Source: Schlesneria paludicola DSM 18645 | Lineage (GTDB): Bacteria > Planctomycetota > Planctomycetia > Planctomycetales > Planctomycetaceae | Direction of reading: 5' to 3' | NCBI GenBank assembly: GCA_945876035.1 | Contig: CAMCMU010000012.1 | Location: forward strand, 1-64,000 | DNA length: 64,000 bases | Shown here: positions 1 to 64,000 of the stretch, one piece after another | Numbering within the stretch: position 1 is the first letter of the stretch | Layout of the letters: the number at the start of each line of letters is the position of its first letter | Made by a program: the position numbers and the translations under genes | The notes under the pieces: model-generated | What the model was told of the DNA's origin: nothing | The model's database searches: none | What the model saw: the letters and a program-made list of their open reading frames with translations, nothing else

Positions 1-111
1 GCTTCCCAAGGAAATCTGAGCGGATCGCTTTCCGCTGCCACTGGTGGAAGTGGTCGTACCTCCACCGCAGGATCGGTTGCCGGTGGCTCTTCGTTCGGTA
101 TCTCTCGGTGA
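1..111 (+). CDS. Ser/Gly-rich small secreted protein, 3' end only
   Basis: Only the last 36 codons and the TGA stop (109-111) lie in the window. The frame is Ser/Gly/Ala-rich and 28 of its 36 residues match the C-terminus of the next gene (176-574), including the shared core SGSLSAATGGSGRTS. The similarity continues for about 14 bases past both stop codons, so the two genes are a tandem duplication rather than a chance low-complexity match. Function is unknown. Its N-terminus, and whether it carries a signal peptide, cannot be seen here. Confidence 0.75.
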   Translation, partial: ASQGNLSGSLSAATGGSGRTSTAGSVAGGSSFGISR

Positions 112-126
112 GATCAGACGTTTTTG

Positions 127-148
127 ATGTGTGATGAATGTGTGATGA
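127..148. repeat. 11-bp perfect tandem repeat (x2)
   Basis: ATGTGTGATGA occurs twice back to back (127-137 and 138-148), between the two Ser/Gly-rich genes and 27 bases ahead of the second gene's ATG. It could be a replication-slippage product or part of the leader. No function can be assigned. Confidence 0.7.
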
Positions 149-175
149 AACGTGACAACTTTTAGGATTAAAAAA

Positions 176-574
176 ATGAAATTCGCAACATGCATGGCTA
201 TTGTTTTCGCGTCCGCAGTTTCCGCTCAGGCTGCACAGCCCGTAGCTGTTAACTCCCTGAATGCGGTCGGTCTGTCCAACGTCGTCGCCCTGAGCGACGT
301 CGAAGGAGCTCAGATCCGCGCGAAGAATCATCGTCGTGGTAATAATGCTCAGACTTCGGGTAATAGCAGTGCAGTGAGTTCCGCGACCCAACGTGGCGCG
401 GCCACGTCTGGCTCTTCGGAAAACAGTGCCAGCTCCAAGAGCAATTTCGGTTCAGGAGCTCTCGCTTCCCAAGGGAATGCCAGCGGATCGCTCTCCGCTG
501 CCACTGGTGGAAGCGGTCGTACCTCCGCCGCAGGCACGATTTCTGGCGGCAGTTCCTTCGCCAGCGGACGGTGA
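176..574 (+). CDS. Secreted Ser/Gly/Ala-rich small protein
   Basis: A 132-residue protein of unknown function. I start it at ATG 176, eight bases after an AGGA, rather than at the in-frame GTG 152, because the N-terminus then forms a normal signal peptide: MKF, a hydrophobic stretch, and an AQA-A type cleavage site near residue 19. After it comes a short conserved-looking block (LSDVEGAQIRAK, about residues 40-51), then a basic NHRRGNN turn, then some 75 residues made almost only of Ser, Gly, Ala, Thr and Asn. The tail is nearly the same as that of the truncated gene at 1-111, so this is one member of a tandem family. The composition suggests an unstructured exported or surface peptide. A leader-peptide-like role for the LSDVEGAQI block is only a guess. 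Confidence 0.75.
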   Translation: MKFATCMAIVFASAVSAQAAQPVAVNSLNAVGLSNVVALSDVEGAQIRAKNHRRGNNAQTSGNSSAVSSATQRGAATSGSSENSASSKSNFGSGALASQGNASGSLSAATGGSGRTSAAGTISGGSSFASGR

Positions 575-966
575 GATCGGACGTTGGTTAGTTTCTTAAC
601 AACCCCGTCACGAACGGATGCTTGAGACAGAACACCTCTCGTTGTCGATCAGCGAGAGGTGTTCTCGTTGGAATCACCCGGCAGATCCCCTGTGCCCTCT
701 CTGGCTCCTCTGGCGTTCACGGAGGAATGAACCCTCAATACGTTGAGACCGGTGCAGACAGCCAAGCCGAATCGCGTTCTCTCCCACGGCGTAGCCCTTG
801 AATGGTAGGCCGCTCGAGACTCACTCCCGCATCGATCTGTCGCATGCCGAACGGTCTCCTATCGGTCCTCGAATGGAGTCACGCATTCGCCGCCCGACGT
901 ATTTTCGATTCGTCGTTACGGCCATTCGATCGGCGACAATAGGACACCGAACAGCAACGCCAACCG
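575..966. other. Intergenic gap with terminator hairpin only
   Basis: No supported gene. Besides the hairpin at 630-664 I see only scattered short frames without ribosome-binding sites. It lies between convergent genes (176-574 plus, 967-1782 minus). Confidence 0.6.
630..664. terminator. Strong hairpin after the Ser/Gly-rich genes
   Basis: A perfect 12-bp inverted repeat, GAACACCTCTCG (630-641) and CGAGAGGTGTTC (653-664), with an 11-base loop, lies 56 bases after the stop at 574. No long T-run follows on either strand, so it may act as a terminator or a 3'-end stabilising hairpin. Confidence 0.7.
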
Positions 967-1782
967 TCAATCGGGTCTCTTCCCCCACACCTGAAAAATT
1001 CTCGGCAGACTCATCATCGTGCGTGGGTTACTGGCGAAGGAATCAAGGTCGGCAACGATGTCGTTGATCTCCTCATCGGACGCAAGCCCTGCACCAACGA
1101 CGGCCTCCCGAATATGTTCCATGGTGATGGAGGCAATTTCTTTTCCCGGTCCGTGCCGATACGAAGGTTGAATCACCTCTACCTCAATCTCTGCTAACCC
1201 CGCATCCAGAAACATCTCCAACAACCGCGGCCCAATATTTGGATCGCCACCTTTGCGCCGTACCACCTCCTGATACAACTCCACATAGCGATCAAACCCC
1301 GCACACGCGGGATAGCAAAAGTGGCCGGTAAACTGGATGTCTTCCACGACCACGACACCGCCGCGTTTCGCCGCTTGAACCATTCTTTCGAGAGTCGATT
1401 TTGGTTCGAGTAAGTGGGTCAGCAAGAATCGGCTAAACACGAGATCGTAAGCGGAGTCCTCTGAAAGATCGCTGGCACTGCCGATCCTGAATTCGACATC
1501 TAATCCGCGTTGTTGGGCTTGCAAGCGAGCCAACCCGACGCACCGCTCGTCAAAATCAAGACCCGTGACTCGACCCGTCGGTTTCACGGCTTCCGCCATT
1601 TGCAACGTGACCGCCCCGGCGCCGCAACCCACGTCCAAACAGTGTCTGCCGGAACGCAAGCCAACGCGTTCAAGGAGCGTCTTCGTCGTCGGCCATTTCA
1701 CGGCAGCTAGCAGGCGTAGTCGTTCTGCTCCGCGATCGCCGCCTTGGAGAACATAATCCCGTGGTTTGGCAGAAGTCATCAT
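967..1782 (-). CDS. SAM-dependent class I methyltransferase
   Basis: A 271-residue cytosolic methyltransferase of unknown substrate. The SAM-binding motif I is clear (LDVGCGAGAVTLQMA, about residues 49-63). It is followed by an acidic motif II (GLDFDERCV) and a post-motif region typical of UbiE/Methyltransf_11-25 proteins (YDLVFSRFLLTHL, then GGVVVVEDIQF). The C-terminal third (about 170-271) would form the substrate cap. The start is a double ATG. It is followed by no operon partner; the dehydrogenase upstream (1893-3008) is 110 bases away on the same strand and could be co-transcribed. The fold is secure, the substrate is not. Confidence 0.85.
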   Translation of the reverse strand: MMTSAKPRDYVLQGGDRGAERLRLLAAVKWPTTKTLLERVGLRSGRHCLDVGCGAGAVTLQMAEAVKPTGRVTGLDFDERCVGLARLQAQQRGLDVEFRIGSASDLSEDSAYDLVFSRFLLTHLLEPKSTLERMVQAAKRGGVVVVEDIQFTGHFCYPACAGFDRYVELYQEVVRRKGGDPNIGPRLLEMFLDAGLAEIEVEVIQPSYRHGPGKEIASITMEHIREAVVGAGLASDEEINDIVADLDSFASNPRTMMSLPRIFQVWGKRPD

Positions 1783-1892
1783 TTTTTCCGTCGCTGGAGG
1801 AACCTAGAGACAGGCGAAACGCTACGGTCAATGTGTTGCTGGAACGGGTCGCTGCGTTAGCCGATGCTGACCGTCATCAGGCGGCGGTCTCG

Positions 1893-3008
1893 TTACGACG
1901 GGCAATGGTCTTTCTTCCACGCTCGCCCCGTCGCATCTGCCGCCATGATTGCATCGGCTACCATGTCCGGCTTCACCTCAAACGGTTCGTTATGCATCGT
2001 GTCGTTTTCCGCTGTGGCACGCACCGCAATCTTTTGCAGCACTTCTGGGGGCAAATCCGTCAGACCAATGTCAGCCAGAGTAATCGGCAGCCCCACCTCG
2101 GTTGCGAATCTCAGCACGCGATTCAGCACCGAACGAGGTTGTCCTTCCAGCACAAGTTGGGTGAGTAATCCGAACGCGACTTTCTCGCCATGCAGGTACG
2201 CATGAGTGGCTTTTGCGGTGGTCAACCCGTTGTGAATCGCATGGGCTGCTGCGAGACCCGAAGATTCGAATCCAATTCCTGATAATAGCGTATTTGCTTC
2301 GACCAATCGTTCCAGGGCCGGGGTCACGACTTTCGATTGCACCGATCGCAGAGCATCGGCTCCATCCGCCAGCAAGGTGCGGTAGCAGAGTTTTGCCAAG
2401 GCCAAAGCAGTCTGCGTTGATACCCCTCCACGCAAGTTCTTTACCCCCCCCTCGACACACGTTTTGGCCTCGAACCACGTCGCCAACGCATCGCCCATCC
2501 CGGCGACTAAGAGCCGCGGCGGACTGTGTGCAATGACCTGCGTATCCACCAGAACCAAGTCCGCGTTCTTGCGATGAAAGCGGCTTCCCTGAGCAACTCC
2601 GTCGTCCGAATAAATCACCGATAAGGCACTGCACGGTGAATCGCTAGACGCAACGGTGGGGCAATTGACGATGGGCAAATTCAGATCCGCAGCAACAGCT
2701 CGAGCGGCATCGAGGACTTTGCCGCCCCCAGCTCCGATGATGACTTGGGATTTGTACTGCTTTGCGACCAACTTGATTCGCTCGATTTCAGATAAGGAAC
2801 ATTCGCCCCCAAACTCAAACACGGCATAGGCGATTCCCGCTTCAGACAGCGTGTGTTTCCAAGTTTCCGAGAGCAAACGAATCGGAGACCGGCCGCCAAC
2901 AATCAGTGCCGGGCCATGTAATCCCAATCCAGACATCTCCACACCCAGAGCATCGGTCGCATTTTTACCCTGCGTATAGCGGCTTGGGGAGCAGAAGACA
3001 GAGAGCAT
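1893..3008 (-). CDS. gldA: Glycerol-dehydrogenase-like iron/zinc alcohol dehydrogenase
   Basis: A 371-residue member of the group III metal-dependent alcohol dehydrogenase fold, closest in layout to NAD-dependent glycerol dehydrogenase (glycerol to dihydroxyacetone). The N-terminal half carries the nucleotide loop GAGGGKVLD (92-100) and the NCPTVASSDSPCS segment usual in GldA. The three zinc ligands are present as D173 (GMGDALATWFEA), H256 (AAAHAIHNG) and H273 (YLHGEK), at almost the same numbering as in the characterised bacterial enzyme. It is expected in the cytosol. The substrate could also be another polyol, since this family includes uncharacterised members; no glycerol kinase or dihydroxyacetone kinase lies nearby. 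Confidence 0.85.
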   Translation of the reverse strand: MLSVFCSPSRYTQGKNATDALGVEMSGLGLHGPALIVGGRSPIRLLSETWKHTLSEAGIAYAVFEFGGECSLSEIERIKLVAKQYKSQVIIGAGGGKVLDAARAVAADLNLPIVNCPTVASSDSPCSALSVIYSDDGVAQGSRFHRKNADLVLVDTQVIAHSPPRLLVAGMGDALATWFEAKTCVEGGVKNLRGGVSTQTALALAKLCYRTLLADGADALRSVQSKVVTPALERLVEANTLLSGIGFESSGLAAAHAIHNGLTTAKATHAYLHGEKVAFGLLTQLVLEGQPRSVLNRVLRFATEVGLPITLADIGLTDLPPEVLQKIAVRATAENDTMHNEPFEVKPDMVADAIMAADATGRAWKKDHCPS

Positions 3009-3675
3009 GATACGGCCTTTGAGGAATATTGGAATAAGTTATATTGGCGACAGAGAACCCAACGAATGAGGGGCCATGGCTTGGCACCTGCTCAAAATGA
3101 CGCTCACCCCGAATGATCCGTCTCACGGATTCAGACTCTCGCCGATTGCTGTTTGTTTGCCAACGGCATCGTTGGCGACAGATGCGGCGTTTATCGGCCC
3201 AACCGTTCAGATTCATCGATCGTACCATTTCGCTCCTGTCCCATGCCACCAGCGGTTCCGATTCCGATTGCTCTGCGTAATTGCCTTGGCCGGGTGATCT
3301 GGGCTGCGGCGAAATGACATACTCCGTTTCCGAGTGCCTAGGCCTTTGGATTCCGCCGACTGGGCATCTCATCTGGAACCCAAAGCCTCAAAACTCGAGA
3401 CGCTCGGCATGAACAAACAGTCGGACTATTCCGATCCTCGCTGGAGACCATTAAGGGGAGATGTGTCGACAGACCATCGGCTGAGGATTAGTATCAACTT
3501 TGTAGATTCGCTGCTTTCAAGAACGCAATCGTCGCCCTGAAGATCGGTTCAGCAGTGGTGCGATATGATGGGCGTTTCCGTGTTCAAGTTTTTTGGGAAG
3601 GCCACCCAATCGTCGTCCAGCATTCGGGGATTGGCCGACCTTGATGACAGTTCCAACATCGAGGATTAAAACTTC
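3009..3675. other. Divergent intergenic region
   Basis: It lies between the minus-strand dehydrogenase and the plus-strand kinase, so it must hold both promoters. Apart from a possible 34-codon ORF at 3565-3669 I see no gene, hairpin or repeat I would defend. Confidence 0.5.
3565..3669 (+). CDS. Possible 34-residue upstream ORF
   Basis: ATG ATG at 3565-3570 opens a 34-codon frame (begins MMGVSVFKFFGK, ends SSNIED) that stops at TAA 3667-3669, six bases before the kinase GTG at 3676. The kinase ribosome-binding site (GAGG, 3661-3664) lies inside its last codons, so translation could be coupled. No good ribosome-binding site precedes it and I recognise no homologue, so it may be a chance frame. 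Confidence 0.25.
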   Translation: MMGVSVFKFFGKATQSSSSIRGLADLDDSSNIED

Positions 3676-6081
3676 GTGAGTGACGAACCACTGCAGCAAC
3701 AAACGGAGACCGGCAAAACCACGCATGACGGCCTATTTGCCAAAACAAATATCGTTCCACCAGCTGGATCCGGCGATGACCCGTTGCCTGCGGATGCCGC
3801 CGCCGAATCTTCGGGCAGCAGTGCGGCAAAAAATTGGATTGGCAAGACGCTGGGCAAATATCGACTCGACGTTGCGTTGGGCCAAGGGGGCATGGGCGTC
3901 GTCTTCAGAGCCCACGATGCCATGATCGAACGTGATGTCGCGGTCAAGATTCTGGCAAAGCATCTGACTGCGGACGCGACAGCGCTAGCCCGCTTTCTGG
4001 CCGAAGCCCGAGCCACGGGCAAACTCAGCCATCCGAATGTCGTCGCCATCTACGAGATTTGCTGGGAAGAAAACTGGCATTTTCTGGTGATGGAGTATCT
4101 GTCCGGGGGGAGCCTCGCTGACCGTCTGGAAAAGAGCGGTTCGTGCTCCCCGAAGGAAGCGACCCGGATGATGATCGACGTCTGCCAAGGGGTCGCGGCG
4201 GCACATGCCGTAGGACTGATCCACCGCGACATCAAGCCTGCCAATTTCATGCAGGCCGCCGACGGCACCGTGAAGGTGACGGACTTCGGGCTGGCCAAGA
4301 ACGACACCGATTCCAGCCGACATTTGACACAGGCTGGAACGGTCATCGGTACCCCAATCTTCATGAGCCCTGAGCAATGCCAAGGCCAAAAGGTCGACGC
4401 CCGCAGCGACATCTATTCCCTAGGGGCAACTTATTACGCATTGCTGACGGGCAAACACGCTTACGCCGACTCGCCCAGTATCCCTCAAATAATGTTCAAG
4501 CACTGTCACGCTCCAGTGCCTGATCCACGGTCCGTGGATCAGACGATTCCTCCAGCGTGCAGCCGGATCGTGGCTCGATCCATGGCGAAGCTGGCAGACG
4601 AACGCTATCCGTCCGCGGCAGCAATGCTTTCTGATCTGCGTGCGGTCTGGGCCACGCTCTCTGGACAAATTCCCATCCTACTTCCCAGCGAATCGGGCGT
4701 CATGCAGATGCCTGCGCAGAATCAAGGACAGGGACTCGCCGCGGTCGTCGTTGATTCTGCCCACGGGTTGCGGTCGCCCATTGCCGCCATGGCCGGAAAA
4801 GCGGGGCTGTTGACCGTGATCGGCCTGGCGCTCTTTTTTGGGCTGCGATGGCAAACGGCGCCGGTGTTGCTCACGAGTGACGAGCCGATCAGAGTCGGTG
4901 TCCTGCACTCGACGAGCGGCTCGATGGCCAACAGCGAAACGGTGGTCCTCGATGCCACACTGATGGCAATTGAAGAAGTCAACCGATCGGGCGGTCTGTT
5001 AAACCGCAAAATCGTCCCCGTCGTCCGGGATGGCCGATCGGAAGCAACTGTATTCGCCAGGCAAGCCAAAACCCTGATGGATCAAGAGAAGGTCCACGTT
5101 GTGTTTGGCTGTTGGACTTCGGCCAGTCGCAAGAGTGTGATCCCTGTGATCGAGGCCTATGACAATCTTCTGGTTTACCCATTACAGTACGAGGGGCTGG
5201 AGACTTCGCGTAATGTGATTTACATCGGTGCGGCACCCAATCAGCAGATCATTCCGGCAGTCAAATGGGCCGTGGAGACGCTGGGAAAGAAACGTTTTTT
5301 TCTAGTTGGCTCGGATTATGTCTTTCCAAGGGTAGCCCATGAAATCATCAAGGATCAATTGCGCCTACTGCGGGCCGAGACGGTCGGCGAGCAGTTCGTG
5401 CGGCTCGGCAGCCAAGAGGTACAGTCGGTGGTCGAGGCCATTGTCCAAGCGAAACCGGACATAATTTTCAACACCCTTAATGGCGATACGAATATCAACT
5501 TTTTCCGACAATTGCGTGCCGTCGGGGTGACGCCTCAGACGATTCCCTGCCTGTCACTCAGCATCGGAGAGCAAGAATTGCGCAGCTTCGATCTGAGCAC
5601 GATGGTGGGTGACTACGCCGCGTGGCCCTATTTTCAATGCGTCGACACACCAGCCAACCGCAAGTTCGGGGAACACTGTCAGGAGAAGTTTCCATCACGC
5701 AGCATCACGGACCCGATGGAGTGCGCGTATGTGGGAGTCATGCTTTGGGCGCAGGCGGTACGCCAAGCAAATGCGGTGGATCCCACGTCTGTCCGCCGCG
5801 AGATGCTGAACAGCAAGTTCGACGCACCCGAGGGAAACGTGCGGATCGATCCGGATACTCAGCACTGTTACAAAACGCCCCGGATCGGCCAGATTCGATC
5901 GGATGGGCAGTTTCAAATTGTCTGGAGTGCTTCAGAACCCATAAAGCCTGAACCCTACCCCAGCACCCGAACGGCCAGTGAATGGAGTGTTTTTCTCATC
6001 GATCTTTACCGCCGTTGGGACAACCAGTGGTCGGCCCCCAGCACGAACGCCGTTATTCCGCCAGAAGAGACGCGGAACTAA
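3676..6081 (+). CDS. Membrane Ser/Thr protein kinase fused to a UrtA-like amide-binding sensor
   Basis: An 801-residue one-component receptor kinase. Residues 60-330 are a Hanks-type kinase: Gly-rich loop (GQGGMG, 69-74), catalytic lysine K91, HRDIKPAN (183-190), DFG (203-205), and SPE in place of APE (231-233). A short linker leads to one membrane helix at about 377-391. The remaining 410 residues outside the membrane are very close to the urea ABC transporter substrate-binding protein UrtA: VGVLHSTSGSMA (407-418), FGCWTSASRK and GAAPNQQIIPA. In a stand-alone UrtA these bind urea or short amides, so here the domain should sense such a ligand and control the cytosolic kinase; that is inference. 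GTG 3676 is used as start, with GAGG about 11 bases upstream. No urt transporter or urease gene is in the window. Confidence 0.92.
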   Translation: MSDEPLQQQTETGKTTHDGLFAKTNIVPPAGSGDDPLPADAAAESSGSSAAKNWIGKTLGKYRLDVALGQGGMGVVFRAHDAMIERDVAVKILAKHLTADATALARFLAEARATGKLSHPNVVAIYEICWEENWHFLVMEYLSGGSLADRLEKSGSCSPKEATRMMIDVCQGVAAAHAVGLIHRDIKPANFMQAADGTVKVTDFGLAKNDTDSSRHLTQAGTVIGTPIFMSPEQCQGQKVDARSDIYSLGATYYALLTGKHAYADSPSIPQIMFKHCHAPVPDPRSVDQTIPPACSRIVARSMAKLADERYPSAAAMLSDLRAVWATLSGQIPILLPSESGVMQMPAQNQGQGLAAVVVDSAHGLRSPIAAMAGKAGLLTVIGLALFFGLRWQTAPVLLTSDEPIRVGVLHSTSGSMANSETVVLDATLMAIEEVNRSGGLLNRKIVPVVRDGRSEATVFARQAKTLMDQEKVHVVFGCWTSASRKSVIPVIEAYDNLLVYPLQYEGLETSRNVIYIGAAPNQQIIPAVKWAVETLGKKRFFLVGSDYVFPRVAHEIIKDQLRLLRAETVGEQFVRLGSQEVQSVVEAIVQAKPDIIFNTLNGDTNINFFRQLRAVGVTPQTIPCLSLSIGEQELRSFDLSTMVGDYAAWPYFQCVDTPANRKFGEHCQEKFPSRSITDPMECAYVGVMLWAQAVRQANAVDPTSVRREMLNSKFDAPEGNVRIDPDTQHCYKTPRIGQIRSDGQFQIVWSASEPIKPEPYPSTRTASEWSVFLIDLYRRWDNQWSAPSTNAVIPPEETRN

Positions 6082-6082
6082 C

Positions 6083-6098
6083 AAACACCGACGTGTTT
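6083..6098 (+). terminator. Short hairpin after the kinase gene
   Basis: AAACAC and GTGTTT enclose a CGAC tetraloop two bases after the kinase stop codon. The stem has only 6 bp and no T-run follows, so a terminator role is weakly supported. Confidence 0.3.
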
Positions 6099-6373
6099 CT
6101 GGAAGCCTGACAGACTGGTGCCGTGTTCATCGTGTTCATCGTGGTTGAGGTGGCTTGATGTGACAATCCCACGACACTTGATATAGAGAACATCACCAGC
6201 GGTCGGTCCTGTCTTCAGGTGTCGTTTTATACCGCATGGCAACAGATCTTTTCGGGGTGATTTCGAGTCCCTCCGATGGGCAGAGACTCAGAGCCGGGTG
6301 GCCAGTCCAACAAGGTTTGGCACTGGAGATATTTTGGTCGTTTGGGCCGCGCTGCTGATTCTCGTCCGACGCA

Positions 6374-8509
6374 TTACGCCGAGTTGACGTCTGGCTGGAT
6401 CAATCCCGAATGTCGTAACAGGGCTTCGGGATTGGGCTCACGACCGCGGAACATGCCGAAGACCAGCATCGGGTGGCGGCTGCCCCCCAAAGCCAGAACA
6501 GTATCGCGAAATCGAATGCCGATTTGTTGAATCGCCGCCGCATCTTCCAGCCCAGCATCTTCAAACGCGCTGAAGGCATCGGCACTCAGTATCTCCGCCC
6601 ATTTGTAGCTGTAATAGCCAGCGGCATAGCCACCACTGAAGATGTGTTGGAATGAGCAGAGTGAACGATCTTCCGGGAGCAAAGGGAGTACGGCTAGCTG
6701 CGTGCTCAAGCGACGGTTGAGATCGTGTACGGATTCCGATCCTTGGGGATCGAATTCGGAATGGAGCATCATATCCGTCAAACCGAATAGCAGTTGTCGC
6801 AGCAGGATCGTTCCAACACGAAAATTTTTGGCAGCACAGATCTTGTCAAACAGTTTCTCCGGTAAGGGCTCGCCTGTTTGATAGTGACTGGTCAAGTTCA
6901 GGAGTGTCGCCCGGTGATAGCACCAGTTTTCCATGAATTGACTGGGGAGTTCCACAGCATCCCACTCCACGCCATTAATTCCGGCGGCATCGGCGTCATC
7001 CACTGTGGTCAGCATATGTTGCAGGCCATGTCCCATCTCATGAAACAACGTTTCAACCTCACGGAACGACATCAGACTGGGAGTCTCACCCATCGGTGGT
7101 GTTTGATTGCAAACCAGATGCGCGACAGGAAGTTGCATCTCGCTGCCGAGTCGTCGCCGGCCCAGACAACTGTCCATCCACGCTCCGCCACGCTTGTTGT
7201 CCGGTCTGGAATAGGGGTCTAAATAGAATCCGGCAATCTGTTTGTTGCCCGCATCATAAACTCGATAAAATCGGACGTCCGGATGCCAGACACTCACACC
7301 GTCAGTCGCCTGCCGAATCGTGATTGAGAATAACCGTTCCAGTAACTCAAAAAGTCCGTCAAGGACTTTGGAAAAGGGAAAATACGGGCGAAGCTCCTCA
7401 TCCGTATAGGCATACCGATCCTCCCGAAGTCGCTCGGCCCAATAGGGAACGTCCCATGCTTCCAGCGGAGCGGCATCGCCACAAGAATCCTTCAGAGCCC
7501 GGATGTCGTCGAGATCGCAAACGGCGGCCGCCCATGACGCATCTCGTAACTGACTGACCATGTTGCAGACGGCGGCAACACTCGGAGCCATTTTCATGGC
7601 GAGACTCACATCCGCATAGTTTGGATACCCGAGCAGTCTGGCCTTTTCTTGGCGTAGCGTCAGAATGCGAATGATCAGTGGATCATTGTCGACGGTTCCA
7701 TGAGAGGCCCGGGTGACAGACGCCCGATAAAGTTTTTCTCGCAACGAGCGATTACGACAATGTTCCATAAAAGGCTGATACAGTGGCATCTCTAAGGTGA
7801 TGCGCCAGGGTCCCCGCTCGGGTGTTGCTACGCTCAGCTCAACAACGGCTTCAGTGGTAGCGTTATTCACCGTCTGAGCGGCAGTCCAAGTGTGCGCCGC
7901 GAGGGTTCGCAGAGTCCTTGGCCAACCGAGCGTGTCAGTCACGTCCGTGACATCGAAGTGGAACGCCTTCGTGGCATCTAAGACGTGATTCGCAAACTCG
8001 GTCGACAGTAAAGACAGTTCCTGCTCGACCGCGTTAAACCGCGTCCGTTGTGTCTCACATAACCCAATTCCTGCGAGTTCCGCGCCTTTGATTCGCTCGT
8101 TGACAATGCGTTGCCGAGTCTCCGTCAGAAGCGTCCACTCGGAACCCTCCTGAAGTTGTTTGAGTGCCTGGTAAATCGTTTGGCTTTGATTCACCCGCAG
8201 ACTAAATTGGACGACTTCAGGAAGAACCGTATCATGTGCCGTTCGCAAGTCTGCGGAATTCATCACACCGAATAAATGGCCCACCGGCTTCCATCCATAA
8301 TCAAACGGATGATCGATCTCTTCGAGCCTCGCCAGAGTTCCGGCCCATGTGGGTCTGATCTCATTTTCGATCACATCCAGTTTTGCCGTCGCCTCGGCGA
8401 GCAATTGCCGGACGGCGGGAACAATGTGTTCCGCACGCATGGAGGCAAAGTCAGGAAGGCTTGTTTTGAGAAGAAGGGGGTTGTTCACGAGCAAATCGAC
8501 CGCAGCCAT
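6374..8509 (-). CDS. prlC: M3-family oligopeptidase (oligopeptidase A-like)
   Basis: A 711-residue cytosolic zinc metallopeptidase that degrades short peptides, for example cleaved signal peptides. The family signature HEMGHGLQH begins at H490, and the third zinc ligand glutamate follows in GVEWDAVELPSQFMENW. The N-terminus (NPLL, then LPDFASMRAEHIVPAV) has the typical oligopeptidase A opening and there is no signal peptide. Length is close to the roughly 680 residues of the E. coli enzyme. The substrate-side motif GGAWMDSC before the catalytic centre also fits the family. It stands alone, convergent with the kinase and divergent from 8906. Dcp-type dipeptidyl carboxypeptidase is the main alternative. 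Confidence 0.92.
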   Translation of the reverse strand: MAAVDLLVNNPLLLKTSLPDFASMRAEHIVPAVRQLLAEATAKLDVIENEIRPTWAGTLARLEEIDHPFDYGWKPVGHLFGVMNSADLRTAHDTVLPEVVQFSLRVNQSQTIYQALKQLQEGSEWTLLTETRQRIVNERIKGAELAGIGLCETQRTRFNAVEQELSLLSTEFANHVLDATKAFHFDVTDVTDTLGWPRTLRTLAAHTWTAAQTVNNATTEAVVELSVATPERGPWRITLEMPLYQPFMEHCRNRSLREKLYRASVTRASHGTVDNDPLIIRILTLRQEKARLLGYPNYADVSLAMKMAPSVAAVCNMVSQLRDASWAAAVCDLDDIRALKDSCGDAAPLEAWDVPYWAERLREDRYAYTDEELRPYFPFSKVLDGLFELLERLFSITIRQATDGVSVWHPDVRFYRVYDAGNKQIAGFYLDPYSRPDNKRGGAWMDSCLGRRRLGSEMQLPVAHLVCNQTPPMGETPSLMSFREVETLFHEMGHGLQHMLTTVDDADAAGINGVEWDAVELPSQFMENWCYHRATLLNLTSHYQTGEPLPEKLFDKICAAKNFRVGTILLRQLLFGLTDMMLHSEFDPQGSESVHDLNRRLSTQLAVLPLLPEDRSLCSFQHIFSGGYAAGYYSYKWAEILSADAFSAFEDAGLEDAAAIQQIGIRFRDTVLALGGSRHPMLVFGMFRGREPNPEALLRHSGLIQPDVNSA

Positions 8510-8905
8510 GACGACGGATCCTTAAAGAGTTTTGTCTCTCATCTCTCAGTAAAAAAGTTTCGATCAGAATGCGAGGGCTGATTTGGTGACCGCCGCCGAC
8601 ATCACGACACGTTCAGCGGCGCGATGCTACGTTGGATCGGCGGATTCCGAAAGATCACCGCCGTGGTCTGCGTGAATTCCCCGATCGGAACTTTCACTCT
8701 GAAACAAAAACTCCATTCGTGATTGGGCGGCGGCGGTGGCGATTCCTCGACAGCCGGAACGGAACAGCGTGGAGCGGATCTTGGCCGCTGACCATTTCTG
8801 TCTTGCCCCCATTCGCCGCATTCCGGTAATGTTTCATAGACGGCAAGATGCGGGTCAGGGTTTTTGGTGTGGATCTTGCAGGTAGATTACAAAGGCAGGG
8901 AAGCC
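8510..8905. other. Divergent promoter region
   Basis: About 400 bases between the start of the oligopeptidase (minus) and the start of the spermidine-synthase-like gene (plus). It should hold both promoters; I see no distinct hairpin or repeat. Confidence 0.5.
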
Positions 8906-11900
8906 ATGCAGGTTCAAAAGTCAATCATGAGTCGGATGCGATGCTGGCCTGCCCGAGCCGCCAGCGATCAGTTCATCGCCGCTTTCGTTGGCGGAAGCCT
9001 CGTCGGTCTGTTGACCGCCTCGCTAGCGCTGCATTGGATATTGACCTGGGGGCATGACTCTGAATTTGTGTCGGCCGGCTATCTGCTGTTCGGCGTTGGC
9101 CTGTTCGTAGGCCGAATCACAACAATCGGTCGCGATTGGCACTGGAGTCAACTGGCGGTCTTGGCGTGCTGCTGGGGCCTGCTTCAACCCGTCATTCTTC
9201 ATGGGCTGACGACATCACTGAGTCTGCTTTCGGTTTCGTTATTGGAGTCTGCCGTCTTGCGTTCGATGCTGGCCATCGTCTGTGCATCAACGACGTGGGT
9301 GTTCACCGGTCTCTGCGTCTCGAGAATCGTCGATTCCGCAGGTCGCGACGCCCGTTTTTCGGGCAAGTCTCTGGCACCCATCACAACGTCTGTGTTTCTG
9401 GGAATTGGGTTTGGCCTCGCATTGAATACTTTTGCGTTGGCTCCCGTGTTCGGAATCTGGTGGGCCATGGTGATCGGTTTAATCGTTTCTCTGGCTTGTT
9501 GGTGGCAGTTCGTGGGACACAATCCGCTGTCCAATTTTGCGAATTCCTTTTTGACGCAGAATCATGCCGACGACCGTTTCCGTCTGTCACATGCGACTCC
9601 GGCGGCGGCATGCGAGAAACGCATCTCGCAAGACAATTCGGCATTCCTCATGCCACGTCGATTGACGACGCTTTTCCAAGCACTTGCGGCATTCTTTTTG
9701 GGTGGACTGTTCGCGGTCACCACACATCTGGTCGGACAATTGATGCCCGACAGTTATCAACTGGGGTGTACCGAATGGTGGGGTCTGATCGGCGGAATCA
9801 GTTTGACGGTGTGGCATGCTGGCCGAAGACCATCGAATCCCATTTCTGTTCGATGGTCGTGGCTGTTCGCCGCCGCATGGAATGCCCTGTTGCTTGCCGC
9901 GTTTCCGGCGATGATCGACGCCTCACTGTGGATCAATTCCACGTTCACTTGGGTGGTACCGCTTCTGATGATTCGATCGGCCATCGTATTTATTGCCGCC
10001 ATTCCGCTCGGGATTGCGTTTGGTAGTCTGGTTGCTGACGTTTCCCACAAAAACAAACTTGGCTCGGGACTCCCCTTTTTATGCGGACTCGTGGTTCTGA
10101 ATAGGGGATCTGAAGTTTTGTCGCTCGCCGGACTGATGACGGCGTGTGGTGCTGCCGTGGTGTTGCTGACATTTGTGGAGCAACGGCCTCGGCACAGAAG
10201 TCTTCTGTCATGGAGGATGGCTGGGGCAATGTTCGGCCTTGCACTTTGGGGCCTTTCGGTTCCTCTATGGCAAGCGAATAATGATCCAGCGCGCGTCTCC
10301 AAGTTACTGTTCTCCACGCCTGCTTTTCTGGCACATCGCTCCGGTTGGGAATCGAGATTACTTCCCCTGCTCGATGATTCGAGGATGATTTCTCAGCAGG
10401 TGGGTTCTCGGGGTCCGCTGACTCTCTGGCGTTCCAAGGGACTAGAACTGCATCTGCGAGAAAACGGCATTCCGCGGTCGGTCATTTCGATTAATACAGA
10501 CGTTTATCCACAGTTCGCTCCAGAAGTCCTCCTCGCAGCATTACCGCTTGTCCTCGCGGATCAGCCGAGTCGAGTTCTCATCCTGGGAGCGTCCAGCGGA
10601 GTGACACTGTCTGCATCCCTCCAATTCCCGGTCAAGGAAGCGGTTTGCGTGGAGGGGAATGCCGGACTGATCCGCTTGTTAAAAGGACATATCGTCGACG
10701 AAACGTCCTCCGATCCACTGAGTGATGAGCGGGTGCGACTGATTTCCGCACCTCCGGAACTGATGCTTATGACACACCAAGAACCATTTGACGTGATCCT
10801 CAGTTCTCCGCCATCCTCAGCGGTTCTTGCGGGTGGCGCATCATTTACCTCCGAGTATTATCGCCGAGCGTCGAAATGTCTGAAGAGTCGCGGCATTTTC
10901 TGCCAGCGATTCGAATGCCTTGATTTCGGTCCGGGGCCGTTGCGTCTCGTTCTGCAATCGCTGCGTCAGTCGTTTTGTGAGACCATCGCAGTGGAAACGG
11001 CCACGGGTGAATTATTGCTCATGGCGACAAATACCAGCGGAGTTTTTATTCCAGACAACCTTCCCGCTCGCCTTGAAACTCCCCATGTTCGCCGCCTACT
11101 GGCACGCAGCGGGTTCGATTGGTCTGTACTTCTCAACTTGCCCGCCTACGACCATGCGGCTCTCGGCGAGATTTGTGATGAGGCCCATGCGGAAGCGAAT
11201 TCTGTTACCAACGGACGACTGGCATTTCAGGCACCTCTGGAAATCCTCCGCTGGGGAAAAAAACTCCTCGACACACAACAAGTTCTCACCAAGACCCGGA
11301 CAACACCTGCTCGGTTTAGCAAGCAGGATCGGGGTTCGCAATCGACTTTTTTGGCGAATCAGCCACAGGTCTCCCGCAAGTCGCGTTTTCTGGAATGGCT
11401 GGGCGAAAGCCACGTCTCGGCCGAACTCTTACGGCGTCTTTCCGAAGTTGCGACACGTCAAAAGTTGGTCCGTGAGTTTCCGGAATCGCATTGGTGGGAG
11501 TATCGCAAAGCGCTGCGTCAGCAACTGCAAGACCATCCAAGATCAGCGATTCAGCAGGTCCGACACGTTCGCGGCGAGGCACAGACACACCCTGAGGATC
11601 AGACGCGACGGAATTACTTTGTCGCGCTCGGTGAAGCCGCTCAGCGCGCCAAGCCGACCGTGGAACAGATCGCAGCCATTGAAGCCTGCTTCGAGCCGTA
11701 CGACCCGTTCATCAGTTATTTTGGACGACAGGAGGTCGCTGATTTAGAGGCTCGCTCGGAGATTCCTGTGGGAAGCGAACTGTCGCATCGCCTGCATGTG
11801 ATTTACTTCGCGCCGGAAGGCGAAGCTTCGACCCGTAATGTCACCGCAGCGATCAACTTATTGGTCAAACATCCCGAAGCCATCGGCAATGCGGCCCAGC

Positions 11901-12229
11901 GTTTCGACATCTTGAACGGCCTCGTTCAACTTTTGCGCGTTCGCTGGGAGACCCGTCAAGGAATACCGATGCTATCCGTTCGGCGTCAGTTGGCCGACGT
12001 TGACAAAAGTGTCATCGCTGCAGAAAACGCGATGAGTGCCATGGAAAACTTGGTGCCGGCCGTGAGTCTTCCGACGGAAGACTGGTCCGCACGAAAACAG
12101 GTTGTGGATAAGATCCTCCTTCGTCCGCTTCGAGCCTATCGCGAGGAATTGCAGGCTTCGGCAAAGGAGAGCCAAAATCGCACACGCGCCCTCTTGGAAC
12201 AGGCGACAGACGTCAACCCCAAACTGTGA
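8906..12229 (+). CDS. Multi-span membrane protein with spermidine-synthase-like domain
   Basis: About 1107 residues. I start at ATG 8906 because GGCAGGGA lies just before it; the open frame runs up to a TTG at 8864. The first roughly 460 residues hold about ten or more membrane helices. A SpeE-like Rossmann domain follows (about 510-720): nucleotide loop LILGASSGVTLSAS, an acidic CVEGN, then DVILSSPPSS and the typical SEYYRRASKCLKSRGIFCQRF. The last 350 residues are a soluble charged region without recognised motif. The usual GGGDG of true aminopropyltransferases is replaced by GASSG, so polyamine synthesis is doubtful. Such membrane-fused SpeE homologues are common in planctomycetes and uncharacterised. 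Confidence 0.8.
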   Translation: MQVQKSIMSRMRCWPARAASDQFIAAFVGGSLVGLLTASLALHWILTWGHDSEFVSAGYLLFGVGLFVGRITTIGRDWHWSQLAVLACCWGLLQPVILHGLTTSLSLLSVSLLESAVLRSMLAIVCASTTWVFTGLCVSRIVDSAGRDARFSGKSLAPITTSVFLGIGFGLALNTFALAPVFGIWWAMVIGLIVSLACWWQFVGHNPLSNFANSFLTQNHADDRFRLSHATPAAACEKRISQDNSAFLMPRRLTTLFQALAAFFLGGLFAVTTHLVGQLMPDSYQLGCTEWWGLIGGISLTVWHAGRRPSNPISVRWSWLFAAAWNALLLAAFPAMIDASLWINSTFTWVVPLLMIRSAIVFIAAIPLGIAFGSLVADVSHKNKLGSGLPFLCGLVVLNRGSEVLSLAGLMTACGAAVVLLTFVEQRPRHRSLLSWRMAGAMFGLALWGLSVPLWQANNDPARVSKLLFSTPAFLAHRSGWESRLLPLLDDSRMISQQVGSRGPLTLWRSKGLELHLRENGIPRSVISINTDVYPQFAPEVLLAALPLVLADQPSRVLILGASSGVTLSASLQFPVKEAVCVEGNAGLIRLLKGHIVDETSSDPLSDERVRLISAPPELMLMTHQEPFDVILSSPPSSAVLAGGASFTSEYYRRASKCLKSRGIFCQRFECLDFGPGPLRLVLQSLRQSFCETIAVETATGELLLMATNTSGVFIPDNLPARLETPHVRRLLARSGFDWSVLLNLPAYDHAALGEICDEAHAEANSVTNGRLAFQAPLEILRWGKKLLDTQQVLTKTRTTPARFSKQDRGSQSTFLANQPQVSRKSRFLEWLGESHVSAELLRRLSEVATRQKLVREFPESHWWEYRKALRQQLQDHPRSAIQQVRHVRGEAQTHPEDQTRRNYFVALGEAAQRAKPTVEQIAAIEACFEPYDPFISYFGRQEVADLEARSEIPVGSELSHRLHVIYFAPEGEASTRNVTAAINLLVKHPEAIGNAAQRFDILNGLVQLLRVRWETRQGIPMLSVRRQLADVDKSVIAAENAMSAMENLVPAVSLPTEDWSARKQVVDKILLRPLRAYREELQASAKESQNRTRALLEQATDVNPKL

Positions 12230-12233
12230 CGAT

Positions 12234-12249
12234 TCCTCGCATGCGAGGA
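12234..12249. terminator. 16-bp palindrome after the SpeE-like gene
   Basis: TCCTCGCATGCGAGGA is a perfect palindrome 5 bases after the stop codon. It can fold into a small hairpin or be a protein-binding site; no T-run follows. Confidence 0.35.
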
Positions 12250-12466
12250 TTTCCGAGTGCTCTTCACCCTTGCCGTAATCGGATTCCCGAACAATTGCCG
12301 AGATGTTCCGGCGGACGTCACTTGTCCTGATTCAGGTCTTCGGAAATCGTGTGTTTCTGTCCTTTCGGCAATCGGATACGCTTCATCTCTCGTCCCTCGA
12401 ATGTTACGTTGACGAGCCGTCTAAGATTCAAGAGGGCCGCGGTTTCCATTCTGGCGTTAGTGTCGC

Positions 12467-14737
12467 ATGTCTCTGACTTTCGATCCCATTGGTTCTTGGC
12501 CAATCATAGTCTTAACGAGCGTCGGATTGACGTTTCTCGTGGTGGCCACCTTCCGCTCGCCCTTGAAGGGGAATCCCGCTGGGGATGTGAAGGTCTTGAT
12601 CGTTCTACGATTGTTGTCTGTACTGACATTAACAATCGCGATGCTTCGCCCCGCGTTGCAGACATTCAAAACGGACGAAACGCCGGCCCTGCTGTTTGTC
12701 TTGAGCGATGTCAGTCGCAGTATGAACACCCGAGACATGGCGAACAAAGTGAGTCGTTTTCAAGCGAGTCGTTCCGATCTGGAAAGGTCTTTGCCTCAAG
12801 GGAAAACCTTTGCCAAGCACGTGGAGGTGCGACATTTCGACTTCGCTCGGGAATTGGCTCCCTATGATCGAAATCGAACGGAAGGAGCCGGGGACCAAAC
12901 GGCATTTGGCAAGGTTTTTGAAGATCTGCTGCGAGAAACCAGCGGGCGGAGGACTCTCGGCCTGATTCTCTTAACAGACGGAGCGTACCGAGCCATCCCG
13001 CCGTTTGATGCCGACCCGTTGACGGCCGCCCGAAAACTGGCGGACACACAAACTGCGATCTACTCCGTCGGATACGGAGCCGCATCGCTCTCTACGGCGT
13101 CCCTCGACCTCGCCATTGAAGACGTCATCGTTCCCGAAATCGTCTTTGAAAACAATCGAGTACCGATCAAAGCCAAACTCAGGGCCATCGGTGCCGCAGG
13201 CAAAAACGTTCGCGTCCGGATTCTTGTCGAAGATCGGTTTCAAAAGTCGCATGGTGAATCGGGTGAACTCAAGCCTGCGGCACTAACATCACAGACAAAA
13301 ACCGTTTTGGAACTGGCGATCTCGCAGGATTCCGAGTCGATTCCGATCGAGTTATCGTTCTTGCCGGAGACGGCCGGGGAGATCAAGATCGGTGTCGAGG
13401 TGGACTCGATTGAAGGCGAGTTACTGACACGGAACAATCGTCGTGAAACGATCATGACCGTGAAGAAGGGGGGATTGAAAATCGCCTATTTCGACACATT
13501 ACGGACGGAGCAGAAATTCCTCCGGATGGTCAACGGTGCCGACAAGATCCAACTCGACTTTCAGGAAGTTCTTCAAGGGAGGCTCTCTGCGCAGACCAAG
13601 ATCGATCCTTCGTGGTTTGATCGCGGGCGATACAACGTTTTCATCATCGGCGATGTGCCGGCGGAAGTGTTTGGGATCGAAGTACTGAAACGACTTCGAG
13701 ATCGTCTTGACGAGGGTGTCGGGTTAATCCTGTTGGGCGGGCTCCAAAATTATGGCGTTGGTGGGTACGCGACGACTCCGATTGACGAATGGATTCCCGT
13801 CGAGATGGATCGGGGAGAGGCACGACCGGTGGGTCGGCTGAATCTTGCCACTCAAATCAGCGGCAACATTAAAATGATTCCCACCGAACGCGGGCAACAA
13901 CAGTATGTCATGCAACTCGGACCAAAGGAGACGAATCGTAGCCTATGGGAGAAGCTGTCGCCGATGAAAGGCGCAAACAAGCTCAAGGCCAAGAATCCGC
14001 TTGTCGAACCGTGGGCTGTTTCTACCGAAGGATTTCCGTTGCTTTTCGCCACCACAGTCGGACGTTCACGAGTTGCGGCCTTCGCTTGCGATACGACATG
14101 GCTGTGGTGCATGTCGAGTGATCAGCAGGAACTCCATCAGCGGTTCTGGCGTCAGATGATCCTCTGGCTGGCAAAGAAAGAAGCCGATACGGATCAGCCG
14201 GTTTGGGTCCGTGTTGAGCCACGAAACCATCCACCTGGCGGCATGGTCACACTGAAGTTTGGTGCCCGCTCCGTAGACGGTTCCGCCTTGGAGCAGGCTC
14301 AGTTTCAAGTCAAAGTGACCGGCCCTGACAAACAAGAAACGATCGTGCCGCCGCGCAGCGAAAAAGACGAACATTCCGCCGAGTTTGCCAAAACTCAAGA
14401 GCCGGGTGATTACTGGATTCGTGTTGCGTCGCAGCAAGGTCGAGAATCTCTGCCCTACGACGCATTCACGCGATTTATTGTCGATGCACGCGATCGAGAG
14501 CTTGACCATCCCAGTGCGGACTATGAATTTCTCAAACAATTGTCAACGATAACAGGGGGACTCGCCCTGAAACCCGAGGATCTTGGTGGGCTGGTTGAGC
14601 GGTTGAAATCCACTCAATTTGCAGACTTTACGAAAACACAGCGAATCCTGCTGTGGGACAACGGTTGGTTCTTGATGGTCTTTGTCGGTCTCATGAGCTC
14701 GGAGTGGTTCCTCCGAAAAAAGAGAGGCCTCGTGTGA
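12467..14737 (+). CDS. VWA-domain membrane protein (BatA/DUF58-cluster type)
   Basis: 756 residues. Two N-terminal membrane helices (about 12-30 and 45-62) are followed by a von Willebrand factor A domain whose metal site DVSRS (DxSxS) sits in FVLSDVSRSMN, about residue 80. Beyond it are beta-rich modules and a class I glutamine-amidotransferase-like segment (VFIIGDVPAEVFG, then LILLGGLQNYGVGGY, about 385-430) of the kind found in planctomycete VWA proteins. A last helix near the C-terminus (NGWFLMVFVGLMSSEWFL) is followed by a short basic tail. These proteins usually accompany MoxR ATPases and DUF58 proteins, which must lie elsewhere here. The next gene, 177 bases downstream, is a membrane partner often found with it. 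The exact role is unknown. Confidence 0.8.
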   Translation: MSLTFDPIGSWPIIVLTSVGLTFLVVATFRSPLKGNPAGDVKVLIVLRLLSVLTLTIAMLRPALQTFKTDETPALLFVLSDVSRSMNTRDMANKVSRFQASRSDLERSLPQGKTFAKHVEVRHFDFARELAPYDRNRTEGAGDQTAFGKVFEDLLRETSGRRTLGLILLTDGAYRAIPPFDADPLTAARKLADTQTAIYSVGYGAASLSTASLDLAIEDVIVPEIVFENNRVPIKAKLRAIGAAGKNVRVRILVEDRFQKSHGESGELKPAALTSQTKTVLELAISQDSESIPIELSFLPETAGEIKIGVEVDSIEGELLTRNNRRETIMTVKKGGLKIAYFDTLRTEQKFLRMVNGADKIQLDFQEVLQGRLSAQTKIDPSWFDRGRYNVFIIGDVPAEVFGIEVLKRLRDRLDEGVGLILLGGLQNYGVGGYATTPIDEWIPVEMDRGEARPVGRLNLATQISGNIKMIPTERGQQQYVMQLGPKETNRSLWEKLSPMKGANKLKAKNPLVEPWAVSTEGFPLLFATTVGRSRVAAFACDTTWLWCMSSDQQELHQRFWRQMILWLAKKEADTDQPVWVRVEPRNHPPGGMVTLKFGARSVDGSALEQAQFQVKVTGPDKQETIVPPRSEKDEHSAEFAKTQEPGDYWIRVASQQGRESLPYDAFTRFIVDARDRELDHPSADYEFLKQLSTITGGLALKPEDLGGLVERLKSTQFADFTKTQRILLWDNGWFLMVFVGLMSSEWFLRKKRGLV

Positions 14738-14914
14738 CATGGATCTCTTCATTTCACGGGGCCGACTCAATCTTCAGGAACATTTCCTATTGACTCTGTG
14801 TCGATAAAGGCTTGTCGTGACGAAGTGGGAATGGGATGGTTACGGGGAGTCACGAGTATCACTCTCGAAAATCGAGGCGTTTGGTGAAAGCCTCGCAGCA
14901 AAAGGCGATCGCAG

Positions 14915-17900
14915 ATGTCGACGACTGAGAATCCGACCAATTCCTCGCATTACGTCAATTTTGACGAGTATGTTGACTTGAAGCTCCAGAAAGCCCAATC
15001 AACAATCAAAACGGCCGACCTGCTTATGGCGTTGGCTGCTGTGGCCGCCATGTTTCTGAGCTACCTGCTGGTGTTTGTGATCTTCGATCAATGGATCATT
15101 CCGGGTGGATTCGGAATCGGGTTCCGTTGGTCGTTGCTACTCACGTTGATCGGGGCCACCGTGTTATGGCTGGCATGGAATGTAGGGCGTCCCTATTTTC
15201 GGTCCATTAATCGCCTGTTTGCCGCGAACGAGATTGAGAAAACGCAGCCGGAATTAAAAAGCAACCTGCTCAATCTCGTCGATTTACGATCCTCCAGCCG
15301 AGAGATCGATCCGGGTGTCAAACGCGCCCTCGAACGACATGCGGCGTTGCAACTCCAGCAAATCGACGTGACTGAGGCGGTTGACCATCGTCCGTTGATG
15401 AGAACGGCGTATGTCTTGCTCGCCGTAATCGCGATGTTCTGTCTGTATGCGATCTTCTCGCCGAAAAAAATTTCCAATTCGATCTGGCGCGGATTATTGC
15501 CGGCAGCCAATGTTGGGCTTTCGACCAACACAGAAATTGTGTCCGTTTTACCGGAAGATACCACCGTCCTAGCTCACTCGCAGCTGGAAATTAGTGCCGT
15601 CTTGAGGGGAGTGATTCCGGATGAACACAATGTGCGCATTTATTACACCTCAACCGATGGCGAGTTTCGAGATGTTCCGGTCACGATGCGCGCCGATGGC
15701 GAACTGCGATTTCAAGGAACGCTGATTGGTGAGAATGGCCAGGGGTTGCTGCAAGACCTGACCTATTTCATCCGCGCCGGTGACGCCACATCAAAAACTT
15801 ACCACGTCACAATTCAGCAACCGCCCTCGGCGAGCCCGGAAAAAGTGACGCTCGAGTTTCCAGCTTATATGAAACTGAACACCACAGAACAGGCGGGAGG
15901 GAACATCGACTCCTGGGAAGGAACAAACGTTACGCTGTCGGCACGCACCAACATGCCGATCAAGTCAGCGGAGATTCGGTTTTTAGATCTTGCCCAAGCC
16001 AAGGAGTTCAACGGTGACGAAATCCCGATGGTCGTCTCCTCCGATGGCCGCAACGTGGAGGCAAAATGGCGACTGTCCTTTGCTTCAGATGGCTCATCGT
16101 ACGCACGGGCGTATCACATCAACTGCAAAACCGCGTCCGGCGTGGAAGATCCCCAGCCGATTCCGTACTCCATCCGGATTCGCCCCGATCTTCCACCGGA
16201 GATCGAACTGTTGGAACCTGTTCGAGACTTAGAAACTGCGGCCAATGCCGTCATTCCGATACTCGTTCAGGCTCGTGACCCTGATTTTGAGTTGAGTCAT
16301 ATCGATCTTCACATCGAAAAAGACGGCCTCTCGATCCTCAAAGATTCACTGTCAGAAAACAAGCAACCCCGTGCCACAATCCCGCATGATTTGGATTTGG
16401 AGCCACTTGGACTGAAAGCGGGCGATGAGATCGAACTGTGGGTCGAAGCACTCGACAATAAACGACCCCGCGCCAATCGCAAGAACACTCCCCGATTGAA
16501 GGTCACGATCCTCAAACCGCTCAGCGAGACCGAGGTTCAAAAACAGTTGGCCGATGATCACAAGCAACGAGATAAACTGATGGCGGACACGCAACAGGAG
16601 CAAAATGACGCCGCACGCGGCGAGAATGATCCGCAGCTCGCGAATGCGAGAAACTCGCCGCAATCGCCTCAGGAAACCCAACAATCGGAACGGCGGCCGA
16701 TTGATCAAGACCAAAATTCCAAAGCGGAGACTGCGAATGATCCGGGACAATCGAAAACGCCGGGTACGTCTGGCGATCAGGCCGATCAACAGTCACGCTC
16801 CAGTGACAGTGGTAAAAACAACAAGACCGATTCCCGCGATGAGACGGACACCAAGTCTTCCCAAAAAGAGTCTTCCCAGGATCACTCCACCGGTTCCGAA
16901 AAAACGGCCAGAAAACAAAAGCCGATTAGCCCTGATGGTCCAGACGACGAGAAGGTGCTGGAAAAGTTGATTGAGAAGCTGGGCCAACCACCAAAATCAG
17001 ACGCCCCCCCTCAAGACAAAAAAAACAACGAAGTCGGCCGAGGTTCCGAAAACGATTCACAACCACCTAACTCCGTTGAGAAACAGACCGGCGAGGCGAA
17101 CGGCGAGGACGACGAAAACAAAAACGGCCCCCCCACGCCGTCCAAAGAGTCTCAGGGGAATAGCCCCCCGAGCGTCGATGGTCAGGATCAGGCAGCCCCC
17201 CCGTCGCCTCCCAATTCGCGGAATAAAACACGCCCCAAGGACGGGGAATCTGCGCGCCCTGAGAGTCCGCAAGAAAACGCTCGGCCGAGTACGGAAGCAA
17301 AATCATCGAAGCCTCCGACAAACGTGGACGAGGCCAACAAGAACCGAGCTGACGACGCCAATTCGAGCGAGTCACAGAAACCGAAAAGAAACACCGATTC
17401 CGAACGCAACGAACCCGATCAGATCGAAACGTCCAAGTCGAACTCCGGTCCCGCCAACAATCCAAAGTCGACGGATGGCGATCCCTCAAACGGCGACGAT
17501 GGGGGGCAACATTCTCTCGATAAGACTCCGGAATCTGAAGCAGGCCGCAGTACCAAGCAGAACGTGGCCACGCCCGAAAAAAAATCCGCCGTCAAACAGC
17601 CAGGTCCTGGAAATCGCTCTGAGTCGCCTCCCGCGGGTGAAAGCACTCCGGACTCCACGCAGACCGGTGAACCCGCTCCCGGCAATCCGGGCGAACAGGT
17701 CGAAGACTCCATCGATTCCATAAAAAAAACTGCTGCCGGTACAGAAAAAGGGGTCGCCAAGCCTCAGAATGATCCCACGGCGAATCCCACGCCGAGCAAG
17801 GAGCAGGAGCTGACTCGCGATCCTCAAGAAAAGCCAGCGAATCGCCGCACTGAGACCACAGACATTGACTCCAATTCGCCCACAAAAAGTCCCGCGAAGA

Positions 17901-19105
17901 CGCCCAAGACAACACCCAAAAAACGCCCCTCATCCAAAACCGAGCAAGAGCCAACCGCCAGCGATGGCGATTCACGGGAGGCGGTTGAGCAAACGCAGAA
18001 ACCCGACGGCATCGATCAATCCCTTCCAAACCCCGCGCGAGGAACCGAAGCGAAGAAATCGAGAATAGACAAAAAAGACAATTCCAACAGCGACCAACCG
18101 GGACGTAGCGACGCTGTGGAGCGTCTCGAAACACAACAGAAACCTAAATCAATACCGGATCAGACGGGTCAAAAACAGGGCTCCGAAGCCACGTCTGACA
18201 CAGGCGATAACCCTGCGGAGAGTCGCTCAAAAAACGGCGATACGCGTGCTGATCCGAAAGACGTTTCCCAGAAGTCCACCGAGAGTAATCCCTCGGCGAC
18301 GAATCCGCCGGATTCCGCCAACGATCAGGCAGGCAAGTCGCCACGCAAAAAAACTTCGGGTCCATCAAAATCCGCCACCGGTCAAGGAGCGGATCAACAA
18401 TTGAATCGACCCACACAACAGAGTCCGGAACAACCTCAGACGGATTCCAAGCAATCAGGAAAACGTGATCCAAGTGATCCGCAAAAAGGAAAGCCGGAGA
18501 TGGGGAAAGGGCCAGCAGGGGAGGCGGGGAATGCGTCAGCAAGCGATTCGTTGACGAATCGCGGTTCTCCTTCAGGACTGCCGACGGGTGAACAACCCTC
18601 AGGCTCACAAAATGGTGCGGGCGGTCAGTCGGATGCGACGGGGAGCATTGCCAACGGCGATGGGAGTGGATCGGATTCTCCAATGGAAGACGGTGATGCG
18701 GCCAATTTGGAGTACAACAAACAAGCCACGGAATTGGTTCTGAAAAGACTTCAGGATGACTTTGAAAGAGGCGATGTTGATCCGGAGTTACTGGAACAAT
18801 TGGGTTGGACCGAAGCAGAGATGAAGCGATTCACGGACCGGATCGGCAAGCATCTTCAGGACTTGAAATCCGTTGACGACTCCCCGCTCTCGACAGCGCG
18901 TCGTCAACAGTTTGAAGAAATGTTGAAGCTCATCAACCTGAAAAACAATGGCGTCCGCCGGACTGGCGAGAAGGCTCCAGCACGTGATGTGATCCAAATC
19001 GAATCTCACCGAGCAACGGTTCCACCGCACTATCGAAAAGCCTCCGAGCAATTCAGCAAGGATCTCTTGCGTCTGAAAAAAAACGAAACGCCATCCCGCC
19101 GTTAA
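14915..19105 (+). CDS. DUF4175-like membrane protein with ~710-residue low-complexity region
   Basis: 1396 residues of unknown function. Three membrane helices lie at the N-terminus (about 34-60, 70-90 and 163-181), then beta-sandwich-like modules to about residue 540, as in DUF4175 proteins. Residues about 545-1257 are almost only Gln, Asn, Ser, Glu, Asp, Lys, Pro, Thr and Gly without sequence order. A conserved-looking helical tail closes the protein (about 1258-1396: YNKQATELVLKRLQDDF, then LLEQLGWTEAEMKRFTDRI). In the genome the frame stays open over 4.2 kb in spite of the composition, so the region is selected to be translated. Such genes have been mislabelled circumsporozoite-like because of composition alone. 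Together with the VWA gene upstream it probably forms an envelope complex; that is inference. Confidence 0.82.
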   Translation: MSTTENPTNSSHYVNFDEYVDLKLQKAQSTIKTADLLMALAAVAAMFLSYLLVFVIFDQWIIPGGFGIGFRWSLLLTLIGATVLWLAWNVGRPYFRSINRLFAANEIEKTQPELKSNLLNLVDLRSSSREIDPGVKRALERHAALQLQQIDVTEAVDHRPLMRTAYVLLAVIAMFCLYAIFSPKKISNSIWRGLLPAANVGLSTNTEIVSVLPEDTTVLAHSQLEISAVLRGVIPDEHNVRIYYTSTDGEFRDVPVTMRADGELRFQGTLIGENGQGLLQDLTYFIRAGDATSKTYHVTIQQPPSASPEKVTLEFPAYMKLNTTEQAGGNIDSWEGTNVTLSARTNMPIKSAEIRFLDLAQAKEFNGDEIPMVVSSDGRNVEAKWRLSFASDGSSYARAYHINCKTASGVEDPQPIPYSIRIRPDLPPEIELLEPVRDLETAANAVIPILVQARDPDFELSHIDLHIEKDGLSILKDSLSENKQPRATIPHDLDLEPLGLKAGDEIELWVEALDNKRPRANRKNTPRLKVTILKPLSETEVQKQLADDHKQRDKLMADTQQEQNDAARGENDPQLANARNSPQSPQETQQSERRPIDQDQNSKAETANDPGQSKTPGTSGDQADQQSRSSDSGKNNKTDSRDETDTKSSQKESSQDHSTGSEKTARKQKPISPDGPDDEKVLEKLIEKLGQPPKSDAPPQDKKNNEVGRGSENDSQPPNSVEKQTGEANGEDDENKNGPPTPSKESQGNSPPSVDGQDQAAPPSPPNSRNKTRPKDGESARPESPQENARPSTEAKSSKPPTNVDEANKNRADDANSSESQKPKRNTDSERNEPDQIETSKSNSGPANNPKSTDGDPSNGDDGGQHSLDKTPESEAGRSTKQNVATPEKKSAVKQPGPGNRSESPPAGESTPDSTQTGEPAPGNPGEQVEDSIDSIKKTAAGTEKGVAKPQNDPTANPTPSKEQELTRDPQEKPANRRTETTDIDSNSPTKSPAKTPKTTPKKRPSSKTEQEPTASDGDSREAVEQTQKPDGIDQSLPNPARGTEAKKSRIDKKDNSNSDQPGRSDAVERLETQQKPKSIPDQTGQKQGSEATSDTGDNPAESRSKNGDTRADPKDVSQKSTESNPSATNPPDSANDQAGKSPRKKTSGPSKSATGQGADQQLNRPTQQSPEQPQTDSKQSGKRDPSDPQKGKPEMGKGPAGEAGNASASDSLTNRGSPSGLPTGEQPSGSQNGAGGQSDATGSIANGDGSGSDSPMEDGDAANLEYNKQATELVLKRLQDDFERGDVDPELLEQLGWTEAEMKRFTDRIGKHLQDLKSVDDSPLSTARRQQFEEMLKLINLKNNGVRRTGEKAPARDVIQIESHRATVPPHYRKASEQFSKDLLRLKKNETPSRR

Positions 19106-19449
19106 TGGTTTTCGGCGTGCTCTGATGATGCCCGAGTCCCTTGCGGAGCGTCTGACAGGCGGTTCGTATTGACCAGTTCCGCAAGGCATCTCTCCGTCGT
19201 CCGTCCGAGACTCCATCAAACCGGCCGTAAGCGACTCGAGCAACGACTGCTGAAAAATGCATCCGCTCGTGAACTGGCTGAAAAGCTCAATCCACCTTAG
19301 GGGAGCGGCAGCGGTATTTATTTGTTTCGCGTTGGTAATTTTGGAGGGCGCCTACTAGACAATCTCCAGCATGATTTGTAAAACGGAGCGGACATCGTAG
19401 TCAAATTCATCGGGTGATTCTTAATTCCTGATCTGTTGAGAGTTTCTGA
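19106..19449. other. Intergenic region with a weak inverted repeat
   Basis: No gene seen. CCTTGCGGA (19139-19147) and TCCGCAAGG (19178-19186) form a perfect 9-bp inverted repeat with a 30-base loop, about 35 bases after the preceding stop codon, possibly marking the transcript end. The second half should carry the promoter of the ABC operon. Confidence 0.4.
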
Positions 19450-20181
19450 ATGAGTGACATGTCTGAAGTAATGATTGAGGCCAATAGTCTTAGTAAATTT
19501 TACGGACCATTTGCGGCGACACAGAGTGTTTCGTTCTCCATTCCTCGAGGTCAAGTGGCTGCATTTCTCGGCCCCAACGGTGCCGGGAAATCGACGACGA
19601 TGAAGCTTCTGACAGGCTTTCTTGCGCCGTCATCCGGCACTGCAAAAATCGGCGGCTTTGATGTCTCCACCGAGAGACTGCGGGCGGCTGAGATTTTGGG
19701 TTATCTTCCTGAAAATGGGCCGCTGTATCTGGAGATGACTCCGGCTGAAATTTTGCGATTTTTGGGATCGGCTCGCGGCATGTCCACGCGTCTCTTGCGA
19801 GATCGACTGGAGTTCGTGGCGACTAAATGTTCGCTTCAGGGGGTCTGGAGCAAGCCCATTTCCAAACTGTCGAAAGGGTTCCGGCAACGAGTGGGAATGG
19901 CTCAAGCGTTATTGCACGATCCCCAAGTCCTAATCCTTGACGAGCCGACGAGTGGTCTCGACCCCAATCAGACTCATGATGTGCGTCAGTTAATTCTGGG
20001 TTTGGCAAAGACAAAAACAATTTTGCTTTCCACTCACATTCTGCAAGAGGTGAAAGCCGTTTGCAGTCGCGTGATTCTGATCAATGATGGATCCGTCGTG
20101 CTTGATGGTGACGTCAGTGAACTCGAGACCAATGGTCAAGGCATGGAAGCCCACTTCCGCCAATTGACCGGTGCAATGTGA
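19450..20181 (+). CDS. ABC transporter ATP-binding protein (GldA-type)
   Basis: A 243-residue ABC ATPase. Walker A GPNGAGKST (about 41-49), signature LSKGFRQRVG (LSKGF in place of LSGGQ, as in many ABC-2 exporters of the gliding GldA type), Walker B VLILDEPTSGLD and the H-loop STHI are all present. It should power the permease encoded 178 bases downstream. The neighbours, a GldF-GldG fusion and a DUF4340 protein, form the widespread set named after Bacteroidetes gliding genes, but it occurs in many non-gliding bacteria. The exported substrate is unknown. GAGAG about 8 bases before ATG 19450 serves as the ribosome-binding site. Confidence 0.93.
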   Translation: MSDMSEVMIEANSLSKFYGPFAATQSVSFSIPRGQVAAFLGPNGAGKSTTMKLLTGFLAPSSGTAKIGGFDVSTERLRAAEILGYLPENGPLYLEMTPAEILRFLGSARGMSTRLLRDRLEFVATKCSLQGVWSKPISKLSKGFRQRVGMAQALLHDPQVLILDEPTSGLDPNQTHDVRQLILGLAKTKTILLSTHILQEVKAVCSRVILINDGSVVLDGDVSELETNGQGMEAHFRQLTGAM

Positions 20182-20359
20182 TAAGCCGGCTCCTCTGCCG
20201 CTCGAGTCCGTGCGGAAGTCAGTTGGCAAAACTATAAGTCGCTCTTCTCTAGGCCGACTTCGTCTGAATCCTTTTCCGGAGAAAAGGTGCCTAAGGCTGT
20301 GCCGAGGGCAATTTTGAACTGTGTGATTGATCTGAGATTTTCTTCGAGGTTTCTAGGCG

Positions 20360-23044
20360 ATGCGAAGTCATGTTATCCTCGCGGTCTTCAAACGAAACTT
20401 CTGGAGCTATTTCTCCGGAATGATCGGCTACTTGTTTATCGTGGCCTTTGTGTTCGTGGGAGCTTTTGCCGCGTTTCAAGAGAAGTTCTTCACGAACAAT
20501 CTCGCCACGCTGGACCAACTGAATGAATGGTTTCCACAACTGCTCCTGTTCATCGTCCCCGCAATCACGATGGGGGTCTGGTCCGAGGAACGAAAGCTGG
20601 GGACCGAGGAACTGCTCTTCACTCTGCCGATTTCCGACATTGAAGTCTTAATCGGAAAATATCTCGCGGTGGTTTCTGTCTATACCGTTGCGTTACTGTT
20701 TTCCCTGACTCACGCCGTGGTTCTCGGATGGATCGGTGAACCCGATTGGGGCCTGCTCTTTGCCAATTATCTTGGCTATTGGTTTGCCGGATGTGCGTTG
20801 CTCAGCGCCGGCATGGTTGCATCGTACCTGACAAGTAGCGCCACGGTTGCCTTCGTTCTGGCATCGATGATTTGTGTCGTTCCAATCATCATTGGATTTG
20901 TGCCAATCCCCTCTCCGTTGCTGGCGTTTTTGGGCAATGATCAATTTTTTGATCAACTCAGCCTGCCACGGCAATTTTCCGCCTTCGGCATAGGACTGAT
21001 CGAAGGAAAGAACGTTCTGTATTTCGTCTCTTTTGCCGGATTTATGCTGTACTTGAATCTCGTTTTGATCGGCCAACGACATTGGAAAGGGGGCGTGCGA
21101 GGTGCCAGCATGGGTTGGCAATTTACAATCCGAGCGGTTTCTCTGGCATTGATTCTGGTCAGTGTCAATGTTTTGCTCTCTTCGAACAGCCCCACGATCG
21201 ACATGACGGCGGAACGCGTCTTTACCGTCGCGCCCACGACCAATACCTTGCTGAAGAATCTCAGTGACAAACGCCAAGTCACGATTCAAGCCTTCGTCAG
21301 TCGCGATGTTCCTCGCGATTATGCGCCAGTGAAAACCATGCTTCTGGGACTGCTCGCGCAATACGAACAAGCCAGTCGCCATCACATCACCGTTCGCATC
21401 GTACAAATTGATCCGGCCAGTCGGGAGGCCGAAGAAGCCAAAAAGTTTGGTATTGAAGGCCGTAAAGTTCAGTCGGACCGAGCCGGCCGATCACAGGTGG
21501 ATGAGGTCTTTTTGGGAGCCGTGATCAACAGTGGTGCCAGCGAAGTCGTGATCCCCTTCTTCGACGTCGGCCTACCTTTGGAGTATGAACTCACACGCTC
21601 CGTGAATACGGTTGCAGCGGAGAAGCGGCGTCGAGTTGGTGTTTTGGAAACCGATGCCAAATTGAATGGTGGATTCGATATGAGTACTTTCCGCAGCTCT
21701 CCAGAGTGGCGGATCGTGACCGAACTGAAAAAACAATATGAGGTCGAAACGGTTTCGCCAGCCGCTCCGATTGATGAATCGAAATACGACGTGGTGATAG
21801 CCGTTTTGCCGTCCAGTCTCGGCCAAAATGAAATGACAAATTTTGTGGACTATGTTAAAAAGGGAAAACCCGTACTGATTTTTGATGATCCACTTCCGGC
21901 CACAAATCCTCAACTAGCGCCTAGCCAGCCCAAGCCCAAGGCTGGTGGCAACCCAATGATGCAAATGGGCTCCCCTCCGCCGGAGCAAAAGGCTGAAGGG
22001 GGACGAGCCACATCCCTTGTTAATGCACTCGGTATCCAATGGATTTACGATCAGGTCGTATTCGACACTACGGTCATGACGATGCATCCTGAATATTCCG
22101 ACTTGCTACGTCCGGAAATTGTCGCCATTAGCCCAAAGAGTGGGAACCAAACAGCATTCTACCCTGACAGTGATGTCACCAGTGGCTTACAGGAAGTGTT
22201 CTTGTTCTTCTCGGGAACGATTCGCCCACGTGAGGGAAGCCCCCTGGAATTCAAACCGCTGCTGCGGACCGGAAAACGCTCGGGCCTACTCGAATGGAAG
22301 GACCTCGTCACATCCGGATTTATGGGTGGCATTCAGATCAGTGACGACCCGCTGCGAATTATGGATAATGATGCGCACACGATTGCAGCTGAAATTGTCT
22401 CGCCGAAGGATGGGAAAGGAGACAAGATCAACGTGATTTACGTGGCTGATGCCGACATTATTTCTGATTGGTTCTTTTTCGTCCGTGAACGAAAACAGTT
22501 TCATCTCAATTTGGACAACGTCACGTTCGTACTGAATGCGGTCGATTATCTCGCGGACGACAAAGCTTATATCGCTCTTCGAAAACGCCGTCCAAAGCAC
22601 CGAACTCTGACAAAGGTCGAAGAGCAGACGGCAAAATTTATAGAAGTCGCCAATAAGCAGCGGCACCAAGCCGCCGACGAAGCGAAGCAGGCCTTGGAAG
22701 ATGCCAAAAAACGTTTCGCAGAAAAGGTTGAAAAAATCAAAAAAGACGAAACCTTGGATGATGCGACACGGACTCAATCATTGCTCATCGCGCAGTCTGA
22801 AGAACAACGCAAAGTGGAAGTCGAAGAGGTCTCGATCAACCGAAATAAAGAGCGGAGCATCGATCAAAGTAAGATTGAGTCCGACCGAAATGTACGAACG
22901 GTGGAACGTGGTTACTATGCCGCGGCACTTCTTTTTCCGCCCATTCCGGCCATCGTGCTCGGAATCATCGTTTGGCTCATGCGACTTCGCGATGAACACA
23001 AAAACATCGTCCCGTCCCGCAGAGCACCTGCCAAAAAAATGTGA
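20360..23044 (+). CDS. GldF-GldG fusion: ABC-2 permease plus auxiliary domain
   Basis: 894 residues. The first about 240 form an ABC-2 type permease of six helices (GldF-like). After another helix (VSLALILVSVNVLLSS, about 260-277) a GldG/ABC_transp_aux domain begins with the hallmark DMTAERVFTVAPTTNTLLKNL (split at residues 283-303). This extracytoplasmic part runs to about 740, followed by a charged coiled coil (about 745-850) and a final membrane helix (LLFPPIPAIVLGIIVWLM) with a basic cytosolic tail. In Bacteroidetes GldF and GldG are separate proteins; here one chain joins permease and accessory subunit. It works with the ATPase upstream and the DUF4340 protein downstream. Substrate is unknown. 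Confidence 0.88.
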   Translation: MRSHVILAVFKRNFWSYFSGMIGYLFIVAFVFVGAFAAFQEKFFTNNLATLDQLNEWFPQLLLFIVPAITMGVWSEERKLGTEELLFTLPISDIEVLIGKYLAVVSVYTVALLFSLTHAVVLGWIGEPDWGLLFANYLGYWFAGCALLSAGMVASYLTSSATVAFVLASMICVVPIIIGFVPIPSPLLAFLGNDQFFDQLSLPRQFSAFGIGLIEGKNVLYFVSFAGFMLYLNLVLIGQRHWKGGVRGASMGWQFTIRAVSLALILVSVNVLLSSNSPTIDMTAERVFTVAPTTNTLLKNLSDKRQVTIQAFVSRDVPRDYAPVKTMLLGLLAQYEQASRHHITVRIVQIDPASREAEEAKKFGIEGRKVQSDRAGRSQVDEVFLGAVINSGASEVVIPFFDVGLPLEYELTRSVNTVAAEKRRRVGVLETDAKLNGGFDMSTFRSSPEWRIVTELKKQYEVETVSPAAPIDESKYDVVIAVLPSSLGQNEMTNFVDYVKKGKPVLIFDDPLPATNPQLAPSQPKPKAGGNPMMQMGSPPPEQKAEGGRATSLVNALGIQWIYDQVVFDTTVMTMHPEYSDLLRPEIVAISPKSGNQTAFYPDSDVTSGLQEVFLFFSGTIRPREGSPLEFKPLLRTGKRSGLLEWKDLVTSGFMGGIQISDDPLRIMDNDAHTIAAEIVSPKDGKGDKINVIYVADADIISDWFFFVRERKQFHLNLDNVTFVLNAVDYLADDKAYIALRKRRPKHRTLTKVEEQTAKFIEVANKQRHQAADEAKQALEDAKKRFAEKVEKIKKDETLDDATRTQSLLIAQSEEQRKVEVEEVSINRNKERSIDQSKIESDRNVRTVERGYYAAALLFPPIPAIVLGIIVWLMRLRDEHKNIVPSRRAPAKKM

Positions 23045-23140
23045 ACATTACCGGCGGCGGAACTTTAGAATTGATTGTTCGCCGGAGATGTTGAATTTGA
23101 CCGTATCGTTGTTCGACAGTCCTACCGCAGAAGCGTCGCC

Positions 23141-24676
23141 ATGAATGAATCACAACGGACATTTGCTTTCCTTATTCTCGCCATTATTTCCGTGGCCGCA
23201 GCCCGATTCGCCGGACCCGCAGTCCCGAAGCCGGTGGCTGAGATCACCGACGTTGGCAAATTGTTTTATCCCGACTTCACAGATGCGGACCTCGCCAAGT
23301 CGCTGCAGGTCACAAACTACAATGCGGAAACGGCAGAAGTTCGACCGTTCGGCGTGGTTCAAGGCAAAGACGGGCTGTGGCGAATTCCCACCCGTCACAA
23401 TTATCCCGCTGACGGCAAAGATCGGCTTGCCAAGACGGCAACGTCTATGTTCGCCATCACGCGCGAAGCATTTGCAGGGCGCAGAGATAATGAACACGCG
23501 GAGTTCGGTGTCATCGATCCTCAGTCTGAGGGATCCCATGACCTGAAGGGAATCGGAAATCGAATTACCTTGAAAGATCAAAGTGGTAAAACGCTCTGCG
23601 ATTTTATTATCGGCAAAGAAGTCAAAGGCCGATCGGGTTACTTTTACCTCCGACGACCGGACGAGAAGGCAACCTATATTGCCAAACTTGATATCCAAGT
23701 TTCCACCAAATTTACGGACTGGATCGAATCCGATTTGCTGAAAATTGATGGGACTCGTTTGACAGAAATTGACATCGATACCAGTTCCGTTGATTTGGAA
23801 CAGGGGGCAGTAGTTGAGGGCGATATGAGTCGTTTGTCGCGGACGGGTTCGAATGATCCGTGGAAACTACAAGGATTGGACGAGGCGACTGAAGAGGTCA
23901 ATCAAGACGAAATTCGGAAACTGGTCAGTTCCTTAGATGATCTGAAAATCGTTGGTGTGCGACAGAAGCCCGCAAAATTGATGCAGAGCCTCCGTGAAGG
24001 AATACTTCAACGAGATCAGTTTACCGCAATGGACCTGCAGGAAAAGGGATTTTTCTTCGCCAAGGATCGTAAGTCGAATCGATCCGTACTGATTCCCAAA
24101 GACGGGCAGATGACTGTGATCACGGATCAAGGAATCGCCTACGATTTAAAGTTTGGTGACGTGTTCAATGGGAGTGAAACAGAAGTCGAAGTCGGTTTCG
24201 CAGCCAAAGACGACGCCACGGAGAAAACGCCCGATGCAACTAATTCGCCGCAAAAGAGTCGCTATCTTTTCGTGTTGGTTCACTTTAATGAATCCAGCCT
24301 CGGTGTTAAGCCGGTATCCCCCGTGAAACCAGAAGCACCCGCCACAGAATCGGCAACGCCTACCAACGCAGACCCAACGGATGCGGCGACACCCGCGAAT
24401 ACCGCGGACGATCTGAAAAAGAAGTACGACGACGCGCTCAACACGTACGAAGCGGATCTGTCAAAATATGACTCCGATTTAAAATCGTATGAGCAAAAAG
24501 TCAAAGACGGAGAAAAGTTGGTCAAGGAAATGAACAGTCGCTTTGCCGACTGGTATTACGTGGTTTCTGGAGAGAGTTTTGAAAATCTGCGTCAGGGGAA
24601 GAAGACCCTTGTCAAAGCCAAGGCAACCGATGGGCAACCGGCGGATCCGGCCGAGACTTCATCGCCCGCGAACTAA
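23141..24676 (+). CDS. DUF4340 membrane-anchored protein
   Basis: 511 residues when started at ATG 23141; the frame reaches TTG 23075, but only from 23141 does the chain open with a normal signal anchor (MNESQRTFAFLILAIISVAAARF). The body has repeated DUF4340 features, such as LAKSLQVTNYNAETAEVRPF and WRIPTRHNYPAD. Near the end are an Ala/Thr/Pro-rich linker (about 395-425) and a short coiled coil (KKKYDDALNTYEADLSKYDSD). DUF4340 proteins regularly follow GldG-type genes, so this is the third component of the transport system. It starts 96 bases after the fusion gene and is followed by a hairpin, which ends the operon. Confidence 0.82.
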   Translation: MNESQRTFAFLILAIISVAAARFAGPAVPKPVAEITDVGKLFYPDFTDADLAKSLQVTNYNAETAEVRPFGVVQGKDGLWRIPTRHNYPADGKDRLAKTATSMFAITREAFAGRRDNEHAEFGVIDPQSEGSHDLKGIGNRITLKDQSGKTLCDFIIGKEVKGRSGYFYLRRPDEKATYIAKLDIQVSTKFTDWIESDLLKIDGTRLTEIDIDTSSVDLEQGAVVEGDMSRLSRTGSNDPWKLQGLDEATEEVNQDEIRKLVSSLDDLKIVGVRQKPAKLMQSLREGILQRDQFTAMDLQEKGFFFAKDRKSNRSVLIPKDGQMTVITDQGIAYDLKFGDVFNGSETEVEVGFAAKDDATEKTPDATNSPQKSRYLFVLVHFNESSLGVKPVSPVKPEAPATESATPTNADPTDAATPANTADDLKKKYDDALNTYEADLSKYDSDLKSYEQKVKDGEKLVKEMNSRFADWYYVVSGESFENLRQGKKTLVKAKATDGQPADPAETSSPAN

Positions 24677-24706
24677 TCTGACCCCGGACGGAATTTTTCT
24701 TAAATC

Positions 24707-24737
24707 ATGCCCGTTTGCCTTAATGGCAAGCGGGCAT
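24707..24737 (+). terminator. Terminator hairpin of the ABC operon
   Basis: ATGCCCGTTTGCC (24707-24719) pairs with GGCAAGCGGGCAT (24725-24737) through 13 positions with one G-T pair and a 5-base loop. It lies 30 bases after the DUF4340 stop codon. No long T-run follows, but stem and position fit a transcript end. Confidence 0.7.
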
Positions 24738-24862
24738 CGGCTTTCCGTAGGTTGGGAATCTGTACAGTACGGCTGATGTGGTGAGATAGAAATCTATCTT
24801 CAACTGCCGATACAACAGTATGCTCCATGGTGACTACTGTACATTGAGAGAAGGATATCGAA

Positions 24863-25339
24863 ATGGACCGTCGCAGTTTTTGTTTGGGGCTTTTCAGTAC
24901 GACGGTGGTCTTCGATCGGCTGCTACTCGCCACACCGCCTCTTCCCATGTTGGCGAAACCAACCGTGCAATGGAACTACAACCTGAAGGCGGCGCACAAA
25001 CTCGCCGTTGAACAAGAAAAACCTTTGTTGATTGTGTTTGGAGCGAGTTGGTGTACCTACTGCCACAAACTCGAACGCGAGACATTGGGAGACAAACGCG
25101 TTTCAACGATCGTCAATCGTAAGTTCATTCCTCTTCATTTGGACTTCGATCAAGACGCCAGAGTCGCCAAGGTTTTGGAAGTCGAACGCCTGCCCTGCAC
25201 AGTGATTATCAACGCTGACGCTGATTTATTGCAAAAACGGGAAGGCTATCTGGACTGCAATCAATACCTGCGCACACTAGAATCCGCCTTAGAAAAAAGC
25301 AACCAAATCCAACAGACCAAGGGTTCTGCTGCCAGCTAG
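24863..25339 (+). CDS. Exported thioredoxin-fold protein
   Basis: 158 residues with an N-terminal signal or Tat-like segment (MDRRSFCLGLFSTTVVF) and a thioredoxin fold of the thioredoxin_7 type. The active site is WCTYCHKLE (C74 and C77), the cis-proline region is ERLPCTVIIN, and a C-terminal helix follows. It is expected outside the cytoplasmic membrane, acting on disulfides of envelope or cytochrome proteins. AAGGA ten bases before ATG 24863 fixes the start. The gene stands alone between the ABC-operon hairpin and a long gap. Confidence 0.88.
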   Translation: MDRRSFCLGLFSTTVVFDRLLLATPPLPMLAKPTVQWNYNLKAAHKLAVEQEKPLLIVFGASWCTYCHKLERETLGDKRVSTIVNRKFIPLHLDFDQDARVAKVLEVERLPCTVIINADADLLQKREGYLDCNQYLRTLESALEKSNQIQQTKGSAAS

Positions 25340-26186
25340 TCCCTGTGTGATAACAGTGGCACTGGCCGGGAAACCTCACCTCACCTCGTCCGAGCGGCGG
25401 CGCCCACCTGGAAAGAAACATTCCGCCTGTACTGGGGGGGGGTCTTCGTGTTTATGTTCCGTCCGCGATGTTCCATCGGTCCGTGCAGAGGCAGGTCTGT
25501 TTGAGGTCTTGAAGTCGGATTCGTCGCTCAAATCTGTGCGCGAATTTGAATCCTCGACTGCGGACCGGATCAGCACCGCCGACCGATTGCCTTCCATCAG
25601 GTCTGCGTCTGGGCGGCATGTTTTGTGTTCGGCCACGGACCTGTCTCATCCGGTTTGGCGGAGCCTCCGACGAAAACTCAGGTTGTCTTCGTGAAGTCGC
25701 CTAGCGAAGATGATTCTGGCGTAGATCGTCAACCGCGTCTGAGGCAACCATCTGTGTCACTCAGACCGAGGAGTTGCTCCGCTCGACTCAATCGCGTGAC
25801 CAGAAACGGTCGCCGGCGGAGCAGACCACGATGTTTTCAGGCCCACGACCCAGATCCGTCTGCGACGTGAGGCTTCTGGATCAACGTCCTGTGGATGCAA
25901 ATCGACCAGAGACAGAACCGAGCACTACGGTGAAGCACCCCCTGTTCGGAACTCAAGTACCGACCGACCTTTGTTTCGGCTGCCGAGGAAAAGCATCTGG
26001 AATCTTTGTTGCCGCAGACAACGAACCTCGTATCAACGTGGAATAGACTGCGGAACGGCAGAGGCCGTTGAGTGAATCGCAACGTCTCGTGGCGAGAAGA
26101 AAACAAACAGGCTGAAGCCGCTTCAGGCGGCTCTTCGAAAAAAAGGGATTTCAACAATTTTTTATCGTATTGAAGGATAATACCCC
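25340..26186. other. Long gap without recognised gene
   Basis: About 850 bases. Overlapping short frames on both strands lack ribosome-binding sites and known motifs. There is an 8-base G run at about 25435-25442 and a Gln/Ser-free basic composition in all frames. It may hold a decayed gene or simply the long leader of 26187; nothing firmer can be said. Confidence 0.4.
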
Positions 26187-27374
26187 GTGCTACCACAATC
26201 GATGAACTTCAGCGCGACCCCGATCCTTAACCTGATTGTTGCCCTCGCCCTTGGGACAGACGTGGTCGCCCAATCCGAATCTCCCTCGCCAAGAACGATC
26301 CTCGGTGCCGAGGATCGGCGAGTACAGACTACGCCACGGCAGGACAAGTCGGGCGGTCGACGCGGGCCCCGCACACCGAACAACTTCAATCCCCAACCCC
26401 CGCCGCAGAACTTCAACAACGACGGCCCTTGGAACCGTGATGTCATTGCGTATCGAGTGGTGGCGGGCGGCGCAGTCGTGAAGGCAACGACGTTCGAACG
26501 CGCCGGAGTGCCGACCATCGCTCGGATGACAGATGGTCGGATCATCCTTGCACACCAACACGTTCCGGAAAATGACCGTGAACACTTCGATAAAGTGGCC
26601 GTACATTTTTCCAGCGATGACGGCAGAACATGGACGACATCACAAGTTATCCAAATGGCAGGCCGACCGGAAGGAATGCGTTTTCCGTTTGATCCGACGC
26701 TCGTGCCGCTGCCCGACGGACGTGTGCGGCTTTATTTTAGCGGCAACATGAGCCAGACATTCGAACGAGGCACGCCGGCGATTCACTCCGCCATCTCCAC
26801 GGATGGAGTGAACTACACCTACGAACCGGGCGTCCGGTTCCAACTCGCGAACCGCATGACCATTGACTGCGCGGCGGTGCTGCACCAAGACCTGTTCCAT
26901 CTCTTCGTTCCTGACAATGGCGTACTGTTGAGTCCCGGCCAGAGGCCGGGCTCTGAAGCTGCAGGCGATCGTCCGCGTGAAGGCGTTGGCTATCACGCCA
27001 CGCGCCAGGACGGATTGAGCTTCACACGCATCGACGATGTCACAATCGATGGCCGCCGTCGCTGGCTGGGCAACGCCGAGTCTGACGGCGAACACATCAC
27101 GTTCTATGGGACGAGCGAAGGCCTGAATACCGCAAGCAAGGCCAATGGTCGTCCGTCAGGCGGATTTTGGATGGCCACGAGTGCTGAGGGACAGAAATGG
27201 AACTTGGTGGCCAACCCGCTCATCAGCGGCGGTGACCCCGGCGCGGTGAAGACGCGGGATGGCGGATTGCTTGTTGTGATTACCGGTGAATCGCGACTGC
27301 GACCCGGCGGTCTACGGCGTGGTGGTGCTGAAAACAATGTGCTCCCCACTCCTCCAAGGCGAGGGCCGGGTTGA
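26187..27374 (+). CDS. Exported Asp-box (BNR/sialidase-fold) protein
   Basis: 395 residues. GTG 26187 is chosen over ATG 26202 because AAGGA lies 9 bases ahead of it; both give a signal peptide ending near VVAQ (about residue 29). After a Pro/Arg/Asn-rich linker (about 45-80) comes a beta-propeller with an Asp-box FSSDDGRTWT and related turns (STDGVNYTYE, ATRQDGLSFT, SAEGQKWNLV). The fold occurs in sialidases and glycosidases of family 32/43/68 type, but catalytic residues cannot be assigned by eye. The C-terminal LPTPPRRGPG looks like readthrough into intergenic-type sequence, so the gene may be shortened at its end. Exact activity is unknown. Confidence 0.65.
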   Translation: MLPQSMNFSATPILNLIVALALGTDVVAQSESPSPRTILGAEDRRVQTTPRQDKSGGRRGPRTPNNFNPQPPPQNFNNDGPWNRDVIAYRVVAGGAVVKATTFERAGVPTIARMTDGRIILAHQHVPENDREHFDKVAVHFSSDDGRTWTTSQVIQMAGRPEGMRFPFDPTLVPLPDGRVRLYFSGNMSQTFERGTPAIHSAISTDGVNYTYEPGVRFQLANRMTIDCAAVLHQDLFHLFVPDNGVLLSPGQRPGSEAAGDRPREGVGYHATRQDGLSFTRIDDVTIDGRRRWLGNAESDGEHITFYGTSEGLNTASKANGRPSGGFWMATSAEGQKWNLVANPLISGGDPGAVKTRDGGLLVVITGESRLRPGGLRRGGAENNVLPTPPRRGPG

Positions 27375-28054
27375 AACTCATCAACACCGACAGCGGATAT
27401 CCCTCACTGGACCCAAAGTTTGGCAGCAGGTTGCGTCGACTGTCTCCGTGCTGTTCACGCAACGGCCGACGTTCAAGCAAACAGGACCGCCTTCTGGCGG
27501 CGATTGAGTTCAAGCCGTTCCTGCGTTCGGCGGCATACGCATACGAGGCAATTTACAGCGTATCGATTCTGCGGGACAGGATGGCTACGGGTGATCCGTG
27601 TAGGCGTCCTCGGACCGGGAATCCCTGACCAAGTCCCGACACTGGAGATCCGTACTCTTGAAAAGCGACAGAGGCCGCTGTGGGACGGATTCGCCTGATC
27701 CTCGTGTCGTTGTGTGGCTCGTTTGACGCTTGGTCATGCGGCAGTTTTCTCGTAAGATCCTGGCATGAAACTCGGCCATCATGCTCTGGCACCAACCGAG
27801 GCATCTCGCTGGCCGGGTTGCATGGATTGCTGCCGTTCGATTGCAACCCACTTCGCGGATATTCCATTCTCGACTTGTTACGGCGACGAAGGGAGTCGCC
27901 GTCCCTTCTCACCGGTGACATCCGACGTCCAATTCGTTCCCTTGTGTTCTATGTCGACCAATCAAAGACCATCCTCCCGTCAGGCAACGTTCGTAGTCCC
28001 ATGCGTCGCGCGATGCCTCAATTCTGTGGAGTGATCATCAGGCAAGGAGATCCG
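27375..28054. other. Gap before the P-loop gene
   Basis: The plus-strand frame of the next gene stays open from 27680, but the part before ATG 28055 has no protein-like composition or ribosome-binding site. No repeat or strong hairpin seen. Confidence 0.4.
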
Positions 28055-28648
28055 ATGCGACTTGCGATCAGTGGGACACACTCGATGGGGAAGACGACTC
28101 TGCTGAGTGATTGTTCCAAAGCATTCCCCGACTTCACGTGCGAGACCGAGGCCTACCGTTCCTTACGGAGTTTCAACCCGAATTTGTTTATCAGCCTTGG
28201 ACGCCAAGCCGATAAACGCTCGATGTGGATTTTGCAGGGAAACCTCATGGGGAAACTCGTGAACCACCGGAAAGGTGACAAGGTGTTCTTCGATCGCGGC
28301 CCGGTCGATATGCTCCCCTACAGCCTTTACGCTTGGGAGGAGAAACAGACGGATCTGCACGAAGAATTTCTGGAATCGCTGAGGGACATCGCGCGGATCT
28401 ACTGCAGGGAGTTTCTGGAGGCCATCCTGTTTGTACCGATTCAAGAGGACTATCTGATCGAGTTCGAGGACGACGGAGTTCGGCCCACCGACGATGGCTA
28501 CCGTGAGCGAGTGGATGCCCACTTCAAGAACGCGTACAAGACGCTGGATCTCGGGATTCCGATCATTGAGATCCAGGGAACGAGGGCCGAACGGATCGCC
28601 ACCATTGGAAAGTACATCGGCTGCCAGCCTGCGGTTCTGCCCCGGTAG
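28055..28648 (+). CDS. P-loop ATPase/kinase of the AAA_28 type
   Basis: 197 residues. The start ATG 28055 has a strong AAGGAGA four bases upstream. The chain opens directly with a Walker A motif (MRLAISGTHSMGKTTLL). A second acidic site is DKVFFDRGPVDMLPY, resembling the substrate-side DRxPxD motif of nucleoside and NadR-like kinases, and a VPIQED segment fits a lid region. This is the AAA_28 family of predicted nucleotide or nucleoside kinases. It lies 79 bases ahead of the formamidase-like gene on the same strand, but whether it belongs functionally to the nitrogen cluster is not clear. Confidence 0.75.
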   Translation: MRLAISGTHSMGKTTLLSDCSKAFPDFTCETEAYRSLRSFNPNLFISLGRQADKRSMWILQGNLMGKLVNHRKGDKVFFDRGPVDMLPYSLYAWEEKQTDLHEEFLESLRDIARIYCREFLEAILFVPIQEDYLIEFEDDGVRPTDDGYRERVDAHFKNAYKTLDLGIPIIEIQGTRAERIATIGKYIGCQPAVLPR

Positions 28649-28726
28649 AGCGGCCTGAGTTTGAACTCGACACGCGGCGGTCAGACGGGTGCAGCCTATC
28701 AGCCTGATTACGGAAAGACTGTCACG

Positions 28727-29563
28727 ATGGACTGGAATAGGATGTCGGCCAACGAGAAGAATGCGGCATACAACAATGTCGCTGATGTTGGACCAGATTT
28801 CGTCGCGGACAAGACGCGGAGATGGCTCGAAGCCTCCACAAAACTGCGGGCCCAACACTCGAGGCATCTCAACCTAGCCTATGCCAACTACGAACGAACG
28901 GCTTGGGATTTCTATCCTGCGACCGATCCCAATGCGCCGTGCTATGTGCATCTGCACGGCGGGTACTGGCAGCGAGGAAGTAAGGAGATTTATGCCTGCA
29001 TGGTGCAAGGAGTATTGGCCCGCGGTTGGTCGGCGGCGTTGCCGGGATACACGCTGGCGCCCCTTGCCGGGTTGACACAGATAGTCGCCGAACTTCGCCG
29101 CGCACTCGACTGGTTCGGTGACCACGCTGCCGAGCACGGCATCACTGGTCCGCTGGTGTTGTCGGGTTGGTCAGCGGGAGGCCACCTCACGGCAACCTTG
29201 CTTGGTCATCCAATCGTGGCAGCGGGGCTCGCACTTTCGGGGGTTTTCGATTTGGCTCCGCTCCGAGATTCGCCGCATGTCAACGATCTGCTGCAACTTA
29301 CCGACGAGGAGGTCGCGACGCTTTCCCCCGTCCGCATTCCTAGTGTCGACAAGCCATTATGCGTCGCGTATGGCACCGCAGAACTTCCGCATATGATTGC
29401 CAGCAGCCGCCAATTTCATACGCTGCGTGTTGCAGCGGGGTTGCATGGTGACTTGGTTCCGATCGTCGATTGCAATCACTTTACGATCCTCGATGAGTTG
29501 ACGACTTCGGACAGTCTTTTGGTGGACACGATTTGCCGACTCGGCCGTTCTCTGAAGGGCTGA
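28727..29563 (+). CDS. Alpha/beta hydrolase, arylformamidase-like
   Basis: 278 residues from ATG 28727; the frame extends to TTG 28661, but family members start MDWxxMS as here, and GGAAAG lies about 10 bases upstream. The oxyanion motif HGGYWQ (about 73-78), nucleophile elbow GWSAGGH (serine about 147) and the late histidine in NHFTIL are in order for the kynurenine formamidase group of alpha/beta hydrolases, which hydrolyse N-formyl amides. No tryptophan-degradation genes are close. It sits just ahead of genes for gamma-glutamyl-amide metabolism, so it may release amine or formate from a formamide; that link is inference. Cytosolic, no signal peptide. Confidence 0.82.
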   Translation: MDWNRMSANEKNAAYNNVADVGPDFVADKTRRWLEASTKLRAQHSRHLNLAYANYERTAWDFYPATDPNAPCYVHLHGGYWQRGSKEIYACMVQGVLARGWSAALPGYTLAPLAGLTQIVAELRRALDWFGDHAAEHGITGPLVLSGWSAGGHLTATLLGHPIVAAGLALSGVFDLAPLRDSPHVNDLLQLTDEEVATLSPVRIPSVDKPLCVAYGTAELPHMIASSRQFHTLRVAAGLHGDLVPIVDCNHFTILDELTTSDSLLVDTICRLGRSLKG

Positions 29564-30048
29564 TCGGCCAAGACGCTGTGCCGACGGCGACGGAGCGACA
29601 CTCGAGAAACATCGACCAGCCCATCACGAAACCGCGCTACGGTTCGACCGCTCGGTGATCGTAGCCCAACGGCCCACCGGTAGAGGGCATTGCCACTGAC
29701 GGCTCATTCAACGACAGGACCTATCCCAGATTAAGCACACATCTGAAGAGCGACGCGATGAGCATCTCGATCGACCTGGAAACGCTTAGCTCACCGTTCC
29801 CAGCGAAGTATTCGCCGGTGATGATCACGCCCATGCCCGGTGACTCTATTTGAATTGTGCCGATCGGCTTGCGCAGCGTCTGCGATGTTCGATACTGCCG
29901 CTCCTCATCTGGCGAATGAACGCGACATGGAGAGCCGGCTCGGCAACTGCTCAGAATCACATTTCTGGGTGACTGGAAATTTCGACTCCGGTTTGTTTAA
30001 GTGGAGCCTCATTGCAGATATCGAGGAGACATTCGGGGAGTCGAGGGG
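29564..30048. other. Gap before the glutamate-synthase-like operon
   Basis: About 480 bases without a supported gene. It should contain the promoter of the mgs/glx operon. No distinct operator or hairpin found. Confidence 0.45.
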
Positions 30049-30945
30049 ATGTGCGGCATTGTCGGTTTCTTGGCCAAGAATACTGATTTGCGCAGATCCC
30101 TAGGTGAGTTTGTGGTGCCGATGCTGACCTGCATGGGAGACCGCGGTCCAGACTCGGCTGGCTTGGCTGTCTTCGGTGATCCGGTAGATCCGGAGTTGCG
30201 GCGATTCAATCTGCACGCACCTGACCGCCGGTTTGATTGGCCGACATTCAAGGAACAGTTTGGTAATCGGCTCGGCGGACGGATGGAATTGAACGCTCTC
30301 GAAAATCATGCGGTGCTGATTTCGCCAGTAGAGCCGGTCCGTTTTCAAGCGTGGCTTACCGAGAGTTATCCCGCGTTGCATCTGCTTTCGACCGGCCGAG
30401 TGATGGACGTCTACAAAGACGAAGGCCATCCGGCTGAGATCGCTCGGCGATATCACTTCAGCCAACTCACGGGGACTCACGGCGTGGGGCACACACGCAT
30501 GGCGACCGAGTCCGCTGTGTCTCCTGCGCATGCACACCCCTTCACCGCCGGCGAGGATTTTTGTCTGGTCCACAATGGCTCTCTGTCGAATCCCCACAAC
30601 GTACGCCGCAAGCTGGAAAAACGCGGTGTTTGCTTTGAGACCGACAACGACACCGAGGCCGCCTGCCGGTTCCTTGAATGGCGCATGAGCGAGGGAAACA
30701 GTTTAGAGGCGGCACTGCAGCAGGCGTTTGTGGAACTCGATGGATTCTATACGTTGTTGATGGCAACGGCAGATCAGTTGATCCTCGTTCGCGATGCGTT
30801 CGCCTGCAAGCCAGCCGTCGTCGCAGAAACCGCTGACTACGTCGCCATCTCCTCCGAATATCGCGCACTGGCGCATCTCCCCGGCGTGAAAGAAGCGAAC
30901 ATCTTCGAACCTGACCCGGAACAAATTTACTCATGGACCGCCTAA
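30049..30945 (+). CDS. mgsA: Class II glutamine amidotransferase subunit (MgsA/GlxB)
   Basis: 298 residues. ATG 30049 is certain: it gives MCGIVGFLAK, where Cys2 becomes the N-terminal nucleophile after removal of Met, and GGGGAG lies 8 bases upstream. The conserved GHTRMATES and HNGSLSNPHNVRR and late DNDTEA motifs of Ntn-type glutaminase domains are present. The subunit releases ammonia, or in N-methylglutamate synthase methylamine from gamma-glutamylmethylamide or a like donor, for transfer by the FMN subunit. It overlaps the next gene by 13 bases. The order amidotransferase, GXGXG protein, FMN protein, then GlnT/GmaS is that of mgsABC-gmaS and of rhizobial glxBCD-glnT. Confidence 0.88.
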   Translation: MCGIVGFLAKNTDLRRSLGEFVVPMLTCMGDRGPDSAGLAVFGDPVDPELRRFNLHAPDRRFDWPTFKEQFGNRLGGRMELNALENHAVLISPVEPVRFQAWLTESYPALHLLSTGRVMDVYKDEGHPAEIARRYHFSQLTGTHGVGHTRMATESAVSPAHAHPFTAGEDFCLVHNGSLSNPHNVRRKLEKRGVCFETDNDTEAACRFLEWRMSEGNSLEAALQQAFVELDGFYTLLMATADQLILVRDAFACKPAVVAETADYVAISSEYRALAHLPGVKEANIFEPDPEQIYSWTA

Positions 30946-31625
30946 TCCAGCTCGATTTGGGCCGCATCACGGTCCGTGAGCTCAACAATTATCTGCACCA
31001 CGAACTGCCCACTAACCTGCCGGTCCACGTCGAAATTCTGAATCCCAACGGAATGCATAGTCTCGCTGTCGGATTGAATGCGCCAGCGGAAATCGACATC
31101 CGTGGGCACGCCGGTTACTTCATCGCGGGGATGAACCAGAAAGCCAACGTCACCGTCCACGGCAACGTCGGCTGGAGCGTCGCCGAAAACATCATGTCTG
31201 GCACGGTTCGTGTCAAAGGCTGCGCCTCCGAGTGCGCCGGAGCGTCCGGTCACGGCGGATTGCTGTTCATCGAAAACGATGCCTCCTCCCGCTGTGGTAT
31301 CTCTTTGAAAGGCGGCGAGATCATTGTCGGCGGCAGCGTGGGACACATGTCCGCTTTCATGGCTCAAGCTGGAACCTTGGTCGTCTGCGGCGATGCGGGT
31401 GCGAACCTCGGTGACTCGCTCTACGAAGCCACAATTTACGTGGGCGGCAAGATTCACAGTCTTGGTGCCGATGCCCAAGAAGAACCGATGACGGCAGCCG
31501 ACATCGCACATGTTGCCGGGTTACTGGAGCGGGTCGGAATCCGACGCGATGCCGCCGCATTCAAACGTGTCGCATCAAAGCGATCTCTTTACCATTGGCA
31601 CGCAGACGCAGGACAAGAGTATTGA
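30933..31625 (+). CDS. mgsB: GXGXG-domain subunit (MgsB/GlxC)
   Basis: 230 residues, made of the right-handed beta-helix GXGXG repeat found in the C-terminal part of glutamate synthase and in formylmethanofuran dehydrogenase subunit C. The regular glycine turns are visible as ECAGASGHGGLLFIEND, KGGEIIVGGSVGHMSAF and GDAGANLGDSLYEATIYVGG. It has a structural, channel-forming role between amidotransferase and FMN subunits. ATG 30933 lies inside the last codons of the upstream gene, so translation is coupled; the next gene starts one base after its stop. Confidence 0.88.
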   Translation: MDRLIQLDLGRITVRELNNYLHHELPTNLPVHVEILNPNGMHSLAVGLNAPAEIDIRGHAGYFIAGMNQKANVTVHGNVGWSVAENIMSGTVRVKGCASECAGASGHGGLLFIENDASSRCGISLKGGEIIVGGSVGHMSAFMAQAGTLVVCGDAGANLGDSLYEATIYVGGKIHSLGADAQEEPMTAADIAHVAGLLERVGIRRDAAAFKRVASKRSLYHWHADAGQEY

Positions 31626-31626
31626 A

Positions 31627-32964
31627 ATGGCTGACCACATCTCAGGCGAAGAAAGCTACTCGTACAACCGACACGCACTGGAGTACATCCAGCATGCCGC
31701 GGTGCACGGATTGTACGACATCCGCGGCTTGGGAGCCAAACGGAAACTGCCGACCTTCGACGACTTGGTGTTTCTCACGGCCTCGGCATCGCGTTATCCA
31801 CTGGAGGGCTATCGCGAGAAGTGTATTTCGAAGACGGTCCTCGGCACGCGTTTCGCCAAGAAACCGATTGAGCTGAAAACTCCGGTGACGATTGCGGGCA
31901 TGAGCTTCGGATCGCTCTCGGCCAACACCAAGGAAGCGATCGGACGGGCGGCGACGGAGATCGGAACTTCGACCACCACCGGCGACGGGGGAATGACTCC
32001 CGAAGAGCGGCAATCGTCAAAAACGCTGGTCTATCAATGTCTGCCGTCGCGATACGGCTTCAACCCCAACGATCTTCGCCAAGCAAACGCCATCGAACTA
32101 GTCATCGGCCAAGGCGCGAAGCCAGGCGGAGGTGGCATGTTACTGGGCCAGAAAGTCAGCGAACGCGTCGCTGGCATGAGGACACTTCCGCAGGGAATCG
32201 ATCAACGCTCGGCCTGCCGGCATCCCGACTGGACCGGTCCGGACGATCTGACGATCAAGATCAACGAACTGCGGGAGATCACCGATTGGCAGATCCCAAT
32301 CTACGTCAAGATGGGAGCGACACGAGTTCGCGAAGACGTGAAGTTGGCGGTGAAAGCCGGAGCGGATGTCGTCGTGATCGACGGTATGCAAGGCGGTACG
32401 GCCGCAACGCAGCAATGCTTCATCGAACATGCCGGGATCCCGACGCTCGCCGCGTTGCCGCTTGCTGTGCAAGCGCTCGAAGAGATGGACGTCTTCGGTA
32501 CGGTGCAACTCATCATCTCCGGCGGCATCCGCTCCGGAGCCGATGTCGCCAAAGCCCTCGCCCTCGGAGCCGACGCCGTTGCGATTGGGCAAGCGGTGCT
32601 GATGGCTCTGGGCTGCAACAGTCCATCGTACTGCCACGAAGGCGAGCGCATCGATGCCACCGAGGATTACGAAAACCTCGGCACGGTTCCAGGCTATTGC
32701 CATCATTGCCATACCGGCCGCTGTCCCGTCGGAATCACCACACAGATTCCGGAACTCGAAGCTCGCATGACTCCCGACTGGGGAGCCAAGCGTCTCAAAA
32801 ATTATCTGCAAGTGCTGACGATGGAGTTGACGACACTCGCCCGAGCTTGTGGCAAGTCCAACGTGCATCACTTGGAACGCGAAGACCTTGTTGCCCTGAC
32901 GATCGAAGCCGCCGCAATGGCGAAAGTGCCACTCGCCGGAACCAATTGGATTCCTGGCCAATAA
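31627..32964 (+). CDS. mgsC: FMN-binding glutamate-synthase-like subunit (MgsC/GlxD)
   Basis: 445 residues when begun at ATG 31627; the frame is open back to 31510 but that part overlaps the previous gene and is not family-like. It is a Glu_synthase TIM barrel: AGMSFGSLSANTKEAIGRAA, then TTTGDGGM, PGGGGMLLG, a VVIDGMQGGTAATQ strand and the phosphate-binding ISGGIRSGADVAKALALGADAVAIG. A cysteine cluster CHHCHTGRCPVGI (about 357-369) should hold an iron-sulfur cluster as in glutamate synthase. With the two subunits before it, it would convert a gamma-glutamyl amide donor and 2-oxoglutarate or glutamate into N-methylglutamate or glutamate. Confidence 0.9.
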   Translation: MADHISGEESYSYNRHALEYIQHAAVHGLYDIRGLGAKRKLPTFDDLVFLTASASRYPLEGYREKCISKTVLGTRFAKKPIELKTPVTIAGMSFGSLSANTKEAIGRAATEIGTSTTTGDGGMTPEERQSSKTLVYQCLPSRYGFNPNDLRQANAIELVIGQGAKPGGGGMLLGQKVSERVAGMRTLPQGIDQRSACRHPDWTGPDDLTIKINELREITDWQIPIYVKMGATRVREDVKLAVKAGADVVVIDGMQGGTAATQQCFIEHAGIPTLAALPLAVQALEEMDVFGTVQLIISGGIRSGADVAKALALGADAVAIGQAVLMALGCNSPSYCHEGERIDATEDYENLGTVPGYCHHCHTGRCPVGITTQIPELEARMTPDWGAKRLKNYLQVLTMELTTLARACGKSNVHHLEREDLVALTIEAAAMAKVPLAGTNWIPGQ

Positions 32965-33087
32965 TTTGTGCTGCGGGGTGTTCGCTCCGTTTGCGTTTGC
33001 TGTTGAGCCGTTTTTTTAATCTCCACGCCAGAAACAATCTGAAAAACCAATGCGTACGGAAACCCCGCACACTCCACAGGAAACACC

Positions 33088-34446
33088 ATGAACGACCGCA
33101 ATGCTCTGCGCAAGCGTCTGGAGCAAGACAAGATTGAATTCATCCTCGTGCAATTCGTGGACGTTCACGGAGCTGCCAAAGGGAAGATGGTACCGGTGTC
33201 GTGTCTCGATGATGTGCTAGATACCGGAGCCGGATTCGCCGGCGCTGCAATGTGGGGCATCGGGCAAGGTCCGCATGGACATGACGTGATGGCTCGGATT
33301 GATCCCACCACGTGCACCCCGCTGGCGTGGATGCCGAACACGGCTCGATTCGCGGCCAATCTGTTTGTCGATCATCAACCGCATCCGTTTTGCTCACGAA
33401 CTAATTTACAGCGGGTGTTGAACCAGGCCAAGGCCAAGGGTTACATCTTCAATGTCGGCATGGAACCGGAGCACTTTCTGGTGACGCGCGCTGCGGACGG
33501 TTCGATTCGCCCGTGGGATCCGGTGGGAGTCGATACGCTGGCGAAGCCGTGCTACGACTATCGCTCGATGTCCGCCGCAATGGGCTATCTGCAAGATGTG
33601 ACGACGGCGCTCAATCAACTGGGCTGGGGCGCATTCCAGGTCGATCACGAGGATGCCAACGGGCAGTACGAAGTCAATTTCAACTACGCCGACGCGCTCG
33701 TCACCGCGGACCGAGTCACCTTCTTCCGTATGTTGAGCACCGAGATCGCCAAGAACTACGGAGCGACCGTGACGCATATGCCCAAGCCGTTCACCGACCG
33801 CACCGGCAGCGGCCTGCACGTTCATTTTCATCTGTCCGATGCGGAGTCTGGAAAAAATGTGTGCCTCGATCAGGCCGACCCGCGCGGCCTCGGCTTGTCA
33901 AAGCTGGCCTATCACTTCCTCGGCGGTGTCATCCACCACGCGCGCGCGATCTGTGCGGTGACCAGTCCGACGGTCAACTGCTACAAGCGATTGCAAGTCG
34001 GCGCCGGATTGATGTCCAGCCGATCGGGCTTCAACTGGACTCCGGCATTCGCCAGCTACGGTGACAACAACCGCACGCAAATGATCCGAGTCGCCGGCCC
34101 CGGCCACTGCGAAGACCGCACCGTCTCGGCCGGCTGCAATCCGTACTTGGCCTTAGCCGCATTCCTCGCTGCCGGCTTGGACGGCATCGAAAACAAACTG
34201 GATCCAGGCGAACCGAACCTCGGTAACCTGTATCAACGCTCGCTCGCCGAGATCCGCGACTCCGGCATCAAACTGCTCCCACAATCGCTGAGCGAAGCCG
34301 TCGAAGAACTCCGCAACGACGCCGTGGTGAAATCGGCGTTAGGAGTCATCGCCGACGACTTCATCGAACTGAAATCCCGCGAATGGCAAAGCTACCACAA
34401 GCAAGTCTCGGCGTGGGAAGTCGAGCAGTATCTGACTGCGCTCTAG
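33088..34446 (+). CDS. gmaS: GlnT/GmaS-type glutamine synthetase family ligase
   Basis: 452 residues, full length for the GlnT/GmaS branch of glutamine synthetases. The substrate and metal motifs are visible: VGMEPEHFLV, DHEDANGQYEVNF, HMPKPF...GSGLHVHFHL, NCYKRL and the terminal NPYLALAA. It joins glutamate to ammonia or to methylamine (gamma-glutamylmethylamide synthetase), using ATP. The placement 123 bases after the mgsABC-like genes favours the methylamine reading, but GlnT of rhizobia has the same order of neighbours (glxBCD), so the amine used is open. AGGA seven bases ahead of ATG 33088 supports the start. Confidence 0.9.
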   Translation: MNDRNALRKRLEQDKIEFILVQFVDVHGAAKGKMVPVSCLDDVLDTGAGFAGAAMWGIGQGPHGHDVMARIDPTTCTPLAWMPNTARFAANLFVDHQPHPFCSRTNLQRVLNQAKAKGYIFNVGMEPEHFLVTRAADGSIRPWDPVGVDTLAKPCYDYRSMSAAMGYLQDVTTALNQLGWGAFQVDHEDANGQYEVNFNYADALVTADRVTFFRMLSTEIAKNYGATVTHMPKPFTDRTGSGLHVHFHLSDAESGKNVCLDQADPRGLGLSKLAYHFLGGVIHHARAICAVTSPTVNCYKRLQVGAGLMSSRSGFNWTPAFASYGDNNRTQMIRVAGPGHCEDRTVSAGCNPYLALAAFLAAGLDGIENKLDPGEPNLGNLYQRSLAEIRDSGIKLLPQSLSEAVEELRNDAVVKSALGVIADDFIELKSREWQSYHKQVSAWEVEQYLTAL

Positions 34447-35349
34447 TGACCTTGAAAGGGGGAGCAAAACCGAGACCACCGCGTTAGGGCAAACATCAAA
34501 AACGCCATCGTGGAGAAGACGAATGACTTGGAATTTGTCGCCGATCGCCATTCCGCAAAACGGGCCACGCTCCTGATCAACGCACGGAATCTCCACGCCC
34601 TTCCGCAGAGGAACTTCGTAGAAAAGAAGCGGATGACAGGGGTCAATTTTGCGAAGTTCCTGAAGATGGTGGGCAGGAATGAAAAGATGAAGAGAGACTC
34701 TCTGACAGACTGAAGACGCTAGGAAAAACAATGCCTAGGTCGTTGTCCAGCCAAGCCTTCGCCGAGGTTCAACAGATTCATTCCTAATGCGACTGCCCAA
34801 ACTGCGGAGCCGGCCGCTGTGGGAGTGCCACGACGGCCGACCGTCCCACGAATCGGCCAGAGGAATCGGCGACCGCGAGAAGATCGCTGGTGAGTGGTTC
34901 GAGCAGTGCTGTCACCGCTCCGGCCGCAAACTGTGGTTCCTCGTCACTCGAGACGCTCAGGCAGACCCTGTATGAACGATCTTATCGCGCGGCCCTTTGT
35001 CACTGCTATTTCAAACACCAAGAGCATTGAGAATTGACATTACGTCAATGTCCGAGATCAGGGGGCGACTGGCTCTCTGACCGCGTTATCTGAGCAACCC
35101 TGATCACCCCAGAAGAACAACCGGAACGCGTCACAGATTACCACAACAAAATCCTGCTCCAGTGCTCAGAGGAAGATCCAGATTAGGTTCTCCGTGTGGA
35201 CAGGTGGGCTGCGTGACTCAAACCGAACCTGATCCGCAGAGAGCTGTTTTCCATCTCTGTGTCTTGGATGTTACAAAAAAACCGCTTGCAAAATGGGCTG
35301 CGAAGACTTCCGAAAAAAGAGCAACGATTCGGTTGACTTGGCCGAAAAA
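34447..35349. other. Long gap without recognised gene
   Basis: About 900 bases between convergent genes. A 67-codon plus frame (34510-34713) and an overlapping minus frame are protein-like in places but have no recognised motif and no good ribosome-binding site. It may hold a decayed gene. Confidence 0.35.
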
Positions 35350-36483
35350 TTACAGACCGGGATCGAGTCGAATCAAACCGCCCGTCGGTTTGTCATTGCC
35401 ATCCGTCGTTCTTCCGGTATTGAACACCGTGATGTACAGAGCCCCTTGTTTGTCGAAGGCAAGCGACGTGGGTCGATCAAGACCGAGGATTTTCTTTGGC
35501 TTGACTTCGTCCCCTTCGAGGATCAGTTCAAACAGACCACCCTCTGACTTAATTTCTTCTGCCCAAGCAAAATCAGTGGCGTAGAGTTTGCCGCTTGGGC
35601 TGTAGGCGAGGCCCGTGATGTCGTGCAACCCGGTCTTATAGCTCTTAATCAGTTTTCCGGACTTGTCGTATTTGGTGAGCAGGGAATCACCGGGGACGTT
35701 GACCTCGCCCATCTGGCCGACAACCAACTCTGAGTTGTCTGGACTCACAGTCATCGCCACTGGAGCGTCAACCTGAGTCGCCTCTTTGGTAGCGATGACT
35801 GGAATCAACTCACCCGGCTTGCCATCCACGATTTGTGAAGCGACGATCCATCCCTTGGTATCGTCGCCATTCGACGTGACGTAGACGGCGTCGTTCCAGA
35901 CAACGGCTTGGTAGAAATTACCCTCACCCTTGTTCTCCGCCGAGGTCCCCTTGATCGGTCCTAGGGTGAACTCCGCAGCATTTTCTGCGGTTTCTATCCG
36001 CGGTGTTCCGGGAACGTCATCCTCGATCTTGAAGATCCGAACAAGTTCTTCACCGTCCGGGCGACTGCCATCAGGAACGATCAAACGATTTGTTCCCCAA
36101 ATCGTACAACCCAAGGGACCGATGTTGTACTTCGGTCCCTTGCCATAGACGTCGGTGGGGTAGCCATGAACTTCGAGGTAGATTTTTTTGGTCGCAGGGA
36201 CGTAACGAAAAATGCCCTGTTGAGAGGTAATAAACACGTGCTCCGTTCCGGGATGAACACAGACGCCGGAGGGATTTTCGAGATGAATAACCGCGACCTT
36301 TATCGGACGCTCGGCCGTTGTTTCTGGGGACGTAAGCACTTCCTGCCCGGCAGACGGATTCGCGGGTGACTCTTCTTTTTTCGCAGCATCCTCTGCGAAA
36401 TTGAAGGGGAGGCTGACCCCGAACATCAACGCCGGAACGATCCAACTGCAAATTAAACGGGGCTTGCTCATTTGATCTTTCAT
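35350..36483 (-). CDS. Exported SMP-30/NHL-type propeller protein
   Basis: 377 residues. A signal peptide (MSKPRLICSWIVPALMFGVSL) follows either ATG 36483 or ATG 36471; neither has a good ribosome-binding site. After a linker rich in Glu/Pro/Ser/Thr comes a six-bladed propeller with blades such as NPSGVCVHPGTEHVFIT, DAPVAMTVSPDNSELVVG, DITGLAYSPSGKLYATDF and RPTSLAFDKQGALYIT. Planctomycetes have many such secreted proteins, often of unknown activity; lactonase or carbohydrate-binding roles are possible, but catalytic residues cannot be identified here. Confidence 0.75.
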   Translation of the reverse strand: MKDQMSKPRLICSWIVPALMFGVSLPFNFAEDAAKKEESPANPSAGQEVLTSPETTAERPIKVAVIHLENPSGVCVHPGTEHVFITSQQGIFRYVPATKKIYLEVHGYPTDVYGKGPKYNIGPLGCTIWGTNRLIVPDGSRPDGEELVRIFKIEDDVPGTPRIETAENAAEFTLGPIKGTSAENKGEGNFYQAVVWNDAVYVTSNGDDTKGWIVASQIVDGKPGELIPVIATKEATQVDAPVAMTVSPDNSELVVGQMGEVNVPGDSLLTKYDKSGKLIKSYKTGLHDITGLAYSPSGKLYATDFAWAEEIKSEGGLFELILEGDEVKPKKILGLDRPTSLAFDKQGALYITVFNTGRTTDGNDKPTGGLIRLDPGL

Positions 36484-36908
36484 GTCTCGAGCGACGGAGG
36501 CAATCGGCCACCACGCAGGGTTCCTTGAGTCTCATCAGTGGGACATTGTTTGGCAGGGAGGCGTTGTAATCCGAAAAGACCCAACCGCACAACAGGCCGG
36601 CAGTGTTAACCTCTCGCGAGAGGGCACAGGCGAATCTTACAACAGCAAACCAGTTCCTGCAATTTACTGCAGTCAAGCCGACGACAATCGACGTACGCGA
36701 TCCTGGATTTGACTGGCTCTGAAAAACGATTTCTACGCCACGGAGGTCCCTTCGAGAATTTCTGGAAGAGGGAATTAAAGGCTCTTTCCATCTCCGAACG
36801 GACAGATGCCCGAGGAAGCAACCATGCTCAAGTGATGCGCAAACCTAAGGCATGTTCCAAGAGACTCGGATACAGCCGATTGTCTGTAAACTTCCGGTCG
36901 CATTCAAG
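36484..36908. other. Gap between YhaN-like and SMP-30-like genes
   Basis: Both neighbours are on the minus strand. Contains the end of the YhaN transcript and the promoter of 35350-36483. No gene or strong hairpin seen. Confidence 0.45.
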
Positions 36909-39900
36909 TCAGCCCGCACGGCGTTCTTCCGTTGATTCTGCCGACGATCCGGGTGTTCTTAAGGGTAGAAAGACAGGTTCGATATTTCGCTTTTGGAACA
37001 TTTGGGCATAGTGCAGATGGCTGGTGAAGACGAGTAACTGTTGTCCCTCGCGGGTGAACTCCATCAACGTCTCTACGGCCGCTTCGGACCGCTGCTCGTC
37101 GAAATTGACCGTCACATCGTCCAAAACCATCGGAAGTTCGACGTTGTTGTTGGCGAAGGCCTTGACCATGGCCAAGCGGATTGCCAAAAACATCTGTTCT
37201 CGGGTTCCTCCGCTCAGCTGTTCTGCAGGTCGTGATTCGCCCCCCTCTTCGTCGACGTACAAGTGCTTTCTGCCTAGTGGAGTCCAGAGATGATGGTACT
37301 TGCCCAGCGTCAGCTTCCGTAAAAACGGGATGGCAGCGGCCAGCATCTCCGGCTGATTGGCCTGCTCGAACTGAGTGGCCACATCCTGCAATGCGTCGCT
37401 GGCCAGAGAGGCCGCAAACCAGGACAGCCACGCGTCGCGCAGTGCGGTATCAACCTCCGCCATTTCACGACGCACACGGGTTCCGCTTCGATCGGCTTCG
37501 AGTGACCGGAGTTCCTGCTTGATCGTCCCCAGCTGCTCGAAGGCATTTTGCAAGGCATTTTCAACCTCCCCGAGCTCGCGGGTATATTGGCGAGCCATCC
37601 CCGCAACGTCGTTGGGATTGAAGCGGAGCAGCTCTTCTTCGACGAGGACCAGATCGGGTTCCGATTTGACGAGATGTTCCAACTCGCGGCTGGATTGTTG
37701 CAGCAAAATCTCGACCTGCCGACGACGTTCCATCAATTCCAGCCGTTTGTCCAGTTGAGAACGATGTGAGACACCGGCCAAGGACAAGATCGCATTTCGG
37801 TTCTCTTCGAGGGCAGCGAGTTTTCGTTGCCAGTCCCCGGCCTCGCGACGCGTTTGAGAATGCAGTTTTCGCAGCCGTTTTCGCTCGAAACTCGCCTCGC
37901 GCGCAACGCGTAATTCACGTTCCCACGTATCGACGACATCGAATGGACTCGCCTCATTTGCCTTCGGGCGTTGCATCCGTCGACCTAAGTCTTCCACCTG
38001 CTTACGAAATCGCTCATACCCCAACCGAATGTCCTGAGACTTGTCTCGAGTTGTCAAGTATCGACTGCGTCGACTGCGTGCCGCGATGACCTTCTTCCAA
38101 TGATCGACCGCCAAGTTGACTTCGACGGTTTCGTCCAATCCAAGATGCGCCAGTGTCTGACACCAACTCTTACGGCTGTTAGCCAAATCGCGCTGTTGAA
38201 TTTGCAAGCGGGCGCGGGAGGCGCTCAATCGTCGGCGGATTTGTAGGATCCGAAGATAGTCGTCCTGCGCCCGTCGCAAGTCGGAAGCGCGGCGCGCGGC
38301 GAGCGCCAGAAGTTCCCCATCGTTCAGCTCTGACAAAGTGAAATCTCGGCCCATCCATTCCCGAATGCCGCAGGTTTCTGCATATGCAGCAACATGATCC
38401 AACAGATTTCGGCGTTCGGTTTCGTTGGCCATTCGAAGACTGCGCAGCTCAATCACCTGTTGCTGCAGCGTTTCCTCGTGATGCGACTTGAAGGCCCACG
38501 CGGTGCCGGCGGCGAACAGCGATAGGACGATGAAAATCAGCCCGACGATCCAACCGGTCGTGACGGCCGCATAGATACCGGCGACGAACAACGCCGCCCC
38601 AGCGAGTGTAAACCACGATAAGACACCATAGATCCAATCGGGCAATCCTTGACGAAGTTGAAGTCGTTCGAGTTGCTGGTCAATCGTGGTCGTACGGTAA
38701 TGCAATTCACCGGCTTCAGAATGCCAGCGACTGAGATCCGTCAATTGGTCAAGTCGCTTGGCGGCGACATCGACAGACGATTCCAGCTCTGCGGAGGAAA
38801 CTCCGTGATCCTGCAGTTCTGTCTTGAGGACCAGTTCCCGATCGCGGCAGGTCCCGTTGGCCCTTTTATAACGCCGTTGCATCCGCTGAGTCTTGGCCAG
38901 AACCGAGTGGTACTCCCGCGCCGCCTCGACGAAGGTGGCGTTGGCTTCCGGAGAATCATTCACGGCATCAAGACGCGTCAGCGACCAGTGGGGTCCAAGA
39001 CTGGCAAGGTGCTCGATTAGTTCGCTTTCTTGGACGCAGGCCAACTGTTCCAGGTGGGATATCTGCGGCTCAAAATCCTTGGTCATGACGCGTTGTTCGG
39101 CCAGCATCTGGACCGCGCCCGAAAATCGCCGAATTTCGGGATCGATTCGGATTCCGGCGATTTTTTGGCTGATCCGTGAGACGTCGTCGAGCAAGCCATC
39201 ACGTGATTTCGTGGCCGTGTCAACATCCAGATCCAGCCGCTGCAACCGCAGCACACCATCCGCGGGAAAAGCGCTGAAATCCGGCAGTTGCTGCAATTCA
39301 AAGCGGCACTCGCGCGATCGATTCCACGGGGGATGAATCTTTTCGAAGTAGCTCAGGCTCCGCAGATTCGCTTGTGATTGACTCTGCCGGACCCGATGCT
39401 TTTCGATTCGCTCATCCAACTCGCGCCTCTTCCCCAGCAATTCGCGGTATCGATCCCGTTGACGCGTGGTCGTTGCCGCTTGGCGTGTCAGTTCTTCGTG
39501 CCGTTTCAGCAGTTCAGGAATCACACAGCCGTCACTGGCAGAACCGATCAATCGCTCCAAGTGATGATCCACGCGATCGGGAAGTTCCATCAACAATCGG
39601 CCCTGAGGGCCGAGAGTCATGCCGTATAGATGTGCGGCAACTTGATCGGCAGTCAACGTCGCGAATTGTTGAAGCTCGGGTAAGCCGACGGCAAACACCG
39701 ATTCAAACAACTTTTCGTCTGTGGCCGACAACAGGTCCTCCATGAAGGCCACCGTCGATTGACCGGCGGGAATTCCTGCAACAGAGAGAATGCCCGGGTC
39801 GTCGCCGTAGGCCGTCCGTTGGATTTCGTACTCACCGCCCCGATGTTCCACACGAAGAAGTCCAGACTGGACTTCTCGCCGCGGCTTGTTTTTGGGGGGA

Positions 39901-40073
39901 TTCAGGAAATCTCCGGCAGAAAATCCGTAAAGAACGCCACGAATGAAACGCAGGAGCGTGGTTTTGCCAGCCTCATTCGGGCCGTAAAAGACGGTCAGCC
40001 CCGATCGATGCAGCGGCTGTTTGAAGTCTTGCCAGACTCCGAACCGATCAATCTCGATCCCGGTAATCCGCAT
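36909..40073 (-). CDS. YhaN-like ATPase (Rad50/SbcC type)
   Basis: About 1054 residues from ATG 40073 (the frame continues four codons to a TTG). N-terminal Walker A FYGPNEAGKTTLLRF is intact, and the ABC-type signature LSGGTREQMFLAIRL, Walker B/D-loop VLDDVTVNFDEQR and H-loop FTSHLHY lie near the end. Between them are long coiled coils broken by two membrane helices in the middle (about 480-530), as in YhaN and unlike cytosolic SbcC. It is expected to hold DNA ends or act in repair together with the YhaO-like partner encoded 33 bases upstream. All ATPase motifs look functional, in contrast to that partner. Confidence 0.88.
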   Translation of the reverse strand: MRITGIEIDRFGVWQDFKQPLHRSGLTVFYGPNEAGKTTLLRFIRGVLYGFSAGDFLNPPKNKPRREVQSGLLRVEHRGGEYEIQRTAYGDDPGILSVAGIPAGQSTVAFMEDLLSATDEKLFESVFAVGLPELQQFATLTADQVAAHLYGMTLGPQGRLLMELPDRVDHHLERLIGSASDGCVIPELLKRHEELTRQAATTTRQRDRYRELLGKRRELDERIEKHRVRQSQSQANLRSLSYFEKIHPPWNRSRECRFELQQLPDFSAFPADGVLRLQRLDLDVDTATKSRDGLLDDVSRISQKIAGIRIDPEIRRFSGAVQMLAEQRVMTKDFEPQISHLEQLACVQESELIEHLASLGPHWSLTRLDAVNDSPEANATFVEAAREYHSVLAKTQRMQRRYKRANGTCRDRELVLKTELQDHGVSSAELESSVDVAAKRLDQLTDLSRWHSEAGELHYRTTTIDQQLERLQLRQGLPDWIYGVLSWFTLAGAALFVAGIYAAVTTGWIVGLIFIVLSLFAAGTAWAFKSHHEETLQQQVIELRSLRMANETERRNLLDHVAAYAETCGIREWMGRDFTLSELNDGELLALAARRASDLRRAQDDYLRILQIRRRLSASRARLQIQQRDLANSRKSWCQTLAHLGLDETVEVNLAVDHWKKVIAARSRRSRYLTTRDKSQDIRLGYERFRKQVEDLGRRMQRPKANEASPFDVVDTWERELRVAREASFERKRLRKLHSQTRREAGDWQRKLAALEENRNAILSLAGVSHRSQLDKRLELMERRRQVEILLQQSSRELEHLVKSEPDLVLVEEELLRFNPNDVAGMARQYTRELGEVENALQNAFEQLGTIKQELRSLEADRSGTRVRREMAEVDTALRDAWLSWFAASLASDALQDVATQFEQANQPEMLAAAIPFLRKLTLGKYHHLWTPLGRKHLYVDEEGGESRPAEQLSGGTREQMFLAIRLAMVKAFANNNVELPMVLDDVTVNFDEQRSEAAVETLMEFTREGQQLLVFTSHLHYAQMFQKRNIEPVFLPLRTPGSSAESTEERRAG

Positions 40074-40106
40074 CGTTTCCCCCAAGCTAATTTCAAAATC
40101 GGACTG

Positions 40107-41363
40107 TCATTGACGACTCATCGACGTGAACCAGTCCCAACCGAGTTTTTGTGCCTGTGCCGCAACGGCCGCGGGATCAACCGATTCTGACCACGCCTCC
40201 CACCGACCGGTCTTGAGTGTATTTGCGACCCGACCCTCGGCCATCCATTTTGTCATCGCCGACCTCACGACCGGTGTACGACGGCCGACGGCCAGTAAAT
40301 ATTCCGTCAATAGTTCACGTTGTCCAGACTCGATCAGAGACAGATCCTGATCTAAAGCGCGAACGCGGTGAACGTATCGCAAACCGGATGGCCGATCGGT
40401 CAACTGGGAAACCGTTAATGCCAGTTCGCTGACGGACAGGCCTGCCTCCCAACCGTTTGTTTTTCCGTGGGTTCGATCGAGATGCCAGTCGATGAAGCGG
40501 ACTAATTCCCCAGGCAGATCCGATAAGCGTTCGACGGCGGCCAACATCCGCTCCAAGAGATCGTCACGACTTCCCGTCCCATCGATTGTCAACGTGAGAC
40601 TTTCCCAACGGACGACGGCCAAGGGAACCAGCGTGTGTTTCACCCGACGCCGCCCATCGACCTCGAGCAACGTTGCGCCCCTCAGACCCGATTCCTCGAA
40701 CGACATCCCCTGCGGACCGTCTTGCGAGTTGATCACGCCGTCGGTCAATGGAAGTGCACCTGTCGCGTCGCCAGCGGAGCATGCCAACCAGTCCAATGCC
40801 GCGAATCGTGCCGCCGAAATGCTACGTCCTGATGAGCGTTGCGGTAATAACAGACCCACGACAAACGGACGATCCGCGGGATTGATCGCTTTTGCCTCAA
40901 ACAAGTCGTCCAGTTCCTGAGGGTCAATCGAAGTGTCAGCCGTCAGGGGAAGCAGTGTGACCAGTAAACGACCCCGATTTGTCAGATCAATGGGAGGCTC
41001 GTCCGGATGGATCAGGACCGTGACATTGTTCGGCATCACGGGGAGTTCTTCCCACGCCGCCGCGGGGTCGAGATGACCCGGTGTCACAAAAACAGGAATC
41101 TTGCGTTCCTGCAAACGCTCAAAACCGTTCCGCAACGAAACCTCTGCGGACAGACTCGCCACGGATCCATCGAAGCTGTTGCCGGTAATCAGCAGAGCAT
41201 CGACGTCGCGTTCGATCGCGAGACTGACAAGCCGATCAAACGCAACAAACGTCGCCGTCTCCACAATTTCTTGAATGCCGTCTTGCAGCGGAGCGACAAA
41301 CTCCAAAGGACAATCTAATCGCAGATTGGCCGCGTGTAATAGGCGAAGTGGTTTGATGGCCAT
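40107..41363 (-). CDS. YhaO-like metallophosphoesterase with lost catalytic residues
   Basis: 418 residues, with the layout of the YhaO/SbcD/Mre11 nuclease: phosphoesterase fold, then a C-terminal capping region. The conserved positions are recognisable but substituted: motif I LLHAANLRLD has N13 and R15 where HAADLHLD has Asp and His; motif II TGNSFDG has N62 for Asp; motif III PGHLDP has H97-L98 for Asn-His; and the late GHxH is replaced near LDWLACSAGDATG. I checked the codons of the first three. The frame is intact and is 33 bases ahead of the YhaN-like gene in the same operon, so it seems selected as a non-catalytic subunit. It may instead keep DNA-binding or partner-binding only. Confidence 0.85.
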   Translation of the reverse strand: MAIKPLRLLHAANLRLDCPLEFVAPLQDGIQEIVETATFVAFDRLVSLAIERDVDALLITGNSFDGSVASLSAEVSLRNGFERLQERKIPVFVTPGHLDPAAAWEELPVMPNNVTVLIHPDEPPIDLTNRGRLLVTLLPLTADTSIDPQELDDLFEAKAINPADRPFVVGLLLPQRSSGRSISAARFAALDWLACSAGDATGALPLTDGVINSQDGPQGMSFEESGLRGATLLEVDGRRRVKHTLVPLAVVRWESLTLTIDGTGSRDDLLERMLAAVERLSDLPGELVRFIDWHLDRTHGKTNGWEAGLSVSELALTVSQLTDRPSGLRYVHRVRALDQDLSLIESGQRELLTEYLLAVGRRTPVVRSAMTKWMAEGRVANTLKTGRWEAWSESVDPAAVAAQAQKLGWDWFTSMSRQ

Positions 41364-41585
41364 GAGGCATCCCTTCCGAAGGCAAATTCATTCAGGACCT
41401 TTGGGCCGCACGGACGATCGACTCACCGCACGGTCCCTGCGCGGAATGGCACAAAGTGTACAGACAGGGCAACCCCCCGAAAACCCTGAACCGGCCCGTT
41501 TTGCCGATCGAGTGAGAAGTCGTAGGATCGCGATTTCGATCGAGCACCGTTCCATTTCATCCTCGCGGACTGCATAATTCGGATC

Positions 41586-41945
41586 ATGAAATCAAAACCT
41601 GTGACCGTTAATCGAGCTTTAGTGGGGGCCATCGGAGGCGGGTTGCTTCTGATGGCCGGCCTGCTTTGGGCATTGGGTTTGGAGGGGAGCCAAGACGCGT
41701 GGCGTGGTGCGTGCATGAAGGTGGGAATCGTGATGTGCGCGTTGTGGCTCGCGCTTCCGTCCATGACAAGTCAGCACGAACTCGGCCGCATTTCGGCCGG
41801 TACGCTCGGAGCCGGTTTGGCCGTTGCCGTTTTGGTGGCCAGGACAAAAATTTCACTGAGCGTCCTGGTTCCGGCAGTGCTGAGCGTGGCCTATTTAATG
41901 CGAGTCTTGGGACCGTCGCAACAGAATCGTCCACCTCGACCATAG
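41586..41945 (+). CDS. Small membrane protein
   Basis: 119 residues with three or four membrane helices (about 10-30, 42-60, 68-86 and 90-106) and short charged ends. Family not recognised. Divergent from the YhaO/YhaN operon. A plausible ribosome-binding site is not clear. Confidence 0.55.
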   Translation: MKSKPVTVNRALVGAIGGGLLLMAGLLWALGLEGSQDAWRGACMKVGIVMCALWLALPSMTSQHELGRISAGTLGAGLAVAVLVARTKISLSVLVPAVLSVAYLMRVLGPSQQNRPPRP

Positions 41946-42361
41946 CCGGATCTTTCAAACAGAAGCGTTCTGTTCCGGTTCCGTCGCAATCCACCCGCGA
42001 CCGTCGTCACGGACGCGACGACTTCCCAGCCTGACCCTGATCCGTTGTTCAGGCTGCTAAGCCGTGCTGCCTAGGAATTTCAAATCGTCGGCAATGCGTG
42101 ACAATCGACGTTTCAGAATCTAAGCTGACCATTCTTTCTACTGAAGAACCACGGTGGATTCTACAGGTCTTCGCTGCATCCACATCGGAAGAACGTTCAA
42201 TGCCCGATCACGGCAGCTTTTTGCAGGAGTCGCAGGGTGTCGGCCACGGCGGTCAGTGGTCGAGAAACCGGACGCAACGAGCTTGCGAGGACGCTCAGAG
42301 TCCCATTTATTGGAACACGTGTCCGAGCGAATTGCGAATCTATCACCCGTGAGATCTGAAC
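41946..42361. other. Intergenic region with a weak inverted repeat
   Basis: CAGCCTGA (42027-42034) and TCAGGCTG (42049-42056) can pair around a 14-base loop about 80 bases after the small membrane protein gene. Otherwise no feature is seen. Confidence 0.35.
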
Positions 42362-43741
42362 ATGAGATTGAGGATTGGAATGCGATCTGCCTTATTTTTT
42401 TTCTTGGGTGATCGACTTCGTGGCTATGCGGTGCCGTTATCGTTTTTCGTAGTGGGATCGGCTCTGCTCATCGAGTTCACGTCTTGCAGAGCGTCCGGCG
42501 GCGACTGGCCCGGCTGGCGAGGTCCAACTCGAGACGGGCACAGTGAGGAGTCATCCGGCTGGATTTCGGGGAGTTGGCCTCTGGAGGAACCCGCCTGGGC
42601 CGCGGAAGTGGGGGAGGGATGTACTTCGCCTGTGATCGTGAACGGGCGGTTGTATACTCTGGGCTGGAAAAACGACCAAGATACTGTGGTCTGTTTGCAT
42701 GCCGACACGGGTGCGGTGATTTGGAAGCAGTCCTACAACGGGCCTCGTTACGGTCGTTATCATCACGGCGATGAAGTGGCCTACTCCGGCCCGACGGGAA
42801 CCCCTGAATTCGACTCGTCGACAGGTTTTCTTTATACCCTCAGCGCCGATGGTGATCTCCACTGCTGGGATACGTCCTTGGACGGTCAGCGTGTTTGGGG
42901 GATGAACCTGTATGCCGTTTATGATGTGCCTCAGCGGCCGGATGTGTCTCCACAGCTTGCCGAGGGCGTGGTCAGCGGCGTTCGCGACTATGGCTACGTG
43001 ACAGCACCGCTGGTTTACAAGGACTGGCTGATCGTAGCTGTCGGTGCCAAGGAGGGGCATCTGATGGCATTTGACAAACGAGATGGACGGCGGGTCTGGG
43101 TGTCTGATTCCACCGAGCCGGCCGGTCACTGTGCCGGCCTGGCTCCTATCGACGTCGAGGGCGTGCCCTGTGTGGCCTCATTCACTCTGCGAAAGTTGTT
43201 GGTGATTCGACTCGACGACGGGAAGCAGGGGACCACAGTGGCCGAGTACGATTGGTTGACCAACTATTCCAACAACGTCGCCTCCCCCACCGTTCACAAA
43301 AACTGTGTCCTGCTGACATCGGGGTACAATCGCGAGGCGATCTGCAAGGTAGAAATCGGGTTGAATGGCGCCAAGAAGCTGTGGGAGTCGCCTTATGCCT
43401 CCGGAGCGTGCACACCGGTGGTCCTGAACAACGAAGTCTTCTGGGTCTGGGACAGGAAGATGTTCTGCTTAGATTTCAATACCGGTAAAAAAAAGTGGGA
43501 CGGTGGCAACTTCGGATCGCCGGGATCGTGTATTGCGACCGCCGACGGAAAACTGATCGTCTGGAGTGACCGAGGCAAACTGATGCTCGTCGAGCCCGGC
43601 GAGAAATACAACGAGTTGTCGCGCAGCGTGCGAATTTTTCAGGCCTATTGTTGGCCCCACGTGGCCCTTGCGAACGGGCGGATCTACTGCAAGGACCGCG
43701 ACGGCAACATCAAGTGTTTCACTCTGAAACCGATGCCGTGA
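42362..43741 (+). CDS. Exported PQQ-like beta-propeller protein
   Basis: 459 residues with an N-terminal hydrophobic export signal (about 26-40) ending near SCRASG; a lipidation cysteine is possible but the preceding residues do not match a strict lipobox. The body is a PQQ-like/BamB-type propeller, opening with GDWPGWRGPTRDG, the common start of planctomycete members, and showing repeats such as GRLYTLGWKND, GFLYTLSADGDLHCWD and GAVIWKQ, GKKKWDG. These proteins are thought to bind or scaffold in the periplasm; a PQQ cofactor need not be present. Stands alone. Confidence 0.83.
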   Translation: MRLRIGMRSALFFFLGDRLRGYAVPLSFFVVGSALLIEFTSCRASGGDWPGWRGPTRDGHSEESSGWISGSWPLEEPAWAAEVGEGCTSPVIVNGRLYTLGWKNDQDTVVCLHADTGAVIWKQSYNGPRYGRYHHGDEVAYSGPTGTPEFDSSTGFLYTLSADGDLHCWDTSLDGQRVWGMNLYAVYDVPQRPDVSPQLAEGVVSGVRDYGYVTAPLVYKDWLIVAVGAKEGHLMAFDKRDGRRVWVSDSTEPAGHCAGLAPIDVEGVPCVASFTLRKLLVIRLDDGKQGTTVAEYDWLTNYSNNVASPTVHKNCVLLTSGYNREAICKVEIGLNGAKKLWESPYASGACTPVVLNNEVFWVWDRKMFCLDFNTGKKKWDGGNFGSPGSCIATADGKLIVWSDRGKLMLVEPGEKYNELSRSVRIFQAYCWPHVALANGRIYCKDRDGNIKCFTLKPMP

Positions 43742-43908
43742 AGGCGTTGCGGCACGCGTCAGGACCAGCCGACCCCACACGCACCACCGAGTCACGATCC
43801 CCCGTCTCGTCGCCGATGCGTGTGAATCCCGCTAAAATTCGGCTTGCGCGGCGATCACTTCGAGACCTCGTCAGTAATCGGAAGATCATTCTCACTCATT
43901 CATCGAGG

Positions 43909-44727
43909 CTAGGGACTCGGAGCCAGATCCGGCACCGTCGTCAGTGGTGGAACGATGAGTTGCACTGACAATTGATAGCCATGAGCCGCGCCGCCTGTAT
44001 TTTGGGCATCTTGGACGACAATATTCACGCGTCCGGTTACCTGTGCTCGGAACTCGAGATGCGCATCATGCGATCCCTGGTAATCGTCATTGGTCATGAT
44101 CAGTTGGCCCTGTTCGTCGAAGATCGAGAGCAAGGCATCGAGCGGTGTTCCGTACTTTTCGGCTGCCACATGAATCGAGATATCTTCTCCAGCGGTCACA
44201 TGTAACGCATAGACATCCACATCCAAGGGTTTCTCAATCAGTCCGAGTGTCCATGTTGGCAGTGTTAAACGCTGGGATTGTGAAACGCCGGGATTCGGTT
44301 CAATTTCCAATTGCCCCCCCAAGATTGGCAGAACCGGTAGCGTGAACTCTGCCGTGCCGATGGATGTAAGGACCTTCAGTGGAAGCTGCGGATGTGGATA
44401 GTCGGCAGGCAACGTCACTTCCAATTCGACTCGCGAATTACCAAATCGTTTGACATCAAAGAGGCCCAATAATTCCGGCAGCCCCGGGCCGATCAGTTTG
44501 AGACTCACACCTTTTTCCGGGCTTGTGGCTTCGGTGGCTTTTTCCAGCTGAAATCCGCGGACGATCATCTTGACGGTCTGGCCAGGAATGGCGGCAACCG
44601 GAGCGCACAGGAGGATTTGTGGTGGTTCATCAGCCCGCGCTGTGACCGTCATGATCCCGAGCAGAAGACAGCGGATGCCCCGAACGCTGTGGTGCAGAAT
44701 TGTTTTCAGTGGCCAGGCGAGTTTCAT
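43909..44727 (-). CDS. Exported PPC-domain protein
   Basis: 272 residues: signal peptide (about 15-32), an IPT/immunoglobulin-like part (about 33-140), and a pre-peptidase C-terminal (PPC) beta-sandwich at about 155-260, with the motifs DVYALHVTAGEDISIHV and DALLSIFDEQGQLIMTNDDYQG. Such domains act in secreted complexes and carbohydrate or protein binding. Its ATG overlaps the stop of the DUF1501 gene upstream (ATGA, 44724-44727), so it is the third gene of the DUF1549/1553 operon. Confidence 0.8.
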   Translation of the reverse strand: MKLAWPLKTILHHSVRGIRCLLLGIMTVTARADEPPQILLCAPVAAIPGQTVKMIVRGFQLEKATEATSPEKGVSLKLIGPGLPELLGLFDVKRFGNSRVELEVTLPADYPHPQLPLKVLTSIGTAEFTLPVLPILGGQLEIEPNPGVSQSQRLTLPTWTLGLIEKPLDVDVYALHVTAGEDISIHVAAEKYGTPLDALLSIFDEQGQLIMTNDDYQGSHDAHLEFRAQVTGRVNIVVQDAQNTGGAAHGYQLSVQLIVPPLTTVPDLAPSP

Positions 44728-46055
44728 ACAAAGATCTCCCGAATGCGACGTCCGCTATCAAGGATTTCTACCGGTCGACCGTCAGGCGTCCGGAGCTGCT
44801 TGTGGGGATTGATTCCGAGCGAGGTCAGGATCGAGTATCCAACGTCTTCAGGGGAAATCGAGTTTTGTGTGACAAACGCCCCATTTCGGTCGGTCGCTCC
44901 AATAACCTGCCCGCCCCGAACATCGGCGCCGGCCAATAAGATCGAGCACGCGGCAGACCAGTGATCCCGTCCAACAATCGCGTTAATTTTCGGTGTTCGG
45001 CCAAACTCACTCAGACAGACAACGAGCGTCTCCTTCAGCAGTCCCCGTTGGTCAAGATCGTGAAGTAATGTGGAGAGCCCCGCATCGAAGTCAAGGGATT
45101 TCACGTCGAGTTGGTCGAACACCGCACCATGATGGTCCCAATTGGCATAGTGGATCGTGGTGAATCGGACACCAGCCTCGATCAGACGACGAGCGAGTAA
45201 ACAACTTTGTCCAAACGTATTGCGACCGTATTGGTTGCGTAAGACATCGGATTCTTCTTCGATCGCGAACGCCTTTCGTGCCTCCCCCGACAAGACCATC
45301 GCTGCGGCATTCTGTTGATACTGATCGTAGGCTCCCAATTGGTCGCTGCCGTCAATTTGTCGCGTCAACTGATCAACCGCTTGAAGGTAGGAGCGACGCC
45401 GTTGCAGACGCACTTCGCCCAGAGATTCGGTGGGCGCTAAATCCCGGACGCGATAGTCCGCGGCATTGGGATCCCCCGCCTTAAACGAGTCGAAGCGGCT
45501 GCCGAGATAGGCACTTTTCCCCAGTTCGAAAGTAAAAAAGGGGTTGAGTGGAATGGAGACGTACGGCGGAGTTCGCCCGTTCAGTCCGAACTCATGGGCG
45601 GCAACAGCGCCCATGGCGGGCCAGTCTCCAAATTGAGATCCGAACCGACCGGACAAGACCCAATTGGAAGCCGTTTCATGGTGCGTATTGGTATGTGCGA
45701 GACTGCGTACGAGACAGACTTTGTCCATCGTTTCGGCCATTTTTGGAAACAGCTCGCCAATATCGAGTCCGGCAACATTGGTGGCGATGGGACTGTATTT
45801 CCCGCGGATCTCAGCCGCCGCTTCAGGCTTGAGATCGAACGTATCGAGATGCGACATGCCGCCACCGAGAAAGATCAACACCACCGATTTTGCCGTGGCC
45901 TGAGGGCTTTCTTGGTCTCCTGCGCGCGCTTGGCTCCGCAGCAGCGAAGGTAATCCGAAAGCGAATGTCGAGAGTCCACCGACTCGCAGAAAACTGCGCC
46001 GCGATGGCCTCGACCCACCGGAATCTGTTGAGTTCCCGAAGACAACATCGAACAT
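44724..46055 (-). CDS. DUF1501 protein, Tat-exported
   Basis: 443 residues of the sulfatase/alkaline-phosphatase-like DUF1501 family, which planctomycetes carry in many copies. A twin-arginine signal (SRRSFLRVG, about residues 18-26) directs folded export. The family shows VVLIFLGGGMSHLDTFD near residue 59, and later VVCLSEFGRTPKIN and GRDHWS, which correspond to metal-site regions of the alkaline phosphatase fold. It starts 48 bases after the DUF1549/1553 gene, the usual pairing, and overlaps the PPC gene. The substrate is unknown; sulfated polysaccharide breakdown has been suggested for the family. Confidence 0.9.
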   Translation of the reverse strand: MFDVVFGNSTDSGGSRPSRRSFLRVGGLSTFAFGLPSLLRSQARAGDQESPQATAKSVVLIFLGGGMSHLDTFDLKPEAAAEIRGKYSPIATNVAGLDIGELFPKMAETMDKVCLVRSLAHTNTHHETASNWVLSGRFGSQFGDWPAMGAVAAHEFGLNGRTPPYVSIPLNPFFTFELGKSAYLGSRFDSFKAGDPNAADYRVRDLAPTESLGEVRLQRRRSYLQAVDQLTRQIDGSDQLGAYDQYQQNAAAMVLSGEARKAFAIEEESDVLRNQYGRNTFGQSCLLARRLIEAGVRFTTIHYANWDHHGAVFDQLDVKSLDFDAGLSTLLHDLDQRGLLKETLVVCLSEFGRTPKINAIVGRDHWSAACSILLAGADVRGGQVIGATDRNGAFVTQNSISPEDVGYSILTSLGINPHKQLRTPDGRPVEILDSGRRIREIFV

Positions 46056-46103
46056 CTTGCGTCCCTTCCAAACCTCAGCCTGCCACCACTGACCAAGAGG
46101 CCA

Positions 46104-48443
46104 TTAATGATTGAATGTAAACTCTTTGGAGTTTAATATTGCCCACAACAAATCGACTGCGGACTCCGTGCGATCGACATCTTGAAGCCCACTCAGGAGC
46201 TGTTGTCGCTCCGCATCATTGGGGAAGCGACTCAAGGTATTCAGATACAGTTCGTCAAGGATCTGCTCAGCGCTGCGCCCGCTCCCCAGTAATTGCATCA
46301 GTCGACCCTCCGGAGCGGTCATCTTTGACAGGATGTTCGGGCTGTTTTGCAAATGAAGTAATTGCGGCAATGTCACCTGCGTCGTTTTCTCACAGGTACA
46401 CGCGGTGAACCGATCAGAGCGTCCAAAAGTCATTAAGAAATAGGAGTCGATGTGCGGTCCGCTCAATTGGATCGCCCGAATTCCCTGGATTTCACCGGGG
46501 TAGGAATCCCTCACGCCTGTGGCCTGACAAAGGCTGTCGAGCAACACTTCGGCCGGCTGGCGCTTGACATAGTAATGCGAATAGAAGCGGGTCTCATTCT
46601 TATTCGCGGGGGTCGTCTCGGACGAAAGCTGGTAGGCGCGCGATGTGACCATCAACCGCATGATCTGCCGGATGTCAAATTTGGCTTGGACGAATTCCGT
46701 ACACAATCGTTCCAACAGGGCGGGATTACTGGGGGGGTTGGTGGGGCGCAGATCATCGACCATCTCGACTAACCCAACAGAAAAGAAGTGTTTCCAAACG
46801 CGATTCACAAACGTTCCCGAGAAGGCATGGTTGTCGGCGTGAGTAATCCACTGGGCGAGCTGTTGCCGTGGATCGGAATCCACCGCCACAGTGACCGGTT
46901 GCCGATCCAACGCTTGCGGAAACAGTGTTTGCAGGGTCCGTGGCTGAATGACACGCGCTGTCTGACTGAGCAACGCCGTCAATTCGTCCTGAAGTGATTG
47001 AATGAGTTTCTCTTTTTCGGTGATTCTCGAGGCAGAATCTGCATCCGTCTGTTCGCGGAGTTTGGCGAACTCTTGCTGTTGGCTTTCGATGCGTTGGCTG
47101 AGTGTCACTGTTTGCTTTGACCCGATGACCAACTTTGTGGGGGTCAGATAGTTTGGGGGGCGTTGCAAAGCCACTCGGGAAAAGAACGCGATAAACCGGT
47201 AGTAGTCGTCTTGGGTATACTTTTCGAGGGGGTGATTATGGCATTTGGCACAGCCGATCCGTGTCCCCAAGAAGGCTTGGGCGACCGATTCACCGACATC
47301 GGACTCCGTGGCCGTAAGATCACCGACCGTGACCACGAAATAGCCCACGGCGGGATTGTCGTCGGTCGACCCATTGGCTAAGAGAACATCGCGGACGATT
47401 TGGTCCCACGGTCGGTTGATGGCGACTTGCTGCCGAATCCACTGATGGAACGCGCGAACTCCTTTGATGCCACGGATATCGCCGCCACGCTCGCGGCGGT
47501 TTTGAAACAGATCGCCAAACTCTACTGCCCAGTGGTCGACGAATTCTGCGCGTAACAACAGTCGGTCCACCAGTCGTTGTCGTTTTCCTACCGACGTGTC
47601 CTGAAAAAAATCACGTGCTTCGGCAGCGGTTGGCAACGTGCCAATAAGATCCAGCATGACTCGACGCAGATAAGTTGCATCGTCACACAAACCCGAAGGT
47701 TCAATGTGCAATGAACGCAGTTTATCGAACACATGCTCGTCAACAATGTTGTCTCGTTGAGCGTAGAGCGACGGATCGACATCGGCCGGATAGGGGATTG
47801 TCAGCAGGACGGTGTCGACCTGCCCCTGAAACGCAGCCACAAGAGCCACTTCGCCGTATCGCCTTGCCGTGACTTCTCCGTCGGCACTAATTGTTGCCAT
47901 CGAATTGTCGTTGGAATGAAATTTTGTGAGCCATGTGACATCGCGATGAGACTCATCCGAATAGGTGGCGTTGATGCTTAGTCGATGCCTTAACCCAGGC
48001 GTTGTCTGAATTGACCGAGGGAAGGCGGACAGTTGCGTCAGCTGTTTCTCGTCAGGTCGAATGCCGCTGCTTCCTGCGAGAATCCACCGATGCAAAATTT
48101 GGTAGGCCGCATCTTGTGAATCAAACAACTTGCCACCGCCATGCGCGATCTGACCGGTTGGTTTCAAGAGGAACAGGCTGCGTTCCGCTTCAAGTCGGTT
48201 GATGCGTCGGCCCTGCGCCTCATTAACGATGGAGTCAAAATCCGCATCCGGTGCATACCCCCGCAACGAAAGCCGAAATCCATTCTGTCCGGCTAGTTTC
48301 CCGTGGCAGCCTCCCGAGTTGCAGGCGAACCGGGTGAGAATCGGCTGTACGTCGTTGATAAACGATACGTTCTCCCCGGCGAAAAGGTTCCCCATCGGCC
48401 CGAAGAACAACAAAAAAAGACTGGCCGTCAAAAAGCGAAACAT
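46104..48443 (-). CDS. Cytochrome-like DUF1549/DUF1553 exported protein
   Basis: About 779 residues. I take ATG 48443, where the chain starts MFRFLTASLFLLFFGPMGN and ends the signal peptide before AGENVSF; the frame runs on to 48866 without protein-like content. A PSCyt1-like segment carries CNSGGCHG, a haem-binding-like CxxxCH; then a BIG2-type module (SMATISADGEVTARRYG), DUF1549 and DUF1553 follow, with FLGTRIGCAKCHNHP as a second CxxCH site. Such proteins occur almost only in planctomycetes and Verrucomicrobia, always with a DUF1501 partner as here. Redox or polysaccharide degradation roles have been proposed but not shown. Confidence 0.9.
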   Translation of the reverse strand: MFRFLTASLFLLFFGPMGNLFAGENVSFINDVQPILTRFACNSGGCHGKLAGQNGFRLSLRGYAPDADFDSIVNEAQGRRINRLEAERSLFLLKPTGQIAHGGGKLFDSQDAAYQILHRWILAGSSGIRPDEKQLTQLSAFPRSIQTTPGLRHRLSINATYSDESHRDVTWLTKFHSNDNSMATISADGEVTARRYGEVALVAAFQGQVDTVLLTIPYPADVDPSLYAQRDNIVDEHVFDKLRSLHIEPSGLCDDATYLRRVMLDLIGTLPTAAEARDFFQDTSVGKRQRLVDRLLLRAEFVDHWAVEFGDLFQNRRERGGDIRGIKGVRAFHQWIRQQVAINRPWDQIVRDVLLANGSTDDNPAVGYFVVTVGDLTATESDVGESVAQAFLGTRIGCAKCHNHPLEKYTQDDYYRFIAFFSRVALQRPPNYLTPTKLVIGSKQTVTLSQRIESQQQEFAKLREQTDADSASRITEKEKLIQSLQDELTALLSQTARVIQPRTLQTLFPQALDRQPVTVAVDSDPRQQLAQWITHADNHAFSGTFVNRVWKHFFSVGLVEMVDDLRPTNPPSNPALLERLCTEFVQAKFDIRQIMRLMVTSRAYQLSSETTPANKNETRFYSHYYVKRQPAEVLLDSLCQATGVRDSYPGEIQGIRAIQLSGPHIDSYFLMTFGRSDRFTACTCEKTTQVTLPQLLHLQNSPNILSKMTAPEGRLMQLLGSGRSAEQILDELYLNTLSRFPNDAERQQLLSGLQDVDRTESAVDLLWAILNSKEFTFNH

Positions 48444-48918
48444 GAGTGACACAACGAAGGCAGGATTGTGTGGGGCGTGTGCGGATCCAGAGAGCCGATC
48501 GTTCTTAGCATCGCAACATTCCCAGGCCCTTGCAACATTCGCGTTCATCGCCCCCCTCAAATGGCTGATTTTATTTTGGTGATCAGACAGCCTCATTTGT
48601 GGAGTGATTTGACGGAACACACGAATATTGTGTTCCCCCTTTCGTGTTCCGCACGGGTGCGCGGCATCGACAGAGACATCAGCAACGCGGTGAGATCTGT
48701 GGTCTTCACACCGGCGGTCTGCGCCTTCCGGACCACCCACTCTCGTTCCCAACTCGGTGATTCTCGACTGTTGGAATTTGGGGCGGGCTATGCTCACCAG
48801 AGATCGAGCCAACACAGACCGTCCGATGCGTGTTGGATTTAAAATGAGGGATGCGGCGTAATTCATTCGAATGCGGCAGTGCTCAACCGGTGAATCCGCT
48901 CAAGCCAAGTCCCGGAAG
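48444..48918. other. Promoter region of the DUF1549/1553 operon
   Basis: Contains the inverted and direct repeats at 48614-48650 about 170-210 bases ahead of the operon start. No gene is supported here. Confidence 0.5.
48614..48650. promoter_or_regulatory. Operator-like repeats GGAACACA / TGTGTTCC / CGTGTTCC
   Basis: GGAACACA (48614-48621) and TGTGTTCC (48629-48636) form an inverted repeat with 7-base spacer; a third half-like GTGTTCC lies at 48644-48650. Arrangement and AT-rich spacer fit a dimeric regulator site. The spacing to the operon start is long, and it could also be a hairpin. Confidence 0.35.
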
Positions 48919-49569
48919 TCATTCGGTCGGTAGCAACAGACCGTGTGTGATGAAGACTTCATGACGAGTCGCAAGCTGAATCAGTGCCGCGTGGGAGTCG
49001 ACCTGCAGTTTCCGCATCAACGTCGCGCGTCTCATTTCGACGGCGCGTTCGGTGATCAATAAGCATTCGGCGATGGACTTGTTCGACAACCCTTTGAGCA
49101 GCCGGTCCAAGACTTCCCGTTCTTTTGCTGTTATTCCCCGAAACTTCTCCGAGATCTGACTCCAGAATTGACGGAGTCGCCGATTTTCCACATCTTTCAG
49201 CGAAGCCAGTTGCAACCTCGAAATGAGCGACTCAATCGACTGACGGATGTCAACGATTTCGAGTTGTGGCCAGACAATCCGCTTCCGAACACAAAGCATC
49301 TCCGGGGCAGAGGCCGCAAGCAGAAGCGGCCGATCACCGCCGTCTGTCAGCCAACGCAGACAGACGTGAAACGCATCCCTCTCGCTGTCCGAGCCGACAA
49401 TCAAAAACAGGGGTCCGGGAGTCGATGCCTCTAACTCAATCGCGTTGACCGAAAGAATTGCTCGGCAAGACACGCCATTCCCGCCCAAGATGCCGACCCA
49501 TTGTCGCGTCAGCGCTGTTGGCCCGATCACAAAAACAATTGGTTTCGGTTGCAGCACCATCAATTCCAC
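48919..49569 (-). CDS. LuxR/FixJ-type regulator with atypical receiver
   Basis: 216 residues. The C-terminal part is a LuxR helix-turn-helix (ITAKEREVLDRLLKGLSNKSIAECLLITERAVEMRRATLM, read as two halves at about 145-165 and 166-185), as in FixJ/NarL regulators. The N-terminal 125 residues resemble a receiver in length and pattern of strands, but I find no acidic pocket or phospho-acceptor Asp in the expected place (FLIVGSDSERD is the nearest). It may therefore respond to something other than phosphorylation. The gene is divergent from 49670 and upstream of the redox region. Confidence 0.8.
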   Translation of the reverse strand: MELMVLQPKPIVFVIGPTALTRQWVGILGGNGVSCRAILSVNAIELEASTPGPLFLIVGSDSERDAFHVCLRWLTDGGDRPLLLAASAPEMLCVRKRIVWPQLEIVDIRQSIESLISRLQLASLKDVENRRLRQFWSQISEKFRGITAKEREVLDRLLKGLSNKSIAECLLITERAVEMRRATLMRKLQVDSHAALIQLATRHEVFITHGLLLPTE

Positions 49570-49669
49570 AACGTCGTCCTCCAGGCGATCCTACTTTTGT
49601 TCAGGTAACAAAGCAGGTTGCGTGCCATTCACTCACTTGACCGGCGCGCAACCCGTCTCAGGAGAGACA

Positions 49670-50155
49670 ATGGGCAGTCAAACGCAAACTCCAACGCGAA
49701 TCATCACTCTGCCGGCTTGGAACGCACAGAAAGGAAAATGCCTTGAAACAAGGCACATGTGCCTTGAATTCCAATCCCATCCGCTTCCCAAGGTCATCAC
49801 CGGGACCCACGAAACGAAGACTGCTTTTCTCGCGTGGCAATCGAGAACGTTTTATTCGAGTCTGGCCCGGAGCGTGATCAGCCGAAACCGCAACCATCCC
49901 CCCACGACACTCTATATTTGGCGTCGGACGCTTCACCGGGAGACGAGAGAGGATCCCCTCGCTGACTGGGAATCGGAAGGATTCTGCCCGACCTCTCAGC
50001 GGACCGTCGAGAACCCGTTTGAAGCGTACCGACGTGAGGACGAATCATCGTTGACAACAGGCAATGGAAGCCACGGCCCGGCAGGTTTTCGGCGTGATCG
50101 CTTGAGGGCGATGGGATTGACCCGACCGACTGCAGGTCACAATCAGACCTGCTAA
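49670..50155 (+). CDS. Possible 161-residue protein
   Basis: ATG 49670 has a good ribosome-binding site (AGGAGA, about 5 bases before), and the frame opens MGSQTQTPTRIITLP. It codes for a basic chain rich in Arg/Thr with no recognised domain. Its frame also includes a 28-base palindromic element (49739-49766), which is unusual inside a gene. The open frame extends further upstream, over the antisense of the LuxR gene. It may be a chance frame. Confidence 0.3.
   Translation: MGSQTQTPTRIITLPAWNAQKGKCLETRHMCLEFQSHPLPKVITGTHETKTAFLAWQSRTFYSSLARSVISRNRNHPPTTLYIWRRTLHRETREDPLADWESEGFCPTSQRTVENPFEAYRREDESSLTTGNGSHGPAGFRRDRLRAMGLTRPTAGHNQTC
49739..49766. repeat. Triple TGCCTTG palindrome
   Basis: TGCCTTG (49739-49745), AAA, CAAGGCA (49749-49755), and CAAGGCACATGTGCCTTG (49749-49766) as a perfect 18-bp palindrome. 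The same half-site thus occurs three times in 28 bases, allowing two alternative hairpins. It could be an operator cluster or an mRNA switch for the FAS1 gene 650 bases downstream, or a chance. Confidence 0.5.
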
Positions 50156-50420
50156 ACGTTTTTTGGAACAACAAACTTTTGCTGGCGGTTGCCGCCTCGT
50201 TGCCCCCCGACCGGATTACGCTTCAGTGTCGTGAGTACGAAAACTTTGCGAATCCGCAGCGTACTCTTCGGCAGGTGTTCACCGAAAATTGCCACATTTT
50301 TTGAATCCGCGTTAATTTTTTTTTCGCATCACGGTTCTTGGGCTGTTGAACGATTTGAAGCAATTGTTGGAACTGCTTCGTCGCTCAGGTTGGGGATAGG
50401 GTTGTATGGAGGAGCGAAAC
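50156..50420. other. Leader of the FAS1 gene
   Basis: Contains the promoter region of 50421. T-rich at 50308-50335 (GAATCCGCGTTAATTTTTTT). I cannot identify a specific sigma-factor site. Confidence 0.35.
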
Positions 50421-51434
50421 ATGTTGATTGCACGACTGATGTACGGGACGGCGATTGCAACTGTGCTTGTGTTGGCGCAGGGTTACTCAGAGGCGGCCGC
50501 ACCCAAAGACATTGTCACCACGGCGGTGGAATCTGGTTCGTTCAAGACCCTCGCTGCTGCGTTGAATGCCGCAGGGTTGGTTGAGACCTTGCAAAGCAAA
50601 GGGCCGTTCACGGTCTTCGCCCCTTCGGATGAGGCATTCGCGAAGTTGCCCGACGGGACTGTTGCGACTCTATTGAAACCGGAGAACAAGTCGCGGCTGA
50701 TCGCGATCCTGACCTACCACGTCGTCCCTGGAAAGGTGATGGCGTCAGACGTCGTCAAGTTGTCTGCGGCTGCCACGGTGAACGGTCAGCGGGTCGCCAT
50801 CAAACTCGATGGCGGTACGGTGAAAGTCGATCAAGCCCGGGTCACCGCGACGGACATCGCCTGCTCGAACGGTACGATTCATGTGATCGACCAAGTGCTC
50901 ATCCCCTCCGCGGACAACATTCCGACCACCGCAGAGAAGGCCGGGAGCTTCAAAACTTTACTCGCCGCAGCAAAAGCTGCTGGACTCGTCTCCGTGTTGT
51001 CAGGCGACAAGCCGCTGACAATTTTCGCGCCCACGGATGAAGCCTTCGCCAAGCTGCCCGCAGGCACAGTGGAGAGTTTACTGCAGTCAGAGAACAAAGA
51101 AAAATTGATCGCGATCTTGAAGTTCCATGTGGTCCCCGGCCGAGTTTTTTCCGATGAGGTACTGCGGAGTAAAGAATTGAAGACAGTTCAGGGAGGGATG
51201 TTGACCCCGATGATGAAGGACGGTGCGGCGACAATCAACGGTGCGGGACTCGTGGCGACGGACATCGATTCGTCGAACGGAGTGATCCATGTGATTGACA
51301 GTGTGATGATGCCGACCCCAGCAACCGCCAAGGGCGCGCAACTGGCACCGGCAACATCCGAACACATCGCTCAAGTTTGTCCTCAGAAATCTCAAACGAT
51401 CTCGTATCGCGTTGCCCGAGCTCACCGTAGGTAG
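50421..51434 (+). CDS. Exported protein with two FAS1 (fasciclin) domains
   Basis: 337 residues. ATG 50421 (not the ATG 50406 at the frame opening) follows GGAGGAG by 6 bases and gives a signal peptide ([19 protein letters not shown], cleaved near AAA). Two FAS1 domains follow at about 28-160 and 168-298, each with [10 protein letters not shown] or [10 protein letters not shown] and the central YHVVPG or FHVVPG motif, and each ending NGTIHVID or [11 protein letters not shown]1 proteins mediate adhesion in many organisms. The last 35 residues (after [10 protein letters not shown]) are unlike the family. A perfect terminator follows at 51495. A second FAS1 gene is at 53894. Confidence 0.9.
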
Positions 51435-51494
51435 ACCTTGCCGTTCTACAAAAACGTCATCCGTCAGTCTGAAGTTGGTTAGGATTCCAGCTCC

Positions 51495-51530
51495 AAGTTG
51501 GGCACGTTTGTGCCCAACTTCGTCTTTTTT
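51495..51530 (+). terminator. Intrinsic terminator of the FAS1 gene
   Basis: AAGTTGGGCAC (51495-51505), loop GTTT, GTGCCCAACTT (51510-51520): a perfect 11-bp stem followed by CGTCTTTTTT. Textbook rho-independent terminator 60 bases after the stop codon. Confidence 0.92.
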
Positions 51531-51698
51531 AGTGCTAAAATCCCTGTATTGTGTTGTGGGCATGCGCGTTCAGGAACACATGTGACGCCGCGACAGATTG
51601 AGATGACGTCTGTGGTTGTTTGGGCGTCCTTCAGCACCCCTTCCAAGATGAACGATGATTCATCGACACTAAATTAAATTCGTTGGGAGCATCAGACC

Positions 51699-52430
51699 GT
51701 GAGTGCCATCGCGATTCTTGGGGCCACAGGGACAATCGGCAGCTCTCTGGCCAGACGATTAGTCCGAGACGGGCAGAGCGTTCTTCTGGTCGGTCGAAAC
51801 GCTGAAAAACTGCGTCTGCTGTCACTGGAACTCGCTCAACCCTTTGCCAGGGTTGACCCGTCCAGTTCGCAGCAATTAGAAGAGTCCCTCGGGGAGGCAG
51901 GTGAGTCGTCAGGTGGTTTTCACGCGTTCGTAAACTGCATTGGTTCGCTGCTTTTGAAACCGGCGCACCTCACGACTGACGAGGACTTCCGCCAAGTTGT
52001 TGAAACGAATTTGTTCACGGCGTTTGCCACACTTCGTGTTGGATCCAAAATGCTTCGGGAACGTGGCGGAGCAATCGTGTTGTTCGCCTCGGCGGCGGCG
52101 GAGATCGGTATTCAAAATCATGAAGCGATCGCAGCCGCGAAAGCAGGAGTGATCGGTCTCGCCCGTTCGGCAGCAGCAACTTACGCCCCACAGAACATCC
52201 GCGTGAACGTCGTCAGCCCGGGACTGATTCGTACGGAACTGACTCGACCGATCTGGGACAATCCTGCTATTGCAACGGCTTCGGCGAAATTGCACGCATT
52301 GGGTCGCCTTGGCGAACCGGACAAAGTCGCTTCCCTGGTGAGTTGGCTACTCGACTCTGAGAACGATTGGATCACCGGCCAAGTGATCGGAATTGACGGT
52401 GGGCTGGGTCACGTCTTAGCACGGAGGTGA
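51699..52430 (+). CDS. SDR-family protein lacking the catalytic tyrosine
   Basis: 243 residues of the short-chain dehydrogenase fold. Cofactor motif GATGTIGSS (8-16), NCIG (79-82, in place of NNAG), S131 (FASAAAE) and the C-terminal GQVIGIDGGLG are clear. The proper Ser-x12-Tyr-x3-Lys spacing has S131 and K148, but residue 144 is Ile (EAIAAAKAG), so the tyrosine needed for hydride transfer is gone. It probably binds NAD(P) without normal oxidoreductase activity, or uses another residue. GTG 51699 is preceded by GGGAG. It starts 169 bases after the FAS1 terminator and its stop touches the next gene. Confidence 0.88.
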   Translation: MSAIAILGATGTIGSSLARRLVRDGQSVLLVGRNAEKLRLLSLELAQPFARVDPSSSQQLEESLGEAGESSGGFHAFVNCIGSLLLKPAHLTTDEDFRQVVETNLFTAFATLRVGSKMLRERGGAIVLFASAAAEIGIQNHEAIAAAKAGVIGLARSAAATYAPQNIRVNVVSPGLIRTELTRPIWDNPAIATASAKLHALGRLGEPDKVASLVSWLLDSENDWITGQVIGIDGGLGHVLARR

Positions 52431-52438
52431 GATCTCCG

Positions 52439-53431
52439 ATGAGCCCACACGGTCGTTTCCAAATCGCTGCTCAGACGAGGCTCGCAACAGGGCCCAAGTC
52501 CAACAACTCACGGCCTGCCGGCATGGTTCGCTCCATCGCTGTGGCGTGGATGACGGGGCGTTTGATGTCTGAATTTCGGCCATCACTGGTGATTGGCGGA
52601 GTATTGATTCTCAGCGGGCTGTTTCATCTCATGGAATTATGGATTACGGGATCGGCTTGGGACGGTCCGTTATCAGCTCGGAAGCCCGCTCTTTTCGGAG
52701 TCTCTGCGGGGGTGACCGTATGGTCGATCGCGTGGGTCCTCGCTCAGCTTGATCAACGCAGTCTCGATCGGAGTATGGCCAGCCTGATTGCGGTAGGTCT
52801 GCTGCTGGAAGTCGGCCTCATCACGCTGCAACAGTGGAGGGGTGTTGCTTCGCACTTCAATCGAGCGACCGCTCTGGACGCGACGATTGAATCGACCATG
52901 TTCGGATTGATTTTGCTCGTGACCGCGGGTATCGCTTGGCTCTGTTGGCGATCGAACAGGCTCCCACCGATGTTGAAATCGCGTGCGATTGCGATTAACG
53001 CCGGGCTGTGGCTGCTGTTGATCTCCTGTGGCCTCGGTCTACTCGCGACGATCCTCGGAGAAGTGAACTTGGCACAGGGCCGACCGCCCGAGGTGTGGGG
53101 GCCTGCCGGTGTTCTCAAGTATCCACACGGTGCCGCCCTCCACGCGATTCAAACTCTGCCACTTCTCTCTATTCTTCTGCAACAACTCCGCGCCCTACAC
53201 TCCGCATTGCTGCTCCGAGGGGCATTGCTAGCGCATGTCCTGTTCATGACTCACGCCCTGTGGCAAACCCTCTCCGGCCGCGCGCGATTCGATTTCGATG
53301 CCATGGGCTATGCGACGTTGGCTGTGGCGGGACTGCTGCTACTGCTCCCCGTTGCGGCTCTGCTGCGCACCGTGGCGATTACCAGAACGGCCTTGTGGTC
53401 GCGTCAGCCGCCTGTCGAACCATTGCCATAA
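52439..53431 (+). CDS. Multi-span membrane protein
   Basis: About 330 residues, family not recognised. The frame opens at 52427, inside the SDR stop; ATG 52439 is used here, but the first helix begins only after ATG 52565 (MSEFRPSLVIGGV), which may be the true start. About seven or eight membrane helices follow, with conserved-looking loops WDGPLSARKPALFG and KYPHGAALHAIQTLPLLSILLQ, the latter with a pair of histidines that might bind a cofactor. Position directly after the SDR gene suggests one transcription unit. Confidence 0.65.
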   Translation: MSPHGRFQIAAQTRLATGPKSNNSRPAGMVRSIAVAWMTGRLMSEFRPSLVIGGVLILSGLFHLMELWITGSAWDGPLSARKPALFGVSAGVTVWSIAWVLAQLDQRSLDRSMASLIAVGLLLEVGLITLQQWRGVASHFNRATALDATIESTMFGLILLVTAGIAWLCWRSNRLPPMLKSRAIAINAGLWLLLISCGLGLLATILGEVNLAQGRPPEVWGPAGVLKYPHGAALHAIQTLPLLSILLQQLRALHSALLLRGALLAHVLFMTHALWQTLSGRARFDFDAMGYATLAVAGLLLLLPVAALLRTVAITRTALWSRQPPVEPLP

Positions 53432-53893
53432 AGATCGATTCTCATCCGCCAGACGGATTCACGGCGCCTCACTGATCTTCGCGATTGAACGCGCCAGTCG
53501 ATGCGACACCGGCTGAGGAACAAGGTCGACCCCGAGAACGGCCTGCGGTTCTCGAACAGCAAGGCACGCGCCGGAATCCCCGCCATACAACGTCGGGAGC
53601 GGATTACGAATAGACGCTTCCGCCAATTTTTGGCCGCGTCTCAATTCTGTTGAGGGCGGACGCATAAAGCATTTTATGGATCGCGACTGAGCCTTGTTCA
53701 ACAACACTGGATCGCGATGACATTGTTGATAGTGCTTGGTGGTGATCAATGTCAATCGGGGAAATCATTGCGATTTTTTGTGATTTTTAGTTAAGCCGCT
53801 GGTCCGTTTACGGATCTTCTTAAGTCACTCTGCCGCGGGTGCAAACACACGGTGGGGTGGTTCGTTTCAGATCTTTTTCCAAGGATAATGACG
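53432..53893. other. Intergenic region before the second FAS1 gene
   Basis: About 460 bases without a supported gene; includes the promoter and leader of 53894. Confidence 0.45.
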
Positions 53894-54300
53894 ATGAATG
53901 ACATTGTTGACACGGCGGTTGCAGCGGGTGCGTTCAAAACTCTTGTGGCCGCCGTCCAAGCGGCAGGCTTGGTGGAGATTCTGAAGGGGACTGGACCGTT
54001 CACTGTCTTTGCGCCCACGGATGAGGCCTTCGACAAGTTGCCTGCAGGAGTGGTGACCAATCTTCTGAGGCCGGATAATAAGGCGAAACTTCAAGCGGCC
54101 CTGACCTATCACGTTGTTTCCGGAAAGCTCATGGCAGCCGAAGTGGTCAATCTCAAGTCAGCAAAGTCTGTTCAAGGTCAAGACCTAATCATTGACACGA
54201 CCGCGGGCGTAACGGTGGGTGGAGCGAAGATTGTCACGACAGACACCTCTGCTCCAACGGTGTGATTCACATCATCGACAGCGTCGTCATGCCCGCCTGA
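53894..54300 (+). pseudogene. Single-domain FAS1 gene with a late frameshift
   Basis: ATG 53894 follows AAGGA by 8 bases. It encodes a FAS1 domain closely like the two in 50421 ([41 protein letters not shown]). The frame ends at TGA 54263-54265 after TDTSAPTV, but shifting one base gives [16 protein letters not shown] up to TGA 54298-54300, which is exactly the missing end of the domain. One base appears deleted around 54243-54250. This is either a sequencing error, a recent mutation, or programmed shifting. There is no signal peptide, unlike its paralogue. Corrected length is about 135 residues. Confidence 0.85.
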
Positions 54301-54449
54301 GATTCTCTGTGAGCCAGCAGCGCTTATGTTTTTTGGGGGGGCCTGAATTTGTTGCCACCGTTAAAATTTTGTGTTGATTTTCCGATGTTGTCACACAGGA
54401 TTTGACGATCAGCGCGCTGTCACGTTTCATGTGATTTGAGGAGTCTGAC

Positions 54450-54626
54450 ATGTCCAAATTTCAACTGGCCAAACTTGGTTTTATTCTCGCTGCTGGGGCC
54501 TCTTTCCTCTTCTCTATTTCCCTTTGGTTTTCTGGAAGTAAGCCAGAGGGGATGTTTGTGGGCCTGTGGGTCCCCTCAATCCTCAGCTTTGGAACGCTGA
54601 TCCTAGTCAGGCGTTCCAATGGATGA
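54450..54626 (+). CDS. 58-residue double-helix membrane protein
   Basis: ATG 54450 with GAGGAG (54438-54443) six bases upstream. The protein has two membrane helices (about 8-27 and 36-54) joined by GSKPEGMFVGLW, and a basic end VRRSNG. It resembles short uncharacterised membrane proteins that cyanobacteria and planctomycetes share. Its last bases overlap the start of the next mini-gene. Confidence 0.75.
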   Translation: MSKFQLAKLGFILAAGASFLFSISLWFSGSKPEGMFVGLWVPSILSFGTLILVRRSNG

Positions 54627-54714
54627 TGTCGTGATTCTGATTGTTGGAATTGGAGTTACCGGAGTGGTTTTGGCATCTGCACTTGTTGCTCTGATCTCGA
54701 GCGATGATCGATGA
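54619..54714 (+). CDS. 31-residue single-helix membrane protein
   Basis: ATG 54619 lies within the last codons of the previous gene, out of frame with it, so translation is probably coupled. The chain is MDDVVILIVGIGVTG, then a second hydrophobic half, and an acidic end SSDDR: one membrane helix of about 23 residues. No homologue recognised; its size is near the lower limit but the overlap and composition argue for a real gene. Confidence 0.5.
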   Translation: MDDVVILIVGIGVTGVVLASALVALISSDDR

Positions 54715-54846
54715 GTTCCATGGGAAATTGCTTTTAACAGATTATCCTCGGGATTTGCTGAACAATCCGAGAGGCGATCACCACGACGCAGATGTGCGGA
54801 TTCGAAAAATTTTATTGACTTTTGGGCACCTAAAAAGGGGAGATTC

Positions 54847-55056
54847 ATGTCGATCGAACATACGACCAACTGGCCCGACTTAGCGATCGCTTTGTACGAG
54901 CGACTGACAGGTCAAAACGCGTTGATTTCCTATCAGTTTGAGGATATGCACGTTAAAGTTCCCAGCGGGACTGGTGCGAAGGCAGAGCATGCCGAATGGG
55001 TCCTCAACGGGATCATGAAAATCCGCACGGGGGGTTCCGATCCACTCCCAAACTGA
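54847..55056 (+). CDS. Small acidic protein, or 5' part of a frameshifted gene
   Basis: 69 residues; ATG 54847 preceded by AGGGGAG. Reads MSIEHTTNWPDLAIALYERLTG, then FEDMHVKVPSGTG and AEWVLNGIMKIRT, a regular alternating amphipathic pattern. Stops at TGA 55054-55056. A run of six G (about 55029-55034) lies just before its end; one more G would join it in frame to the next gene. No family recognised. Confidence 0.55.
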   Translation: MSIEHTTNWPDLAIALYERLTGQNALISYQFEDMHVKVPSGTGAKAEHAEWVLNGIMKIRTGGSDPLPN

Positions 55057-55316
55057 TGCTGGCCGGCCGAATCGATGTGCAGGTCGACGGCTGGCCCATG
55101 AGTTTTGTGGCCGAGGGAAAAAATTTGATCCTCAACGCTGGAGGATTCCGTCAGTTGCTAACTCTCCAACGCCGCTGGAAAGGGCTGTTTAAACCTCTTC
55201 GCCAATGTTTCACCCGAGCTGACATTCATTTACTGCTTCAGACTCATTGGTTAGGAAGGATCGAACTTCTTCCCAATCCACCGTACGTGGTTCGAATGTT
55301 GTTGGAGCGTGACTAA
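55056..55316 (+). CDS. Small protein coupled to or continuing the previous frame
   Basis: 86 residues from ATG 55056, whose A is the last base of the preceding stop (TGATG). Opens MLAGRIDVQVDGWPMSF and holds KNLILNAGGFRQLLTLQRRW, then a short hydrophobic C-terminus. The chain resembles the first small protein in pattern (strand, turn, strand, helix). It may be its own gene translated by termination-reinitiation, or the second half of one 157-residue protein split at the G run. Confidence 0.5.
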   Translation: MLAGRIDVQVDGWPMSFVAEGKNLILNAGGFRQLLTLQRRWKGLFKPLRQCFTRADIHLLLQTHWLGRIELLPNPPYVVRMLLERD

Positions 55317-55369
55317 TGGTGATTGTGATTTGGTGAGATGAACGGCAATCAAGTGGATGGAGTTCTCAG

Positions 55370-56884
55370 ATGTCGGCGTTGATATTGTTGACGGGAGCCA
55401 CAGGTTACGTGGGGGGCCGTCTGTTAAGTCTGCTTCAGCAGCGGGGTGTGAGGGTCAGGTGTTTGACTCGCCGCCCCGCGGCATTGACTCATCGGGTCAC
55501 TGCCACCACGGAAGTGTGTTTGGGAGACGTTTTTGATGTGCCGTCACTGAAGGCCGCTTTCGAGGGCGTGGAGACTGCTTTCTACTTCGTGCACTCGATG
55601 GGTGACAAACTCGATTTTGAATCGCAAGATCGGATTGCCGCGGAAAATTTTGCGAAAGCCGCGACGGAGGCTGGTGTCCGTCGAGTGATTTATCTCGGCG
55701 GACTCGGGGCTCCTGATGAAAAACTCTCGAAACACCTCCGCAGTCGACATGAAACCGGAGATTTGTTACGAGCTCATCATGAGCAGGTGATCGAATTTCG
55801 AGCGTCAATTGTGATCGGATCTGGCAGTCTGTCCTTCGAGATGATTCGGGCGCTTGTGGAGCGGTTGCCGGTCATGATCTGTCCCCGCTGGGTGCGGATC
55901 GAAGCCCAACCGATCGCTGTCGAAGACTTGTTGGATTATTTAGTTGCCTCTTTATCGCTTGAGCCAGGGAAATCTCAAGTTTATGAAATTGGTGGTCCGG
56001 ACCAAGTCTCGTACGGGACGATCATGCAAGAATACGCACGTCAGCGGCGGTTAACCCGCTGGATGATTCCCGTGCCGTTGTTGACTCCCTTTCTCTCAAG
56101 CCTTTGGCTAGGCCTAGTGACTCCACTGTACGCGCGCGTGGGGCGGAAGCTGGTGGAAAGTTTACGAAATCCGACGCTCGTGTCGAATAATCTTGCCGAA
56201 ACGGTCTTCTCCGTCCGTCCTCGCTCTGTCCGCGAAGCCATTGGCCGGGCGTTAGTTAACGAAGATCGAGAATTTGCGGAAACACGCTGGTCGGACGCGT
56301 TGTCATCCGCCGGGAAGGCACAATCTTGGGGGGGCGGCCGATACGGTTCGCGGATCGTAGATTCTCGAACAATCACGGTGACAGTTTCGCCCGAACAAGC
56401 CTTCCTACCGATCCGACGAATCGGAGGAAGAACGGGCTGGTATTACGGGAACTGGCTCTGGTCTGTGCGTGGTTTTATCGATTTGTTGATCGGGGGAGTC
56501 GGCATCCGCCGTGGCCGCCGTGATCCGGACAACCTGTCTGTGGGTGACCCTCTGGACTTTTGGCGTGTCGACGTTTATCAGCCCAACCAACTCCTGCGGC
56601 TGCAAGCCGAAATGAAACTTCCCGGACGGGCTTGGTTGGAATTTGAGGTCACTCCTTGTGAACACGGCAGCACGATTCGTCAGACCGCCATTTTCGATCC
56701 TCTCGGACTCGCAGGACTGCTGTATTGGTATGGGATTTATCCGCTGCACCAGTTTGTGTTCGCAGGCATGCTCCGCAATCTCGCTCGAGTCGCGGAAATC
56801 TCGTCCGGTCATTCCGGCATGACGGCATCCGCCGACGGCGGCACCGCGGCGTCGGTGACAGCAGAGGAGTCGGCGTCCGGATGA
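55370..56884 (+). CDS. Extended SDR NAD(P)-binding protein with DUF2867
   Basis: 504 residues. The N-terminal 300 form an atypical SDR of the NmrA/complex-I-NDUFA9-like type: cofactor loop LTGATGYVGGRLL (7-19), basic RPAAL turn, YFVHSMGD, VIYLGGLGAP. The C-terminal 170 are a DUF2867 domain (WYYGNWLWSVRGFIDLL, then GRRDPDNLSVGDPLDFWRV and a final hydrophobic helix). This fusion is widespread and unassigned; quinone or lipid reduction has been suggested by the relatives. It follows the small protein genes with 53 bases between and is on the same strand as the redox genes after it. Confidence 0.85.
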   Translation: MSALILLTGATGYVGGRLLSLLQQRGVRVRCLTRRPAALTHRVTATTEVCLGDVFDVPSLKAAFEGVETAFYFVHSMGDKLDFESQDRIAAENFAKAATEAGVRRVIYLGGLGAPDEKLSKHLRSRHETGDLLRAHHEQVIEFRASIVIGSGSLSFEMIRALVERLPVMICPRWVRIEAQPIAVEDLLDYLVASLSLEPGKSQVYEIGGPDQVSYGTIMQEYARQRRLTRWMIPVPLLTPFLSSLWLGLVTPLYARVGRKLVESLRNPTLVSNNLAETVFSVRPRSVREAIGRALVNEDREFAETRWSDALSSAGKAQSWGGGRYGSRIVDSRTITVTVSPEQAFLPIRRIGGRTGWYYGNWLWSVRGFIDLLIGGVGIRRGRRDPDNLSVGDPLDFWRVDVYQPNQLLRLQAEMKLPGRAWLEFEVTPCEHGSTIRQTAIFDPLGLAGLLYWYGIYPLHQFVFAGMLRNLARVAEISSGHSGMTASADGGTAASVTAEESASG

Positions 56885-57163
56885 TGATTTGGCAACAAAG
56901 TCGTGTTGAAACGTTGGCATGGACTCATGGCGGCCTCGATCGACCTCAAGCAGGCCGACGCCGCCAGAACGCCGGCCAGTAACTTTTTGAATCAGGCCTC
57001 TAAGCGTGTCGAGATTTGTGCTGAGCCGCGATCATCAAGCGACTGTCGAAACGCAGGTGGCTCGGTGGGAGCCTCGTTCGGTCGTACGACAGGCGGTGGC
57101 GAAAATGTCTGCTGCGACCGCAGAATCCGTTCCCGGATTCTGATGAGAATAAAGGGACGTCTT

Positions 57164-58072
57164 ATGAGTTCATTGTCTGACACAACACAATCGCCACTGT
57201 GGGCGAAACGCTGGCTCTGGGCGGCAGGGATCTACAACCTCATTTGGGGGACTATGGCCATTATTTGGCCGCACCTGCTCTATGATCTTGCCGGTGCGGA
57301 GCGGCTAAATTATCCCGAAGTTTGGCAGTGCGTCGGGATGATTGTGGGCGTTTACGGCATCGGTTATCTGATTGCCGCAGGCGAATCACGAAGGCACTGG
57401 CCCATTGTACTTGTCGGACTTTGCGGCAAAGTTCTCGGACCGGTCGGGTTCTTGATAGCATTGCTGCGGGGGACATTTCCACCTCTTTTCGGATTGACCA
57501 TCCTGACCAACGATTTGATATGGTGGGTTCCGTTTGGAATGATTTTGCGAGATGCTAGGAACTTCCATGGCGGGACTCCTCCGTTAACCGCTCACTCCCC
57601 ACAGCAGTATGTGAAGCAAACCCGAATCCATGCAGACCCCGCCGTTGTGTTTCGTTTTCACGAAAGCCCTGGAGCCTTGCAGCATCTGATTCCACCTTGG
57701 GAAAATATTAAGTTGGTCGAGTCCGCCGGGTCTCTTCAGGTCGGCAGCCGGGTTGTGTTGCGTGGGCATCTGGGATTATTCCCACTTCAATGGATTGCCA
57801 TTCATACCGAATATGATCCGCCCCATCTGTTCGCCGACCGGCAGGAATCTGGACCGTTTGCGTTGTGGTATCATCGTCATCGGTTTCTCGAGGATGGTTT
57901 CGGGGGCACGATTTTGAGGGACGAGATCGAATATGCGGTTCCCTTCGGCCGCCTCGGACATTGGCTTGGCGGCGCGTTGATTCGCCGTCAGCTCGAACGA
58001 ATGTTCGCCTATCGGCACGAGACGACGCGGCGGTTGATCGAGTCCAAAGAATGGACGAGTGAGACACGGTGA
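57164..58072 (+). CDS. Four-helix membrane domain fused to an SRPBCC domain
   Basis: 302 residues from ATG 57164, with AAAGGGA 6 bases upstream; the open frame reaches 56903 but that part is not protein-like. Residues about 12-130 hold four membrane helices (WLWAAGIYNLIWGTMAIIWP at the start, DLIWWVPFGMIL at the end). From about 148 a soluble START/SRPBCC (polyketide cyclase/dehydrase-like) domain begins: VKQTRIHADPAVVFRFHESP, then LQHLIPPW and GPFALWYHRHRF. SRPBCC proteins bind lipids or other hydrophobic compounds, so the fusion may pass such a ligand to or from the membrane. It lies 34 bases ahead of the FAD oxidoreductase. Confidence 0.8.
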   Translation: MSSLSDTTQSPLWAKRWLWAAGIYNLIWGTMAIIWPHLLYDLAGAERLNYPEVWQCVGMIVGVYGIGYLIAAGESRRHWPIVLVGLCGKVLGPVGFLIALLRGTFPPLFGLTILTNDLIWWVPFGMILRDARNFHGGTPPLTAHSPQQYVKQTRIHADPAVVFRFHESPGALQHLIPPWENIKLVESAGSLQVGSRVVLRGHLGLFPLQWIAIHTEYDPPHLFADRQESGPFALWYHRHRFLEDGFGGTILRDEIEYAVPFGRLGHWLGGALIRRQLERMFAYRHETTRRLIESKEWTSETR

Positions 58073-58106
58073 GCCAAATCGCTTTACAGAAAGATGACAG
58101 CGTGAG

Positions 58107-59348
58107 ATGAGTCAAGATGTTTTGATTGTCGGAGCCGGATTGGCGGGTTTATGTTGTGCTCGCAGATTGCAGCAGCACGGTTTCCGTTGCCGAGTGCTCG
58201 AATCCTCCGACGGTGTCGGAGGCCGGATGCGTACAGATCTGGTCGAGGGATTTCGCCTTGACCGAGGTTTTCAAGTGTTTCTGACTAGTTATCCGGAAGC
58301 GAAATCGGTTCTGGATTACGAGGCGTTGCGACTGAAGTCCTTTCTGCCCGGTGCCTTGGTTCGTTACGGTGGCCGGTTTCACGAGTTGACCGACCCCTGG
58401 CGGCGGCCGTTTGCCGCACTCCAGTCGCTCCGTTCCCCCATCGGCTCTCTGGCCGACAAGTTGCGTGTCGGACGCTTTCGCGCTCAGTCGTTGCGTGGAA
58501 CCCTCGAGGATCGGTTTCGTGATCCTGAAACCACCTCCCTGAGGGCCTTGCAGGATGCTGGCTTCTCCGTCGAGATGATCGACCGGTTCTTTCGACCGTT
58601 TCTGGGAGGCATCTTCTTAGATCCGGATCTGCAGACGTCCAGCCGCATGCTGAACTTCGTGTTTCGCATGTTCTCGTTGGGAAAGGCTTGTCTGCCCGCA
58701 GAGGGGATGGAGGCTATTCCTCGACAATTGGCGGCGGGTTTGCAACCCGGCAGCATCCATTTTGGATCCCAAGTCATCCGCGTCCAATCAGGTTCGGTGA
58801 CGCTGGCTAACGGTGAAACACTCCATGGCCAAGCCGTGGTCGTGTGCGTGGATGGCCAGACGGCAGCGGATCTGTTGGGTGACACCATTTCTTCGGCGGG
58901 ACAAGGGACGACCTGCCTCTATTTTTCAGCACCGTGCTCCCCCATCATTCAGCCGATTCTGGTCTTAAACGGGGAAGGTCGTGGCCCGATCAACAATCTC
59001 TGTATTCCCACTGTGGCCGCCCCCTCCTACGGACCGGGTGGCAAAAGTCTCGTCTCAGTCACGGTCTTGAGCATCACAAATGATCCCCCTCGACTCGTGG
59101 CGGAGGTGCGTCAGCAGCTTGGCGAGTGGTTTGGTACCGCCGTCGAGAAATGGCATCATGTCCGAACGTATTCCATTCCCTACGCTCTACCCGCTCAGTT
59201 CCCGCCCGCATTAAGTCTTCCGGAACGCCCCGTTCGCTGGCAGCCTGGGATTTACGTCTGCGGGGATCATCGAGACAACGCGTCGATTCAAGGTGCGATG
59301 GTTTCCGGACGCCGGACGGCGGAAGCCTTGCTGAAGGATCTCCGATGA
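58107..59348 (+). CDS. FAD-dependent oxidoreductase (amine-oxidase fold)
   Basis: 413 residues of the amine oxidase/phytoene-desaturase-like flavoprotein fold. The dinucleotide site VLIVGAGLAGLCCARRL is at residues 5-21, followed by GVGGRMRTD (37-45) as the second FAD contact, and by the C-terminal YVCGDHRDNASIQGAMVSG with the typical GD and AxxSG contacts. Substrate unknown: protoporphyrinogen, carotenoid or polyene substrates are possible. Its stop overlaps the next gene (ATGA), within the likely operon 57164-60321. Confidence 0.85.
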   Translation: MSQDVLIVGAGLAGLCCARRLQQHGFRCRVLESSDGVGGRMRTDLVEGFRLDRGFQVFLTSYPEAKSVLDYEALRLKSFLPGALVRYGGRFHELTDPWRRPFAALQSLRSPIGSLADKLRVGRFRAQSLRGTLEDRFRDPETTSLRALQDAGFSVEMIDRFFRPFLGGIFLDPDLQTSSRMLNFVFRMFSLGKACLPAEGMEAIPRQLAAGLQPGSIHFGSQVIRVQSGSVTLANGETLHGQAVVVCVDGQTAADLLGDTISSAGQGTTCLYFSAPCSPIIQPILVLNGEGRGPINNLCIPTVAAPSYGPGGKSLVSVTVLSITNDPPRLVAEVRQQLGEWFGTAVEKWHHVRTYSIPYALPAQFPPALSLPERPVRWQPGIYVCGDHRDNASIQGAMVSGRRTAEALLKDLR

Positions 59349-59794
59349 ACGACCCGCTCGTCCGGCTCTTATTCCTAGCGCATCTCGGATCTTGCCTGTT
59401 CATGGTCGGCGCGATCTGGATTGTGCAAGTGGTTCACTACCCTTTGTTTGACAGCATCGGCGTTCGAGAATTTCCCAGCTACGCACAGCGTCATGTGACT
59501 CTGATCACGGGAGTGGTCGCCCCGACGATGCTGATAGAAGGGGTGACCGCGGTGCTTCTGTTTTGGTGCCGTCCCGCAGGAGTGTCCCGCGGGTTTCTTG
59601 GGGCCGGATTGGTCTTACTGGCCGTGATTTGGTCATCCACGGCCTTCGTGCAAGTTCCCTGTCATGACGTCTTTACTCAAGGCTTTGACTTTGTTGTTCA
59701 TCAGAGACTTGTTTCAACAAACTGGATACGCACCACGGCGTGGAGCCTGCGTGGTGCTCTCGTCCTGTGGATGACGTGGTCGTCATTGCGTTAA
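59345..59794 (+). CDS. Four-helix membrane protein
   Basis: 149 residues; starts at ATG 59345, overlapping the stop of the flavoprotein gene by four bases. Four membrane helices are separated by short loops; VVHYPLFDSIG after the first helix and HQRLVSTNWIRT before the last hold conserved-looking histidines. I do not recognise the family by name. Close coupling to the oxidoreductase suggests a partner, perhaps as membrane anchor or quinone-side component. Confidence 0.75.
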   Translation: MNDPLVRLLFLAHLGSCLFMVGAIWIVQVVHYPLFDSIGVREFPSYAQRHVTLITGVVAPTMLIEGVTAVLLFWCRPAGVSRGFLGAGLVLLAVIWSSTAFVQVPCHDVFTQGFDFVVHQRLVSTNWIRTTAWSLRGALVLWMTWSSLR

Positions 59795-59829
59795 GGGACA
59801 TTCTTTCACAACATTCTGAAAGCAGACCC

Positions 59830-60321
59830 ATGGTAAGAATTAAGGTCGGTGACAAGGCGCCCAATTTTTCCGCAACCACTCACGACGGTAAAACAATCGG
59901 TCTGTCTGACTATTTGGGAAAAAGCGGCCTGGTTCTCTTCTTTTACCCCAAAAATGGGACTCCGATTTGTACCAAGGAGGCTTGTGCTTTTCGCGACTCC
60001 TATGAGCAATTCATCGAGGCTGGGGCGGAAGTGATCGGCGTCAGCAGCGATACCGAAGTCAATCACCGCGCGTTCATCCGGCAATACAATCTGTCGTTTC
60101 CATTGATTAGTGACGTCGGCGGATCGCTCCGCAAAGTGTTTGCAGTTCCAAAAACGCTCGGGCTCTTTCCGGGACGGGTGACCTATGTCATCGATAGCGC
60201 CGGAATCATCCGACAAATTTTTTCCGCACAATTCGCGTCCAGCGAACACGTCCGGCAGGCTCTAACCGCGGTGAGCGCAGTCGGAACTCCCCCCAAAATT
60301 GGCATCAGTCCCACGAGTTGA
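59830..60321 (+). CDS. bcp: PrxQ/BCP-type peroxiredoxin
   Basis: 163 residues from ATG 59830; the upstream part of the frame overlaps the previous gene. Peroxidatic C47 is in TPICTKEACAFRD with the resolving C52 five residues on, the PrxQ arrangement of atypical 2-Cys peroxiredoxins. The NSHRAF-like segment (VNHRAFIRQ) and the VIGVSSD strand also fit. It reduces hydrogen peroxide and lipid hydroperoxides in the cytosol, using thioredoxin. Spaced 35 bases after the membrane protein gene and last in the unit. Confidence 0.92.
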   Translation: MVRIKVGDKAPNFSATTHDGKTIGLSDYLGKSGLVLFFYPKNGTPICTKEACAFRDSYEQFIEAGAEVIGVSSDTEVNHRAFIRQYNLSFPLISDVGGSLRKVFAVPKTLGLFPGRVTYVIDSAGIIRQIFSAQFASSEHVRQALTAVSAVGTPPKIGISPTS

Positions 60322-60643
60322 TGTGCTCAAAAATTTTCCGAAAGTCATCAACCACGTGGCAAAACACGAGCAAGGCTGCTTCGGAGTGCCATTGCCAAGT
60401 ATGCGCGGTTTTGAACCCGGCCGCTGATGGCCTGAGGAGTGCCCCTCGGAGAGTCTGGACGTCGGTCAACAAAAATCGTAGCCCAATCGATCCGCCAACC
60501 GGTTGCATCAGACGCTGGCAGTCGTCCAGTCTAGGTCTCGGAAACCGAAAGCCCTCTGCGGTTTGGCGGCCGATGAATTGGATTTTATCGACTGCGCCTC
60601 AGCGATCGAGCTTCGTTATGACACAAACGATTCGTGACTTCGG
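60322..60643. other. Convergent gap
   Basis: Between the peroxiredoxin (plus) and the aminotransferase (minus). A 67-codon minus frame (60305-60508) is protein-like but without motif or ribosome-binding site. No clear terminator hairpin seen. Confidence 0.4.
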
Positions 60644-61879
60644 CTATTCAACGAGGGTCGCATCCGATTTCAAGCAGTTTTGGATCTGACGGACTGCCTG
60701 CCTGAGACGCTGGCTATTTTCGACGATTGCCAATCGGAGATAGCCTTCGCCTTCCTCACCAAATCCACGGCCAGGGCTGACAGCGACACCGCCACCTTGC
60801 AGCAGTTTCATGGAAAATTCGATCGAGCCCATCTGTGCCCACGGCTCGGGGATTTTGGCCCAGACAAACATTCCTGCCTTCGGCTTCTCGACATCCCAAC
60901 CGATACGATTGAGTCCGTCCACTAAAGCGTCGCGACGCGTTTGATATTCTTTGGCGATGGCTTCAACCGCCGGTTCGCAGTTTCGGAGGGCAATAATTGC
61001 GGCAATCTGACTGGCTTGAAAGATACCGTAGTCGTAGTAGCCTTTGATCGTCGCCAAGGCGCGGACCATTTCGCGATTGCCCGAGCAGAAGCCGATCCGC
61101 CAACCGGCCATGCTGAACCCCTTGCTCATCGTTGTCATTTCCACTCCCACGTCGATCGCACCGGGCGTGGCCAAGAAGCTAGGGGCTTGATATCCATCAA
61201 AACAGATGTCGGCATAGGCAAAGTCGCTGATGACTAAGAACTTGTACCGCTTGGCCAGCACAACCAGTTCGTCAAAAAACTTTTGCTCGATGCACGTTCC
61301 GGAGGGATTGTGCGGAAAGTTAGCAACCACCAACTTCGGCTTCGGATAAAGGTGCTCACACGTGTAAGCCACATTGCGGAGGAACTCCGACGGGTCACGG
61401 ACATCGAGAGCAATCACGTTACCGGAGGCCAGCATCACCGAATAGGCGTGAATCGGGAACGTCGGCGCGGGAACGATCGCCGTATCGCCCGGCCCCATCA
61501 GTGCCAAGCACATGTGACTGAACGCTTCTTTGGAACCGAGGCAGGCAATGACCTCATCGTCGCCGTTCAGTTTGACTCCATATTTGCGGTCATAACGTTT
61601 GGCAACCTCTTTGCGCAGACTGGCAATTCCATTCGCCACGGAGTAGCGATGGTTCTTGGCCTCCCCCAGTGACTCCTGCATCTTGTCTGTAATTTGTGGG
61701 TCGGGGGCATCTGTCGGATTGCCCATCCCAAGGTCGATTACGTCGACGCCAGCGACGCGCTGCTGATACTTCAACTTGTTGATTTTGCCGAACAAATAGG
61801 GCGGCAACCGCTTGAGCCGATCGGCCACCGGGATCGAGAATGGATTGTCGGCAAACGGGATTTCAGATTCGTTACGCAT
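60644..61879 (-). CDS. alaC: AlaC-like pyridoxal-phosphate aminotransferase
   Basis: 411 residues of fold-type I aminotransferases, class I/II. PLP lysine K253 is in [25 protein letters not shown] (188-196), [13 protein letters not shown] (218-230) and the late LRLAIVEN with its carboxylate-binding arginine are in place. The N-terminal [26 protein letters not shown] resembles glutamate-pyruvate transaminase AlaC (YfdZ) and the related LL-diaminopimelate aminotransferases. Reaction: alanine formation from pyruvate and glutamate, most likely. Cytosolic, stands alone. Confidence 0.92.
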
Positions 61880-62715
61880 GAGCAGGTGTCTCGCAGGGAC
61901 AACGGATTCCGTGGCTTAAGTGTCTTCAAAATAAACATGTCGTTTGGCAACGTAGCGTGGGATTCTAACATACGCTTCAAATCGTCGTAAGTTCGGGTTC
62001 GCGATCATTAAAGGGTCGTGATTCATTGAGGGGAGTTTGGTTTTGCGTCTGCAGCGAACGGATCAAAAATATGCGGTCTCAATTTGACAGCAACTTTTGG
62101 GGCAGTCGGTTCAATCGACACGATGTTCGCGGAAGACCGTGTCGAGTTTCATGGGTGCCGCCAGTGCCTGTCTGGATCAAGAGATTCATGCTGAACAGAA
62201 GCACAGATCGAATGTCGGTGCCGACACAAAAGCTTCTTCCGGGATGTCGACTCGGTCCTCCGAGACCTATTGAGTCAACCTGACGGACTCCACGTTGATC
62301 GTCGTGCCTCATACTTGTCATTGTTCTAGATTCACGTGGGATTTTTGTCACCGGTGCGAATTGCCCACAACGCGGACCGGGATGCTCATTTTCAGAAAGA
62401 TCAGGCAATCGGCGAGAACGCAAAACCGTAGTCGGACTGTCCACGATCAGAGAATGACGGATTCTTTTCAGGACACTCCCTGACAGTTGCGCAGCAAAGG
62501 CATCGCCTGTCAAAGCCGTTTGCTCGAGCAACGTCATTTGACCGCTCCAAGCAAGAACCGGGAAGGATGCTCCCGGGGAGATTAACATCCCGAGCATTGA
62601 CCAGGAACTACAGCGAATCACGGATGTCTCATAAAAAACGGCGTATCGCTGAGGGGAGCGATACGCCATTTGGAATACGACTGCGAATTGACTTCAGAAC
62701 GTGTTTCCTCCGGGA
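61880..62715. other. Long gap with terminator
   Basis: About 830 bases; holds the alaC promoter on one side and the PPIase terminator (62632-62667) on the other. The minus frame at 62079-62669 begins inside that hairpin and is not credible as a gene. Confidence 0.55.
62632..62667 (-). terminator. Intrinsic terminator of the PPIase gene
   Basis: On the minus strand, GGCGTATCGCT and AGCGATACGCC form a perfect 11-bp stem around a 6-base loop, followed by G and six T (plus-strand A run 62633-62638). It lies about 50 bases past the stop of 62716-63837. Confidence 0.93.
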
Positions 62716-63837
62716 TCAATCGCGACTGGACTGTGGAGTCGTGTTGCTCGCCGCAGCAGTTCTCTTTGGTGCGGTCCCTGTCTGGCGAACGCCAGTCGCA
62801 CTAACGGGCTGAATCACACTACTCGGTGGACCAGCGGTTGCCCCTCCCATCGACGTCTGTGTCAAGTAATTATCGACACGGGTTTTCTCTTTAAGTTTTT
62901 CGAAGACCTTACCGATGGCCTGCTGTGTTTTTGCCTCTGTGATTTGATCCACCAGCGAGTTTCTGACCTCTTCGATATCAGTAACGACCGGCTCCGTGCG
63001 TCCTTCGCACTTTAAGATCACATAGCGACCGGTTCCCATCTGAACCACACCGGATAACTCGCCTTCTTTCAGTTTGAATGCCGTCTTTTCCAGTTCGTCG
63101 TTTCCACTGAATCTTGGAATCGGCGGTACTTGACCTCCCAAGGCTCGGCTATTCGAATCGACCGAATGCTTCTGGGCCAGTTGTTCGAAGTCGTCGGGAT
63201 TTCGGTTGGTTTCCTCCCAGACCTCGTTGGCGCGCCGCAAACTATCAAGCATGATGATGCGTGCTTTCACGCGTGGGCCGTATTCGCGAATAAAGGCTTT
63301 CTGGACATCCTCTTCATTGAGATCGACTTGGACTCCCGCCAGCTTTCTCAATGCCACCATGGGCCAAATGACACTGGTTCGATATTGTATCGGCGTGATG
63401 TTCCGCTCCGTTTGCAGCATCTGCAACCATTGACTGACATCGAGATTGAAGCGTTTGGCAATTTTCTCGATTTCTTGAGCGACTTCCTGTTCGGTCACGG
63501 TGATTTGCTGCGCTTCACAGGCCTGCTGAATGATCAACCGGTGAATCAAGTCATCGAGGATCTCTTTGCCGTAGCGTGCGACACTCTCTTCGGCAACGGC
63601 ATCATAGGAGATCGATTCCCGGCCCACACGCGCCAGCAGTTCAGGAGCTCTCTGGTCGACGACACGGGCCGTGCCCGATTGTGTGTCCGCGGCTGCTTGG
63701 CCAGCGGCCGCTCGAAAATATTGCATCAAGAGTCCGGCCGCTAGGACAGACATCGCCGCCCCACCGAAAACCCATGCCATTCGCCGTTTCTGGTTATTTC
63801 CGGCAACGCGTGCCGTCTCGTGCGTCCCTGCACTCAT
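62716..63837 (-). CDS. Membrane-anchored parvulin-type peptidylprolyl isomerase
   Basis: 373 residues. A basic cytosolic start, a membrane anchor at about 22-42 (WVFGGAAMSVLAAGLLM), then a SurA/PrsA-like N-terminal helical part (about 75-175) and a rotamase region (about 185-295) with VKARIIMLDSLRRANEV, FEQLAQKHSVDSNSRALGG and KLKEGELSGVVQMGTGRYVI. The end is a Ser/Thr/Pro/Gly-rich tail. It should assist folding of exported proteins outside the membrane. ATG 63837 is used; no strong ribosome-binding site is visible. A perfect terminator follows its stop. Confidence 0.88.
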   Translation of the reverse strand: MSAGTHETARVAGNNQKRRMAWVFGGAAMSVLAAGLLMQYFRAAAGQAAADTQSGTARVVDQRAPELLARVGRESISYDAVAEESVARYGKEILDDLIHRLIIQQACEAQQITVTEQEVAQEIEKIAKRFNLDVSQWLQMLQTERNITPIQYRTSVIWPMVALRKLAGVQVDLNEEDVQKAFIREYGPRVKARIIMLDSLRRANEVWEETNRNPDDFEQLAQKHSVDSNSRALGGQVPPIPRFSGNDELEKTAFKLKEGELSGVVQMGTGRYVILKCEGRTEPVVTDIEEVRNSLVDQITEAKTQQAIGKVFEKLKEKTRVDNYLTQTSMGGATAGPPSSVIQPVSATGVRQTGTAPKRTAAASNTTPQSSRD

Positions 63838-64000
63838 GACTATATTCTCCGAACCGGGTGACAGAACGAACCACAGCGAAGCCCCCTCGGACCGCTATCG
63901 ATCTCAGAACGGGAGTTTGTAGGAATCGGCAGAAACTGCGTCAAGAGCGGTTATGGCTGACGCCGCGAATTGTTAGGAGGCGGCCGCGGCGATGAGCAAA
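63838..64000. promoter_or_regulatory. Upstream region of the PPIase gene
   Basis: The promoter of the minus-strand PPIase gene must lie here. The window ends before another gene can be recognised. Confidence 0.4.

Follow-up and report, generated by a model that had tools for sequence, protein, structure and literature searches.

A planctomycete Hanks-type kinase joined to a UrtA-like domain is a candidate receptor for urea

Introduction

To our knowledge, only a small number of bacterial Ser/Thr receptor kinases have an identified ligand. The window analysed here, a stretch of 64,000 nucleotides of planctomycete DNA, contains a gene in which a kinase of this type and a UrtA-like domain are joined in one protein, and it raises the question of what such a protein could sense and on which side of the membrane. 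The original prediction for this gene was a direct sensor that would report urea or short amides, as nitrogen sources, to a Ser/Thr kinase. No paper on a bacterial Ser/Thr kinase fused to UrtA or Peripla_BP was found in the open-licence PMC literature; a study of Planctomycetota kinases (PMC11032199) does not name such a domain in the available part of its main text, and its supplementary tables may list it.

Domain organisation and predicted structure

The features of the gene are collected in Table 1. The motifs GQGGMG, VAVK, HRDIKPAN, DFGL and SPEQ are present in the kinase domain, so that all the Hanks-type hallmarks (glycine loop, VAxK lysine, HRDxKxxN and DFG) are accounted for, and K91, E110, H183-R184-D185, N190 and D203-F204-G205 are the same in all of the 11 fused proteins that were aligned. 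From its sequence the domain can be assigned as a Hanks-type Ser/Thr kinase with intact catalytic motifs. With NF033483, the model for the PASTA kinase PknB/Stk1, it scores 301.9 bits, below the cut-off of 450, and a Pfam scan found no PASTA domain in the protein. Hydropathy analysis finds one strongly hydrophobic stretch in the 801 residues. The protein scores 460 bits with the NCBIfam UrtA model TIGR03407, less than the curated cut-off of 492.75, and the nearest solved structures by sequence are 8tg1 (E 2.7e-125), the UrtA entries 7s6f, 8hic and 7s6e (about 1e-96) and AmiC, 1pea (4e-60). No second UrtA-like place was found in the genome at E<=0.001. The predicted arrangement of a complete Hanks-type kinase, one membrane helix and a UrtA domain is thus borne out by Pkinase, hydropathy and Peripla_BP_5, and all three UrtA motifs quoted in support of it, including FGCWTSASRK and GAAPNQQIIPA, occur in the translation.

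Table 1. Features of the kinase-UrtA gene, in positions of the window
Feature	Positions	Strand	Basis
Whole gene	3676..6081	+	801 aa, GTG start; ORF call and translation
Hanks-type Ser/Thr kinase domain, residues 63-310	3862..4605	+	Pfam Pkinase E 2.9e-49; catalytic motifs
HRD catalytic motif, residues 183-185	4222..4230	+	Invariant in 11 aligned fused proteins
DFG motif, residues 203-205	4282..4290	+	Invariant in 11 aligned fused proteins
Single membrane helix, residues 369-387	4780..4836	+	Hydropathy 1.91 over 19 residues; poorly modelled
UrtA-like binding domain, residues 405-765	4888..5970	+	Peripla_BP_5 E 4e-148; pLDDT 92.5; Z 57.5 to 8tg1
Span of nine pocket residues, W480 S482 Y501 Q504 E506 Y548 F550 N602 S629	5113..5562	+	Alignment to 8HIC
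C-terminal W-x10-W-x3-W tail, residues 770-785	5983..6030	+	Motif; helix 767-780 in model

An AlphaFold2 model of the sensor (residues 401-801, 26 sequences) has a mean pLDDT of 92.5 and a pTM of 0.91. Its best structural match (Z 57.5, 50% identity) is 8tg1, which binds urea in the periplasm of Caldicellulosiruptor, followed by 8hic (55.7), 7s6e (55.3), 7s6f (55.0) and AmiC (53.0, rmsd 1.6 over 360 residues), with which the fold is shared. Foldseek returned the same structure groups in the same order. The full-length model (mean pLDDT 75.6, pTM 0.51) contains two predicted domains, and most of residues 341-400, the linker and membrane helix, lie below a pLDDT of 50, the arrangement of the domains not being readable from this model.

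The ligand pocket

Nine residues lie near urea in Prochlorococcus UrtA (W120, S122, Y141, Q144, E146, Y190, F192, N246 and S274), and the available part of that study (PMC10392092) reports that mutants of S122, Q144, Y190 or N246 have strongly lowered or abolished urea binding, that W120A does not bind, and that F192 is of little importance. When aligned to 8HIC, to which its whole domain is 46% identical over 356 columns, the window protein is identical at 9/9 of these positions. At the same places AmiC (1pea) reads Y, S, Y, P, E, Y, Y, V and T and so differs at five, and an AmiC-like ligand was rejected on the strength of these residues. The comparison of pockets with UrtA and AmiC had been proposed with the original prediction, for which a loss of the urea-contact residues would have been damaging. 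Those residues are all present; the grouping of urea and amides as one class of ligand is not supported, as the pocket is UrtA-like and not AmiC-like.

The complete set of nine residues recurs in 25 of 29 fused proteins and is retained among proteins that are only 50-60% identical, from which it is predicted that most of the fused receptors bind urea. Three others share a changed pocket, CSYNEYFTG (L017, L068 and L072), and L053 has V at the position of N602; these few probably bind something other than urea. For the window receptor, its pocket residues make urea the most likely ligand.

Membrane topology

The flanks of the helix in the window protein each carry one K/R and one D/E, and the charge bias is uninformative for this copy alone. 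Taken together, the 29 fused proteins have 89 K/R against 11 D/E in the 15 residues that precede the helix, and 50 K/R against 57 D/E in the 15 that follow. It is established that positive charges favour the inside, and by this rule the summed bias places the kinase inside and the sensor outside. A hydrophobic helix precedes the sensor in 29/29 of these proteins, with a hydropathy of 1.46 in L121 and of 1.86-3.06 in the others. The domains and membrane helix of a Venus-flytrap receptor kinase are all found in the window protein, its topology being read from the 29-protein charge bias only. On that basis the UrtA-like domain is probably extracytoplasmic and the kinase cytoplasmic; a cytosolic C-terminal domain, which would have spoken against the original prediction, is not what the bias indicates. 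In L051, L052, L062 and L121 an SRR motif stands immediately ahead of the membrane helix and resembles a twin-arginine signal.

Recurrence and history of the fusion

A match to the sensor domain was found in 43 of 392 sampled genomes of the phylum (E<=1e-30) and, in the family to which the window belongs, in 39 of 170 (E<=1e-40). A single reading frame joining kinase and UrtA occurs in 20 of these 170, a count that leaves out G440, which has a fragment only, so the search for further fusions that had been suggested earlier gave a positive answer. Among 51 loci from named-species genomes, some of which are also among the genomes counted above, 11 are intact fusions. The carriers of intact fusions include Roseiconus, Blastopirellula, Mariniblastus, unclassified bins and one Gemmatales bin. 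Since Roseiconus belongs to the Pirellulaceae, this is probably also the family of the window. An assembly chimera can be ruled out, given the fusion in 20/170 family genomes and in named organisms. Within the genus of the window only 2/15 genomes (G000 and G512) have the fusion, and its distribution is thus patchy. Rhodopirellula maiorica has a kinase-UrtA copy (L101) with its sensor split over two reading frames, by a frame change or a sequencing error. When the window was compared with 13 wide and 7 short fusion loci, neighbouring genes were common almost only to two close relatives; for want of a conserved neighbourhood the target of the kinase cannot be read from context.

In a tree calculated without the tail columns, the sensors of the 29 fused proteins fall on one side of a branch, with a support of 76 that is not strong. 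In a tree of the 29 fused kinases with 19 paralogues from the genome of the window, a single group (100/98) takes in 26 of the 29; L062, L094 and L121 are each placed with kinases outside it. Forcing all 29 kinases together costs 79.8 log units (p-AU 6.4e-10). Since the sensors group together and the kinases belong to at least four groups, kinases were acquired or exchanged more than once, and such repeated pairing of kinase and sensor argues that the combination is functional.

A signalling lineage of UrtA-like proteins

The closest stand-alone relatives of the sensor mostly have an N-terminal hydrophobic segment and adjoin signalling genes. At 13 loci of our choosing the partner genes were scanned with Pfam, and all 13 encode signalling proteins: five of histidine-kinase type (L086, with HAMP and HATPase only, L039, L088, L090 and L093), two SpoIIE-type (PP2C) phosphatases (L095 and L096) and six chemoreceptors (L040, L098, L100, L102, L108 and L112). 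A dCache_1 match (E<=1e-6) is present in 11 of the 13, several of these being below Pfam's own cut-off. Other histidine-kinase and chemoreceptor labels in the sensor tree that includes part of the tail (below) were given by reading, from motifs, or from the clade or the size of the neighbour (L008, L087, L091, L012; L103-L107). Possible partners in the vicinity of L006/L007 are a MASE1 histidine kinase and a REC-guanylate cyclase.

The signalling rows have a C-terminal W-x10-W-x3-W tail in common, by which the lineage can be recognised. Among the 104 domain rows longer than 300 residues, this tail is found in 59 (57 strict, two with one residue fewer) and an UrtB-like gene nearby in 24, of which L013 is weak (E 6e-9). 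The two never occur together (0/104). Neither is present in 21 rows, which include short loci, soluble histidine-kinase fusions, stand-alone Pirellulaceae proteins and two frame-broken rows. A quick tree, the rows of which include part of the tail, separates the signalling lineage from the transport UrtAs with a support of 97 (left out: L081, L101, L112, L128, L047, L029, L028, L025, L020, L026 and L022). In a second quick tree of 97 rows with the tail columns removed, the same separation has a support of 89 and the tail needs one change (left out: L101, L112, L128, L029, L028, L025, L020, L026, L022 and 1pea). By its sequence, then, the sensor of the window can be placed in the signalling lineage of UrtA and not with the transport UrtAs. 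The idea of a direct sensor is strengthened by this placement, ligand binding itself being predicted. A helix is predicted in the tail region of the sensor model (767-780), and our guess would be that the tail couples ligand binding to output.

Several members of the wider family deserve mention in their own right. In L097 (1494-3416) a UrtA domain, its urea pocket intact, is joined to a TrmB-type DNA-binding domain, and the protein is possibly a urea-responsive transcription regulator. L043 (7686-10526), L044, L045 and L077, from the family of the window, are soluble UrtA-HisKA-HATPase-REC-REC fusions lacking an N-terminal hydrophobic segment; from this layout they are probable cytoplasmic urea or amide sensors, and L043-L045 are more distant from the window's sensor than are the stand-alone signalling proteins. 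Chemoreceptor-linked and related UrtA-like proteins (L100, L102-L110) mostly have the pocket WSYAEYWVS, some ending in WVA or WPA, which hints at another ligand. In the genus of the window, L070, L071, L073 and L075 are stand-alone UrtA-like proteins in which the tail is absent and the pockets are altered.

Urea metabolism in genomes with the fusion

The 170 genomes were searched for urease alpha, UrtB, urea carboxylase and acetamidase/formamidase, and 31 genomes for UreG. The genome of the window, which is 96.85% complete, gave no match to urease alpha or UreG at E<=0.001, none to FmdA_AmdA (acetamidase/formamidase) at E<=1e-10 and none over the cut-off to urea carboxylase; four UrtB-like places were found, all under the cut-off (best 126 bits against 250.3). 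Nearly every genome matches the urea-carboxylase model over the first ~440 of its 1201 positions only, none over the cut-off. These partial matches are probably biotin carboxylases, and as they are partial only the cut-off count was used.

A strong urease, defined by E<1e-40, is present in 12 of the 28 genomes with any match, that is in 12/170, and the fusion in 20; the one genome in common is G471, which is 66% complete and has no UreG. UrtB exceeds the cut-off in 7/170 genomes, none with the fusion, and UreG in 0/20 fusion genomes as against 10/11 of the other urease genomes. Neither urease nor UrtB is associated with the fusion over the 170 genomes (Fisher p = 1 each), and since the overlap, although close to nil, is not significantly low we do not claim mutual exclusion. 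The proposal of a nitrogen-source sensor is not supported here, known enzymes of urea or short-amide degradation not having been found in the genome among the families tried and the fusion being unassociated with urease in the family. A simple nitrogen-source switch is unsupported, which leaves urea as a cue, another route of use, or another ligand.

Discussion

We think it fairly probable that the window encodes a one-protein Venus-flytrap receptor kinase, the ligand of which is most likely urea, or else a small molecule much like it. The ligand would enter the cleft of the extracytoplasmic UrtA-like domain, its two lobes would close, and closure would be transmitted through the short linker and the single membrane helix to alter the pairing of receptors and, with it, the trans-autophosphorylation of the cytoplasmic Ser/Thr kinase, in one direction or the other. 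Changed pairing that leads to trans-autophosphorylation is general knowledge for Hanks-type receptor kinases, and we infer that it applies to the window protein.

It is possible, if rather unlikely, that the same receptor kinase responds not to urea but to another small amide or urea-like molecule such as formamide, acetamide or hydroxyurea. A urea-using enzyme was not found in the genome among the families tried, pockets have drifted in related signalling UrtAs (CSYNEYFTG, WSYAEYWVS), and UrtA-type transporters occur beside amidase genes and may serve other amides too, as the available part of one source has it (PMC3098086). However, the urea-site residues are kept in full here and in most of the fused proteins, and the same genome also lacks an FmdA_AmdA match at the threshold used. 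The missing metabolic context could also suit a UrtA-like domain that has lost its response to ligand and become a fixed scaffold for dimerisation or docking, and recurrent exchange of kinases would suit a generic outside module; we nevertheless regard this as improbable, as a scaffold does not need all nine contact residues, which are kept over proteins of such low identity.

Two further explanations concern the place of the domain and its partner. That the domain feeds an ABC importer, with the kinase a mere anchor or a regulator of the importer, would agree with its origin in a superfamily of transport proteins and with the distant UrtB-like permeases elsewhere in the genome, yet none of these permeases passes the UrtB cut-off, the sensor groups with signalling UrtAs, and tail and UrtB-like neighbour are never found together in our 104 rows, so that we consider it very improbable. 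We give almost no credence to a cytoplasmic C-terminal domain, on the pattern of AmiC and the soluble UrtA-histidine-kinase fusions: AmiC and L043-L045 do show that a protein of this fold need not be exported to function, and the flank charges are balanced in the window copy, but against this stand the helix before every fused sensor, the strong summed charge bias and the N-terminal hydrophobic segments of stand-alone relatives.

As a urea receptor kinase the protein would combine elements of several known systems. UrtA of UrtABCDE (8HIC, 7S6E, 7S6F; also 8TG1) shares with the window sensor the family, the fold (Z 55-57.5) and the nine pocket residues; the window sensor is unlike it in being fused to a kinase, in a genome without UrtB over the cut-off, on another branch of the tree, with the W-x10-W-x3-W tail and a score below the TIGR03407 cut-off. 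Set against four marks of UrtA it departs in three, namely score, partner permease and, in the quick trees, clade, and agrees in the urea pocket. AmiC, the amide sensor of the Pseudomonas amidase operon, shares the fold and is likewise a member of the superfamily used for sensing, whereas five of its pocket positions are different and it has no kinase. The cytoplasmic target of AmiC is the antiterminator AmiR, and 1qo0 is the complex of the two. The PknB/PrkC-type PASTA receptor kinases resemble the window protein in having a Hanks kinase, one membrane helix and a C-terminal sensor, which is outside in these kinases and probably so in the window protein, and differ in that their sensor is PASTA and not UrtA-like. 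From its sequence, the window protein can be described as a Hanks kinase to which a domain of the UrtA/AmiC superfamily is attached.

Invertebrate Venus kinase receptors have the opposite domain order to the window protein, and an independent origin of the two is likely. As is predicted for the window protein, they are described, in the accounts partly available, with an outer Venus-flytrap domain that a single membrane helix connects to a protein kinase inside the cell, the kinase being a tyrosine kinase close to that of the insulin receptor and activated by amino acids. A solute-binding protein also controls a Ser/Thr kinase in the GlnH-GlnX-PknG system of Actinobacteria, in which, according to the available part of the report, three separate proteins are involved and GlnH binds aspartate and glutamate (PMC9769921).

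A wider reading can be offered tentatively, and we would not be surprised to see it fail. The tail-marked sensing lineage of UrtA might be a portable module for the detection of urea, attached in several phyla to signalling outputs of most kinds, namely Hanks and histidine kinases, PP2C phosphatases, chemoreceptors and a TrmB regulator, with the tail as its coupling element; in Pirellulaceae it would drive Ser/Thr kinases and report urea as an environmental cue to cells that are unable to consume it. The pocket makes a sharp and cheap prediction, urea, for which the published UrtA mutants could serve as a guide. If it is true, planctomycetes, with their many kinases of unknown input, would acquire a receptor kinase whose signal is defined, and a homologue of UrtA ought not to be annotated automatically as a transport protein, an entire lineage being sensor-like and recognisable by a simple sequence mark.

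Elsewhere in the window

At 14915-19105 (+) lies a 1396-aa reading frame that has hydrophobic segments at its N-terminal end and, in its middle, a long hydrophilic region of low complexity, without a Pfam match at E<=1e-5; it covers a strong AT skew at 16001-18000. The gene at 1893-3008 (-) belongs to the iron-containing alcohol dehydrogenase family and scores above the NCBIfam cut-off for glycerol dehydrogenase.

Follow-up and report, generated by a model that had tools for sequence, protein, structure and literature searches.

A conserved Mre11-type pseudo-nuclease paired with a Rad50-like ATPase bearing a predicted membrane hairpin in Planctomycetia

What might a bacterium gain from a YhaO/Mre11-type protein with no metal ligands, kept beside a YhaN/Rad50-type ATPase whose motifs are in place? 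The question is raised by two genes in the 64,000-nucleotide stretch of DNA from Schlesneria paludicola DSM 18645 analyzed here (the window), which comes from a 4.7 Mb assembly (G000). The first, at 40107..41363 on the minus strand, had been described in an initial annotation, made from the sequence alone, as an intact frame, and it is open and encodes 418 amino acids. The second, at 36909..40073 (−), encodes an ATPase of 1054 amino acids; its ATG at 40073 lies 33 bp past the stop codon of the first gene on the same strand, and this tandem is kept across loci. A limited literature search turned up no work on the function of YhaO/YhaN and none describing an inactive Mre11 in bacteria. The component families are known; the novel element is the loss of the nuclease from an Mre11-Rad50-like complex across a whole class.

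Fold and active site of the nuclease subunit

The AlphaFold2 model of the 418-residue protein (pLDDT 82.8, pTM 0.77; input alignment of 21 relatives) features a calcineurin-like fold with an Mre11 cap domain, the nuclease and cap spanning residues 2-340 approximately, followed by C-terminal helices at 346-417. Mre11/SbcD chains ranked at the top of a Foldseek search with this model (best 4o43, E 1.9e-12). VIA-align matched residues 2-340, covering both domains, to E. coli SbcD 4m0v (Z 20.3, rmsd 4.9, 283 residues), against Z 13-15 for other phosphoesterases. A PDB sequence search with the single protein yielded nothing useful, but the family profile matched P. furiosus Mre11 (1ii7) from sequence alone (E 1.3e-5), and hhalign aligned it to intact YhaO with a probability of 99.9% (E 4.6e-37, 299 columns).

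Curated domain models recognize the protein poorly. Metallophos (PF00149) scores 16.9 bits, below its gathering cut-off of 21.5, and at E 0.01 it matches 4 of 21 proteins of the window type against 16 of 16 intact paralogues. The SbcD model TIGR00619 gives 25.7 bits, under its curated cut-off of 77.65; an intact paralogue falls under that cut-off as well (61 bits), so this comparison is not specific to ligand loss. Two pseudo-YhaO proteins give weak matches (best E 0.008) to PF04042, the model for the eukaryotic DNA polymerase B-subunit, which probably reflects parallel decay of the same fold. These B-subunits are inactivated, non-catalytic calcineurin-like phosphoesterases (PMC4996933). They partner a polymerase rather than a Rad50-like ATPase and belong to another lineage, and they offer a parallel and a precedent, not a relative.

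All eight metal-binding and catalytic positions are replaced in the window protein (N13, R15, N62, H97, L98, L173, A197 and D199). In P. furiosus Mre11, the first metal is bound by D8, H10, D49 and H208 and the second by D49, N84, H173 and H206. Intact YhaO paralogues read D,H / D / N,H / H / H,H, keeping 8/8 positions in 36/36 sequences. In the alignment to these 36 paralogues, N13 and R15 stand at the Asp and His of motif I (A12-N13-L14-R15 for intact ADIH; 41319..41330, −), N62 at the Asp of motif II (G61-N62-S63-F64-D65 for GDLFD; 41169..41183, −), and H97 and L98 at the Asn and His of motif III (G96-H97-L98-D99 for GNHD; 41067..41078, −). L173 aligns with the motif IV His, and A197 and D199 with the HxH of motif V. 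For motifs I-III, multiple alignment and hhalign give one register, and the profile match to 1ii7 places the GN position opposite GD49 and PGxxD opposite GNHD (motifs II-III). Motifs IV-V fall in weaker regions of the model (pLDDT 58-69), where individual columns are less certain.

The replacements at 13, 15, 62, 97 and 98, first read from the letters of the gene, are therefore upheld by comparison with the paralogues, as is the missing GHxH, with A197 and D199 aligned at its HxH in the weaker part of the model. The two-metal site (D,H / D / N / H / HxH) with its catalytic His is absent. No substitute Asp or His ligands were found elsewhere in the chain: since His10 and His332 are the only well-conserved histidines among orthologues, the three missing His ligands have not simply moved. 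D17, D65 and D99 are invariant within the genus. The losses also extend well beyond this gene. Neither metal site is present in any of 47 window-type proteins, which keep on average 0.53 of the eight positions, and this, set against the 36 complete paralogues, excludes chance. Whether every YhaN-linked member shares the losses thus has a divided answer, yes for the window type and no for the intact paralogues. Among the 79 pseudo copies tabulated, ligands are lost in all and a complete second metal site is found in none.

In Mre11, H85 is indispensable for nuclease activity (PMC4996933); its counterpart in the window protein is L98. Nuclease activity is accordingly expected to be absent, as far as sequence can tell, and the assignment as a pseudo-nuclease is well supported. 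"DNA repair exonuclease" would be a wrong name for these pseudo-YhaO proteins.

The partner ATPase and its predicted membrane hairpin

The ATPase matches AAA_27 (PF13514) at 50.7 bits against a cut-off of 22 (E 2.2e-13). Walker A (GPNEAGKT), signature (LSGGTREQ), Walker B (VLDD) and the switch His are intact, in agreement with the initial annotation, and are also kept in the orthologues, with the DD form of Walker B seen in intact YhaN. The annotation's membrane helices correspond to a predicted transmembrane hairpin at about residues 482-527 (38493..38630, −), an assignment based on hydropathy and a model of moderate confidence (pLDDT 78, pTM 0.37). The model places a helix (479-501), a loop (502-506) and a second helix (507-567) at the tip of long coiled coils, and Kyte-Doolittle hydropathy peaks mid-chain at 1.99 (residues 497-515). 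The second hydrophobic segment is weaker than in relatives. This apex is where Rad50 carries its zinc hook; a central CxxC was sought in the orthologues and in related YhaN, and none was found.

Peak hydropathy across the ATPases is clearly bimodal. Full-length ATPases paired with a pseudo-nuclease have predicted mid-chain transmembrane segments, with two exceptions (L095 and L100); no such ATPase with a soluble-type intact YhaO as its partner has them. The two exceptions (in G342 and G318, respectively) accompany a third, more divergent pseudo-YhaO; their ATPase lacks the hairpin, has a DE Walker B (e.g. LDEALADSDE) and may be a derived soluble offshoot.

The window pair resembles intact YhaO-YhaN, as found elsewhere in the window genome (L031), on Sphingobium plasmid pTK1 (L202) and on a Natrinema plasmid (L203), in gene order, in its Mre11 fold and in an AAA_27 ATPase with DD in Walker B. 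The difference lies in the eight metal and catalytic positions, all kept in the intact pairs and all lost in the window type. The soluble intact lineage has no hairpin, unlike the window ATPase, although some intact pairs (L203, L171-L181) do. With SbcCD and Mre11-Rad50 the window pair has in common the nuclease-plus-cap fold, the Rad50-like head motifs and the long coiled coils; it lacks their metal site, catalytic His and zinc hook (no central CxxC), and carries a transmembrane hairpin in the hook position. On the conjugative plasmid pTK1, the intact pair sits between a DNA methyltransferase and an ATP-dependent endonuclease, a setting that looks like defence or plasmid maintenance. For the window proteins, PADLOC returned no defence-model match to the nuclease subunit and only low-scoring ATPase matches to its partner (best mad3, 45.6 bits).

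Conservation and history of the loss

Orthologues of the pseudo-nuclease are present in 14/14 other genomes of the genus, at 49-71% identity. In the class-wide sample, 100 of 124 Planctomycetaceae genomes contain a match (E <= 1e-68) stronger than any intact YhaO gives, and in most of the family the gene lies directly upstream of the same ATPase. A profile search of genome contigs with a narrow alignment reached only 12 Schlesneria-like loci. Five genomes of the family have no match; of these, two clearly keep the ATPase and one keeps it in part. For pairs with dS below 1, dN/dS is 0.046-0.116 for the pseudo-nuclease and 0.020-0.058 for the ATPase, the nuclease subunit evolving faster than its partner. 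Taken together, the gene comparisons show an ancient, co-directional and adjacent pair under strong purifying selection. The suggestion that a non-nuclease YhaO is retained with YhaN therefore holds, on the strength of orthologues, dN/dS and the tandem arrangement, and the planctomycete relatives have the same losses, which are not those of one degenerate copy. The observation is broader than first described, being family- and class-wide rather than that of a single gene; the intact soluble pair, its absence from many relatives, the single origin and a one-metal-site stage are further additions.

In three Planctomycetaceae loci (L093 in G021, L094 in G017 and L190 in G027), the pseudo-nuclease is barely recognizable by sequence beside a well-conserved ATPase, which suggests that the main function lies with the ATPase and that the scaffold is only loosely constrained. 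The pair stays together while its flanking genes vary from genome to genome; conserved neighbours were sought around it as a clue to function, and none was found, nor any DNA-repair context. Upstream of the pair in the window and in divergent orientation to it, 41586-41945 (+) encodes a predicted protein of 119 amino acids that is small and very hydrophobic, and no conserved neighbour family was found at the equivalent position in relatives.

The order of events was read from a 72-ATPase tree that made no use of nuclease sequences, a short search with SH-aLRT support only; an earlier tree under a richer model, likewise a short search with SH-aLRT only, agrees. The partners of the class-wide pseudo-nucleases form one clade of 40 rows (SH-aLRT 100), and the ligand state changes only twice, in this clade and in L189. 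The latter (G206:C55:4000-9308) is an independent, single-residue change outside the class, in which a YhaO beside a hairpin ATPase has only its catalytic His (Mre11 H85) turned to Ala. Hairpin ATPases accompany an intact nuclease in other planctomycete classes and on a haloarchaeal plasmid, so the hairpin is older than the loss, and it is not a mark of a dead nuclease. The tree maps the class-wide inactivation to a single branch within Planctomycetia, where the membrane hairpin was already in place.

Members of this clade from other families still have all four first-site ligands in 11/32 copies, with the second site complete in 0/32 and GHxH changed to a GGxH-like form in 26/32. In window-type Planctomycetaceae, the four first-site ligands are complete in 0/47; most have Asn for Asp at both Asp positions, and the His between them has become Arg or Gln. 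The simplest reading of these sequences is a stepwise loss, with the second metal site and catalytic His going first and the first metal site later.

The window genome holds a separate, intact soluble pair (L031, G000:C42), and intact YhaO is present in 56/130 Planctomycetaceae genomes. The trees place the two ATPases in separate old lineages and reject a recent duplication of the intact pair as the origin of the pseudo pair. Searches for SbcD found nothing at E <= 1e-8 in seven single-contig genomes (G015, G018, G105, G126, G162, G291 and G436) and nothing above the curated cut-off in any of 24 genomes tested. In the loci that were read, each weaker SbcD match is either the pseudo copy or a phosphoesterase with no ATPase gene beside it; absence of an intact pair is thus bounded by the sensitivity of the SbcD search, with some of the weak matches read. 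Within these bounds, the inactive protein is the only ATPase-linked protein of Mre11 type found in several complete genomes, and by its distribution the active pair is apparently the dispensable one in the family. Three Planctomycetaceae loci (L149 in G698, L184 in G710 and L150 in G687) hold an extra pair of intact YhaO and hairpin YhaN, related to the pairs of other classes and possibly acquired by transfer.

A probable non-cutting, membrane-fixed complex and its possible roles

These features are best explained by a membrane-anchored YhaO-YhaN complex of Mre11-Rad50 type whose nuclease subunit has turned pseudo-enzyme. The pseudo-YhaO dimer would bridge two YhaN heads as a scaffold that does not cut, and may help them to hold DNA or another long polymer; the complex would then be an ATP-dependent clamp anchored in the cytoplasmic membrane. 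The former active-site pocket, in which Asp/Asp and His have given way to Asn/Asn with Arg or Gln, may still bind a phosphate in the absence of metal. Contact between YhaO and YhaN, dimerization and DNA binding are assumed here by analogy, and the predicted hairpin supports a membrane link. We give this explanation as a whole, an ATP-driven clamp or tether at the membrane with the pseudo-nuclease as scaffold, a probability of roughly 0.5. Its parts differ in strength. That the pair is a conserved, non-cutting, membrane-anchored complex is very probable, and it is probably useful without cutting DNA, since the cutting site was lost and yet the complex is kept under strong selection in most genomes examined. 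ATP-dependent tethering or sensing of DNA as its job is a more tentative proposal. As the ancestral complex was a nuclease, DNA would be the most likely substrate of the clamp. Charge does not bear on this point: the pseudo-YhaO is acidic (pI 5.1), but its net charge is no different from that of intact YhaO, which is acidic too, and the idea that added basic charge might point to DNA binding was discarded.

The main rival is a membrane role without DNA, in which the hairpin ATPase would act on the envelope, for example by remodelling membrane or protein complexes, and the Mre11 fold would be only a dimerization platform. An ancestral hairpin, a lost nuclease, a surface that gained no basic charge, neighbours without DNA-repair context and the tolerance of very divergent pseudo-YhaO would all fit such a role. 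However, the ATPase remains in the AAA_27/Rad50-like family, and ATPases of its hairpin type have intact nuclease partners in other classes, as they do on an archaeal plasmid, so DNA is the likely ancestral substrate, and we regard this alternative as unlikely, though worth keeping in view. Some hydrolase activity might instead persist in the protein, based on a rearranged site or one with a single metal, as the four first-site ligands in 11/32 copies from other families and the invariant D17, D65 and D99 might hint; but no metal site is left in 47/47 window-type proteins, the essential H85 has become L98, and His10 and His332 are the only well-conserved histidines, which makes residual activity quite improbable.

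Another possibility is a regulatory decoy: in a cell with both pairs, the pseudo pair would control the intact YhaO-YhaN or enter mixed complexes with it. The window genome and many relatives do have both pairs. Many genomes, however, lack the intact pair, including complete ones that keep the pseudo pair, and the two ATPases come from separate old lineages; as a general role the decoy is largely refuted and carries very little probability. The last reading, that the gene is decaying or that alignment or assembly has produced an artefact, draws on nothing but the Metallophos score below its cut-off. Identical losses in tens of genera, open frames, dN/dS of about 0.1, a single clade on the ATPase tree and the profile-profile E of 4.6e-37 all speak against it, and by these gene-level comparisons it is already refuted, its probability being practically nil.

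The preferred reading, the membrane-anchored clamp with a pseudo-nuclease scaffold, suggests a history for the class, which we put forward with less than even confidence. In Planctomycetia, a Mre11-Rad50 machine may have undergone a single, stepwise conversion to a DNA tether that is ATP-driven, fixed in the membrane and permanently unable to cut. This tether would be near-core in Planctomycetaceae, where nuclease-active versions would be dispensable, and would form the sole Mre11-type complex in several lineages. In model organisms, what Mre11 does independently of its nuclease activity, such as end bridging, head dimerization and signalling, is difficult to disentangle from cutting. Evolution has pulled the two apart here, since a large part of one bacterial class retains the complex but not the active site. 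The pair thus provides a natural system in which to ask what a non-cutting Mre11-Rad50-like machine does, and why it would be placed in the membrane.
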